In this document: piece by piece, positions 1 to 64,000 of the stretch | Layout of the letters: each line of letters starts with the position of its first letter | How positions within the stretch are numbered: position 1 is the stretch's first letter | Assembly (NCBI GenBank): GCA_026874595.1 | Contig: CM049313.1 | Coordinates: 12,335,508-12,399,507, forward strand | Direction: 5' to 3' | Length of the DNA: 64,000 nucleotides | From: Sipunculus nudus | Lineage: Eukaryota; Annelida; Sipuncula; Golfingiida; Sipunculidae | Notes under the pieces: model-generated | What the model saw: only the letters and a program-made list of their open reading frames with translations | What the model was told of the DNA's origin: nothing | Databases searched by the model: none | Program-made: the position numbers and the translations under genes

Positions 1-457
1 CACTAAGACCAAAATCATCGACACAAACTTTAGAATTAACGATTCAGAGATCTACAAAAAGTCCGGATTAATAAAAATCTCTACCGTTAGTTCCTGCAGT
101 TTATCAAGATCAAACTCATTAAATCCGGATATTTATCCAGATGAAGTTCACCGCCGTCCAGATATTTATCTGATATCCTATGGAGCAGAATTTTATTTCA
201 TCGAAACCCTGTCCGGATTGATCTCCGAATTAATGGCATCAATAGTCCGGATTTTAATCAAAGTGAGTTCCATCGAGTGGAATTTCTTCTTGATCCCTGT
301 CACCACATACATAAATTGTATCTTGATCAACCTCATAAATCCCTGATTTTTATCCAGGTCACCATCTCGTAGTTGAGAATTATATCTAGAATTCCTGCCA
401 AAATCAGGATCTTTTTCCAGAACAGCATCGAGTCTTGACTTTTTATCATGATAATCT
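1..457 (-). pseudogene. decayed, internally repeated coding-like segment
   Basis: Read on the minus strand, one frame stays open for 87 codons (456 down to 193) and is rich in Asp, Leu and Lys. The sense then moves to the next frame. A block reading LDKNQGF followed by EVDQD (near 358-318) recurs as LDKYPDL followed by NEFDLDK (near 140-100), about 218 bases away and partly in another frame. At DNA level the repeat shows as CTGGATAAA followed by a GAGTTTGATC-like stretch. Repeats that keep their wording while changing frame suggest a once-coding tandem repeat with indels. No ATG in a good context and no clear splice sites were seen, and it may continue beyond the left edge. The family is not recognised. 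A purely non-coding diverged repeat is the alternative. Confidence 0.3.
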
Positions 458-1365
458 CAAAAATGTCCGAATTTCATGTCCCAGGTCTATTTATTATTCT
501 GATCTCGTCCACTAAGCTGGATTCTCTCCTAATCAACCACAAAACCCATCACCTGTACCTGCTTCAGTGGTCGGTTGGCCTGCCTCCGATTTGTATGTGG
601 CTATTTGTACGAATGGATTATGATGAGATAATAATATATATGTATATTATAAAAAAATATATTAAATTTAATATATATATATTAATTAAAGGTAATCTAC
701 ACGTTCTTTTATAATAAATATGTGATTATCTTCTTGTGTAAATATACAAATAACTCTGCTGAAGGATTTGAGTTAGGTAAGATGCGGACTACTGTTTATG
801 TATATGGGTTCATGTTTCTATATGGTTTAGCTCAGCATTTTTTGTTTTTAATATTCACCTAGGATTTAGTTCTGGGGGTGTTTTATTGAATATTTCCCTT
901 CACGTCGTGCATCACTTTTACTTGGTGCCCAGGAATCAATATTTGAGTACCCTGTTCCATAGATACATTGGTGTTTTTTTTTGCATTAGTTTGTGTGATC
1001 CACAAAACAATATGGTCCATTATTTTGAAGTATTGTTCATTATCTTGATATGTTTGCGGGTTAAGAAGGTTAGACGCACAATCATTGATGAGAGTACTCG
1101 AAGCATTTTAAACGATAGAGAAGCCCGTCACGCTAGGATCATGTGAGATTAAGTAAACTACAAAGTAGGACATACAACAGATCAGGTGGGAAACAAAGGT
1201 TGGCTGAATCGATTTGTTATTAGGATCTGAATTTTGTTCACTCTACTGTCTTCATTATTGCCTTCTTTGTGATTTATAACTGTAAATAACAATTAAATGT
1301 ATAAAAAGGTAGTAAGGATGATTTTAATATCTTTATTCTAATTCATTTGAATTTTACTTTTATTG
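458..1365. other. AT-rich stretch without a supported gene
   Basis: Low-complexity TA runs occur around 626-690. A frame at 886-1146 on the plus strand is open for 86 codons and ends in a basic segment (KKVRRTIIDESTR), with AATTAAA about 145 bases beyond. It lacks a convincing upstream splice acceptor and resembles nothing known to me. Nothing else stands out. Confidence 0.5.

Positions 1366-1414
<49 letters not shown>
1366..1414. repeat. (TA)n(TG)n compound microsatellite
   Basis: About 10 TA units run directly into about 15 TG units. Such compound tracts mutate fast and are probably polymorphic. Confidence 0.95.
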
Positions 1415-1416
<2 letters not shown>

Positions 1417-1499
1417 GTGGGGTTGGTTGGTGTGTTGTGGTGCATGTGTGTATGCGTGATAAATAGCATTGATATGACGCAAATCTTTGCTATTATATA

Positions 1500-1846
1500 A
1501 TGCTGACTTAACTAAGTACATGTGCATCAGCAGAATTCCAGTAGGGTTTCGGACTATGTGACAGGGCAGTATCACAGGCTTTTATATCCTTGTGTAAACC
1601 AGGTCCGATAATTACTACACCTGCGAGGTCTGGGTGCGTAATCGTTTTCAATACTTGGTCATTAAACAGCGGAACCCTGAAAAGCGCACCCGTTTGTGGG
1701 TGAAAACGGCCGTCAGGCACGACATTCCCAATAGGCCTGCAGACTCTCACCCAGAGTTTTGGCCGACCGCGAAAATTTTACCTCCTTGGATTCGAACTCA
1801 CAATCTCCCGGCTATGAGTCTTGTGCTCTGCCACTGAGCAAACCAC
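1500..1846 (-). mobile_element. tRNA-derived SINE, copy 1
   Basis: On the minus strand the element starts with a tRNA-like head. An A-box-like TTTGCTCAGTGGCAGAGC (1822-1842 region) is followed by a B-box-like GAGTTCGAATCC (near 1789-1800), the two parts of an RNA polymerase III internal promoter. The body carries GATTACGCACCC, GATATAAAAG and TGTGATAC, and ends with AATTCTGCTGATGCACATGT. These body and tail motifs recur in the same order in the copy at 57385-57680, so both belong to one SINE family. Molluscan V-type SINEs such as RUDI are possible relatives, but I could not verify the family name. The element moves through LINE-encoded enzymes and makes no protein; ORFs crossing it should be ignored. 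Confidence 0.8.
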
Positions 1847-1928
1847 AGAAGTCAGTAACACCCTGATATGTTAGAATATGCTATTTCTTACCGTACTAAT
1901 GTATGTGTCCGTATTCTTTTCCTGACAG

Positions 1929-2058
1929 GTGGAAGTGCAACTGTAACGTTCTGGTTCAGGGCCAATGTGTTAACTCCCCAAAATACAAATATGCATCTTT
2001 TTTACCCGTTGTAAAGCACTCGGGGAAAGTTCACATTATTACCATTCAATTTTCATGA
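1929..2058 (+). other. possible terminal exon (weak)
   Basis: A pyrimidine-rich acceptor (TATTCTTTTCCTGACAG) is followed by 42 open codons and a TGA. The reading frame begins one base into the exon (phase 1) and starts WKCNCNVLVQGQC, with three cysteines in eleven residues, which would suit a secreted domain. No partner exon was found upstream; a SINE lies just before it. A chance acceptor plus a short open frame is quite possible. Confidence 0.22.
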
Positions 2059-3136
2059 AATAATTTAAAGCTGTTAGCTAATATCTCAGACGTTAAAAAG
2101 ACACGAATGTCATACAATATCCTATTACCTATATTCAATCTATATTATGAGAGCTTCGAGGAGGAAGCATGGTTTGAATACTTTGAGAGTAAGGCGTCTC
2201 CAATTGCCAAAGAGCATTAAACATGAATTTACTACTATATTACAACATAGAAAAACAAGGGACCCATGGGTCACGTCGCTCAGCTGAAGTTTGAAATTTT
2301 TGCAATTGCAAAATATGCAAAATATTCTATTGTAATGTTTTTCAGTTATATAAGCATATGAAAACCTAAGATTAAAGGGGCCCTCCTAATTGGTTATATT
2401 AAATTTCTAAATATATGATTGCAATATAATACTCTGACAAGACTGTCATGAAGAAAAACAGTAAAAGTTTGGAGATACCGTGATGCATATAAAAAAATTT
2501 ACAGGTGGACAGGCAAATGGACAGAAGTGACTAATACCATTATTTCACTTTCAAGGGAAAAATGCATTTAAGTTTATTTATAAGCCTATTTATAGTCCAT
2601 TAATAGTTTTATAGTCTATTAATAGTTTTAATCTGATTCATTTTTTTTTTTATTTACAAGTTTAATAAATTTGTAATTAAAACAAGCATGACCTGCGACA
2701 TCATGGACTGCGATTCACAACTTCTAGTAAAATTGTTGTAGAACCTATATGCCAATTTTGTTTAAACTTTCTACGTGCCATAAATTCTTATCATATATGT
2801 CTGGTTTAAACATAGTGAATGATGGTCTGAGGCAAAATGTATAGTTGTTGAGCTATCAGGAATTAATCCCACAGCTTGCTCGATACCTGTCAGTCTCAAA
2901 AGGAATACCACACAGGCCACATATAAGATCAAAATATAGCAAAAGATCAAGAAGATTTATTGTGAAACGGGTGCTTCCATATTAATTTTTATTCAATACA
3001 AGCCAACTGTATTGAGCTTTCATAAATGATGGTCATATTTATTAAAAAATCTTTGACCCAATGCAAGATTACATTAATTTACATCCCACTGCATTCACTT
3101 TAATAGTTCTTGAGATAATATGTTCTCAAGAAATTT

Positions 3137-3345
3137 AAAGATGGCTTCCTGGTGGCCATATTTGATTTCTGACAGGTCGAAAATTGAACAACAAACATCC
3201 TCTAAAAGGGACCAAACATCATAAAAAAATCACATAAACTGCCCTGGCAAAAGGATTTCTAAAATGGCTACCTGGCAGACATAATGGTTTTCTGACAAGT
3301 CTGACATTTGATATCACACATCCTCCAATAAGACACTAAACTTGT
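3137..3345 (+). repeat. two diverged ~122-bp units inside HINE copy 1
   Basis: AAGATGGCTTCCTGG ... TTTCTGACAGGTC ... CATCCTC recurs about 122 bases later as AAAATGGCTACCTGG ... TTTCTGACAAGTC ... CATCCTC. It is part of the tandem core of the surrounding element. Confidence 0.6.
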
Positions 3346-3984
3346 AGCAACTGCTCCAAAGAATGTAACAGTTATGAATGTCCAAAACAATTCAAAAAGC
3401 ATGATCAGGTTGGAGAGCTCTCATATCAGATTTATGAACATGCAAATGTAAAAAGTGCAAGTCCAATTTGTTTTGATTATCAGCTTGCTATTCAATGGGG
3501 TCAGCAGGGTAGGTAAACTGCAAAACCTAAAGAAAAGAAATGCAGAAAGCATCACTAAGAGTCTTGTAATCAAATAAAGCCATCCTAAATCCAGGTACAG
3601 ACCCACATATTATCAGAACAAACACTTGCTGGTATATCTGATGATTTGTATAATAATATTCAGATATCTAGAAAACTAAGTTTATTGCTATGATTCCATG
3701 ATATAAACTACAAAATGTTCCCATCATTTTATAAATCAGTAGTTAAACCTTAACATTTAACTCTCATAGTCTTAATGCCTGGCCAAAGCATTCCGGCAAC
3801 AGTGTTTTTGTTATGCACTAATGTAATATTCTTATCACTCCATGAGCTGATACAAAAGGGAGTCATATATCACCAGTGTCACTGACAATTATGGGCACAC
3901 AGTGAGATGTACCGGTTGTGAGTGCCATGGTTATATATACAAGAAAACAAGAAAAATAGAGATCGTCTACAAAATAAGTTATTG

Positions 3985-4850
3985 TTAACATCCCTGACCT
4001 ATGACCTTGGCCTTTTGCCCACATTTCAACTGGATTCTTTCTAAATGATGGGTAACTACTAACCACTTAGATCTGGCCGGGTGTAATTACTTGGCAACCA
4101 ATGGGTGAATAATTTAGACCTGCAACCTTTAACCTCCTGACCAGCTGACCTCAAAATCAATTAGTTATTTCTTCATGCAAAAAGACCCATAAATATGAAG
4201 TTTGAATCAAATTCAGTGATGCATAGATGTGGCATATGTGAAAGACTGAATGTTTGGGTTGAACAGTTTCACTTGAAATATGTTCACAAGCATTTAGAAC
4301 AATATTGTGACCTTGACCTTTGACCTTTTGAACTCAACATCAATAGGCTTCTTCTCCTATTGGTAGGTAAGCCATATATGACAGATGGAAAGTATAGATT
4401 GAAAAGTTTGCTGAAAATGACTCCACGTAAGAAGAGGGTGCTGTGAACTTGACCTTTGACCTCAAAATCAACAGGTCTTTTCCCCTGTCGGCAGAGAAGC
4501 AATATCAGTGCTGAAAGGTTTGAAAGGAAAGGTCTAGCTTGAAATGTGTCCACAACCTTTTCAAAGAAGTGGATCCTGTGACCCTGACCTTTGACCTTGT
4601 GACCTCAACATCTATAGTATTCTTCTCCCACTTAGTAGGTGAGCTATATGTGAAAGATCAAAGAATTGGGATGAAAGGTTTGGCTTAAAATGCATCCACA
4701 GGCTTTTTCAAAGAAGTTGGTTCTGTGACCTTGACTTTTGACCTTGTGACCTCAAAATAATTATAGTTCTTCCAATGTTGGTAGGTAAGCTGTATGTGAA
4801 AGATGGAAGGTTTGGGATGAAAATTTTGGCTAAAAGAATTATTTCTGGGG
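3985..4850 (+). repeat. ~136-bp tandem repeat carrying TGACCT half-sites
   Basis: About six diverged units. Each has a cluster of TGACCT half-sites, then CTCAAAATCAA-type sequence, GTAGGTAAGC and GATGGAAGG. At 4308-4326 the cluster is TGACCTTGACCTTTGACCT, a direct repeat with spacers of 0 and 1. Units at 4450-4462 and 4585-4597 hold perfect TGACCTTTGACCT (DR1); the unit near 4726-4744 has one change. Spacings between the last four clusters are about 136, 135 and 147. The array is the core of HINE copy 1. Confidence 0.85.
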
Positions 4851-4993
4851 GGTGTAAACACCCCCAATAACTTCGAGAATATAGGTCGCAGTGACCTAAT
4901 TTCAGGTTTGCAAAGGGAGATCTTTTTAGAACCTCTAAGACTGCATAGGGTTCATTGCCCTAGCCCCTACGGTTACGATTTGTGCCCTGCTAA

Positions 4994-5050
4994 CGGACGG
5001 CCGGCCGGCCGGACAGCCGGACGGACAGACGGAAGGACGACGGACAAAGA
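4994..5050. repeat. ACGG-type microsatellite next to the HINE 3' hairpin
   Basis: Runs of GGACGG, GGCC and GGACGGACAG units end in GACGACGGACAAAG. The same tail occurs before the hairpins at 14791-14821 and 28795-28825. Confidence 0.85.
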
Positions 5051-5099
5051 CCCGTCGCTATAGCCCAGCATGACTGAAAATCAGCTGAGCTAATAAAAC

Positions 5100-5403
5100 C
5101 ATTTTCACCCACGTATCTGCCGGCATGCCAATTTGAACATAACTGGCCAAACCAGCTAATTGAAAGTGTCACCTGCAGATGATTTATTTGATTACACTGA
5201 GGACCCGACGCTCCCTATATACATTTACCATTATCTGCAGGACCATACTATATACTTTGCAACATAATGATTTCCGGCTAAAGATATACATGAGCAAAAT
5301 TGCATCAAGGAAGAACGATACAACTGTTAGCGCTCCAGGTACAATGGGCGGCGAACCAATCAAAGCGGTCAAGGGCAGTGACGAAGCACTTGAACTTGAG
5401 GGT
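5100..5403. other. no supported gene
   Basis: Lies between the HINE 3' hairpin and a hAT-like element. Short frames on both strands around 5179-5480 overlap one another and show no motifs. Confidence 0.5.
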
Positions 5404-5769
5404 ACATGATGTAGGACTCGACTCCATTTTTTTAATGACTCAGACTTGGACCCGAGGGTCTTGAACTCGGACTTGTACACGGAGGTAAGGGCTTGTTTAA
5501 GCTCTTCCTCAGGAACTCAATGTTATTAAACATTCAAGGAAAGAGTACTTGTGAACTAACAACATTTTTGCTATTATCCAAAATATCCTTTCTAATTTCT
5601 TTTAGGGGTTTGTATTCGTCTCAGACTCGGACTTGGACTCGAGTTCCAAACGACTCCGACTCGATAAAGGTGGACTTGGACTCGAACCTCAAGGATTCCG
5701 ACTTGGACTCGGGTAACCTGGACACGAACTTGCACTTGCACTCGGATTGTGTGGACTAATGCATCACTG
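5404..5769 (+). mobile_element. GACTCGGACTTGG-rich hAT-like element, copy 1
   Basis: The left end is near ACATGATGTAGGACTCGAC and the right end is GGACTAATGCATCACTG, whose reverse complement starts CAGTGATGCATTAGTCC. The interior is a degenerate repeat of GGACTCGGACTTGGACTCG. The same ends and interior occur near 22737-22843, 37636-37896 and 48955-49430. CAGTG-type ends fit hAT elements, but no 8-bp target duplication is visible here. ORFs in it (Asp/Ser/Leu-rich) are artefacts of the repeat. Confidence 0.55.
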
Positions 5770-5810
5770 GTCAAGAGGCAAGTCTTCTGTGTACCTCGGC
5801 AGTTTATTTG

Positions 5811-6420
5811 ACAGACATGGACACCTATTATGACGTCACAGTTAGGATGGGTACAGCACGTACATCTTTTTTCATGTCACGTGGGCATCAAAACAGCCAC
5901 AACAAGCGGATCTTCAGTGACAATGTAATCTCAGCCTTACTCTCTGGCTAAGAGAGCTCGATGACAACCATGTGCAGACAGGGACACATGTTATGACGTC
6001 ACAGTTAGGATGGGTACAGCACTGCATCGTTTTCATGTCACGTGGTCATCAGAACAGCCACAAAATCCGGATCTTCAGTGACAATGTAATCTCAGCCTTA
6101 CTCTCTAGCTGAGAGAGCTGGATGACAACTATATACAGACAGGGACACATATTATGACGTCACAGTTAGGATAGGTACAGCACTTGCATCGTTTTCATGT
6201 CACGTGGGCATCAAAACAGCCACAAAAATCCGGATCTTCAGTGACAATGTAATCTCAGCCTTACTCTCTGGCTCAGAGAGCTGGATGAAACTATATGCAG
6301 ACAGGGACACATATTATGACGTCACAGTTAGGACGGGTACAGCACGTGCATCGCTTTCATGTCACGTGGGCATCAAAACAGCCACAAAAATGCGCATCTT
6401 CAGTGACAATGTAATATCAG
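5811..6420 (+). repeat. four-unit 162-bp tandem array with a CRE and an E-box in each unit
   Basis: TGACGTCA lies at 5831, 5994, 6155 and 6317, so the period is 161-163. Each unit also holds CACGTG at 5878, 6039, 6201 and 6363, always 45-47 bases after the CRE. A conserved CTTCAGTGACAATGTAAT block and TTACTCTCTGGC follow, except that the last unit breaks off. Both palindromes are perfect in all four units although neighbouring bases vary. Frames across it are repeat artefacts. Confidence 0.9.
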
Positions 6421-6476
6421 CGCCGCGATACCTTACCGCATGGTGAAATCGGAGTCAAAATACACCCCAAGAAAGC

Positions 6477-6600
6477 GAACCCTCTGCACTGTAAAAACAC
6501 TTGTGTTAAAAAACAACACAAGAACGTGTTGAAGCATATGACACAATCTTGTGTTGTTGCAACACAAAACTTGTGTAAATGATGGGCTGTCCAGTGCAGA
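6477..6600. mobile_element. ACACAAG/CTTGTGT-rich terminal fragment with CACTGTAAAAACAC end
   Basis: ACTGTAAAAACACTTGTGTT is followed within 120 bases by repeated ACACAAG and CTTGTGT in both orientations. The same 20 bases occur in the heart of the foldback at 13170-13396, so both are pieces of one family. CAGGGGCGTAGC at 6633 is a separate hAT-like end. Confidence 0.5.
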
Positions 6601-6690
6601 ACAATAGCCTTGTGTTCTCTGTGTATCACGCTCAGGGGCGTAGCAATTAAGTCAGAGACAGTGCCTGCTTTTGTTACGGGCTGATTTCCG

Positions 6691-8345
6691 CCAACACCCG
6701 TATACATGTGAAGCATTTTGAATTCATTCATACAGAAGTCGACCATTTGGACTGCAGCAGCGACAACAAGCAACATTAGAGGAACCAGCTCACAGCATAA
6801 GGAAAACTTGCTAGTAGCATATATAGAGAAAGCTTCTATGAGAAGACTTATTTGTAAATATATACATATAAACTTATTTCATTAACTTTAACTGAAATTG
6901 ATTGAAAATATTGGTGGTGATTTCCATTAATGTAATTTTTAATGATACACATGGGCTAATACACACACTAGGGTTGTGTCCAAATGCAAACAATTAAGTA
7001 CATTTTCATTGAAATTAAAATGTATCAAATTAATCAAACGCAAATGCTATAAGATATAGTATTTATTGCCAATGCAAATTCGACAATATTTTCAAATGCA
7101 CATGCAATTAAAATTCATCTGCACTTTACTTCTATATTGTCACCTGACACTAAGAGTTATGTGTACAGTAATGATTTGCTCTTCGAATATAGAGCTGCTG
7201 AAACCATTATTATTTGATTGGTTCTAAGTGAAGCTTATTATTCTGAGATTGCATTCAATAACTGCATGCATTCAATTTTGAAAATGAAATAATCCCCTTC
7301 TCCATTTAATTGCAAATGCGCATTCTTAATGCTGATACATTTGCTTTTAAACCCATGCCTTACACACACACATGCGCGCGCAACTGAATAAGCTAAATTA
7401 TTATCACATACGACGTTGTTGTTAGCCTTGTGTATGATGGGATGTTATAAGGCCAAACAAAAAATGGTTGGGTTTCCGGGGTCTCCCCGAAACTACAGAT
7501 TCTCAGTATTAATTTTCGGACATTTCTTTCATGTAAATTAAAAAATAGAATAAAAATATCCATTATGTTATGACCTGTTCATTAAACAGTTTTGTTATTT
7601 TCATGATGTTACCTGATCACATGAAAATATCGAAAACATAATGATGGAAAGTTAAATAAACATTGCCCTCCTGTTCTGATTTCTGATAAAAAGTGCTTGA
7701 GATCCCAACCAGTTTTCTGCCTAAACCGTTGATAGTATAACCTTACAATTAAACATGTTACCCTTTTCAAATATTTGTGTGGAGGTGTATGAAAGGGGGG
7801 GGGGGGGGAGTACAGGTGAAATAGGGTCACTTCACTTAAATTTGCTACAGAGCAGCCCGATGATAAGGGAAAACAGAGAGTCACTGGTCAGTCTATTAGC
7901 ATACGACTCTAGGTGAGCACATGGCCAAACCCGTACTATTATCTATGTTGCGAGACTTATTAAGCTTTATACATTAAATGGCCATGACAAAGAACCAGGG
8001 GTATCAAGACTTATGTACTGGGCTGTAACTGATTGGAAATACTGTCAGCGTTGACACCTGGTCGGGGGGTGCAACTTTAAAATAACGTTTTGCTTCATGA
8101 GAAACGAGCTATTTTTAAACAATCCTTGATTTTTATGCCTGATTTAATAAAATCTTACCATATTTTTTTGGTTATTCTTCCACAGTTCGTGTGACAAGGA
8201 GTGCACTACGATGTCTGGTGTCACTACTACCAGCATATGGAAAGCATCGGGAGACAGCAGGCACTGTCTTTGCCTATTTTCTTGAAGAGAAAGAGGTTTG
8301 TTGCTTTACATTGATTTTTTTTTTAAATTTCATATTTTGGCGTAG
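6691..8345 (+). repeat. 1.65-kb tandem segment, copy A
   Basis: Homology to copies B and C begins at CCAACACCCGTATAC. Sequence before that point differs, so the array starts here. Contents in order: a block ending TTATTTGTAAATATATAC; an AT-rich stretch with repeated ATGCAAA-type words; a G run at 7796-7809; then the exon-like block at 8187-8300. Differences from B and C are scattered substitutions, small indels and homopolymer lengths, which suggests recent duplication. Confidence 0.9.
8187..8300 (+). other. exon-like block repeated in the 1.65-kb array
   Basis: A good acceptor (TTATTCTTCCACAG) precedes a frame reading RVTRSALRCLVSLLPAYG and then KHRETAGTVFAYFLEEKE. A weak donor (GAG|GTTTGT) may follow. 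The block recurs near 9861-9945, where 30 bases are deleted in frame, and near 11619-11715, where the frame ends in a stop right after YAYFL. I do not recognise the peptide. Retention of frame in three copies is suggestive but expected if the duplication is very recent. Confidence 0.3.
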
Positions 8346-9988
8346 CCAACAGCCGTATACATGTGAAGCATTTTGAATTCATGCATGCAGAAGTCGACCA
8401 TTGGGACTGCAGCAGCGACAACAAGCAACATTAGAGGAACCAGCTCACAGCATTAGGAAAACTTGCTAGTAGCATATATAGAGAAAGCTTCCATGAGAAG
8501 ACTTATTTGTAAATATATACATATAAACTTATTTCATTAACTTTAACTGAAATTGATTGAAAATATTGGTGGTGATTTCCATTAATGTAATTTTTAATGA
8601 TACACATGGGCTAATACACACACTAGGGTTGAGTTCAAATGCAAACAATTAAGTACATTTTCATTGAAATTAAAATGTATCAAATTAATCAAACGCAAAT
8701 GCTATAAGATATAGTATTTATTGCCAATGCAAATTCGACAATATTTTCAAATGCACATGCAATTAAAATTCATCTGCACTTTACTTCTATATTGTAACCT
8801 GACACTAAGAGTTATGTGTACAGTAATGATTTGCTCTTCGACTATAGAGCTGCTGAAACCATTATTGTTTGATTGGTTCTAAGTGAAGCTTTATATTCTG
8901 AGATTGCATTCAATAACTGCATGCATTCATATTTGAAAATGAAATAATCCCCTTCTCCTTTTAATTCCAAATGGGCCTTCTTAAATGCTAATTCATTTGC
9001 ATTTAAACCCAAGCCTTACACACACATGCACGGGCAACTGAATAAGCTAAATTATTATCACATACGACGTTGTTGTTAGCCTTGTGTATGATGGGATGTT
9101 ATAAGGCCAAACAAAAATTGGTTGGTTTTCAGGGGTCTCCCCCCCCCCCCCGAAACTACAGATTCTCAGTAGAAATTTTCGGACATTTCTTTCATGAAAA
9201 TTAAAAAAAAAGATTAAAAATATCCATTATGTTATGACCTGTTCAGCAAACAGTTTTGTTATTTTCATGATGTTACCTGATCACATGAAAATATCGAAAA
9301 CATAATGATGGAAAGTTAAATAAATATTGCCCTCCTGTTCTGATTTCTGATAAAAAGTGCTTGAGATCCCAACCAGTTTTCTGCCTAAAACCGTTGATAG
9401 TATAACCTTACAATTAAACATGTTACCCTTTTCAAATGTTTGTGTGGAGGTGTATGAAAGGGGGGGGGGACAGGTGAAATAGGGCCACTTCACTTAAATT
9501 TGCTACATAGCAGCCCGATGATAAGGGAAAACAGAGAGTCACTGGTCAGTCTATTAGCATACGACTCTAGGTGAGCACATGGCCAAACCCGTACTATTAT
9601 CTGCATGAGTTGCGAGATTTATGAAGCTTTATACATTAAATGGCCATGACAAAGAACCAGGTGTATCAAGACTTATGTACTGGGCTGTAACTGTCTGTAA
9701 AACACTGTCAGCGTTGACACCTCGTCGGGGGGGGGGGGGGGGGGTGCAACTTTAAAATAACGTTTTGCTTCATGAGAAACGAGCTATTTTAAACAATCCT
9801 TGATTTTTATGCCTGATTTAATAAAATCTTACCATATTTTTTTGGTTTTTCTTCCACAGTTCGTGTGACAAGGAGTGCATATGGAAAGCATCGGGAGACA
9901 ACAGGCACTGCCTATGCCTATTTTCTTGAAAATGAAAGAGGTTTTTTGCTTTACATTGATTTTTTTTATATTTCATATTTTGGCGTAG
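8346..9988 (+). repeat. 1.65-kb tandem segment, copy B
   Basis: Near-identical to copy A from GCCGTATACATGTGAAGC onward. Its C run (near 9139) and G runs (near 9461 and 9727) differ in length from those in A and C. Confidence 0.9.
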
Positions 9989-11715
9989 CCAACACGCGTA
10001 TACATGTGAAGCATTTTGAATTCATGCATGCAGAAGTCGACCATTTGGACTGCAGCAGCGACAACAAGCAACAGAGGAACCAGCTCACAGCATTAGGAAA
10101 ACTTGCTAGTAGCATATATAGAGGAAGCTTCTATGAGAAGACTTATTTGTAAATATATACATATAAACTTATTTCATTAACTTCGACATTAGAGGAACCA
10201 GCTCACAGCATTAGGAAAACTTGCTAGTAGCATATATAGAGAAAGCTTCTATGAGAAGACTTATTTGTAAATATATACATATAAACTTATTTCATTAACT
10301 TTAACTGAAATTGATTGAAAATATTGGTGGTGATTTCCATTAATGTAATTTTTAATGATACACATGGGCTAATACACACACTAGGGTTGAGTCCAAATGC
10401 AAACAATTAAGTACATTTTCATTGAAATTAAAATGTATCAAATTAATCAAACGCAAATGCTATAAGATATAGTATTTATTGCCAATGCAAATTCGACAAT
10501 ATTTTCAAATGCACATGCAATTAAAATTCATCTGCACTTTACTTCTATATTGTCACCTGACACTAAGAGTTATGTGTACAGTAATGATTTGCTCTTCGAC
10601 TATAGAGCTGCTGAAACCATTATTATTTGTTTGGTTCTAAGTGAAGCTTTTTATTCTGAGATTGCATTCAATAACTGCATGCATTCATATTTGAAAATGA
10701 AATAATCCCCTTCTCCATTAAATTCCAAATGCGCATTCTTAAATGCTAATTCATTTGCATTTAAACCCAAGCCTTACACACACACATGCACGGGCAACTG
10801 AATAAGCTAAATTATTATCACATACGACGTTGTTGTTAGCCTTGTGTATGATGGGAAGTTATAAGGCCAAACAAAAATTGGATGGGTTTCAGGGGTCTCC
10901 CCCCCACCTCCCCGAAACTACAGATTCTCAGTAGTAATTTTCGGACATTTCTTTCATGAAAATTAAAAAAATAGATTAAAAATATCCATTATGTTATGAC
11001 CTGTTTAGCAAACAGTTTTGTTATTTTCATGATGTTATCTGATCAAATGAAAATATCGAAAACATAATGATGGAAAGTTAAATAAATATTGCCCTCCTGT
11101 TCTGATTTCTGATAAAAAGTGCTTGAGATCCCAACCAGTTTTCTGCCTAAACCGTTGATAGTATAACCTTACAATTAAACATGTTACCCTTTTCAAATGT
11201 TTGTGTGGAGGTGTATGAAAGGGGGGGGGGGTACAGGTGAAATAGGGCCACTTCACTTAAATTTGCTACAGAGCAGCCCGATGATAAGGGAAAACAAAGA
11301 GTCACTGGTCAGTCTATTAGCATACGACTCTAGGTGAGCACATGGCCAAACCCGTACTATTATCTGCGTGAGTTGCGAGATTTATGAAGCTTTATACATT
11401 AAATGGCCATGACAAAGAACCAGGGGTATCAAGACTTATGTACTGGGCTGTAACTGTCTGGAAACACTGTCAGCGTTGACACCTGGTCGGGGGGGGGGGA
11501 GGGGTGCAACTTTAAAATAACGTTTTGCTTCATGAGAAACGAGCTATTTTAAACAATTCTTGATTTTTATGCCTGATTTAATAAAATCTTACCATATTTT
11601 TTGGTTTTTCTTCCACAGTTCGTATGACAAGGAGTGCACTACGATGTCTGGTGTCACTACTACCAGCATATGGAAAGCATCGGGAGACAGCAGGCACTGT
11701 CTATGCCTATTTTCT
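9989..11715 (+). repeat. 1.65-kb tandem segment, copy C, with a 118-bp internal duplication
   Basis: Matches A and B, but the block 10073-10190 is followed directly by a second copy at 10191-10308. Homology stops just after TATGCCTATTTTCT near 11715; beyond it the sequence is unique, marking the right end of the array. Confidence 0.9.
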
Positions 11716-13080
11716 ATAACTGAAACATAAGAATGTAACACTCAAGAGAACACAGCCGTACATCCTACGGATTAAGCCCTTTACCTATTTCGGTATGCTG
11801 GAGGACACGGCTGTGATTGTACAACCAAGTACAATAGCGATGCTAGTGGACATTTTGTTTAAATGGATATACGTATTTGACACGAAATTTCAAAATCTCT
11901 TCTGTCATTGTATGGATTATTTGGACAATATATTTACAACATTGATGGGGTGAAGGCCACACCAAAAGCCCAAAAGTTATGCGCAGATATTACAAATGAC
12001 ATGTAATATCATTAAACAAGTCAATATTGGTCATGTTAGCTTATAAATTGTGAGCATGAAATATACAAGGCTGGAATCTTCGTTCCTTCTGTCTTGTATA
12101 ACTTTAGAGCAGAGTAGTGTATCTTTAGCGTATCTATGTTTCACATGGGTAATGTAGTCGAGTGAATAATAATCATATTCCATTTGGGGATGAAGAATTC
12201 AGGTTAACTGATACACAAAGACAAAACCTATGCACAGCTATGAAGAATATTTTCATTCTTTAATTTAATTTCTAGCCATATTAATGGTTCGTTAGGCATA
12301 CAGTTCTGCTGCTACTGCGGGTATCCTACTTTGCACAGTTTGTTCTGTGAAAGTGCATTTAGGTCAGTTTAGACATAACTTTCAAGATGCTCGTTCTTTT
12401 CTACATTCTATAGTTAAGTTATTACTAAGTAGGTGAAACTTGGATCTCCGATCGCTTATTTCTATAAAAATGTTCCATATATATGTATTTCTCTGTTCAT
12501 CTGCATTCTTTCCCTTTACATTAAACCGATGTCATTTTCTTTAGTTTTACATTTTCTCAACAATTCTTATTTCTGTACGTGGATATTATTGTGATGTATA
12601 GGAAAAATTGCAAGACGTTGGCTGTAGTATAAGCCAATATTTAATAAATTATAAAGTCATTAACTATTGTGTTCTGATTGATTCTGATGATCTTTGATTT
12701 TGGTTGAAAGTTTCATTTCAGTTTTGCTCTGGACACTATTTGTATTATACATTGTACACTTGGCCATATACATTTTATTTAAGAAAAAATGACTATGCCA
12801 AGTTTTAAGGCCAATTTAATGTCGTTTGCCTGAATGATAGCAAAAAAAAAAAAACAGTAATGAGAAAGTACTACATTTTGAAAAGTACTGCATTATATAT
12901 GCTTAGATCACACATGTATTGTTCAGAAACATGTTAAGTTACATGTTATGTGTAAAGAAAATACAGTGTGTCCGTATTACTGCCATACAAAGATAATAGT
13001 ACATTGTCAATCCAACGTATTAAGCAAGGAGCACATCATTTTTATATCCGTAAACACTTATAATATGTGAATGAATAACA
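11716..13080 (+). other. single-copy DNA after the array; possible 3'UTR
   Basis: Follows the last exon-like block without a break. It has no open frame of note and carries AATAAA at 12643-12648. It could be the 3'UTR of a transcript ending in the block, but no transcript evidence is available. AT-rich, otherwise featureless. Confidence 0.3.
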
Positions 13081-13169
13081 CAAGCAGGTTATTACATCGA
13101 TACAAACGGAATGGGTTAACAACACCAACTTTTTGTTTCTGTAACCCAAGTAATGTGTGAATGAATAAA

Positions 13170-13396
13170 ACATGTGGTCAGACAGATTAAATGTCTAGAA
13201 AAGTGACTTATATTATCACATAAAGTTAACATGAAGTTCAACCATGTCATACTGTAAAAACACTTGTGTTAACTGAACAATTTGTGTCTTTCACAGATTA
13301 CACATATTTTACACGTGTTTTTACAGTTTGACATTGTTGAACTTTATGTTCACTTTATGTGTAATATCTAGACATTTAATCTGTCTGATCACATGT
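13170..13396. mobile_element. long foldback element (about 85-95-bp arms)
   Basis: The left arm, 13170-13264, starts ACATGTGGTCAGACAGATTA. It pairs with the right arm, 13313-13396, which ends TAATCTGTCTGATCACATGT. The arms share AATGTCTAGA, CACATAAAGT, AGTTCAAC and ACTGTAAAAACAC. The loop is about 50 bases and contains ACACAAG-like words. No protein is encoded. Arm differences show it is not brand new. Confidence 0.85.
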
Positions 13397-13424
13397 TCAG
13401 GTGTTATCAGCTCCACCTCTGCCA

Positions 13425-13842
13425 ACCGTTTGTAACTTTGACTTAATCTCTTTACTATGGTGATATCATGAAAACCAGTCTATGGCACTTTCAGTAACTC
13501 CTACAGACCAAAGTTTATCAAGCAGGATCTGATGACTAAGCGTATCGAAGGCAGCTGAAAAATCAATCATGACTAAAAGTACACATTTATTCTCTCAAAG
13601 AACACATTCTCAGTCTCTGTGGAGGGACCAGTTCGATAAGCTGAATGATATGGCTTCTTCAAGATATTATCTACAAGCTGTTTACGGAGTCGTGAACACA
13701 ACACAGTCTTAATCACTTTGGAAACAAACACCAGATTAGAGATCGGTTTGAGATTTTATAGAACACCCGGATCCAACGTCGACTTCTGAAGAAGCGGGAT
13801 GACGAAATTTTGTTTTTGTAGTTCTGTGGAAAGTGACCCTTG
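13425..13842 (-). mobile_element. LINE reverse-transcriptase fragment (CR1/L2-like)
   Basis: Minus-strand translation in shifting frames gives, in order, NFVIPLLQKSTLDPG, then ISNLVFVSKVIKTV, then YHSAYRTGPSTETE, then MIDFSAAFDTLSHQILLDKL, then VTESAIDWF. These follow the finger and palm blocks of non-LTR reverse transcriptases in the right order, including the first catalytic Asp (in MIDFSAAFDT). Stops and frameshifts interrupt it, and both ends of the polyprotein are missing, so it is dead. The right-hand foldback arm ends only about 30 bases away. Confidence 0.88.
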
Positions 13843-13929
13843 AAACTTTACCTATGTTAAATAACAGGGGTTTATTTCTGACTTCAAGCCATCTATGTAA
13901 ACTTGTTATGACAGTTCTTTGAATATATA

Positions 13930-14093
13930 GTGCATAATACCCGTTGTATCTGGTTTGTGTATGCAAGAAGCGACTCATGTGTCCTGATGCTCATACGACT
14001 GAAAAGTTATTATGAACTAATAAGGGGCTACGGACTCCAGCCACACGCCTGTCTTCAGCAACTAATAGAAGTGTACAGGGTCAATATTCAAGG
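13930..14093 (+). other. open frame ending at a strong donor-like site (weak)
   Basis: A frame is open from 13930 and reads LQPHACLQQLIEVYRVNIQ just before AAG|GTAAGA at about 14093. No matching acceptor or neighbouring exon was found, and a LINE remnant lies immediately upstream. Probably chance. Confidence 0.15.
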
Positions 14094-14149
14094 TAAGATA
14101 CATGGCAATATGTGCATTAATTACTGATATCATGATTTTTTATTATTTC

Positions 14150-14480
14150 TGGCGTATCAGATCAAACTCCACAACTAGCAGAATATAGACCAAGGTGACC
14201 TATTTTCTGGTTCTACTACGATTTTTTATTGACCTTCCTTGATGTCAAGTATGAGTTTCACCAGTAAAGGGGTTTCACCAGATGTAGTAGGGGTATACAA
14301 CGGCATATAAGCATAAAAAGGATCAAAGATCACGTCTTGTGTACAAGAAAAAAAACACGATCTTCCAAGGAAATCGTTTAATAATATCTGCGACTGCTAA
14401 GGGTCATGATCAAAGCCCTTACGGGTACGTTTTTGCCCCCTAAACGGAAGGGCAACCGGTGTGACAGAAACTCAAAAAGG
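14150..14480 (+). mobile_element. HINE-like fragment
   Basis: Contains CACAACTAGCAGAATATAG followed by AGGTGACCTATTTTCTGG, the pre-terminal block of the HINE family (compare AGAATATAGGTCGCAGTGACC near 4876). The microsatellite and hairpin are missing or unrecognisable. A TAAACGGAAGGGC trace occurs near 14443. Confidence 0.5.
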
Positions 14481-14589
14481 ATAATAGATGATTTCACTAG
14501 TCTTGATCCAAGAAAAAGCTATCAAAGCTCGTCAAGCAGCCTGATTTTAAATTAATCAAGCCATCCTTTCTTGAGATATTAAACCATAT

Positions 14590-14825
14590 GTATGCATCTT
14601 TACATTATTTCTGGTGTGCCATACAACGCCCCACAACTTGGAGAAAATAGGTCACACTGACCCAATTTCAGGTCTCTAAGAAGATATTTTCATAACCTTT
14701 AAGAATGCCTATAATTTCATGATCTTAGAACTTACGCTACGATTTGTGTCCCGCTAAGAGAAGGACGACGGACAAAGGGTGATCGCTATAGCTCAGCATG
14801 ACTGAAAACAGCTATGCTGAGTATC
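14590..14825 (+). mobile_element. HINE-like 3' end with perfect hairpin
   Basis: Holds GAAAATAGGTCACACTGACC, the GATTTGTGTCCCGCTAAG block and the AAGGACGACGGACAAAGG tail, then a hairpin with an 8-bp perfect stem, CTCAGCAT (14792-14799) against ATGCTGAG (14814-14821). The ACGG run is almost absent here. Confidence 0.7.
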
Positions 14826-14829
14826 AGTG

Positions 14830-15674
14830 TGTTTATCTGTGATAAGCGTGTTATCTTATGACAGATATATTGAGTGGATGATATTGAATGGACGAAGATC
14901 CAAAAATACAGACAATATTACGGTAAATATTTCAGAAACCGAAACATCTAAAACTTAGTGACGAAGTAAATATAACAAGGCTATTTCTTTTTCTTTTTAT
15001 TTTATTTCATTTACATTTTAAGAAAACTTGTATATTATTTGCATAAATACAAGAATATATTAAAAATGGTTTAAACCTGATATTGATGAGCCACAAAATA
15101 AAAAAAAGTAGAAATTATAATTCTTGAATGAATCTGTTAAAAATATATTGAATTGTACCCCATTCTAGCTCCGATCGAATTATTCTCTTCTCCGAAAGTA
15201 TATATATATATGCAATTTGGTAACCCCTTGATCAATGTACAATTAAATTTCACGTGTCACATTATATGTTTTAAAACCTTTTATTTATTTTTTTTCAGAA
15301 CCACGTATATGCATATATATACACATGAATGGATTCAAAAAAGCCTTTGATAAATCATTATAGCAATTCCGCCATATGGTCAAGCTAAAATGATAACAGG
15401 TTCCCTTAAAATGAATAAAAATACAAAGGTGAAGCTTGTATTGTTGTGCAATATTCCTGATTGCTGTAACACTAATGTTTGTCCTTCTGTTATTGGTGTA
15501 TGGATTATCTTCCAACCACCATCCTTATGGACTGACCTGACTCCTTCTATGATAGTTGTGCTGCGGTTTTAGTATATTAATAAAGAAATGATATCTAGAA
15601 CACGATTTGTCCTACTGAATGCCCCAAGCTTTCGATAAATAATGCTCCAGTATATCCCTTCTTTAGGAATGTTG
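14830..15674. other. AT-rich flank, probably containing the 3'UTR of the minus-strand gene
   Basis: The first polyadenylation signal on the minus strand below the stop codon at 15675 is AATAAA, read from TTTATT near 15281-15286, about 390 bases on. This would give a 3'UTR of about 400 bases. No other element is visible. Confidence 0.35.
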
Positions 15675-16604
15675 TCAGATATATTGATAATTGTTGCTCC
15701 TCCTAAGATTCCTGCAGCAGCACAAGAATTGTATGCATAGCACCACCAAAAGGATACAGCCAAGTATTATAGCGGAGAAATCCCCAGTTCCAAAGTGGAC
15801 ATCTACATGAATAAGGTGACCTGCAATATTATGGAAAATGTACTTAATTTAGTGTATATATATATATATGTGTTTATAAATAAATATAAATTATTCTAAC
15901 ATTTTCGAAAATTTTTGGTTACCAATTCTGGTAAACCCCACACGATCATTTTTAAAACTTTGTGTATTGTTAGCTGTTTGTAAATTATATTATGGAATAA
16001 TGCCCTACGTTTTGCTCGCAATCTACATCTCTAAAGTATAATGTTGCATAACTACACTATTTTGTCTGATCAATAACGTAAGATGGATGAAAACAGTTTT
16101 AAATCCAGTATTCGTGTAAAACACTTCCTACATATAAAAATATAAAAATATAAAACCATACCACATTTTTCAGTGCATTCTTCCTGGGTTTCAAAATATC
16201 TATCAGTGTGTGACGTGATATTAACATGGATTTCCTGACAAGTGCCTGTAGGGGTGATAGTGACTACAACGCAGCTTTTTGACCATTCCATGCATTCCCA
16301 GAAATTTAATTCGAATGTAGCACCTTCATTTCCTGAAGTGAGACGAATTGACTCTTACTGAGATGTAACTGGGATGCTAAATAAATTAGTGAATGACAAT
16401 TATTTATTAAGAATTTGTCACATTATACATTTTTGTATGCGTAGGAAGAACCTTTAGAAAAAGTCTTACAACAAAATGACGTTCAATTTAAATATAATTC
16501 TAGATCTATGAATTAAAAAAAGTTCTACCTTGGTTTGCCGCGTAGACACTGATGGGAAATAATAAGGCAGATGTTATGACAAGACGGAGGACCCATGGGA
16601 CCAT
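15675..16604 (-). CDS. single-pass membrane protein with a degenerate Kunitz-like ectodomain (3 exons)
   Basis: Exons are 16604-16529, 16332-16162 and 15820-15675 on the minus strand. Donors are CAAG|GTAGAAC and TGTG|GTATGG; acceptors are CACTTCAG and ATATTGCAG. Both introns (196 and 341 bases) are phase 1 and the frame stays open for 130 codons. The ATG sits in GCCATCATGG, with an in-frame TGA upstream. Residues 1-22 form a signal peptide ending VYA|AN. Residues about 27-95 are the ectodomain with Cys39, 46, 57, 78 and 82 and one N-glycosylation sequon (Asn63). Residues about 98-118 are a membrane helix. The tail has Cys116-118, a basic stretch and a C-terminal YQYI. Cys57-Gln, Phe72, Cys78 and Cys82 match BPTI Cys30-Gln31, Phe45, Cys51 and Cys55 in spacing, and 1-1 exons are usual for Kunitz domains. 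The Cys14-Cys38 pair is absent, so protease inhibition is doubtful. Role unknown. Confidence 0.82.
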
Positions 16605-18170
16605 GATGGCTACAACAAATGTGCAGTGGGATCACCATGCCCTGTCACGCAGTGCAACTGGGATTGGATTTCTGCAGATGTACACATACTTAGTTACACT
16701 AACATTAAAAAATGGATGGTGTCTCCTCCAACAACAAAAATAACCAAAATAAACAATATAGCAACCGCATAAGTTTTCTGTATTTTGAAAAAAAAAGTGC
16801 GGTTACCTACGCTCTGCGGTGACCGCCGTGGACTAATTGTGACCGAGGCTTTACAAAGGATGTATAATGATCACTTTTCTCCTGATAACACCAACAAAGC
16901 GAACATTGTCCTGTTTACTCTGTCGGCGGAAAGTGACGGTGTAAACACTTGTGGTGAATAATTATTCAATCAATCATATCCATAACATTTGAGCTGCTTA
17001 TCTGACATACACAATGCCATTCAGACTTACCGCATGTGTAGAGCGCATGATAGTTTCCAGTGGTTTATTCTGATAAAAATACTGTGCCTAATGCTGTGTT
17101 AGTTAAGGTGGACGTGTGGCCGTGTATTTTATTTTGTTATTTCAATTTCCTGTTTTATATATCTTGTTATCTTAGTTTCAATTCCGTGGGCTTCATTACT
17201 CTCTTCCATTGAATTGAATTCCTGAGAATATTAGGAGAATATTTTTTTATGATCAAGATTCCTCTTTTCACTGTGATTCAATCACTGACTGTCTGCATTT
17301 TGACCATATTCACAGGAATCAATCATATAGTTTATTGTCGAGAATCATTGTTTTTCCTGTAAAATTTTCATGAAATATCCGGTTTTACAAATACAATCGC
17401 AGGGTGCGGTGTATCGTATATACTTGGTCTCAGCTTTAAGAAATACCAGATTCTACTTTACAATTTGTCCTTGATTTAGCAAACAAACACTTAAGTAAAC
17501 ATTTAGTAAACAGTTTCCCTTATTTTTTTGGTGTTAACTCCACATAAAAAAAAAAAAGAAATAATCAACCATAAACACAAAAAATAGCAATCCTGCACAC
17601 AATTTATGTTCGATGAAAAATGTATATTCGAACCAGCTGAACCGTGTTGTGGTAAATATTTACTGTCAAATTGTTTATATTTTCTAGACACGTGGCAATA
17701 GTAATTTGTAACTCACACTTGTATCACGCAGCACGAAAAGCAGTTATGCCGTTACAAAACAGTTTATCTAGATGCAGGTCTTGAGACCGATATCAAAATA
17801 ATCAAGATCCGAGTCTCTGAGGCCTTCTTGGTCTCAATCTCAAATAAAATGGTCGTGGTCTCGAAAGTTGTCTAAATTCGCGTGTACAAAGATCGACTTT
17901 TTCCGTTACTTGCGGTAAACTCTTTTTAAATAAAAAGACGAAAGATGTCATTAACGGTTTGCCAGTGTGGGACAAAAAAGCTAGATGGTGGGTTGGAGTA
18001 CTCGCCTATGTGTTTTTATGGGAATATTTTACCCGATCAAGCCGTAAAACACAGCTTTAATATGCCATGATGAACGCATATTTTACTTACACTTGCATGA
18101 TTCAAAGTGAGATCGGTTTATGCACATTTACAATTCATACAGTCATTCAAACGTAGTTGGCAGCAGAGAC
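16605..18170. other. upstream flank of the Kunitz-like gene; no further gene seen
   Basis: On the minus strand a CTGCAG acceptor-like site near 16675 could join a non-coding first exon, so the transcription start may lie well to the right. A block with degenerate GGTCTC/GAGACC words occurs at 17775-17870. No recognisable promoter motif was found. Confidence 0.35.
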
Positions 18171-18178
18171 TGTAGTAC

Positions 18179-18240
18179 CAATGGCGGATCCAGAAAAGCA
18201 GCTTTGGGGGCTGAAGCCCCCCCCCCCCCCCCCCACCTTC
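18179..18240 (+). mobile_element. hAT-like left end with C run
   Basis: CAATGGCGGATCCAG is followed by AGCTTTGGGGGCTGAAG and a run of about 18 C. A sequence of opposite orientation ending GGGATCCACCCCTG is at 20378-20391. The two could bound one 2.2-kb element, but the 8 bases outside each end do not match, so they may be unrelated ends. Confidence 0.45.
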
Positions 18241-18399
18241 GAGAGTGGAAACATTGTTATAATTTTTATCAGAGAAGATTTCCTTTAAATTATTTCAGTT
18301 GCCGTCATACAATTATCACCCTTTCAACTGGAAACAAAAGTTGAAAACCTAAGGAATCGTCATATAGGAGAGGCGCATGTCTACACCATGCAGGATCAG

Positions 18400-18570
18400 G
18401 CATCTTTTTATTCCCCAGCCGTAAAGTGAGAGGATTACTGAAATGGTCCGCGTCTGTCAGTCCCTCCGTCCTTTCGTCCCTCTGTCCTTCAGTCCGTCTG
18501 TCCGTCCCGCATCATCACTGATGCCACACTTTACTGGTTAACATATGGCCGGGGACCATTGTGCCCTAGG
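18400..18570. mobile_element. TCCGTCTGTCC-rich repeat remnant
   Basis: CCCCAGCCGTAAAGTGAGAG leads into about 70 bases of TCCGTC, TCTGTC and TTCGTC units, then GATGCCACACTTTACTGG. Similar TCCG-rich stretches are scattered in molluscan DNA. Family not assigned. Confidence 0.45.
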
Positions 18571-19877
18571 TCCTTTTGTAGTTTTAAATAATTAATTGGG
18601 ATTAAGTTATCCGTTTGCTTTTTTTAATGATTTTAATGCACTTAATTGTTTATATGTACTTGGGTCTTTATTTTAAGACTGATCAATTATTTCAGATAAA
18701 ATAACGAATGAATTGTTTACATCGTTCGGCACTTGTGCTCACATCTCATGTTCATATCTATACGTCAACTTAAAAAGAGATTATTAATATACCTAAGTCT
18801 TATTTTTATTTATAAATCGGTTGATAGAAAAAAAACTTTGTCCATTTCATTTATTCTTTGGCTATGAATTCCCCATTCTTACACCTTGCTCCAGAGGATC
18901 GAGTCTTTATTTGCTGAGTAAATATATCTTCTGCGAAGCAAGGTTTATCACGTAATTATCGACGTTGGTTGATTCGTCTGTTAGCAGATGTACTCAACAG
19001 TTATAGACGGACTTATGAAGAGATCCGGAAAAAAATCCAGATAAAAAATAGAGTTTACCCGGTTCACAATAATAGTTTCATTAAAAAGATGCTTAACTGT
19101 TGTGGAAAAAAGGCGATTAAAAGACCGTCTTTATTCTAGTTATTTTTTTGTTTTGTTTTAGGGGGATCTTTAATTAGATACTAATTTCCGAAAGAGGCGA
19201 GCAGACCGGTTTTCCAAAATCGAGCTGGTGAACTTGTCACATATTCCTCATGAATATATTAAATCATCGCGCTACAAACTGTAAATACAAAAAAAACACA
19301 TAATATGAATTGTCTTTGACTTCAAAGTCTGCATTTACGTTTTGTCTCAATTTTTTTCATGAGTTTCAACTATGTCTCGGGAAAATGTAACAAATTGCAC
19401 ATCTGTACTCATTTATACAAATTCACAATTTACAATTTGTCAGATCGTATATCTAGTGGAAAATGCAAAAGGTGTATTTTGATATCCATAGGCGTGGAGT
19501 CATGTTTTGTTAGTTTGTAATCTGCAAAATATTTAACGTTTAACTGAAACTAAGACTACATGTTTAAATGAGATTGAATGTGGTTCTGGCTATCTATAAT
19601 ACCTCTTTCTCCCATCCATTAATAACAGTTGAGTTTTTTGTAAAATCATTATTCTGAAGTTGAAGAAAGGAAAAAGGGCAGTTTTTCGGGGTTTTTAAAC
19701 AGCAAAGAATTATGTTCTTTTATAGGTATAAAGTGACTTTAATTTATTTTACGTATCCAACGTTTTACCAATTATAACCTTTCGAACATCAGAAGTTACA
19801 CTGCAATATTTATCATTATATATATATGTGTGTGTTTAAAAATAATTCGATAAATGTCTATGGCAAGTGTCTGCGCA
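18571..19877. other. AT-rich stretch, nothing recognised
   Basis: No open frame, tandem repeat or terminal repeat was found. Lies between the TCCG-rich repeat and a (TA)n tract. Confidence 0.5.
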
Positions 19878-19919
<42 letters not shown>

Positions 19920-20300
19920 TAAAAACTTGATAAAAACAACACTGTAAATTCACAACATGCGACCCGATAATCAGGTGAATGAGGTATAAGAATAAAGCTA
20001 ACCGGACTGAGCGGACACGTTGAATATTTGTACGAATGCTAGGTTTTAAAACATTTCAGAGTGAATTTGTTTTGATGGCGGCACTTGGAGAGAATTTCAG
20101 CTCTTGAGTTTATCAATGATCCACCATTTCAAACCAAGCCGTTAGCTTCATTCTAACCTCATTTACCTGATGATCGGGTCGCATCCCGTGAAACAGACTG
20201 TTGTGAAATTACAGTGCTGTTTTTCTCCAGTGTTATACGGCTCTGGTCCATAGTCTGTAGGCCATAGAGCACTTTACAACGGAGGGTAACTCTAGCTCAT

Positions 20301-20349
<49 letters not shown>
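19878..20349. mobile_element. foldback MITE flanked by (TA)n tracts
   Basis: CACTGTAAATTCACAAC (19940-19956) and GTTGTGAAATTACAGTG (20200-20216) form inverted ends. Inside them ATGCGACCCGATAATCAGGT pairs with ACCTGATGATCGGGTCGCAT, and GAATAAAGCTAAC with GTTAGCTTCATTC. The span is about 277 bases. TA microsatellites lie to the left (19878-19920) and right (20300-20349). It has no coding capacity. Confidence 0.75.
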
Positions 20350-20352
<3 letters not shown>

Positions 20353-20399
20353 CTACTAGCCTCCCCTTTCAAAATCCGGGATCCACCCCTGAGTACAAC

Positions 20400-21059
20400 A
20401 CTTCAGAATTCGAAGGATCATGATGTAATTCGTTCCACCTGCTGTCCATGAATTATCATTTATTCTATATGTTTTCATGTCAGTTCTGTTGCGGAAACAA
20501 GTGGGGCTATTCTCTTGTTAGTGTGACCATGTCCAATGCAAATTATTATGATGAATGACATGTTGTCTAGCGAGGCAAGATTTTCGGGGTACATCTTAGT
20601 GCAATTCGCATGGTATTTAATAAATTTTAAATTATTTTCAAACCCAAATATGAACAGCGTTTTTTGGGGTTGAAACAGTAAAACGAAGATGACGAAAGCG
20701 GCTTTGTTTAGTCACTGGTAGCGCGTTTCATCAGCCTTGCTACCCGCGGTTTGTCATACGCTGTGCTTTAAAGCACTGGTTGACTTGTGACGTCATGCCA
20801 GATACGCTTGTACATTTCAGTCAAACTTTTGGTAATGGAATGCTGCACATGTACATTTCAAACATGTATATTTCAATTTGAACAGTTGGCACAGGTGGCT
20901 TGATGTTTGCTGACAGGTTCAACGCAAAATGCAAATGTCGCTCTCGTTTGTAACATATCTAGGCTGGGGTACGCTCTTTACACAGCGCTTTACCTATAGG
21001 GCTACTTCCTATATCGTAAGGCGCTGTTTGTTATGACCTCGTATCCTGCTTTGCAACAC
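20400..21059. other. no feature recognised
   Basis: Mixed-composition DNA. One TGACGTCA is at about 20788. No gene seen. Confidence 0.4.
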
Positions 21060-21680
21060 CAGAGGGGAGCACTGTATTTTTGTCCAATCAGATGAAACTT
21101 TGTGCTGGAAGACAAAGCCAAGCGAGGAATACACGGAGCCAATCATATTCATTTCTTTTTGAGTGACAGCTCATCCCCCAGCGTAACCGTCTAAACAGGC
21201 CACAGGCTCAGAGAGAATTGCCCCTGACGTGGTTTGCTTAGGGCCTTGGGCACATAGGATGCTCGGCCGGTGAGCTGTAATTCAAACGAAACGTAACAAC
21301 AAAGGCTGCGTGCACACCTCGCTGGCTGGTTTCAGTTCTGCAGACAACAGATACATGGCTACGCTAACACAGTCATAATGTCATAATCGAATCGATCGAT
21401 GATGCGAGAATGCAGAGGGAGCAATTTAAATTCGACCGGAAACTCATCAAACGGCGCTTGAAGCGCGGCTATGGGCGGAGCCAGGATGCCTGTCGAGTGT
21501 TTGTTTATTGGCATCTGATTGGCTGCTTGTCACATCGTACGCACGTTTATTTCAGTGGACAACAAACCGCCATCTGGTGTCTAAATATATCATAAACGGT
21601 CAAAGCTGGCAGCGTGAAAATCAGTTGCTTCTTTAGAGGCGCAAGATTTCCGCTGCCTCGGGAGCGTAGGCTGGGGGAAT
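21060..21680. promoter_or_regulatory. promoter-like GC-richer block
   Basis: Richer in G+C than its surroundings. It holds CCAAT-type boxes in both orientations (CCAATCAG near 21089, CCAATCAT near 21141, ATTGGCA near 21508, ATTGGCTG near 21519) and a GGGCGGAGCC box near 21474. No first exon could be tied to it, so this is a pattern-based guess. Confidence 0.22.
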
Positions 21681-22736
21681 AGTTGTATATTTTGTGATGT
21701 ATCATCGAATAACAGATACACGTGCACCACGAGCAAACGCGGGATATATTTTAATGTTCATGCTCATGTTAAACAAGAGTATAAAGAAAATAAGTCCCCC
21801 TGATGCGTAACGTTAGCACGTTTTAACTGCTTGCCGCCATGTTGATATTTTTTACCCACACTGGTCAAAAGCCCGTGGCTAAGTTAACTTCCTTTACTAG
21901 AGAGCAGATATCTCCGGATTCGCGTATTGCAAAATTTTTTTTTTTTTCGAGTTTGATGAATTACTATATACAGTATATATGCGTAACAACAGTGTGCACC
22001 ACATAGTTATTAAATAAGCAGTGTTGATATAATTGGCGATCAAACACACATGCGCAAATACATACCAAAGTTCATGACATTGTTATGAATTGCCATGGAA
22101 ACATCACCAGCTACTTGGCTTCAGTCTGATTTTCTGACAGAAAATGAAGCAAATAAACCGCATTAAGTCGTTAATGAGGATTTCCAGTTGGCAGCCGCAA
22201 CTAATTTTTCATTTAGATGGAGTGTGATTGAATACTTTGAATTTGTTTTCTGCAGCCACCTTCAATAAATAGTTTTAATATTTGACTTACTTTTTTCTTT
22301 GCATTTGAAATAAATATGAAATATTTTCTTCTGTTATGATACATACCGTTAGAAAATTGTCGGGAAAAGCTCTCTTTCCCTCTTTGAGTAGTTGGTTATC
22401 TTCTTATGAAGTATCAGACTTTTTTGCAATTACATGGCAGTCACTTGATGAAAGTCTAGCAAAGCACAAAGTGTTTTTTCTTTCTTTGACCGTTGACGAG
22501 CTATCGCTTTACTTTACTTGACCCCAAAACCAATTTGAGTTTCAAGAAGCAGATGATTAGACCGGTGGTTACCAGTAACCAATGGAGCATAAGGTCGAGA
22601 ATGATATTTGTGTCAGGCATAAGGACTTAGTGAAAAAAGGGGTCATTTTAGCCACAGGATAACTATTTAAAATTTCTCACGAAAGAAATCATGAACCGGC
22701 CTCCACCTCTTCCGCGTTGCCCAGAACCAAAGAAAG
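21681..22736. other. no supported gene
   Basis: Short frames only, for example 22336-22521 (61 codons) without splice context. Nothing else recognised. Confidence 0.4.
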
Positions 22737-22843
22737 TAGACTTGGACTCGAACCTCAAGGACTCGGACTTGAACTTGGACTCGAGTGACAAGGACTAGGA
22801 CTTGCACTCGGACTCCGATGTTTTGGACTCCACTACATCACTG
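22737..22843 (+). mobile_element. GACTCGGACTTGG-rich hAT-like element, right half
   Basis: CTTGGACTCGAACCTCAAGG and the following GACTTG/CACTCGGA words match the right half of the copy at 5404-5769. It ends GGACTCCACTACATCACTG. No left end was found. Confidence 0.55.
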
Positions 22844-23028
22844 GAAATCTTTGCTACCGATCGGATCCTATAGGACCCAATGGGTCTCGGGTGTGAAGAA
22901 ATAACTCGCGGACCACAGACGGATACCTCAGCGTGCCTGTAAGTTTGACTATACAGAAGGGGAAACGTGGTAATTATATATTATTGCCACTGCAAGGAGG
23001 GTATGCGTGCAACCCCATTTGTTAGTTT

Positions 23029-23051
23029 GTGTGTGTGTGTGTGTGTGTGTT
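23029..23051. repeat. (GT)n microsatellite
   Basis: About 11 GT units. Confidence 0.9.
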
Positions 23052-23847
23052 TGTTCACAACATAACTCACTCCGGCACGAACGGAATCACAGGTAATTTT
23101 CAGGACATTTATTTCAGGACGTTTATTAGACAATGAAGAATTGGTTAGATTTTTATGGTAATCCAGCACATGATTGGTTTCAGAATTATCATCAAGGAAT
23201 ATTCACAAATGTAGAGTCACTCATGCATAAATGAACCTTGGATTATGGGCTGAATAAGTCAGTGCAAACTCTGGTTGGGGAAGCATCCCACGATAGGGAC
23301 CCCCACATGGCGGAGGGTTGCATCCATAGGAATGCATATTTTAGTTCAATTGTTTTTAATCAATTATACTAGATGTGGATTGTGCGATGCATATCACTGT
23401 ATGTTATTAATACACGTAATAAAAGTAAATAGGTGCTTACACTAAACACAACTGAACGATGACGACTGCTCCCTGTTAATAGTTTATGTCACCTGATTAT
23501 CACCACTCGCCTAAAAACCCTTGTTTAAGCCTTATTTGGAACACTGCTGTCATAGTCACGATCATGTACACTTTGGTATCGGTGTGTCCTGTCTGAGATG
23601 TTTATGCTATTCCTCCATACAAGTAAAACGACTTATCGCACTTGTGTTGCACAATGAGGAATGAAGTACAAAGCAGTTTTCTAAAGACACGTTAACAAAT
23701 GAATGCCTACGCCTGTACCACTGTTTTTTATATGATTGAGTGGGATATGACATGGCCTTTGCCAATTCTAGGTCAATCACAATGTGAACTTAAGCTGAGT
23801 TTACCGGGTGCATGCGCGGTATGGGCTTGCAGATTGCGACAGCAAAA
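23052..23847. other. no feature recognised
   Basis: No open frame with support and no repeat visible. Confidence 0.4.
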
Positions 23848-23890
23848 CACAGGCAGATCCAGTGGAGGCATAGGGGCACGTGCCCTCTCT
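23848..23890 (+). mobile_element. hAT-like terminal fragment with CACGTGCC core
   Basis: CACAGGCAGATCCAGTGG followed by GGGGCACGTGCCCTC. The mirror-image partner, GGGGGGCACGTGCCCCC then CTTGATCCGCCTGTG, is at 58530-58578, so both are ends of one family. Confidence 0.5.
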
Positions 23891-23917
23891 TTAACATACG
23901 GTCCCAGTTAAGACGTG

Positions 23918-24640
23918 AGCTAACCACGATATCACTGTGATATCATTAGAGAGTCATGGATGTGAGTTCACTACTGTGAACCCACTGTGAACTCATGGTT
24001 AACTAACTGCAGTGAGTTCATGTCTGTTACACAACAGTGAGTTCACAGTGATATCACAGAGTGACGTCAAAAATGTGACACAACAGTGAATTCACAACTG
24101 TGGGCTCAAAGTGATATCATAGCATGAGTTTATGTCTGTTACAAAACAGTGAGTTCACAGTGATATCAGAGGATGACGTCAAAAATGTGACACCACAGTG
24201 AATTCACAACCGTGAGTTCACAGTGGTATCATGGCATGAGTTCACAGTGATATCACAGGATGACGTCAAAGAATGTGACACCATGGTGAATTCACAACTG
24301 TGGGCTCAAAGTGATATCATAGCATGAATTCATGTCTGTTACACAACAGTGAGTTCACAGTGATATCAGAGGATGACGTCAAAAATGTGACACCACAGTG
24401 AATTCACAACCGTGAGTTCACAGTGGTATCATGGCATGAGTTCACAGTGATATCACAGGATGACGTCAAAAAATGTGACACCATGGTGAATTCACAACTG
24501 TGGGCTCAAAGTGATATCATAGCATGAGTTTATGTCTGTTACACAACAGTGAGTTCACAGTGATATCAGAGGATGACGTCAAAAATGTGACACCCTGGTG
24601 AATTCACAACGGTGAGCTCACAGTGATATCATGGCAGATA
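23918..24640. repeat. higher-order tandem array with an exact 200-bp period
   Basis: Two related monomers of about 87 and 113 bases alternate. TGACGTCA occurs at 24062, 24174, 24261, 24374, 24461 and 24574; 24174 to 24374 to 24574, and 24261 to 24461, are exactly 200 apart. GATATC, TTCACAGTGATATC and CACAACTGTG words with inverted symmetry fill each unit. Confidence 0.9.
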
Positions 24641-25170
24641 TGTAAGTTGCAGATATGTAAGGGAAAGAATGAAATATATATAGAGTCAAGAATTATATCA
24701 ACAGAAAAGCAAGCCGACAGGCAACATACAGAGACTGTGTGTGCATGTCAAGTCAGTGCATGGACATATTTCATTTGTACCTGTTCTAGATTGTTATTTT
24801 TAATTAAATTATCAATTCTGTAATTTTTTAAAACACTGCAAAAAAGTCATAAAACTAATCAAATTTAATTTTTTGGTTAAATTGTCAATTCTCATATATG
24901 TTTTTCACAAAATTAATATATATATATATAAATTTACTGTAACAAATTTAAATAATAACCTTTGCTTTAGGCTTCATATATTTTTTTGGCGATGATATAT
25001 GCTGTCTAACACAATGCTCAAACTTAATATTTCTTGATTTACAAGCAAAAAAGTATTAATACAGTATTATTTCAACCCCCAAAATGAACCATGCCCTATA
25101 AGTGTATTAAAAATTCTTAGATATTTCTCTCTCAGTATAAACTTTACAGCTGTTCAAGTAGTAAGGTGAA
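24641..25170. other. AT-rich stretch, nothing recognised
   Basis: Contains a short (TA) tract near 24918. No gene. Confidence 0.45.
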
Positions 25171-25304
25171 CTAATTTGGTCCATATAGAACAAGAATACA
25201 CAGAAAAAGTCGGATCACCACGTACTGTGTATTCTTGTTGTATATCTCCATGAGATGGACCAGCATGGCCATTCAACATCTTTCTATATAATTTGGTCCA
25301 TATT
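25171..25304. repeat. small hairpin insertion between 14-bp direct repeats
   Basis: AATTTGGTCCATAT occurs at both edges. Between them ACAAGAATACACAG (about 25190-25203) pairs perfectly with CTGTGTATTCTTGT (about 25225-25238), and GGTCCAT with ATGGACC further out. It reads like a short foldback insertion with target duplication, but the direct repeat may itself be part of the foldback. Confidence 0.45.
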
Positions 25305-25847
25305 AATCATGGCCAATCTTTTTCTATTGCAAAGTAGATTTCTTTTATAAATAGTGAAATATGCTGAAAAAATAAAATAAAGATCTGCTGAATTTATTTG
25401 ATAGATATGTTAGATGGCATAGCAACCCAGCGTTGATGGTCTTTGAGATTAAAATACAAAAGGAATTTGGTAAACTAATAGGCATTATAAAGGTCTAAAG
25501 GTTAATTCAAAGACTGCACTTCACAGGATTGTTTTAACTTAATTTTATGATCTTTGGAGATAAGCCAAGAAAACTGATAAAATAAAGGGTATATGTAGGC
25601 ATTTAACAGTCTAACTACATATATAACTGTTCAACCTGAGATCAGATCTGCAAGTATATATGATCATGTTATTTTTATGTAAAAATATATTTTGTTACTT
25701 ATATATGATTATTTACTTTCTATTAATTCTCTAAAATACTTTTGAAATAAGCTGTATTTAAAAATCTTAATTATCTTAAAGATGAAAGACATGGTCAATT
25801 TATCAATAGCTGATTTAAATAAAAAAAGTCGATTTAAATAAAAAACA
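25305..25847. other. AT-rich stretch, nothing recognised
   Basis: No gene or repeat recognised between the hairpin and the second HINE. Confidence 0.4.
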
Positions 25848-26256
25848 AAGGGACCCATGGGTCACGGCACTCTGCTGTTATATATGATAAAAAATATGAT
25901 TTGGGAAAGAGGCACATGCTTGTTTTGTGTGGTAGTAAATATAAGCTTTATTATGAGTTGTTGGTGTTTAGCTTATGTATGATTTTGATAGTATCTTTGG
26001 AGACAGGGAAGAGGATTGATTTCATTTATTTTATTAACAAATTGAGTGCTATTGTCAAACAGATTTTGACTTGGCCATATAACTTATAAGCAGCACATAT
26101 TATAAAAGAGTTTAACTATTTATTAAAATTTAATACCAAATATTGTGCCAATATAATTTTTATTAAAAAAAAATAATAAGAAAATCATATGATTTTTTAA
26201 AATAAGATATAGCTGAAATGATTATTGAAATAATATTATAGAATATATTCATGAAT

Positions 26257-26954
26257 GCATTCATGAATACATTTTGAAAGTATCTGCACTGGTATTCAAA
26301 TACTTTCATTTTTACCTGAATTCCCATTCTTATGCAATAAATTTTTTTAATGCAGTACATATTCATATTTAAATACATTTGCAAAGCATTCGCACCTTGT
26401 CTAGTATTTATTCAGTTTTAGCCAAACAAAGATGTTGAGAATCCAGAATATACAAAATTCACAAATTTAAATAATGATCATAAGTACCTGGTTTTATGGC
26501 TTTTATCTATATTATAAAAAATAAATGTAATATATTCACTTTGGACTACTTTCACATCAATCTACACACTAGACACAGTAGGAATCTAGATTAATATTAT
26601 CAACTGCATTCATGAATACATTTTGAAAGTATCTGCACTGGTATTCAAATACTTTCATTTTTACCTGAATTCCCATTCTTATGCAATAATTTTTTTAATG
26701 CAGTACATATTCATATTTAAATACATTTGCAAAGCATTCGCACCTTGTCTAGTATTTATTCAGTTTTAGCCAAACAAAGATGTTGAGAATCCAGAATATA
26801 CAAAATTCACAAATTTAAATAATGATCATAAGTACCTGGTTTTATGGCTTTTATCTATATTATAAAAAATAAATGTAATATATTCACTTTGGACTACTTT
26901 CACATCAATCTACACACTAGACACAGTAGGAATCTAGATTAATATTATCAACTG
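26257..26954 (+). repeat. 349-bp direct tandem duplication inside HINE copy 2
   Basis: 26257-26605 and 26606-26954 are almost identical over 349 bases. The clear difference is one base in an A/T run (ATAAATTTTTTT against ATAATTTTTTT). The junction carries TGCATTCATGAAT, also present before the first copy, so short homology may have driven it. Confidence 0.92.
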
Positions 26955-27547
26955 CATCTTTGTCTATCATTAATTTACTTCATATGATCCCTAATGATTA
27001 GTAATGAATAATATGATTTATTTTTTTATCATTAAAATTTCACTGATAAATACCATAGGTGACTGCATAGTGTCATTTGGAATAACATTGACATTGACAT
27101 TCTATCCGTCCATACAAGATTCTTACATCATCAGTAACTGCAAGTTAATTTTCTATTATTCATCAACTAACAAATTCCTTTTCTACTAATTTTTCTTAAT
27201 TTGTTATGAAAAACCAAAACAAAATTATTAATTTATATTGTTTATTGTTATATGTTGTTTTTCAAAACAACTACTAGATGAGTTAGATTGGACACCTGGA
27301 TCACCTGTGGCTGGGCATTAGCTGCCTGGCTGCCCCAGTGTATGCTTCGCTCAAGCATGCATAATCTGATGAAAGGTCAACAAGGTCAACATACAGGTGA
27401 CTGAAGAGGGGCTGGATTAAGCCTAGGTCTGACATGGTCTCATAAAAACATTAATAAAAGCTACAATTTTTGGCCATTTTCTTTCAGTTTTCTAAACTAG
27501 AAAGCTGAAATCCTTTTGTGCGCATGATATAAAAATTATATCAACAG

Positions 27548-28690
27548 TGCTCACAGGAAACAAATGTGCCATGGTCAAAATGGGGCAAAATTTAAGGTAC
27601 TAATTTTATATTTATACTAATAACTTATAATATTTGAAAAATTCAGAGCTAATTTTTGGTATTCAATTGAATCTTGATTAAATAATGTAACATCCCTGAC
27701 AAAAAAATCTCTAGCTTCAGCAATCCTCTTGTTAAGGGAGTAAATATATTTCTTGATTTTTTAAAAAGTGCATTATGTTTGGGCCCATAACTGGCATGTG
27801 CATAGCGAATGTATAGAAAAATATTTATATTATATATGATCAAAGTCAGATCAGTGGTTTGGATATTAGGCAGTCTTACAGTGTAACAATTGGTTTTTAA
27901 TGGAAAAATGAAGTTTTTCATTAATATTTCGAAGGAATTAAGTCCTAGTGATAAAATTCTTGGCATGGTAGGGGATTATGGAGACATCTAACTGTATGCT
28001 AAATTTAAGGAACTTAGAGCTGAAGCTGGGGAGCTGAGCTCTAGCAAACTGAATAACACTAGCTTGATGTAAACTTGATGTGACATGGTGCTTGAAACTT
28101 GAATAAAATCTACAGTGTTTGATCAACTGGTTTAAATTTTTTTGTGTTAATAGACAAAATGCTAACAAACACATGCTATGAAAATTAAATGCACAGTACT
28201 TACAGGAAAAAAACGTGCCATGGTCAAACTTGGGCAAAATTTAAGGTACCAATTTTATATTTTTGCCAATATTTAAAAATATTTAACAGATTTTGATCTA
28301 ATTTTCGGTATACAATTAAATTTTGATCAATTAAAGTTATATTACTGAAAAAAAGTCCCTTACTTTAACACTTTTGGTCTTAAGTGACCAAATATCTTTC
28401 CTGATTTTATTTTTAAAGTCCATTATGTTTGGGCCCATAACTTTTTTAAATTAAGTAATACTGACTTAATTTCTGGCATGTGCATAGGAACTATATAGAG
28501 GAATATTTATGGTAAATATGAAGAAAACCAGATGAGTGGTTTTGATATAAGGCAGTCCTGAAGGGTGAAATAAGATTTCTAATAAAAAATTTAGTTTTTT
28601 TAATATCTCGAAGGAACGAAGTCCTAATGACCCAATTTTTTGGCATGGTAGGAGATTTTTTGGACATCTAACTGTATGGCCATTTTCAGA
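27548..28690 (+). repeat. two ~650-bp core units of HINE copy 2
   Basis: GTGCCATGGTCAAA, CAAAATTTAAGGTAC, TATGTTTGGGCCCATAAC, CTGGCATGTGCATAG and CTTGGCATGGTAGG-like words recur in the same order about 650 bases apart, with clear divergence. The core of a HINE is normally tandem. Confidence 0.75.
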
Positions 28691-28839
28691 TTCGTAGGTC
28701 CAATGGTGTCGAAACGTGCCAGTCTTACGGACGGACATCCGGACGGACGGAAAGACAGACAGACGGACGGACGACGGACAATGGACCACGACTATAGCTC
28801 AGATGACTTATAGTCAGCTGAGCTAAAAATCCAAAATCA

Positions 28840-29635
28840 TGATTTTTTAATGAATGATGATTTTTTTACTAGCCCTGTAAATAATGGTTGGGAGGATGGA
28901 AATTTAGCTAATTAGGGTAAATACTGCTTGTAAAAAATATAATAATTGATCATTTATTATACATTTGTATCAATATATGATGTTGATGTGATAAGGAGGG
29001 GGTAGAACCTTAAAATCATATTGCTTGTTTGAAAAATAAATAGGCTAATAAATATGAAATCTGTAGCAATTTTCGACAGGAAATATTTAAATCTTGGGAA
29101 ATTAATCTCACCATTTAATAGAGAGACAGTTTGATAACAACTATAGCTTTAAGTGAAGTGTAAATTATAAACTGAGGCTGTACGTACTACTGAAGTCTGA
29201 TATTTGAGGCAACATTAATCGGACTGGGAAGAAATGCTTGTGCACTATCAATCAACACTCAGCCCAAAGGGTGTCTGGAGGCAGTTCGTAACATTATTCT
29301 TTGGCGCTAAAAGTCAGACCCTTGAGTGTTTGGCAAGTCAGTCCAGCTCGACCATTCAAACTGAACAAACATACTGAGATAAGTTTACAAATTATTTATA
29401 TTATCAAAGACATAAATTGATTTAACATGGATATATAAACCTAAATATTATTTTGTATTTTTGATTAATAATGAATTTGAACTTTATATACAGGATACAC
29501 ATGATACAATTTTCCGAGTACTTTGAGTAATGTATAGCACTGCTTCTTTATCCATATAAAAATTGGCATTGAGATTTTATACTATTATAGGAATAATTTA
29601 TATTAGTGAAAAGAAACAGTTAACTTAGTGATAGA
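28840..29635. other. AT-rich stretch, nothing recognised
   Basis: Between HINE copy 2 and the split LINE. No frame or repeat worth naming. Confidence 0.4.
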
Positions 29636-29810
29636 CAACACGGATTCAGGAGGGACAGATCATTAGAAACCCAATTAGCGGGCTTAGTTGGCCTGGCTGA
29701 AATCCTAAACTGCCGAGGCCGTGCTGACTTTTGTATCATGGACTTTAGTAAGGCCTTAGATATGGTACCGCACAAACGTCTTCTCAGTAAGGCCAGACTT
29801 TTTTAATTCT
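29624..29810 (+). mobile_element. split LINE, first part (RT palm with first catalytic Asp)
   Basis: One open frame reads SDRQHGFRRDRSLETQLAGL, then ADFCIMDFSKALDMVPHKRL, then LSKARLF and a stop. QHGFR and MDFSKALD.VPH are hallmark blocks of LINE reverse transcriptase. The next expected block (GIRGTTRYWI) appears only at 31649, after about 1.8 kb of foreign sequence. Confidence 0.9.
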
Positions 29811-31614
29811 TTGGTTTACGAACATGTTTGACAAAAGTGATAGGTAGGAGGTAGGAAAAAAAAAAGAAAAAAATTGAACAAACCTGGATACTGGTGTTCG
29901 TGAATCCTGTAGTGTACAGTTGGGTTATAAAATTCATTTTTAAATGGCACTATACAAACCTATATAAAATATATAAAATAATATATAAAAATTAAAATAT
30001 TATCATCCTCTTGAGTTTTCCACATGAATTATGCATGTGCCATGTTATTTCAAGCCATTCAAATGTCAGCGAAGGTAAAATAATGACAAATAAAAAGTTT
30101 AAACAGTAAAACTTATTAAGTTGTATATGATTTCATACACACCTGAAATAAAACTTCAGTCACTGTCCCTGCCAAGTGACTTGCCTATTTTATAAAGATT
30201 TACAAATTAAAGACCAGTCAAATACTTATACAAATACAAAATAATATATTTTTGTCATATATGCAAGGAGAAAACTAAATATTCACTGCTAGCATGATAG
30301 ACTGCAATTTTTATTTTTCAGTCGTGAATGACAATATGCAACTTGCAGTTATTCGCCTATTATATTATCAAATGTCAACAACATGGAACTCTGAGTCGGA
30401 GTGGTTTGATTCATGACCATGACCTTTCCTTTTTTTGTGTTGCGCATGTTTGATAGTCCTTTGAATATACAACTGCTAATAAAGTGACATTCCCATTGGA
30501 GATCACATTTGAATATACAACAACTGCTAATAAAGTGACATTTCCATTGGAGATCACATTGAATAATTCAACTATTTCAAAAGTTTAAAAAGAATTAATA
30601 ATCTTTATTTATTAATAAAGATCTGCATTTCTTACCACGGCCGTGACAGCACGTACCGTACTAAGTTAAATTAATATGCCGTCACTTGGCCACTGTCAGT
30701 CCGGTATTGCTTTAGCGGCATCCATACACATCAAAGCTTCCGTCACATCCGTTTAGAACAATTAAATGAATCCTTTCAAAGTTTCTGCATTTTAAATGGC
30801 TTTCATTTTAGCTTGCTTTTGTATTGACTTTAAAAAAACCCGCAAAGCCTACGCTTCACGTAAACCCGCGCCGCTAACACTACAGATAGTCGGAAATCCT
30901 GCAGAAACCCTGAGAATTCCTGGAGTTTTCAAAGAATACATGACGACCTCATGCAGTATACAATTTCATCTGTTCAGTAATTTTCTTTTAAGCGTTACAA
31001 GACTACGTTTTTAACTGTTGACAAGTTATAATATTTTTAAAGAGTAAGCTTGTGAAACTTAGCCAATTTGCAGAAATAAATAGCGTCTGACTTTAAGTGC
31101 AATAATTAGTCTTAGAAGTAAATTTGTTTGTATATCCAGCAAGTTATTAACAGTGGCGAGCTGGTAAAGCCGCTATGCAACCAAACTAATTTTCTTTTCT
31201 AATTCACATCTATCTAAAACAAATATGTTTAAAGAGGTAAATATGACATAAACGCTGGTTTAAAAATGTACTGTAGTGCAGAAAACGAACTTTGAAAACT
31301 CTCCAAGAATTCTCAATTTCCTGCTGAATTTTCTGACTACTTGATGGCCAATCAATTGCATTTATGGCCCAAGGATACCTATTGTGATTGGCTTAAACCC
31401 TCCATCTGTCATTACGAAAGTTACCTTAATTAGCCAATCATAAGAGTTCTAACGTTTGAGGTGATCAAATACACACGGTCACTGAACATTTCATTTGTCA
31501 ACAACCATGTTGGATTCAGCGACGCAATATAAAAGGAAAAAAGTAAAAAAAATGCCAATTTAATTTTTTTTATGAAATGAGGATATCGGAGGTCGGCGAG
31601 TTTGTAAACCGAAA
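29811..31614. other. 1.8-kb insertion splitting the LINE
   Basis: Flanked by a 19-bp inverted repeat, 29790-29808 and 31615-31633, identical at 18 positions. Inside it are a 48-bp tandem duplication at 30461-30560 (TTGAATATACAACTGCTAAT-type units) and a short inverted pair (TGAGAATTCCTGGAG near 30911, CTCCAAGAATTCTCA near 31296). No transposase or reverse-transcriptase frame was seen. The frame at 30796-31014 has no support. Confidence 0.5.
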
Positions 31615-31633
31615 AATTAAACAAGTCTGGCCT

Positions 31634-32330
31634 AAAATAGAAAACCTAGGTATCAGAGGGACAACCAGGTATTGGATTTAAGGCTGTCTCCCCCGCAGGC
31701 AACAAAAAGTCTGCATTAATGGGTAAAGCTCGTCCAGCTCGTCTGTGATCTCCGGAGTTCCTCAAGGAACAGTACTCGGATCCCTGTTGTTTCTCATCTT
31801 TATAAATGACCTTCGAGATGGACTCTCATCAAATGTTAAACTTTTCGCTGATGATGTAAAAGTGTATAAAACAATAAATCCAATAATGACTGGAGACATA
31901 CCACAAGACGATATAAATCCCCTATGCAAATGATACTTATCATGGTACATACACATAATTAACATGATTAACAAAGCATGCTTTGTTTTACGAAGTATGC
32001 TGGGATAACTAAGAAGAAACATGTGGTTTTGCTCTGTTCATACTAAAGAATAAGCTCACAAGACACTCGTGAGACGTGGAGTGGAATATTGCAGTTCAGT
32101 CTGGGACCCTTACCAGATAATACATCAGGATAACCTGGAGAAAGGCCAAAGAAGGGCTGTTAGATTATTTGTGAAACAAAAGGGCTGTTAGATTATTTGT
32201 GAAACTAAATGACTATAGAAATACCAGCAGTGTTACCAGTTTGATGAGAGAGCTGAACTGGGAGACATTACAAGTCAGAAGGGAAAAGGCTAGACTTAAA
32301 ACTCTCTACAAAGAAACCTATCAGATCATT
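31634..32330 (+). mobile_element. split LINE, second part (RT FADD box to C-terminus)
   Basis: Starts NLGIRGTTRYWI, then RRQQKVCING. The longest open frame (31745-31933) reads SGVPQGTVLGSLLFLIFIND, then SNVKLFADDVKVYKTI, keeping the catalytic FADD box. After stops comes VEYCSSVWDPYQ, then LEKGQRRAVRLFVK, then SVTSLMRELNWETLQVRR, the usual thumb and C-terminal region. A 28-base tandem duplication (32151-32178, repeated at once) breaks the last part. The element is inactive. Confidence 0.9.
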
Positions 32331-33189
32331 TGAACGAACATTAGTAGTTGCCATGCAGATGGAAATAATTCAATCAAAAACACGTCAATCGCATGAGCTA
32401 AGCTACAATGTAATCGGCGCAACAAAGTCTGTTCCAAGTATTCCCTTTATCTTCAAATGACTCTCGTTTGGAAAGCTCTACCATTTTCAATTAAGTAATC
32501 AAGTGATGCTGTGACTTTTTCTTCAAAATTAACCATGTTGAACTATAAACAGTAATGATCTACCAAGCGATGCATGATATGGTATATAAGTTGCATGATA
32601 TGGTATGTACGTTGATAGCCAAAGCAGAAGCGATTTGTGCAGTACAAGACAAGGGTCCGCACAAGCGAGAGACTGAGGATTCTTATACTGACCATGTGCA
32701 ATATGTGATTGTAGGTGTCCATGAAACAAAATGATGAAACACATGAAAAATAAAGTTCCGTTGTAATAAAAAATGTCGTCCAGAAGGACCGGAAGCTCTC
32801 CCCCCCCCCCCCAAGAAAAAATGTAGTCTTAGCATTATTAAATAGAACATCGCTGTCAGTCGGGTTTTAGTAAAACCGAGATTTATTAAAACTCCGTAAA
32901 AATCATTTTGTCTCCATAACTCTAAGATACACCTCACCGTAATATGGAATTTGGATAATAAACATTTTACTGGATTATAAACATTTTATAAGTGAATAAT
33001 GCAATATCGCATTACTAGAAGAAAAATTCAACTAGAAGAAAAATTCATCACCGGTGGCGCCACCTGCAGATAACAATCAAATATAAAGCGCATAAGCATT
33101 TTTCTGTTTTAGTCACTAGATGGCACTATTGAAATTTTTTTTGTTTTAACTTATTGGAAATGGTTCACTAGTTCACACACGCAGGTAAA
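32331..33189. other. no supported gene
   Basis: Contains a C run of about 14 at 32799-32812. Nothing else recognised. Confidence 0.4.
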
Positions 33190-33197
33190 GACCCACA

Positions 33198-33281
33198 CAG
33201 GGGCGTCAATATAGGGGGGATTGGGGTATATTCCCCATCCCCACTTTTTGGCAAGGGGGGGGATGGTCAATGTTATCAATG

Positions 33282-33317
<36 letters not shown>

Positions 33318-33412
33318 TAAATGAAATATAAGATTTGAACAGAAATATATAGACAGGCTCGATTTATGAGTTTACTGTGAAATATTGTATTGAAATGTAT
33401 TTGAAATTTAAG

Positions 33413-33475
<63 letters not shown>

Positions 33476-33616
33476 AAATGTGTCATATAGGCACCAAGAA
33501 AAAATTATAGTATATATATATATATATAAATATATACATATATACATATATATGTGTGGGGGTGGGGGGTGTCGGCGAGTCATCCCCCCACCCTGGAAGA
33601 AAAATTGACGCCACTG
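33198..33616. mobile_element. hAT-type MITE with perfect 8-bp target duplication
   Basis: Starts CAGGGGCGTCAAT and ends ATTGACGCCACTG, near-perfect inverted ends of hAT type. GACCCACA lies immediately outside both ends (33190-33197 and 33617-33624). The inside is mostly G runs and two (TA)n tracts, with no transposase. Confidence 0.92.
33283..33472. repeat. two (TA)n microsatellites within the hAT MITE
   Basis: TA tracts at 33283-33315 and 33413-33472, with shorter ones near 33512-33550. Confidence 0.9.
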
Positions 33617-33954
33617 GACCCACATGTCCTCGCTCGTATACCAATATTTCATATATACAGTGCTCGTAAGCCTCACTGGGAGGCTTACTAAGTAGACTGT
33701 AAGGAGGGCTTTATATATAAAACAGCAACGCAAATTTATTAGTATCTCATGTGGGTGAATACTGAAGTCACCATTTTTCGTCATATGCACTTTTAGACAT
33801 TATCCTTCGGTTACATTCAGTATGCACCTTTTCTGCAACCGTACCTTTCTTTTAAGAAAAATTCCGTTCTTGATATCAGATTTGGAAATTAGCTGACTGA
33901 AGTAGGCCTTATATGCTTATAAGTTAAAATTGTAATCACAGAATACCTTTTCAG

Positions 33955-34064
33955 GCGGCGACAATGTGTCCAAAGCATCAGAAAGTACTACAGAGGCTTG
34001 ATAATTGCGTCATAGGAACACCTTTATATGGCACTTGCTTTGTAACTGATACAATACACGATGT
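33955..34064 (+). other. candidate internal exon (weak)
   Basis: Acceptor ATACCTTTTCAG and donor GATGT|GTAAGTG enclose 110 bases. Only one frame stays open throughout. It reads AATMCPKHQKVLQRLDNC, then VIGTPLYGTCFVTDTIHDV. The peptide looks globular but I do not recognise it. No neighbouring exon could be joined with confidence, so this may be a chance pairing of sites. Confidence 0.3.
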
Positions 34065-34173
34065 GTAAGTGAAATATTTTAAATATACTTAATATTATGT
34101 TTAATTAGTCAAAGAATAATGCTTTTAAAATTGTCACTGAAACAGTTACACTAGGAATAAAAAAATCACATAC

Positions 34174-34297
34174 CAAGCTGACTGTCTTGGAACCTCTGTG
34201 CAATTTGACTGCTAAGCGATGACTGATAAATGGCCTGACCGTCAGAAATTCGGTCTTGACATTCTCTTGGTAAGCCAAGGGGTGACAGCGTACGAAG
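34174..34297 (-). other. candidate exon on the opposite strand (weak)
   Basis: On the minus strand, after TTTTTAATTGAG, 124 bases are open and read LRTLSPLGLPRECQDRISDG up to CTTG|GTATGTG. A second frame is open too, so coding is not proven. It lies only 110 bases from the plus-strand candidate at 33955. Confidence 0.18.
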
Positions 34298-36088
34298 CTC
34301 AATTAAAAACTTAATTATGAGTAATATTTTCACGGGATCAGTTTATATTTATAACATAATTAATTCAAGAAACAATGAAATTTAAGAAAATTTCAGTGAA
34401 TAATCACAGGAATAATTGTATATTTCCCCATAAATACCCCCCCCCCCCCCCCCGTACAATATTGGACCAGACCAAAATAATCCATGAAGGTGACAGCTGC
34501 TAGGTGTGTACCCGACGACCCCGTGCAGTCCCGTGAGACTTGAGAAGATTTGAATTGTTACAGGTCTTTTGTCACAAGTCAAGCATTGTATTGTTGCCGT
34601 CTTAGAGAGCGTTCTGTTCATGTGTCCGTTTCATAACCTTCTTCATAAAATATTCTTTAAATGCTGATAAATGCATTTTCCATACTGTGAACATCATAAT
34701 AATTTAGTAATATCCATATATATGTTAGAAATATGGTCGTGCACGAATCTCCCCTGGCCCCCACCTTTTTCAAAGGGGGGGGGGGATTAAATCCTCCACA
34801 TCTGTCCATTGTTTTATTTTTCAATAAGGACAGATTACAGATATAACCCTTAACATGATTTGAAAAAGTGCCACAATGTTGCAAAGATTCTCAAAAACGA
34901 ATGAATTGCAGTCTTTCAGAAATGGCTAGAATACCTACAAAAATGATAATATGGCATGATTTACTCGTGTAGGGCACGTTTTTTACTCATTTTACTTGGT
35001 TTCTGATGCGTAAATGCTAACAAATTCGCATCAAAATCGCTGAAATTTACATAAAAAATGTGAAATAAAATACCACAGGACCTAACCCCCTCTCCCGAAA
35101 CAGATCCTCCAGAGACTCCCCCGCTCACTATCATTTGTTTCTGGTACCACCAATATATTTCGAAAATGGGTTGATGTCAAATACATTATACCCCCTGGCA
35201 AGGGCCTGTGGGTGAGTGGCTGGATGGCTTTGGATGCGTATTATGACCCCCCCCCCCCCCCCCGGGCCTTCACATGGAAAGGAAAGTGCGCCCTCTCTGC
35301 GCTTGATGTGTGTGAGGGTGTGTGTGTGTAGCTGTTTTATACTACGTTCTTTCGCAAGGACCTCACAATGTAATCCCTTGCCAATCGATACGCAGATGGG
35401 GCAGGTGTTAATACTTTTGGATGTCTGACTGAGCCCATGCATATTTTCCTGCTAAAAAAAAAGATTATTTAATTAAAACAGATAGTGTTCAACTGTGGGG
35501 TATATTCATTATATGTATAATAATTTTTCCCCCCTTTAAAAATACAACTTTCAGATTGAAATGTCCGTCAACCTGTAGGACTATTCAATAATACCCAGGT
35601 GTTCTTAACCAATACAATATTTTTTTTTTAAAATACACGTTTTTGACTGCATTGTCATGGATTTTCGCCCCTTATTACTGAGGGCAATATCAACTGAATG
35701 AAACACCCACCCGCCACCAGATGGCTCTCTCGGCGGCATACAAATCTATTCTGTAAGAAAAATGTTCCACCGACTGTGAAAAAAAAAAATGATCAGATTT
35801 AAAACCAGTTTGGTCAACGCATCCAAACTTGTATCAGAGTGCCTTACAAAATGTCTGGAGTATCTTCTAGAAAATATTAACACTTTATTCATATCCTGAT
35901 TTATGAGTGCGTCTAGTTTTCATGTACCGTTGATCTATTTTTACAACCATAAAACACAAATTCCTAGAGCTGCATGGAATGGTCAAAAAGATATCACTGG
36001 CTATTATTACAACCCTTTAGCCATTGACGTTAAAATACAGGTAAATTCGCAGAGGATAGGTCCCGTCCACCTAGAACCGTCCTTAAAG
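34298..36088. other. no supported gene; several C/G runs
   Basis: C or G runs at about 34437-34453, 34778-34789 and 35248-35264 sit in otherwise unremarkable DNA and may be remnants of hAT-type MITEs. The frame at 35903-36178 has a donor-like CAG|GTAAAT but no family resemblance. Confidence 0.4.
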
Positions 36089-36499
36089 CTACCGTTTTTT
36101 TCCGGCCGATTATTCTCCGGCCTAAAAATTATCGTATTGATCGGTAGATGTGAGGGTGATGCCGGCCGGAGTTTTTAAAATTTTGGCAGGAAAAATCGGC
36201 AGCAAAAATGCTTGTCAAAGATTTTTCCCGGCTTATTTTTATTACCCTATGGAATATTCAGTTGATGTGATGATGGAACCGAAAAAATCGGCTGATTTAA
36301 AACTACCTTCTCTTCTTATTATCATCTATGACGCCAGTAATCCTGGAGACGAAATCAGAAGTGACTATAATGACCGGAGAAATCTGGTGATCTGCACAGA
36401 AAATCGGCAGCACACAAACTCGCTGGATATGTGGACACTCACCGTTCGGCGAGACTTTTCCGGGCGGTTAAATAAAATCGACTCCAAAAAAATCGGTAG
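36089..36499. mobile_element. possible MITE with AAATCGGC words
   Basis: The left CTACCGTTTTTTTCCGG and the reverse of the right CCAAAAAAATCGGTAG form imperfect inverted ends. AAAATCGGC or a close variant occurs at least four times inside, and its complement near the left end (CCGGCCGATTA). No clear target duplication was seen. The 125-codon frame starting at 36150 lies across it and is not trusted. Confidence 0.4.
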
Positions 36500-36577
36500 A
36501 ACGGCTAAAGGCAAGAGAACCATATGATTGTCAGGATTTACCTTGTGTCATAACCAGAGAGATGTGAGTCAGACTTT

Positions 36578-36800
36578 TTGATGAATCTACGCCAGGAAAG
36601 CAACTGGTCCAGACGGGTTGTTGCCAAAGATTTTCAAAATTACCTTGATTTATGTGATATACGTGTATTCCAATATATATTTAAGGAATCTCTTTTGTTT
36701 GGGAAGATACCATCATTATGGAAAACTGCTACGGTTGTGTCAGTTCCTATAAAAAAAACCGGTGGTGCTTATAATGATTATCGCCCAGTTGCAGTCTGAA
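36578..36800 (+). mobile_element. LINE reverse-transcriptase finger fragment
   Basis: Two frames joined by a frameshift read YARKATGPDGLLPKIFKI, then FKESLLFGKIPSLWKTATVV, then SVPIKKTGGAYNDYRPVAV and a stop. ATGPDG, IP..WK.A and NDYRPV are conserved blocks at the start of LINE reverse-transcriptase domains. Only this piece remains. Confidence 0.88.
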
Positions 36801-37635
36801 ACCATCATAGCACAGAAGAAAACAAATCTTGTAAGATTATGTATTTTCTAAGAAAGCTTAGAGTGTTAACAATTAGGTGACAATTTAATCATCAAGTTAT
36901 TTTATACCTCAGTTGTTTTGGTTTTGTTGAGTTGTTATTGTCTTGTACAACAGAGTATCTTCATGTGATCACAGACTGTAGGGCCGAGGCAGGCAAATAG
37001 CTCAAAGAATGATAGGTTTCGAAAAACCTATAGAAAGAAAGTTCTTGCCAGAGGAAAAAATGTATATTAAGTGATGTCAGTCATCCATTGAATATGCAAT
37101 ATTAGCTGCTGCCGTTTGGTTGGAGACGGGTGAACCAAGCATGCAATGCATGGAGAGCATTAAATGAATAACTTCTCTCACTATTTCTCTTATTGATTAA
37201 CCAGAGCAAAGTCAGAATGAAGACTGAGAGCATATTTCGTTTAATCATTATTAAAAATGAATTGTTAAATTATATAAAAAGCGAAAATTTGTTCAAAGAC
37301 AAATATTATGGCAGATGTTTTTCCATGCACTAAGGGTATGATCAAATACATTCATTAAAAACATTAGAACAGTCCACAGATCCAAAATTTAAATTATGTA
37401 GAGCTGTTACTATGTAAACCGTTATTCCGCACTTAACTATGCCGATACACATCCTGTCTGTTGTTTGCCTGCACGCTGCCATAATCGAACCCCGACAGCT
37501 ATATTTCTCCGAGTTTCTCGAAACCGCTCATGGCGGATGCCATTATTCGTATTCATTAAACCCGTACGTCACTGGTCATATGTCGAAATTACGGGATACA
37601 GCTTGTATTATAAGTGTTCAGAGAAGCTGTTCTAT
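36801..37635. other. no supported gene
   Basis: AT-rich, with short overlapping frames around 37439-37700 only. Confidence 0.4.
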
Positions 37636-37896
37636 AGAGATGTATTCGAGTCTACACCATCCGATTCGATTCAGACCACTCTTGTCGAGACTACTCTAGT
37701 CCAAGTCCAAGTCTCAGTCCCGGAGGTTCGAGTCCAAGTCCGTGTACATAAGTCATTATAGTTGTTATATATGTGATATTTCTTTTTCCATTGGACTCAA
37801 GAAGTATTCCGCCTGATATCGATTACAAATCCGAGTCCAGGACCCTCAAGTTTGAGTCCCTTAAAATCGAATCCGGATTCGAGTCTTACGTCACTG
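37636..37896 (-). mobile_element. GACTCGG-rich hAT-like element, copy 3 (inverted)
   Basis: Left edge TAGAGATGTATTCGAGTC, right edge GAGTCTTACGTCACTG, whose reverse complement starts CAGTGACGTAAGACTCG. The interior holds GAGTCCAAGTCC words, the reverse complement of the repeat in copies 1, 2 and 4. Confidence 0.5.
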
Positions 37897-37899
37897 CGG

Positions 37900-40300
37900 T
37901 ACTCTCGATACTAAGGTGTACGCCCAATAGCTATATAAAACGGAGGATAACCGTTTGATTTTTTTTAGGTTTTCGGACTATCATTAATAGTTTTAGTTTA
38001 GATATTATCAAATCCCGAAAACACACATTTGTTGGTTGGCCTATCGGATTCGGTGTATCGGATTCGTGGAACACAGGGTATTGACACAAATGCCATAGTT
38101 TTGTCAAGTTTATTGTTAAAATTGTTCAGGTAATCAAGGGGCATAATTATTTTCGTACGTGATACAATTGTATTGTTCATGTGAATTATATGATTAAAGG
38201 TACCGATGGAATGGTTGAAGACAATGATACTTTCAATCCTATAGGCTTGCTGAATGCCTCATTTCAGAGAACGCTGTTTGTGTTATGAGCGGTCTGTTGT
38301 TTACATGTAGATGCAAGTCGAGAAAGGTCCAGAAGGACCCCACAGCGCTAGAGTCGTGGAAAAATCTATAAGATTTACGTCATTGTTTAATATAAAAGGA
38401 GCTTAGGGCATCGTGCGTAATTATCAGAGTTAAACTCGCGATTTGCTAGAGGTAGTTTCCTTGTTGTAGTTGACCAGAGAGGTTAATATAAATAGTCCGA
38501 TTGCAGACTTTATGTTTCTTGGAGGCCGTAACAGGGCCAAGTAAACATGTTGTCGTTCTAAACTTGATGGAACCATCGACGTAAGAAGATGAGAGTTATG
38601 GTCGTGTTTTGAACACTCTGGACCTCGTTTTATTGTGAACTGATCTAACTCCAAGAATCATTTCTATAAGATAACAATGAGCATTACAGAATAAACGTAA
38701 AAATGACATTGGAAAGGATTGGAATTTGAAATTTGGAAAGCTTTACAAATAGATTGTTTCCATCAATGTTCGTTTTCGTTGTTAGTATGATTATTCCGTA
38801 CGTTTACTGGTCACGTGGTTGTATTTGAATATCATATATAACCTATTTAAAACGTTTGTATTTTAGGGACTCTTTTTTTACAAATGATCAGTAGATTTCA
38901 CAAATACCTTTGCCTGATTAATTCAAATATAAAGAGGGAAGGAGCGGAGGTTTGTAAGGTGCTAAATCCAAGTAAGTGTGAGGATCCATTAAGTCTGATT
39001 TTTTTTTCTGAACTAAGATATAGATCACGACTGTACCATTACTTTCAATCATTTCATCTTCTATTACCGTTATTATCAAGTCCTCCTTGACACAGTTATA
39101 GGACCAATAATTAAGCGTTCATACTAGTCATTTGGTATTACCCGTGTACAAATTGTGAGTTAAATCTTTGCCATAAGCGACATAAATAAATGTTTACATG
39201 TTAAAATGTATATGGTTCCTGCGTATTAAGTAATTTCAATGTTGACTTTTAAAATAAAAATGTATGAAAATCCGGTTTATTTAAAGCCCTGTATATACAA
39301 TCCGGTAACAGGCGCTTGAGATAAACAGGTGATATGAAATACTAATTTGCATCCTCATTGAATACTCTAAATAGAACAGACCATGTATATTTTAGTCGAA
39401 TTGTTAAATTTGGAACTTAAGAACTGTGGCGGACTTGTGATCACAAGAGAGACGCTCTCTTTGCACAGGGAACTGCTTATGCGCGGCAGGCAGGCAAAAT
39501 GTTGACCGAAAAAAAATCTGTTCAGTATTTGACGCGTAAATCTGCTCACAAATCGAAGGTAAAGTATAACACCTCTGGCCAGCCGGGGAAGGTAAAGCCC
39601 GATTTAATTGGACTCAATATTATTAGACATTGCCATATATTCATAAATAGGTTTTATCTTAGAGTCTGATTCAATCAGGCTTGAGGAAGTATAGTAAACC
39701 ATGGTGCCTTTTACATCCAGTTTGTGAGTGTATGGATCGGGAGACAGCTTTTTATCAACTATTAAACCATTTATGCTTAAGACATAAAATATCAAGGGCA
39801 TCAATGTCTAAAATATTCTTCATTGCATCGGGGTTGTAACTCTGTTGGGTTCCTTGATCCTTGGGTACTACGTGGAAGTCTGTCAACGTATTTTCCTCAA
39901 GATTGTCGCGGTACCTGGGTGGTCACTGCACTTAGGTACACTTTTTACAAAAAAACAGCAGCTCATACAACAAACATGAACATTTGCATGAGTAATAAAA
40001 GAAAATACAAGTGTGTGTTACTTCGTAATGTGAGACGGCCGATGGTTCATCATAAAGTATATAAAATTATATATTTCCAGTTAGTAAATCTTTTAAAGGC
40101 CCTTTCTCTTTACTCCACCAAGCCTCAGTGCTAACTAATCTACTTACTCTAGTGCTCTCTCCTCGCCGCACTTGGTCCTTTCGTACATGGTCGTCATATT
40201 ACAATGTGATCGTCCGGTTCCCAACTACTGTAGTACGCATGCGCATATCTGTAAGAAAATCCCCCGTTACTTGAGAATCGTACAACCAAAATACTTTTAA
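37900..40300. other. no supported gene
   Basis: Short frames at 38430-38654 and 39604-39804 (minus) and 39823-40134 (plus) show no recognisable motif and no splice pairing. No tandem repeat seen. Confidence 0.4.
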
Positions 40301-40319
40301 AGTATTACACTCTAAAAAC

Positions 40320-41020
40320 TGAGGACATGTTTCACGTTTCTATTTAAAACACCATTCTGTCCCATTTTTCGAAACATGTTTCCAGCATGTTTCATGACTC
40401 ACTGATGTTTCAACTGCGAAAACATGTTTTTAATCCTCTTGAAACATGTTTATATATAAAACATGTTTCACACACAGAGAAAATTTCATGGACAGTAAGA
40501 TAAAACATGTCTCTGTGTTACATGTTTTTATATGAAATATGTCGCATATAAGACGTGTCTTAAGACATGTCTCATTTTTCATAAAACATGTAACTATTTA
40601 AAACGTTTGTTTAGCCTAAAACATGTCGTTGTCCCATTTTTCGAAACATGTTTTCTCCTAAGAAACATGTTTTAAACTTAGAGTTAAACATGTCTTAGTG
40701 TTACATGTCTTTATATGAAATATGTCACATATAAGACATGTTTTAAGACATGTTTCACTTTCATAAAACATTTAACTATTCAAAACGTCTGTTCAGCCTA
40801 AAACATGTATTTGTCCCATTTTTCGAAACATGTGTTTTCCAAAGAAACATGTTTTTAACTTATAGTAAAACATGTCACTATGTTTCATGTTTTTATATAA
40901 AATATGTTTCAAAAGAAAGTTTCGTTTTCCTAGAAAAAAAAATAACATTTGCCCATCGATGGCATATTTGCATTTAAATCATGTCTCAAAAATGTCTACA
41001 AAATAAACATGTTTTGAAAA
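40320..41020. repeat. left ACATGT palindrome field
   Basis: AAACATGTTT, GAAACATGT and AAGACATGT recur every 20-50 bases. A longer unit with CCCATTTTTCGAAACATG appears three times (near 40370, 40640 and 40816), so the field also has a tandem period of about 180-270. Confidence 0.85.
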
Positions 41021-44000
41021 ATATTTAAAGTCGCAGAAAATGTTCTTTGTTGTTTGTCTTTGTGGTTTTATGTCCACTGCAACCATCATGAAAACCTGAC
41101 GAGGTGCTTCTGATGAAACAACTCATAAATTTACTGGAAAGATAACATTTATTCCTTAGACAATGCTTTCTAATTTGGAGGATGCACTGAACAGGAAACG
41201 TTTCCAGTATGGTTATCAGTTATAGGTTATTATATAAAGCTACCAGGAACCTGCATTAATTGATTGTCTCCTTAAATTTTCCAGATCAAACACATGATCG
41301 CCAGCCAGCTGCTGAAGACGAAATCTTATCTATCATAATAATAGAAACATATATCAAAACATAATTACTTACTGTAGGTATAAAAACATATTAAAGTGAT
41401 TTAAAATACCATGTATAAGTCTAAGACTCATAACTGGTCCCATATCATTATAAAAGGCAGGATCTTTTATCTCAAAAGATGAAAAAAGAATATTTTATAT
41501 ATATCAGTATATTTAAAATGGGCAATGCTGAAAGGCTGATAGTCTGATGGCAGTTCATGGCTTCTACAAAATTTTCGTTAGTTTAAAAATGCTTGGCATA
41601 AAATGTGGAATACATAATGCAGACCTATATCAGAAATGGCCATGTATATTATATTTGAAATACACAGTTTTCTGTAAGTGTTCTTTTACAATAGATGCAG
41701 TCATGCACATTACCAGCAATAAGATAAGGTTCATTTAGTATCTACTTAAATATCTGTTGTCTGCATGTATTCATTTATCATATCAATACTGAATGTACCA
41801 GTACTAATAAAATTTTGTCTTCCCCACAGCTGTATACACAAATATTATTAACTATGAATTACAATAATAATTAAACCTAGCAAACCTAATCTGATCTGCT
41901 GCACAGTGAATAACAAGGAACTTCTGGGTCATGGCGCTCAGCTGGAATTGGTATTTGTATAAAATTCTAGTAAATGGAAATGAGGCAATATTTTATTTTT
42001 TATTAATATTTTAAAAATGTTCAGCATATAAATATACACATAATATGCTCTACCGAGTTGTATTACTTACACATTTGGCGTGTTTGGTGTGGACTTTACA
42101 ATTTTATGGACAACCTGAAAGATGCTGGAGCCTCTCATGATTACACATTTGTATAATTAAAGATTTCATATTCTGACTGTAACATGCATGTAATAAATAT
42201 CCACTTGGACTGTGTGAAACCCTTTTAAATATACAATAAGGAAGAAAGTGGAGGTGAGCTACAGTATAATAATACACATTTAATTTAATAATTGCAGTAA
42301 GGAAAAAAATTGGTGATTAGAGAATCCATTTGATTAAGAAAAATCTTAATTATTATTTCTAAAAACTGGTTTAACATACTGCCAGTTTAGCTAAAAATGA
42401 AATTATATGAACGTTTACTCAATATACCTGACTGCAAGCACCAGTGTTATGCTCAATAATGCCCAGCCAGCTTAAGAAATTTGAATGAAATGCTATAATG
42501 TATACACCAATTTGCAAGTTTTATTTCAATATTAAATTTCAGAAATTTAATTTAATTTAAAAAATCAACTAAGTTGACAATTCAAGAGAAAACATTCAAA
42601 ACATTTAAATAATGGCTAAAAGTAGCTGCTCTCATAGCTTTAATATATAATAAATAAGTTTAAACCTATTACAATTTACAACTGAAAATTCAAAATACAG
42701 CTTGCATTTAATTCTAAACACTTAAAAGCCAAAGGGTCTTAGTCAGCGAGCTAAAACTCTAAAAGTTGAATAATTATTTGATAAAAACCTGTTAAAAAGT
42801 TGCTCTTGAATTTTCTAATAGCTATAAGAACATTTAAGTGTGTCAAATTTTTCTTAACATTAAATATCTTTCTTCTTCCAAAAGAAAACTTGAAACATGC
42901 ATTATATTTTACGAGTGTTAATTTTTTTATATGAAGTATATTCCTTTTAGATATTTTTTTATGTTGGACAGTTTTCTATAATCTAACCAAACACATCCTG
43001 AAGCAGAAAACAACTTAGGTTTACTAGCATGAAAAAACTGTAATGAAATGTCCCAATACTATAAATTTTTTCATGCACTGTGTGTAACAACTGCAAGTAT
43101 CGCAATTATATAAAACTGACTGTATAATATTTATATGTTTTAGAAGGTAGCAACACTGATCTCAGATCAAGAATGAGCATTTACATAATTCAGACATGCC
43201 AATATATTTACTTTCAGTGTTTCTGGCTTTAGTCTGACTACAGCCAATTTTTTACAGCCAGAAAGGGTAAAAGAAAATACAGAAAAGGCTGGCATCATCA
43301 AAGTCTCCCATGACTGAAGATTTCTCAGCAATTCAGCATAGTTGAGAGGCACATCAGCTGCTATTGTGATAAGTGTATCAAAAGAATCTAACAGAGCAAT
43401 ACTGAAAGCACCCTAATCTAATTAAACATCTAATATTTTCATAATACCGAATCCTTGGTTTGTATCACTTTAATATAAATTTGAAATTAGAATCCTAAAA
43501 CAAGGCCTCCATCTGTAAATACTTGAAGCTTTACAAGGTTACATTTATGCAATCAATCATGACAATTAAATACTACAAATTACACATTTGCCAAATATAG
43601 CCTGTACCATCACATTTGGAACTTTAACATAAATACAAGTTTGGTGCAAATGAAGCCTCATACAAATAATGAAATACATGATAAATCAGCCAGATTGTAC
43701 AAGAATAAGTAACTGCTGTATGTCCACAGTGATTCATCAATCATTTCTAAGAGATGGAAAAAAATTAACATAAAAAAAAGAGTGAAACATTTTATATATG
43801 TGAATAGTAAAATTCAAAAAAGATTTCTTAGAAAATATGTAGAATACTAAGGATGTAACAAAAGAATCAAATACTAAATTATTTTAATGCAGCCACAAAC
43901 TATTGGACACTCTTCCTGAAGTGGGTTAAGAAGATGCATGTATTGTGCTGGGTTAGTTATATTAAGAACAGAGTGCGAAGTAGGTACGAGGTTTTCCATA

Positions 44001-44770
44001 CTGAACCATTCCCAAATAAACATATCTTCATGGAGTTACACAAAATAGCACCTGACCTCACTTCTCCATTGTCTATGATAAAACAGGTGTTGGTTCTGTA
44101 CCCTCTTGTGTACAAAATGAATCTTCTTTGACATCTATCTGAAAATGGTGTAGCAATTTATCAGTAGCTAAATTGTGTTATTTCCACAGTCAGTTTGGAG
44201 AAAAAGATGAAATAGTTTTAACTGTCAGCAACACAGCTGACAGTTTTTAAACATGCATGCAGCTGCATGGAATGCACTGACATCAGCTAGATACTGACAC
44301 AAGTCCAAAAAGAATTTATAACAGTTATTTATATGGAGGTTTCTTTTTATAAAATGAAAATGTCCACCTCTTACATTTTATTCAAATACTGTTTACACCT
44401 GGTAACATAATGATGATATATAAGAATAAGGCCTCTAAAAGTTATACCTCTTTAATGAAATAATATGAATGCTTACAACAATTGAATCAAAGACCCCTGA
44501 GGAATTTAAAGCTGCTGGTTAGCAAAATATGTTGCAAGCATCTGTCATTTAATAATTCAGTGGCATTGACAATAACAAAATAAAACATCACATGTACTTT
44601 ATATTTAATCAAGGATTAAAAATATATTACCTGCAAATATGTTCAACTAGAAAACTTCAACTATTACCAAAAATTATACAAGAGGGAAAAATTTGCATAC
44701 TTGTGTAATAATAAAAAATTTGGATAAAGTGAAGTAAAAATTACTAAATTAAATATTCATTCTCTCCCCA
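41021..44770. other. AT-rich interior of the 6.8-kb interval
   Basis: Contains a HINE-like left end at 41912-41947 (AACTTCTGGGTCATGG then GCGCTCAGCTGGA) without a matching right end, plus the stop-free frame at 43167-43412. The rest resembles intron or 3'UTR sequence: AT-rich, no long frames, no repeats. Confidence 0.4.
43167..43412 (-). other. 81-codon stop-free frame, possible exon or pseudogene piece
   Basis: On the minus strand, after TTAATTAGATTAG, the frame is open from 43412 to a TGA at 43169-43167. It begins GAFSIALLDSFDTLITIAAD and continues VPLNYAELLRNLQSWETL. Such an open length is unusual in this composition. FSIALLDSFDTL loosely recalls the FSLTLIDALDTL block of GH47/EDEM mannosidases, but the rest does not follow that family, so I do not name it. 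The acceptor is poor in pyrimidines. Confidence 0.25.
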
Positions 44771-44779
44771 AATTCACTC

Positions 44780-45620
44780 CAGGGTAAACTGGAACCACTA
44801 TACCACCATTACCACCAATATACCCACATCCAACCTTGGTACCCTGGAAACCATCCCACCATCAATATTTACCCATCCAGCCTGGGTATCCAAAGCAGTC
44901 CCACCACCAACACCCATGTACACACATCCAGCCTTGGTACCCTGGACTCCATTCTACCAACACCCATGTACACACATCCAACCTTGATACCCTTGACCCA
45001 ATTCCAGCAACCTCATGTACACATATCCAGCCTTTGTACCCTGGACCACATTCCACAAACATCCTTGATCACACATCCAGCCTTTGTACCCTTAACTCCA
45101 GTCCATTACCAGTCATGTAATCACACATCCAGCCTTAGTACCCTAGACCCAGTTCCATCAACACCGTGTGCACACAACCAGCCTTGGTACCACCACCAGT
45201 CATGTTTTCACACATCCAGACTTGGTATCCTGAACCCTATTCCACAAGCACCACCCATATGCATGCATCCAGCACTGGTACCCTGGACCCTATTCCCCTA
45301 ACACTACAAATTTGCACACATCAATTCTTGGTACCCTGAACCCCATTCCACCAACACCCATGTACATTCATCCAGCCTTGGTACCCTAGACCTAAGTTGA
45401 CCACCAGTCATGTATCCACACATCCAGACTTGGTACTCTGAACCCAGTTCCACCAACACCCATGTACACACACCCAGCCATGGTACCCTTGACCAAAATC
45501 CACAAGCACCACACATCAAGCATTGGTACCCTGGACTCCATTCACACATCCAGCCCTGTTACACTGGAACCTATTCCACCATCACCACCCAGGTACACAC
45601 ATTCAGCATTGATAAGATGC
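44780..45620. repeat. 51-bp minisatellite, about 16 units
   Basis: The unit contains CCAGCCTTGGTACCCTGG, CCATTCCACCAACACC and CATGTACACACAT, with heavy variation. Since 51 is 17 codons, several frames on both strands stay open for 65-111 codons. That is a property of the unit, not evidence for a protein. Confidence 0.92.
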
Positions 45621-46160
45621 ATAAATAACCATTTTGTTTATGATGTGCTCATGAGGTAATTCTTGAACATGCTGCAGATTATAATCTACACAAATATGAT
45701 ATTGTACATAATTACAGGTTTTGAATTTGCTCATTTTATCATTCTGATCACAAATTACTTATGTCTTCCTTATTCATCTTCGAATTCAAGGTTTCAGTAA
45801 AACTGCCTTGAAAAATTTAACAAAATTATCTTTGCACAGCCTACTTCTTGAAACAGCAAAATTTTCATCATGCATCACATTTGATAAATAAATATCTTAC
45901 CTACTCAGCAGCCTATACATGTATGCTTGGGTCCCCAATGCACCCTAAGATGGGTTATGGTTATGCCGAACCAAATTGAATTTTGTACTGTAGTTTCTAA
46001 TAAAAAGCTGCTAATGACCACTTGTTTTACTTTAAAAAATAAAAAACATGTCTATTTTAAAGCAATTTTTTAAATATAAAAACACTCCAAATGTCAAAGA
46101 CTGCTACAGTCATTAACATTCCTGCTTGCTTGATTGCCCCCTCTTGAATGTACTTACTAG

Positions 46161-46226
46161 CAGGGGCATCAATATTGAGGGGGGGGGTCAACCCCCCCCC
46201 CCCCCAAAGATAAATTGACGCTACTA
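46161..46226. mobile_element. 66-bp hAT-type MITE
   Basis: Starts CAGGGGCATCAATATTG and ends AAATTGACGCTACTA, the same family ends as 33198-33616. Flanking octamers are CTTACTAG and CTTACTTG (7 of 8 identical). The interior is little more than a G run, TCAA and a C run. Another solo end, CAGGGGCGTGGC, is at 46280. Confidence 0.75.
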
Positions 46227-46869
46227 CTTACTTGTGTTCTGGACTCACATGGAATAAGTGCACTGGAAAGTCTTATATTCAGGGGCGTGGCATTGTGGGA
46301 TTGGGGGTTCCAAGGGGTCAAGAAAGCCCCTCCCTTTACATTGACAACCAGTGAATTATTGGCCCTTCAAAGGGCTGTATCCCATCAGCTTTTGAAAAGT
46401 AAGGACTTTATTTTGGAGATTCCCCCCCCCCCACCCATCTTTCCAAAATCCTGTACATACCTTTGTATAAGAATTGTCTCATAAGTGACATTACTGTATT
46501 TGAATGGTGGTTTGTACTTTACATTGCATATTAATTCTTGTGAAGGTAAAATGTCGTTGTAATTTATATAAAGCATGAATATTTGTATCTCTATGAGCGA
46601 TATTATGAATATATATACTGTTCACAAACTAAACGTTTGACTCACCTTTTAATTTCTGGCAAATTATATTTTGGGTTGCTACAGCGCCCAAGACTGAACA
46701 TCATCCAAGGTGAACCTGGTAATTGCTCAAAATCACGTTCCGTTTTCTCGGAAGTTTTCATCTTTCCCGCGATCACTGGCAATCAGTTTATCATATGAAT
46801 GGGGAGAATATCCGGTCATGTGATCAGTGGCAAAAAAATAACGGCGGTTAAAACAAGTAAAATGTAATT

Positions 46870-47060
46870 TCCCTCGCGAGACATGTCTTAAAACATGTAT
46901 TAGACATGTTTCACACATGTAACGACATAGCATTATGTTTCAATGGACCCAATATTGAAACAAACGGTGAAACATGTTTTGAAACATGTTTAAAATTGAA
47001 ACATGTTTGCATACAAAACATAATAAACATCATGTAAAACATCTATGAAACGGCATTTTT
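46870..47060. repeat. right ACATGT palindrome field
   Basis: GAAACATGTTTTGAAACATG and related words, next to the right-hand TTTTTAGAGTGT end. A run of 14 G follows at 47071-47084. Confidence 0.8.
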
Positions 47061-47084
47061 TAGAGTGTGTGGGGGGGGGGGGGG

Positions 47085-48954
47085 CCTTTTGAGTAGCATC
47101 AACTTTTAGGGTATTTTTTGCAATCAAGCACTCCCTTTTCAACAAGTAACCCATGGGCAATGACACTGATCTAATTAAATGAAAAGTTAACCATGATGAA
47201 AGCTAGACCGTATAATGTATCGAAGTATAACGTCAACCTAGTTTAAAACCTAAGTTGAAATTTACGCCAAATAACAGACTGTATGTAGAACCGGGGTTTA
47301 AATCGATATAACCAATTTTTAGTTAAACCATCGTTTTAAGTTAATGAAATGGACAGTGATTAGCAAGGTCAGCGATTTTCTGGATGCAAATTACGTGATT
47401 TCACGCATAATACGCTCTCTGATCAATGTTTGGTTAGCAAGAAACAAGATTTGATAATTAAATTTAATGCTTTCGGACTTGCGTAGTGGCAAAGATTGTT
47501 CTGCCCCTCAAATTAGGTCAACATGCTCCCATAGGGACCAATCATCATATACAGTTTAAGAGCAAAGACTAGAACAGTTCTTGCGATCATACGCACAATA
47601 GAAGTTACAGATGGCAGCCTAACGGATGAACTTAAGGATGAATGGTACACGCGGAAGATCGGAGTACTTCACATTTTCATGGAAATGGTATTGAAATTGT
47701 ATTTTTATTTAAAGTGATGAATTCCCATTAAAGGCGTCCTTTGTAGTACTTTTTATACTCTTCTGTTTAAATTACATCATTTTGATTTTTTTAATTGGTG
47801 ATTTTTAATCGTGATTCCAGGTAGACATATTCCATAACAGGTCCTGCTCCTCTCAATCTCTTTGTCCTTTTGTCCAAACAACATGCAATCAGAAGTTTTC
47901 ATAAACAAAAAATAGTGATTTATTTTTTTCTTAGACTATAGTATTTGTCTCTAATTAATTATAAGTACATTAAAAAGAATATTTTATTCACGGCATTCCA
48001 AGGTAGTGAAAACATGCTTTGTGTAGTTTATCAAATATATAATATCAAATTTATAATTTAACTTAATACTTAAAAACGGTAAAATAAATTACACAACAGA
48101 GGACTTGTAAATAAATAATCTTGTAAAAAATATCTAAGTGAAGAGATCTTATCCAGCTATGGTTCAGTGGACATTATGTAAGGTAACTTTGATGAATCAG
48201 GTAAATTTTTAATTAAATACTGATGGATCGAATTCTGTCATCAGCCTTCCTTCTCCAGGTAAAGCACAGAAGCACGATGGACCACCATTCCCCTCAGAAA
48301 AGAGTCAGTTACACAGAAAAAGACTAGCAGTATTAAAAACACTCATGTCTGAGGTTCTTTCGACCCTTTTAAATCCCAACAGACATATGTCTATAAAATT
48401 CAACATAAAAAAATGGATGAAGGATTTTAATAATTGCGTCTTTCAATGGCTGGCGAGTCTTATGTTACTGAAATTCAGCTTCAAAATATGTGACAAGATA
48501 TGTTACAAATTCGATGTGGAAAGGCATTATGTTAACATATGCTGTGTCGGACTATTAGAACTAAAGTTTGCTGTTCAGAGAATCTTCCTGACCCTTCAAT
48601 TTGTTTATTATAGTACTTACTTCAAAATATATAATATATTATGGTGAATATCTGTGAAAAGTCTTGTTGCACGGCGAAAGTGGTTTCACAGTTATCCGGC
48701 AGATGGCAGTTTGGGTTTATTTCACATCTTTTCAGCATGGTGGCCATGGTAAAAAAGAAGATGCTATTAACAATATTGTATGGGTACATATGAATGGTAA
48801 TGATCAATATATCTCAAAAGTACCGGTTTCATATAACTCCATTATATTTTTTGTTAAGGGATAGAAAAAAACTGTTATAACTGGAATTTCAGTCATAAAA
48901 AGTGTATTTTCATGTAATATTATTTCGAGCAGTGTTATTTCCTTTAAAGCTAGT
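47085..48954. other. no supported gene; one half of a diverged repeat pair
   Basis: 48320-48480 (AACAGACATATGTCTATAAAAT and flanks) is similar to 52155-52310, with many substitutions and indels. The 100-codon frame from 48345 lies on this repeat and is not shared by the second copy. Confidence 0.4.
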
Positions 48955-49430
48955 TAAGTGTTGAGGACTCGAGTCTGAAATCGAGTTCACTTTTTTTAGG
49001 GACTCGCACTTGGACTCGAAGGGAAGGACTGGAGAAATCAAACCCAGTCCATCTTGAGTCCAGCAGAAGAAAAACTCTGTCCCCTATCATATCATATTAT
49101 ATTATATACGTGTGCGAACTTCTAACAGAATATAACAAAAAGAGACTGTTTATACCAAGCTTTAGGGCTGTATCGGGAGCTAAATGTAATTAATCCTTAG
49201 GGTAAAAGGCATGTGTAAAATAACATAAAAAATAGTTATGGTAATCGCAAAGTTCCAATTTAAATTTCTTTTTATACAGATATTGTTTGGACTCGGGTTC
49301 CAAATCACTCGGACTCGAAAAAAGTTAACTTTGACTCGATCCTGGTGGACTCTGACTTGGACTCAGAATCGTGGGGCCTGAACTCGGACTTGCACTCGGA
49401 CTTGGGTGGTCTGGACTCGACTGCACACTG
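48955..49430 (+). mobile_element. GACTCGG-rich hAT-like element, copy 4
   Basis: Left edge AAGTGTTGAGGACTCGAG, right edge GGACTCGACTGCACACTG (reverse complement CAGTGTGCAGTCGAGTCC). GACTCGGACTTGGACTCG-like arrays sit at both ends, with about 250 bases of unrelated AT-rich DNA between them. Confidence 0.55.
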
Positions 49431-49925
49431 TGCCAGGTGTATGGTGTCTCATAATGATAAACAGTATTATATGGACTATGGTGATGATCATTGCTATAAA
49501 AGTGGTTATTAAAATACACTTCTAACAGACCCCTACAATACCTAATCCACTGAGCTGAACAATATATTCTCATTACATGGGTTAATTTACTTTTTCCACG
49601 GGCATGGGCAATGTTGGTAATGGTCCTCTGTGTTCGAGTAAAGTGAGCTAGCCATTTAAAAATTTTCCTACTGCTATATGAAGTGATGCAACAAATACCG
49701 TATGGTGGACCCGCGCATTTAGTTTAAGTCGTCGGTAATGGATGTTGTAAGTGCGGTGAATGCGGGCCCTATGTATTAATAGCATTTTGTTTATTCAAGG
49801 GATTAATGCATCGTTGAAGTTCGTTAACTGAAGAATCAGCTTAACCTAACAAATATTGAATCAAGACATAAGGCACTAAAAGGTGTATGATACTGGCAGT
49901 GTTCAATGAAAATAATAGTTCTCCT
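49431..49925. other. nothing recognised
   Basis: Lies between the GACTCGG-rich element and the Lys-rich minisatellite. Confidence 0.4.
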
Positions 49926-50515
49926 TCAAAAGACCACACCGCCCAGTCAAAAGAAGTAAGATCACGCCCGCCCAGTCAAAAGAAGAAAGATCACGCTTCA
50001 AAGTAAAAAAAAGAAGAATCACGCCGCAACGTAAAAATAAGAAGGAACACGCCGCCAAATGAAATGAAGAAGGATCACGCCGTCAATTCAAATAAGAAGG
50101 ATCACGCCGCCAAGTCAAAGAAATAAAGATTACCCAGTGAAGCTAAAGGAAAAGGATCACGTCGCCAAGTCAAAACAAGAGGTATCCAACCGCAAATTAA
50201 GAAAAACACGATTTGAACCACCAAGCCAAAAGAAGAATGATCACGCCGCCAAGTCAAAGGAAGATGAAACCAACCGCCAAATAAAAGGAACACGATTCGT
50301 AGCACCAAGCCAAAAGAAGACAGATGACACCGCCAAGTTGAAAAAAAAAGATTACACAGTCAAGCCAAAGGAAGAAGCATCACGATGCCAAGTCAAAGTA
50401 AAAAAAGTTACGTTAGCAAGCCAAAAGAAGGAGGATCAGGCCGCTAAGTAAAATTAACCAGGATCACGCCATGAAGTTAAATAAAGACGGATCACCCCAC
50501 CAAGTAAAAAAAAAG
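49926..50515 (+). repeat. 27-30-bp minisatellite (GATCACGCCGCCAAGTCAAA)
   Basis: About 20 diverged units of GATCACGCCGCCAAGTCAAA followed by AGAAGAAG. One frame stays open for 104 codons (50137-50451) because many units are multiples of three; it would encode DHAAKSKEE-like repeats. Units elsewhere in the array break the frame and no splice sites or upstream exons are apparent. Confidence 0.85.
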
Positions 50516-50519
50516 AAGC

Positions 50520-53500
50520 ATATATAACACGTTTTCTCATTAGTAAATATCAAAATGTGCAGAAAATCATCCCTCCGTTTGTAACTGACCATATAGGCAT
50601 GAAGGAAGCAAATATTCTTAAATTGTTTTCGTTGCTCTAGGACGTATTTTGTTTTGAATTAAAAAATACTAATTTATATCAGTGGCAGAATCAATATTAT
50701 GTCTTACGAGTATTAGCCTTGGCCATCCCAGCTCTGGCTCCAAAATGGAAAGTATAATTTGTTCCAGGTATGTCAATGCTACTTACATATAAAACTCTCT
50801 TTAGTGGACCCTGAAGGATATATACTCGCATTAGCACAAGCTTTGACCTTGTATTCTCCATTGCAGTAAACATAGAGAAGTTGATAGTATTTGAAATGTA
50901 TGATGACAGGCTAAATAAGGATTACATTTCGGTGTAGCTGATACTACTTAGTCCCTTCAGATTTCATTTTAACCTTTGTCCATTTGAGCAAAATGAGAAG
51001 GGTCTGCAACTTAGCTTCATGACAGTATACATCACCCTCATTGTCACAGCACGGCAAACCCAATTCAATTTTCTTCTTATTTTCTAACAACATTACATGG
51101 TACATGTCCCTCACTCGATTCGGGACTTTGACAATCCAAAATAACTTAAATGTATTTCCTATATATTTCCTAGTCTCCGGACCACCCTGTAGTCAAATTC
51201 ATTGCTCTCTGATTGCACAGCTGACCGTATTAACGAAAACAGGGATGAAATTCCTGAATGATGTCCCGCTGGTGGCTCACATCCATGCGGGGTGTTATAG
51301 AAGAAAAAGCTGTACTATTAAAAATAACACCTCAGAGTTTCAGCCAAGATCCCTTCAGGATACAGGTCCACACTCAAATCTTATCCAGTTTTTTCTGACC
51401 GAAATCCGCCCCTCCAAAAAGTAGAGTGCAAATCGTTTCAAACCTGAATAAACAGTCCTGTACAATTAATACATTTTCTACAAACGTGTAAATTGTCAAA
51501 GCCTCCAGTTAAGGTTGTAAATACTCGAGTACGCTTTTCCTCATTTCAGGGGAAATTTATTCATTTTTGTTTCAAATTATAAAATACTTTACAGCAATTA
51601 GAACATTCTGTGTTATACTTTTTTATATTGTGCTGTGTAAGATAACATCATCAATGAATTAAAAAAAATAGTAAATTAAAAATAAATCTATTTAAACATC
51701 TTTTCCCCCTCCTCCGACCTTAGAGGAGACAACCTGCAATCACAATTGTTACATACAAATAAATTTAGCGATTTATTGTTAATACATATTCAAGAGAATT
51801 TTATTTCGACCTTTGGGATTAGTGAAAATTTTTATTTGTCTAATATTCGAGTAATATGTTATTTATACTTAAAGTTAATAAATTAAAAAAAAGTAAAGCA
51901 ATATTTAAAAAGAGGACCTGTTAATGTTTTCCTCTACTGTTAAACAGCTTTCAATGGAAAGTGCACCGAGTAGAGGCGAACATCTTGTAATACTACGTCA
52001 TTTTGATCATCAAAACTCATATTAATTAATTATCTCTAGCTCAACGAAAAGCCAGTTGGATCGAAAAAAACTTCAACTTTGCTATGCTTCTCCAACTAAA
52101 ACATACCAGTACGTGGAACCTCCATCGTACAGGGAATAAGATTAAAACTATTAAAAACTCGTGTCTGTTATTTCTTTCTTGCGTTTTGAAATTCCAACAG
52201 ACATATGATTATAAAATACAACAGAATAAACTAACTGAAGGCTGAAAAGCAAAGATTTGAATCAGTACGTCTTCCGAATAGCGGCGAGTTTTATGTGTCT
52301 GACATTTAGCTTCTAAATGACCATAAAAGCTATACTTCCAGGGTACTTAGAAAGAGGACACAGCAGTTTGAAACATGAGAAAATTTTAATCATCCGTCCT
52401 AAAATACTTTCTGTCCTGTCCTCAGTGACGCATAGATATGAGGGCTTAATCTCAGATGGTCACGTGGTGTAACGTTTGTCAGTCACATGATGTCTAAAAA
52501 TGCCATAAACCGAGACATAAAAGAACTGTAGATCTTCAGTTGTCGTAAAAGTATTGATCTTTCAACATAGATTTCAGTTTAAAGGAAATAAACTCTTTGG
52601 GCAAGATAAGGTCGTGACGTCGATGCCTTCACACACGATCCTGCAAAAGTGAACATTTAAAACCACAGTGCAGTTTTTTTATACTATAATCCAGAGATAT
52701 TTTTTTTCAGTTTCACTAAATGACATAAACTCAGACCCACAAACAAGGCGCACCGTTCCCGCGTGGCGGCAACAAAAAACAAGATGGGAAAACATGAATG
52801 CATGAATTGAACGATATGTATAAACAAAAATAAGTTTAATATAAGTTTTAGAGTTGTATAACTTGAAAAAAAAATCTGACGGACACACAACTTCAGCATC
52901 AATATCATTTATTTTGAATTGCATGTTAGACCTCATAAGGAAAGTGCTCCTTAAGAAATACATAAAAAAAGCTTTAAGTCCACAAAAAAAAATGACAATT
53001 GGGCAGACCTGAATGCAACTGACATGATGGAGAAATGAATTTTTTGAAAAATTGAATTTTTAATTTTTGTCCATAATTATATAGTACCGGTAATAGACTC
53101 GTCCGTCAAAGATGTAATTTAAAATAGACGAAGTTGAGAAAAAGTAGCAAAATAGCCAAATTTTGATTTACTGCAACACATTAAAGAGGGCATGCGTATT
53201 AATGATAAAACATCTTTCCTATATTTAAGTGTTCACTAATGGAAATGGAAACTAAAATGTAGCAAATTTGAGTGTCAGGAGAATAGACATTTATCAGCCA
53301 TCTGTCAAAACGAATTTAAATAACGATAGTTATAAGAGATAGCTTAGCGTTATCCTTTATTAGTCTCAGTTGATTAGAAATTTCAACGTATCCTGGCAAA
53401 GATTTTATAACCAGATACAATCCATCAATGCGAAACGATTTGCAGAAACGGACGTTTGTGTAATTTCTAACATTTATCACCAAGTAAGTAAAATGAGTAT

Positions 53501-54555
53501 TTTTTTGTTCTCTTAAAAAGAAATAAGGACGTCATTTCTCTTTTAATTTAGATTCTGTCAAACTTGTCTGAAATATGAAAAATGGCTTTTTATTGTGTGC
53601 TTAAGAATAGTTTAGCTAACAGTCTCTTCGTCTGCATTTCTGTACAACTTTGAATATAAGATCAATAAGTTTAACCGAGTAATCAGTCATCGTAAAAGGA
53701 CAATAATGAAACAATCAGGAAAAAGTTAACATAATTTTGTTATTGATGGAGTGATACTTCTCCCTTTCAGAAATAAATGAATCTTAAAATTTTATTTTTA
53801 AAGCAAATGTTTTAATGTGGTCAGCAGTGCGATTTAATAATGATTCAATTTTCAGGGAGTCGTTTTTTTCAATATTGTTTAATTATCTGGAAGACAGATG
53901 GGCATAATATCAAGTAAAATAAACATACAGATAGTTTTCATTCAATAAATCCAGTAATTCTAATCCTTAATTGGTCTCCCCAAAACTGGAATTTTAATGT
54001 ATACCGTAAGTACTTCTTTAACTAATGAAGTGTAATTATTAATTAATATATTAATATGCAGAATATGCACATTGTCTTATATGATCCGAGAAAAATATTT
54101 TAACCTCTTGGTTGTCTGTAGACTGATCACGTATTTGGAATCTACGTTTATCAAGGTTTTATTAATCTTATGGAAGAAATATGTGCCATGTCTCGTGAGT
54201 GATACCCTGTAGGTTAATATGGAGTCGTAGAACACTGTGGTATATTTGATGTGTGTCCAGATTGCTGGACACGGTTAAAGTAACTCTTATATTCCACTCC
54301 AACATCCATGCAACCCCCCTTCTCTCTCGCCCTTGCCATAACTCATACAAACATGACAATATTTCTATCATTATTATCAGCAGCGTTATCATGTCATTAT
54401 TATATCATTATCATTATTTTCTCATATCATCAACAGCAATATCAACATTATGATCCGTATACGTTCTCATTTCGTAGACCTAACATATAATGTTATTAAA
54501 TTTCATATGGAGGTAGTCACCCTGTTGACTGTTCAGTAATAAAAGATACACACAC
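50520..54555. other. AT-rich stretch without a supported gene
   Basis: The 127-codon frame at 51041-51424 has no recognisable motif. 52155-52310 pairs with the repeat at 48320-48480. The remainder shows nothing. Confidence 0.4.
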
Positions 54556-54558
54556 ACA

Positions 54559-54591
<33 letters not shown>

Positions 54592-54593
54592 TT
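54556..54593. repeat. (TA)n microsatellite
   Basis: Short (CA) and TATG units run into about 15 TA units. Confidence 0.85.
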
Positions 54594-55223
54594 ACGAATT
54601 AAAGTACATTGACCAACTGATTCATATAAATGAATCAAAAGGTGGTTAGAAATCGTAGATATTGAAAAAGTTATGAGGTAAACAACTGGAAATTTACCTT
54701 TGACAAACTTTAACATATTAATCTTGCAATGTCTGGCATTAGGTTTCTTAAGGTCTTCTAGATTTTCTCGGGTATTTTGGCAAACAAAGGACCTGTTAAT
54801 GACCTGACATGGCAACCAGACCGAACTGAGACCAGTCGTACGGTTTTGTTGTATTCATCTTATGATGAAACCTTCTGTAGACACCAATGTCCCAGACAGT
54901 TTGTTTTAACCTTAATAAAAATAAACGGACCCTAGTGATCAAATCTAGAAGACAAAGCAATGAGTTTGACCACCACTGCTAGCGAAAATAGTACTGGTAA
55001 CATATCTCCATACTCCATACAATTATGAATTCCTGTTTAAAACACAACTGCTATTTTGGCCTGAATGATGTTTGCAAATTACTCTTATTGTGATGTACTA
55101 AAAATCCTGAACTGTAAAAAGTACAAGGGAGCATTACGTCAACTTGACAAGTTCTATAAAAACATGCCTGTTCATCAAAAACATACGGGGACCCTAAAGG
55201 AATGTGTGTGCTATATTTATTTT
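54594..55223. other. nothing recognised
   Basis: No frame, repeat or element was identified. Confidence 0.4.
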
Positions 55224-55580
55224 GAGTAAAAATCGCGTTCCCTCGCGATCATTTCGCGTTCCCTCGCTTTCTTATCAAGTTCCCTCGAGATATTTTCACG
55301 CTCCCACGCGATCATTTTGCCTTCCCTCGTGATCTTTTTGCGTTCCCCGAAATCTTATCACGTTCCTTCGCAACCTTATTACGTTCCCCCGCAATCTTAT
55401 CATGTTCCATCGCGATCATTTAGTGTTCCCTCATGATCTTTTCGCGTTCTCACGCGATCATTTTGCGTTCCCTCACGATCGTTTGGCGTTCCCTCGCGAT
55501 CTTATCACGTTCCCTCGCGATCATTTCGCATTCCCTCAATAACTTTTCGCGTTCCGTAGGTATCCTATCGCGTTCATCTC
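55224..55580 (+). repeat. 21-bp CpG-rich minisatellite
   Basis: About 16 units of CGTTCCCTCGCGATC followed by ATTTCG or TTATCA. Many carry the TCGCGA palindrome. As 21 is seven codons, the frame from 55433 stays open as RSLAIIS-like repeats, an artefact of unit length. Confidence 0.9.
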
Positions 55581-56490
55581 CCGATCTTCATATATCTCAC
55601 CATCTCGTTGAAGTAGTAGGTCAACTGAAAATAAACTTTCAGGTGCTCCGTAAAAGCATAACGAAACCAACCCGATAACCCCACCGTTGCTTACACTGTG
55701 CAATATTGTGCATAATAATTGGCAAAACGTGAAAGTGCAAAAAAAAAAAATACTGCGAAAATAGCAATTTGGCTCGCACACGTAAGTACACTTTAAGAGC
55801 ACCACAAAAAAGCATTGATTTGCATAACAGATGCATTATCAACAAATGACCATTTTGCGGATGTAATCGCAGACGAAGCTTTACCTAAACACCGGCTTTA
55901 TCCTGGCTAAAAGGCAGTCAAGATGATAAGGTTGATATATAGACGACTGACTCGCCAAATTAAATTGAACGCTTCAACTAAAATACGATTACAAAAACAA
56001 TGCTTTTACTTTGTTCAATACTGGGAATAATGTATGGTAAAAATGTGAACGTCTAAACTAATCACGGCGGAAATAACATGTTTTGCTCCCACACGTCACT
56101 GCAGTTTAAGAGCACCACAAACAGGTCTGATATGCATATCAGATGTGTGATCAACAAATAATCATTTGTGAGATTTAGTAAAAGTCAAAATATAACATGT
56201 TTTGACGAGTCGTTGACCGTTTAAATGGTTTCAGTCTCTGCTAAGGCGCAATGTTATCAATTTAAATAACGCACAATTAACCTTAACGATCAGCCGTGTG
56301 AAAAGGACTTAGGCGGCATTAATTGAAAGATGTAACGTACTTTTCTAAAGAAAGAAAGTGACGTGATCAATGTTTACGAGCTGTCAGCTTGAGCGGTTTT
56401 TGTGCATATTTGGTCACAGATATCGTATAATGGACTGCGGACGCCTTAAAAATGTGTCATTAAAAATATAGGTGTAAGATTTGTCAATAC
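55581..56490. other. nothing recognised
   Basis: Minus-strand frames at 55536-55845 overlap the array and have no motifs. One pair of diverged blocks, TTTAAGAGCACCAC near 55792 and 56105, hints at an old duplication of about 310 bases. Confidence 0.4.
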
Positions 56491-56496
56491 TTATTA

Positions 56497-56665
56497 TTAC
56501 CTTCAAAGCTTTGCATGGCTTAGCCCCAATTTACATAAGTAAGATGCGTATTATGTGTAATAACGCTCAATCTAATAAGCGTTCTAACACTGAAGGTACC
56601 ACGACCAAAAACGAAAGCTGTTGTTAGTAGACCAACTTGCCATCTGAGACGTGTGCAAAACTATG
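56497..56665 (+). mobile_element. LINE C-terminal fragment (CR1/L2-like)
   Basis: One frame reads FKALHGLAPIYISKMRIM, and after a frameshift LKVPRPKTKAVVSRPTCHL. The first block matches the K.LHGLAP.Y motif and the second the VPR.KTK motif of CR1/L2-like LINE C-termini. Nothing else of the element was found here. Confidence 0.72.
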
Positions 56666-57384
56666 AACGTTGCTAGTCGTAATTAAAAGCATTATGTTTT
56701 AAAACTTCTCCTGAATTTGCAATATTTACATTACAGTTTTATTGTGCATTCCATTTATTTGTGTAAATATGTTTTATTATTTTAGTATATTGTATTAGCA
56801 GTGCAGTAGAGACCCTATATCATAATTTGTAAAACAAGATTTCTTTTGTTTCATAGATGACCTCAAGTAAATTGTGTTGTCTGTTGTTTTTAATATGTAT
56901 AACTGATTTTTAACGATCTGGATTGATTTCTTCTTTGATCCTTTACTTTATTATCATAAATGCATCTTGACGAGGCCGATATTACAATGATTGTCCGTTG
57001 CACGATACCGAAATATGGCCTCTCCGGTCCATTCATGTCTTGCCATGTTATTTTTTCCCATTGAAATTAATAATCATGTAATCTTTAGATCTATAGATCT
57101 GTATTGTCTCTTTCTTCTGAGTGTATAATGATCACCGTCCAATGGAACCTGTAGGGCCTAAACATTGTTCATTTTGTTAAGGATATTGATTATATTTTTT
57201 TTTGTGTTCACATGTGTCCACGTTCAAAATTGGTCGGCGCTCATGGTGACCATATGACGATCCAAGGCGACACAAAATCGCTCCAAGGAAGTTCATAAAG
57301 ACCTCATGAAGACCTCAGCTGCGCTCTACGGTGATCTGGCCCATTTTGAGAGCGCAGTGAGATCACCTTCTAGTGTGATGGGGG
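56666..57384. other. nothing recognised
   Basis: No coding frame, tandem repeat or terminal repeat seen. Confidence 0.4.
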
Positions 57385-57680
57385 TTTTACCAGTTTTATG
57401 AAATTATGTAGAGCACAGCACATATATAACCGAGAGATCGCGAGTTTGAATCTCAGCCGGGAAGCGGAGGGTGATTGTTCTGTAGGTTTAACGGGAAGGC
57501 TCTGCCCTACAGCAGTGTTTAACTCGGTGCCATTACCCAGTAATTCGAGTGATTACACACCCCAAGCCCGCTGCCTGTTACTTGATGACACCGAGATATA
57601 AATGAGTGGAAGCATGTGATACCACCATGTCATTCCGTCTCAAACCGAAATGTAATTCTGCAGATGTACATGCAATATAA
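57385..57680 (+). mobile_element. tRNA-derived SINE, copy 2
   Basis: A worn A-box region (GTAGAGCACAGCAC) is followed by a B-box-like GCGAGTTTGAATCTC (57440-57454), then GATTACACACCCC, GATATAAATG, GCATGTGATACC and AATTCTGCAGATGTACATG. The last four match copy 1 at 1500-1846 in order. This copy is on the opposite strand and differs through the tRNA head. Confidence 0.78.
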
Positions 57681-57689
57681 GATGTTTAA

Positions 57690-58520
57690 CAGCAGACCGT
57701 CAGGGATTCATAACCTGACTATGCCAGCCTTAATCTTGTCTTCAAAAGACATGGAACCATATAAAAAAATTCGTGATAATTCATCCTTTTCTAAATGAGC
57801 GGAAAAATTGTCATCCGGATGAATGCCTCTGATGAAATCAGTTACTCATGCTGAATCAATAAGTTTATCCTCGGCCATCGTCAGTTCATCATTTTTATAC
57901 CGTGTTACGTTACGAGTTGTACTGAGAATCATACTGTGTTTTAGGGCGTGTATCAAAAATCAGCTGATTCACGTCCAATTGCTACCGAACTCTCTCCAAA
58001 GAAACATTCCCTCCTGCACGATGTTCTGGTCATACCCATTTTCGAACCCTTACACCAATGTTCGTGAGGTTAGCACAGTGGCGCATCCAGGATTTTTCTA
58101 TGACAAATGTTTAACCCTCACTTCACTCAGCATCTCCATAAACAGGAATATTAAATACCTCAAGCAAATAAGGCAAGGGTATGTTTTCATATCTATAATA
58201 ATACTTGTTAAGCCATGTAGCATATCAGGACGGTTGTGACATACGAAACAAATTTGCTGTGTAGACCGAAATGAGGGCAATTCTTTGGCATGTAAATGAC
58301 TTCTGGACACTCGTCGCGATATATAGCATGAGTATAGAAAGGACTGGATTGCTTTGAGTTCTATTAAAAGAGAGAATGGCTTAAACAGGGGCACATTATG
58401 GGAGAATAGGCTAGAAAGGTGATATACTTGATATAAAATTGGCCTCTTGTGACATTTTTCGATGCAATATTAATTGGCTGAAAGTGACGTATGAGGTATG
58501 CAAGGCAGTACAAACAATGG
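57690..58520. other. no supported gene; one hAT-like end
   Basis: CAGTGGCGCATCCAGG at about 58077 is a hAT-like terminus without a located partner. The 138-codon frame at 57823-58239 runs straight across it and has no motif. Confidence 0.4.
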
Positions 58521-58525
58521 AAAGC

Positions 58526-58578
58526 TAAAGGGGGGCACGTGCCCCCTGTGCCCCCCCCCCCCCCTTGATCCGCCTGTG
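58526..58578 (-). mobile_element. hAT-like terminal fragment with CACGTGCC core
   Basis: GGGGGGCACGTGCCCCC, a C run, then CTTGATCCGCCTGTG. The reverse complement starts CACAGGCGGATCAAG and matches the fragment at 23848. Confidence 0.5.
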
Positions 58579-60235
58579 ATCAAAGCGGATAAGGACTAAT
58601 CCGCAAGGGTAAGGTCCGCTAGTACATAAAAATATAAAGTTGAAGTCGCCTGAACCAAAGATAGCCAAATGGCATAGAAAATAGTAATGCATGTAATGTG
58701 AGCTGCCCTTTGACATTTAATCTTTTCCACCACAAAGCAACTTAAGGATCACGTGTGGTATTATTGACACAAAGCCATGGTTAAATTAGTGTTGAGCTAT
58801 GGTATCATCCGACTTTAGCTTTTTAAAGCCATTATGTTCACCTTTCACTGCTAAAAATCGTGCGTATCTCCTTGAAATAACATACTGTAACAATTTATTC
58901 AGGTAGAAATAGTCTTTTGATTAGTTTCCTGTTCCCGTGTCTTTAAATAGCTGTTACCTTCAAGATCATACATTTTTCACATTATTTATGAGACAATGGT
59001 ATTTATCATTTTGATTTCAACGTACTTCAGCTGATCTTTTTGTCATTTTCTTTGACCGCCATCTTGGAAAGTACTCAACACACGACGTGATGTGAATGGT
59101 AATTCCGTTGCCGGAAGTAAATCTTATTTTTTCCCTTCTGTGTCAGAAAGCCGAAGCACCAGTTTGATTACCAGGGCTCTAGCTTAACTTAATACATCAC
59201 TCACTTGTGTACTTCCAACATCTTTCTAAGTCATCACTAAGAAATGTTTGGCAGGGATGAAAATACAGAGCTTAAATTATTATCTTATAGAAAAAAAGGT
59301 CTGAGTTTCTAAATAAATATTAAGTTATTTATCTTGATATTAATATTCCAACCCAGCAGGGGTATTGATTATTTTGAAGCAGACATAGAAGATGCACAGG
59401 ACATTACTGAGTGTTTTCAGAACACTGGCTTGACGCCTTGAGACTTTTATGTTTTCTATGAGTTAGGAATGTCACAGAATGAATATAACGCGAATTGAAA
59501 ACATAAAACATAGTGTATATAAGGAATTCGATAAAGTTCTTGACGCCTGGAGAGAATTCACAAGACATTAACCAACGATATATATCCATTTTACGATCTT
59601 TTTTTATAAAAGACAGTTAAATAAATAAACATTAAAAATGAAAAAATATATTAACAAGCGTACATGAACACCCAAATACCGTAAATTAGAAGCGAGTCCG
59701 GGACTCACACAACACAATGCCAGACATAATAACGATTCGGTCTACGCTAATCTTTACCAGGGGCAGATAGAGGATATGAGAACAGGGGCGCAAGGTTGTG
59801 TTAGTGTGGGGGGGGGGGGGGGGGGGGTAGCGGAGGGGGTTTTGCCCTTACATAATGTAGATAATTTAGGCTGCAATGGCCCAATCCGGGTTAGGTTAAA
59901 ATGCAACATGATGCGAAATCTTACTTTATTTTTCGGTATTTTGCACCGTTTGTTCCCCCAAAGAAAGATGGGGATTTGTTATCCTTAAATCAGCTATAGC
60001 ACGGTATATAATAATGTGACAGTGGCAACTGACTACATTAAACAGACTCAGAACTTTTTCAGACGACCTTTAATCCCATGTGCAGTGCAATCACATAACA
60101 AAGAACAATAGTCTCACACAGCCAAAGTCTTGGTTATCCTGATTAACTGTACCCATGACAAGGTGTTCTTTTTTATGCATGAAATGTGTCCTTTAAATGT
60201 GTCCTTTAAATGTGAATTAAATAATTACATTATTA
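58579..60235. other. no supported gene; G-run element
   Basis: CAGGGGCGCAAGG at about 59785, followed by a run of about 18 G near 59809, is another hAT-like end. Otherwise AT-rich and featureless. Confidence 0.4.
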
Positions 60236-61780
60236 CACGGTAGGTTAAATTCAGCTAAAGCGCGGGGTTTTATTCAATTAGAGTTCGGGTTTATATTCAA
60301 ATGTTGTGAGGCCGCTTTAATTAAATCATAGCTTGGTCGGTTTTATTAAGATTAAATTTAGACGGTTATATTCAGACAAAGCGCGGCCGGCTATATTCAG
60401 TTAAAAAATGGCTGGTTATATTCAGATATATCACGGTCCGTTATATTCAGATATAGCCCGGTCCGTTATATTCAGATATAGCACGGCCCGTTATTTTCAG
60501 ATATATCACGGTCCGTTATATTCAGACATAGCACGGCCCGTAATATTCACGTAGAACACGGCCCGTTATATTCAGATATAGCATGGCCCGTTATATTCAG
60601 ATATAGCACGGCCCGTTATATTCAGATATAGCACGGCCCGTTATATTCAGTAAAACACGGCCCGTTATATTCAGGTAGAGCACGGCCCGTTATATTCAGA
60701 CATAGCACGGCCCGTTATATTCAGATATGGCATGGCCCGTTATATTCAGATATAGCACGGCCCGTTATATTCAGACATAGCACGGCCCGTAATATTCACG
60801 TAGAACACGGCCCGTTATATTCAGATATAGCATGTCCCGTTATATTCAGATATAGCACGGCCCGTTATATTCAGATATAGCACGGCCCGTTATATTCAGG
60901 TAGAACACGGCCCGTTATATTCAGGTAGAGCACGGCCCGTTATATTCAGACACAGCACGGCCCGTTATATTCAGGTATAGCACGGCCCGTTATATTCAGA
61001 TATGGCATGGTCCGTTATATTCAGATATAGCACGGCCCGTTATATTCAGGTAGACACGATCCGTTATATTCAGATATAGCAGGGTCCGTTATATTCAGAT
61101 ATAGCACGGCCCGTTATATTCAGATATAGCACGGCCCGTTATATTCAGGTAGAGCAAGGCCCGTTATATTCAGACGTAGCACGGCCCGTTATATTCAGAT
61201 ATAGCACGGCCCGTTATATTCAGATGTAGCACGGCCCGTTATATTCAGACAGAGCACGGCCCGTTATATTCAGACAGAGCACGGCCCGTTATATTCAGAC
61301 AGAGCACGGCCCGTTATATTCAGATGTAGCACAGCCCGTTATATTCAGACAGAGCACGGCCGGTTATATTCAGATATAGCACAGCCCGTTATTTTCATAT
61401 AGAGCACGGCCCGTTATATTCAGGTAGAGCACGGCCCGTTATAATCAGATATGGCACGGCCCATTTTATTCAGGTAGAGCACGGCCCGTTATATTCAGAT
61501 ATAGGATGGCCCGTTATATTCAGATATAGCACGGCCCGTTATATTCATATAGAGCACGGCCCGTTATATTCAGACATAGCACGGCCCGTTATATTCAGGT
61601 AAAGCACGGCACGTTATATTCAGACATAGCACGGCCCGTTATATTCAGGTATAGCACGGCCCGTTATATTCAGATATAGCACGGCCCGTTATATTCAGAT
61701 ATAGCACGGCCCGTTATATTCAGGTAGAGCACGGCCCGTTATATTCAGATATAGCACGGCCCGTAATATTCGTGTAGAAA
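60236..61780 (+). repeat. 25-bp minisatellite, about 60 units
   Basis: The unit is GCACGGCCCGTTATATTCAG plus five variable bases (ATATA, GTAGA, ACATA, ACAGA). The first six or so units are strongly diverged and the rest nearly uniform. A 25-base unit rotates through all frames, so it cannot encode a simple repeat protein. There are no unique spacers. Confidence 0.95.
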
Positions 61781-62105
61781 AAATTTTCTCGTTGAAAAAT
61801 AAACTTTACAAGTTTCAGAAAACGAATAAACCCACAGCTGAGATACTGGAGGGCCAATAGTCAACCTAAATGTTGAGAAATGTGAGCATTCGTTTGGCAT
61901 ATTCCTCACAATGCCCAAATCTCAGTAAAAAAATTTAAAAAGAATATGTGACATCTCTGAAAAACTGGTGGTGCCAATAATGTTACAACTATGCATGGTG
62001 AAAGCCTCATGTATAATATTGATGTATACAATTTATTTCTTTTTTTTATGAACCAAAATCATATATTTGTTCAGTTAGCTAGAACAGAAAGAAGGGCCTG
62101 TCTTT
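61781..62105. other. nothing recognised
   Basis: Unique sequence following the minisatellite. Confidence 0.4.
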
Positions 62106-62315
62106 CAGGGTGCACAAAAAAAACTGTGGCTCACAGAAAATAGGTCACCTTGACCTAGTATCAGGTTGTACAGGAAAGTTTCCCTGAAACCTCCCTGAAT
62201 ACTAAGTTAGAAGTTTAACGATCAATCATTTACATTTAGTAATCTGACGACCTAACGGATGACGAACAAAGGATGATCGCAACAGTTCATCTGACTTTCA
62301 GTCACCTGAGGTAAA
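62106..62315 (+). mobile_element. HINE-like 3' end, worn copy
   Basis: GAAAATAGGTCACCTTGACC, then GGATGACGAACAAAGGATGA in place of the ACGG run, then TGACT and AGTCA around TTC as the remaining hairpin near 62292-62304. Order matches 14590-14825. Confidence 0.6.
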
Positions 62316-62319
62316 ATTG

Positions 62320-64000
62320 TTTTCCTGATATGTTAAGATGTAGTAACGTACTCCCGTGACAAATTTTGTCACTTTATTATAATTTTTGCTTCTTTGCTTG
62401 CATGAATTGCACTCTCCTTCCTCATTAAAGAGAAAAAAGCAGCAACACGGAAAGTTAACGCGAATGCCACATTTCGTGTTGAAACGGCCAGCAGCTATGG
62501 TATCGAACATAATGTGGTCGAATTTAAATTATCTGATGGTAAACCGTCAATATATTCCTAACTTTTTACACAAATCCATATTTTATATGTTTAACAGAGT
62601 GGTTCTTTACAATTTCCGAGCATATTAGCGTTTCTTTGGGTGCTTTATTTTATCTACATAGGTATGTGCATTAATAGGTAGTAGAATACTTAATTATGTT
62701 GTGTGTTTATTTTAAACCTTTGCTATCCCGTGGTACCAATATATTTGTACAGTCAGACCGTCCTTGATTCCAACCAAACTGGTGATAAAATCAACACCGA
62801 GTGAATCCCAAGTCTGTCCTTGGATAACACATTTGTCCAAATGTGTTTCCGACACAGTTTCATGAGACGGCAGTGCAGACGATCCGGAATGTCTGATCAA
62901 ACAAGAATATCGCGTCGCCAGGACTCTCGCGAGATTCTCGTTAAATTTGGTAGACCCCAGGTGTCTTTTATCCCTCCCAGCAGGCTTCAGATGAGGGAGG
63001 TGGGTGGCAAAGCTCAGTGAAGTACTAACATTAAATCGCCAGGCTGTCTCTTTGGTTTATGGTGGCATGGTCGGGCTGGGACTTGTAAAGGGCTTCTAAT
63101 GGGCTAATCAATTGAAAACGACTATACATCGACAGTCATGTATCTTATAGGTGTGTATTTATTACAGATAGCATTGATTTGTTTGGCTTAATTTGCTCCA
63201 CCAAGTTACTTTTCAAGGACATGGAGTCACAGTCAGAGTGTCGATAATAATTTGTGACCTTGTGTGGCCTTCGGCCCTTTTATATTTGATACGACAGCTC
63301 CTTTGGGCGTCCAGTAATTGTATCCTCCGAAACTCCTGTGTTTACCATGTCTCTACTACCAGACCGGATGCGAGACAAAACGTACAAACATATTAATAAA
63401 CACAAAATAAATAGTTGTTAGAGGACATTGAAACCAGCCCTCGTCTGGAAAGCGAGCTTGTCTCTCAACACGTCACAATGTTAAAGGAGCGCTCTGATAC
63501 GCCACAGTGGGCCCCATTTTTTATAGCATTGAGAGTGCTACCACCTAGTGAGCAGCTTATGGAATTATATCGAGATTAACTAGGCTTCGGCAGTATTTTC
63601 AAGTTCGCATAAAAGAAAGAAAAAGAGTCTGACATTACTAGGATAATATACAAAAAGATTACGGAGGCAAAGAAAACAGCAATTCCAAAAAGCCCTGTTA
63701 GAAGAAATACGAGCAAGAAAAATGTGCCACCTTAAAGGTGCCGATTCACCTATCTTTGAAAAAGAATTTATGTGTTTTCTTGTTTCGTCTGTGTTCATGT
63801 TAATGATCTAAGGGTAATTAAGATTGTGAAATGTTCTTATAACGCCTTCGTGAAGGATGTATAAACCTGTTTTTCAACAATATGTTTATAGACACAGAAA
63901 TGTTGACACTGGGAAAAATCAGGTAAACTAAGGTGGGAGGTTACATATATGCGGAGGTAGAAAGGTCACTTGTTGCAAAACGCCATTAGCAAAGCCCTGG
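62320..64000. other. right flank, no supported gene
   Basis: Frames of 60-80 codons on both strands (for example 62386-62628 plus and 62712-62900 minus) overlap and show no family motif. A gene may begin beyond the edge. Confidence 0.4.

Follow-up and report, generated by a model that had tools for sequence, protein, structure and literature searches.

The window analysed here, a stretch of 64,000 nucleotides, corresponds to C8:12335508-12399507 of a 1.43-Gb genome in 153 contigs. Its minus strand very probably carries a real three-exon gene, which appears to be one member of an old tandem pair. The predicted product is a single-pass type I membrane glycoprotein that would retain about 108 residues once its signal is cleaved off. 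The gene and its predicted product comprise the following features:

16529..16604, minus strand: exon 1, 76 nt, with the start codon at 16604-16602 and a phase 1 end before the donor GTAGAA
within exon 1, minus strand: putative signal peptide, residues about 1-22, limits set by eye
16333..16528, minus strand: intron 1, 196 bp, GT-AG, phase 1
16162..16332, minus strand: exon 2, 171 nt, phase 1 at both ends, coding for the ectodomain
15821..16161, minus strand: intron 2, 341 bp, GT-AG, phase 1
15675..15820, minus strand: exon 3, 146 nt, coding for stalk, membrane helix and tail, with the stop codon TGA at 15677-15675
15714..15779, minus strand: predicted membrane helix FSAIILGCILLVVLCIQFLCCC, from hydrophobicity with limits set by eye, CCC cluster at its end
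15678..15689, minus strand: C-terminal YQYI, fitting a YXX-phi sorting signal
15280..15289, minus strand: candidate poly(A) signals, overlapping AATAAA motifs starting 385 and 389 nt past the stop

Splicing and translation of the three exons yields 393 nt, i.e., 130 codons plus TGA, and the coordinates given in the original prediction proved exact to the base. Its description of consensus splice sites and phase-1 joins that produce one 130-codon frame was likewise borne out, and the sequence supports its reading of the product, a small type I membrane protein encoded by three exons with phase-1 joins. The remark that no exon forms an obvious long ORF is correct; exon 2 nonetheless lies within a 94-codon open frame. 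The start codon has the context GCCATCATGG, and an in-frame TGA is the tenth codon upstream of it. Scored with approximate weight matrices, donor 1 (AAG/GTAGAA) is weak at position +5 (0.43), and the remaining three splice sites score 2.4, 3.7, and 4.6. In-frame alternative acceptors inside exons 2 and 3 were proposed by the gene builder described below at 16245 and 15802 of the minus strand; use of the former would remove about 29 ectodomain residues including two cysteines.

How often such a structure occurs by chance was estimated with a gene builder that combines a start codon and hydrophobic first exon, an open middle exon, and a last exon with a membrane helix. At strict limits, requiring splice scores at least as high as the weakest observed, it returned two chains on the minus strand of the window, both at the locus of this gene, and none on the plus strand. 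Among simulated one-strand, 64-kb third-order Markov sequences, a chain appeared in none of 60 and one of 221 (1/281 together). Looser limits gave chains in 20 of 300 simulations. In the window they gave four chains on the minus strand, which all map to this locus and vary in their acceptors (16332/16245 and 15820/15802), and none on the plus strand. Since the limits were chosen after the gene had been seen and the splice matrices are approximate, the rarity of such chains is only moderate evidence. The statement that this is the only complete gene in the 64 kb holds for genes of this three-exon type, for which chains were built at this locus alone. The window contains 92 stop-to-stop frames of at least 75 codons; when the 10 longest were compared with Pfam, eight had no match at E values up to 0.1, and the other two had one weak match each, below cut-off (E 0.0078 and 0.046).

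The first exon reaches a hydrophobicity mean of 2.55 over 8 residues, and the top 19-residue Kyte-Doolittle mean of exon 3 is 2.99, so that, by hydrophobicity, the predicted protein combines a cleavable signal with a single membrane helix as expected of type I single-pass proteins. The ectodomain and stalk together span about 74 residues with five cysteines (C39, C46, C57, C78, and C82, all in exon 2) and one N-glycosylation sequon, N63-I-T, also in exon 2. The tail has 12 residues, and YQYI lies eight residues past the CCC cluster. No Pfam family scored above cut-off for the spliced protein. Two entries below cut-off were rejected, namely a Wntless-like membrane region (E 0.0031), whose 17.3 bits fall short of the required 28.3, and TraW_N (E 0.27). 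In viral contigs, exon 2 alone as query gave five pattern-matching stretches, none of them confirmed. Among the titles and abstract beginnings listed from the open-licence literature on this type of gene in molluscs, none describes it.

A search of the genome at the DNA level yielded 33 matches, among which the gene itself was the only one exceeding a piece; the other 32 are short stretches, all within intron 2. As there is no second DNA copy, the gene is not a common transposon, within the scope of a search that passes over simple repeats and words of very high frequency. At the protein level, seven matches were found, namely the three exons themselves and four others with E values of 0.02 to 0.74. 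The best of these four is located on C4 (E 0.020); the second best (E 0.028) lies on C8, on the same strand as the window gene, 17-18 kb from it and 1.6 kb outside the window. By simple arithmetic, one of four random places in 1.43 Gb would fall within 25 kb in about 1/7000 cases. The following sibling gene could be assembled around this match:

C8:12333875-12332605, same strand as the window gene: sibling gene, three exons, 149 residues
C8:12333875-12333773: sibling exon 1 (proposed), phase 1 join
C8:12333278-12333117: sibling exon 2, phase 1 join
C8:12332789-12332605: sibling exon 3

In a one-to-one blastp comparison, the two proteins share 29% identity over 97 residues (E 5e-16). Exon 2 scores 95 against the sibling, compared with a maximum of 53 in 2000 cysteine-fixed shuffles, and exon 3 scores 63, where 2000 shuffles that kept membrane and non-membrane residues in their own blocks did not exceed 60. 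Common to both proteins are the motifs F-W-x-C-x-x-W-S-x-x-C and T-D-x-x-F-x5-C-x-E-K-C, four ectodomain cysteines, H-x-G ahead of the helix, and C, R-N, and S-N at or beyond its end; their N-x-T sequons lie one alignment column apart. Both genes have three exons joined in phase 1, and both products have a membrane helix as well as the F-W and W-S motifs. It differs in a longer tail, which has ESRPLFG instead of YQYI, lacks a C-terminal YXX-phi and ends in SCT, and in the absence of the fifth cysteine, which in the window copy is part of a 7-residue insertion. No significant similarity was found between exon 1 and the proposed exon 1 of the sibling (412 of 2000 shuffles scored as high), which makes the latter the least certain part of the sibling model. 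Signal peptides change fast. The first three splice sites of the sibling score poorly (-2.5, -1.5, and -1.7) and would fail the builder limits, and the reverse search with the sibling as query recovered window exon 2 only at E 1.15. Pfam contains no family above cut-off for the sibling, and a match to DUF7248 (E 0.99) was taken for chance.

Further relatives were sought near the gene and in the rest of the genome. In the 282 kb around the gene, no additional match better than E 0.05 was obtained; one search with exon 3 as query missed sibling exon 3, which was the top non-self match (E 8.6e-4) when exon 3 was run alone. Sibling exon 3 matches C16:8705415-8705594 (E 0.0019; 76% DNA identity over 84 bp), with stops inside. 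About 1 kb upstream, an exon 2 end, TGLHFSSQGICEEKC, is found before GTAAGG, and a TGA closes the frame before this remnant; a search of the 4 kb upstream did not recover the remainder of the exon. Past its stop, the C16 copy shows ESRPLIG, resembling ESRPLFG of the sibling tail. Window exon 3 resembles this copy weakly and without clear significance, 38 of 2000 shuffles reaching the same score. On its sequence, we take the C16 copy for a decayed third member of the family. Further weak matches occur on C4 (two), C9, C11, and C8, all of them interrupted by stops except C4:89126855-89127013, and no second matching exon was found within the 3 kb examined beside them. C4:89126855-89127013 (plus strand) is an open frame with 40% identity across the exon 2/exon 3 border and no intron (E 0.02); the surrounding 8 kb contain no further matching parts, and the place may be either a chance match or a decayed processed copy.

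In its C-terminal half, the ectodomain resembles Kunitz domains. The window protein has a C-x20-C-x3-C arrangement with the spacing of C3-C6 of BPTI but without C4, and both proteins contain the C-terminal segment F-x-[ST]-x-x-x-C-x3-C (YFETQEECTEKC and HFLSRKKCEEKC). Phase-1 introns bounding the domain exon are typical of Kunitz proteins and flank this exon in the window gene as well as in its sibling. This flanking is a weak sign of Kunitz origin, because extracellular modules often have it, according to the available part of PMC1626468. In likeness to Kunitz/BPTI (PF00014), a signal exon is followed by a small domain exon entered in phase 1, the domain ends in F-x-T-x-E-E-C-x3-C, and the window copy has the C3-x20-C5-x3-C6 spacing of BPTI. 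Unlike Kunitz proteins, both lack the six cysteines in their usual spacing, the window protein having five (C4 missing, C2 displaced) and the sibling four (C3 missing as well); the C2-C3 loop falls short of that in BPTI by 5 residues, there is no F-x-Y-G-G-C core, and a membrane helix stands behind the domain.

Profile comparisons gave mixed results. PF00014 (cut-off 21 bits), which detected nine of nine Kunitz domains as a control, matched neither the spliced protein nor exon 2 at E values up to 10, and did not match the sibling either. A home-made HMM built from nine Kunitz domains gave the spliced protein 8.4 bits, within the random range, as the 15 best of 100 simulated windows reached 9.8 to 12.4 bits. 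By hhalign against the nine domains, a probability of 80% was obtained (E 1.4e-5, from a single comparison over 29 columns); with other settings the probability was 10% (E 7.4e-4) at a score of 20.2. Shuffles, the sole controls, all stayed below this score, reaching at most 12.6 when the cysteines were fixed (150 shuffles) and 10.3 when they were not (150 full shuffles). A search of the PDB with the full protein listed a designed helical protein first (E 0.62), followed by Ixolaris (0.96) and Boophilin (1.1), both Kunitz proteins. Exon 2 alone retrieved no Kunitz protein; it matched two sequences of CD38 and one interleukin-1 receptor-like protein, with E values of 1.6-1.9. A profile of the two genes had Ixolaris as its sole match (E 0.035 for the whole sequence, 3.1 and 26 for its domains singly), and the corresponding exon 2 profile matched Ixolaris at E 2.9. 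We regard the PDB matches as a hint that falls short of proof. Given these mixed tests and the missing Kunitz features, we class the ectodomain as possibly Kunitz-derived, and not as a Kunitz protein; Kunitz descent itself seems to us to have slightly less than an even chance.

A published precedent is human SPINT4, a single-domain Kunitz protein which, according to the available part of PMC3209443, lacks the fifth cysteine and retains two of three disulfides; assayed as a recombinant protein against eight proteases, it inhibited none. A protein can thus be named Kunitz with one cysteine missing. The SPINT proteins described in that paper have no N-x-T sequon, which the window protein does possess. 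Kunitz domains are very common in the genome (150 scored among 221 candidates, those listed all lying above the Pfam cut-off), so raw material would have been at hand. By eye, about 110 of the 150 are on C3, mostly in a few clusters at about 38.8-39.4, 49.3-49.6, 61.7-61.9, 68.9, 70.1-70.4, and 77.6 Mb. Within the window, a 39-codon open frame at 51083-50967 (minus strand) shows a 23-residue match to the middle of the Kunitz domain, without its C-terminal half; its 15.5 bits are the best of the window, the best of 100 simulated windows reaching 12.4, and the fragment may be either a relic or due to chance.

LAMP-type glycoproteins generally combine type I topology, N-glycans, and a short YXX-phi tail. 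The predicted protein is similar in its type I topology, N-glycan sequon, and very short tail ending in YXX-phi, and dissimilar in its outer part of only about 74 residues, its other cysteine pattern, and the lack of a G before the Y. No match to the LAMP luminal domain was found in Pfam at E values up to 10, a range in which HMMER filters may hide weak ones. The YXX-phi sorting signal, with the consensus (G)YXX-phi at the tail end, is defined in the available part of PMC5297682, which also gives GYQTI as the end of LAMP1. YQYI at the end of a short tail fits this consensus, the optional G being absent, even though a four-residue motif of this kind can arise by chance. The sibling motif ESRPLFG is near a [D/E]XXXL[L/I] signal, from which ESRPLF is one residue off, and in the C16 copy ESRPLI follows the stop. 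By inference only, the two tail types may point to one and the same route.

Starting from the observed exon layout, the phase-1 joins, and the similarity of exons 2 and 3 to the sibling, the behavior of the protein can be inferred as follows, its tail giving the best hint. The signal peptide would send the chain into the ER, and the small ectodomain would face outward, N-glycosylated and held by two disulfides between the four cysteines that the sibling also has. The fifth cysteine, in the 7-residue insertion, may be free or link two chains. The helix would anchor the protein, its CCC cluster perhaps being palmitoylated. YQYI would be read by clathrin adaptors, so that the protein would be taken from the surface or the trans-Golgi to endosomes and lysosomes; we consider such routing an even prospect. 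The product, likely an endocytosed type I membrane glycoprotein, would be small, would bind a partner, and would work at the cell surface or in lysosomes; its ectodomain may descend from a Kunitz exon that lost the protease-binding loop. Taken as a whole, the account of a real type I glycoprotein gene of a tandem pair, together with the proposed route, appears to us somewhat probable.

That the window gene is real can be stated with high confidence, very probably so because a related gene with the same three-part layout adjoins the window, decisive evidence that lay out of sight of the original prediction; the two would form an old gene pair, itself very probably real. The available part of PMC1626468 reports that phase-1 introns are in excess near the signal cleavage site of secreted proteins, and the phase-1 layout was counted in favor of a real gene. 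Chance splicing of three unrelated open stretches is favored by the weak donor 1 and by the false positives of the ab initio builder at looser limits, but the near absence of chains in simulations at the observed limits and, above all, a sibling 17 kb away on the same strand, whose exons 2 and 3 are similar and correctly ordered, render this explanation highly improbable. A recently dead window copy of a real family is very unlikely: the C16 copy, with a stop in its exon 3 match and a TGA before the exon 2 remnant, is visibly broken, and the insertion and fifth cysteine set the window copy apart from its sibling, but its 130 codons are open, and splice sites, start context, stop, and poly(A) signals are all present.

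The remaining alternatives concern what the gene encodes. The C-terminal resemblance to Kunitz domains and the abundance of such domains in the genome would suit a membrane-tethered Kunitz-type protease inhibitor, a reading that we regard as improbable in view of the lacking Pfam Kunitz match, the missing C4, the shortened C2-C3 loop, the absence of C3 in the sibling, and a profile score of 8.4 bits where at least 15 of 100 random windows attain 9.8 or more. Part of a larger gene with more 5' exons or alternative forms is what the three exons would be if small first exons, which are hard to exclude, had been missed; the builder does permit the in-frame acceptors 16245 and 15802, but the good start context, the hydrophobic signal-like stretch directly after it, and the upstream in-frame TGA make this rather unlikely. 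As to the origin of the family, we tentatively propose, while regarding it as doubtful, that it is restricted to this lineage and arose when a Kunitz exon became fused between signal and membrane-anchor exons and then lost the inhibitory loop and two of six cysteines, to serve now as a two-disulfide recognition module on a lysosome-routed, receptor-like protein.

Judged from its sequence, the gene is of an ordinary kind, one of a tandem pair encoding small type I membrane proteins for which Pfam has no family. Its interest could be raised by the Kunitz link alone: if this descent is true, an abundant inhibitor module was stripped to two disulfides and put to new use. The case also illustrates that raw sequence alone can yield short multi-exon genes outside Pfam, which a neighboring paralog then supports.

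The surroundings contain several mobile-element traces and repeats. An open frame with a reverse transcriptase domain is located at C8:12326501-12327868 (plus strand), about 5 kb beyond the sibling. About 7 kb past the right end of the window, at C8:12406143-12407906 (minus strand) and neighboring positions, a single open frame combines domains of reverse transcriptase, RNase H, and integrase, in an order that suggests a Ty3/gypsy-like retrotransposon. Within the window, a unit of about 1.7 kb occurs in three head-to-tail copies that are 93-95% alike (6690-11715). Two tandem arrays have periods of 200 bp (24038-24636; 3 copies, 95%) and 348 bp (26256-26957; 2 copies, 99%), and a minisatellite at 60365-61771 comprises 56 copies of a 25-bp unit with 87% matches.
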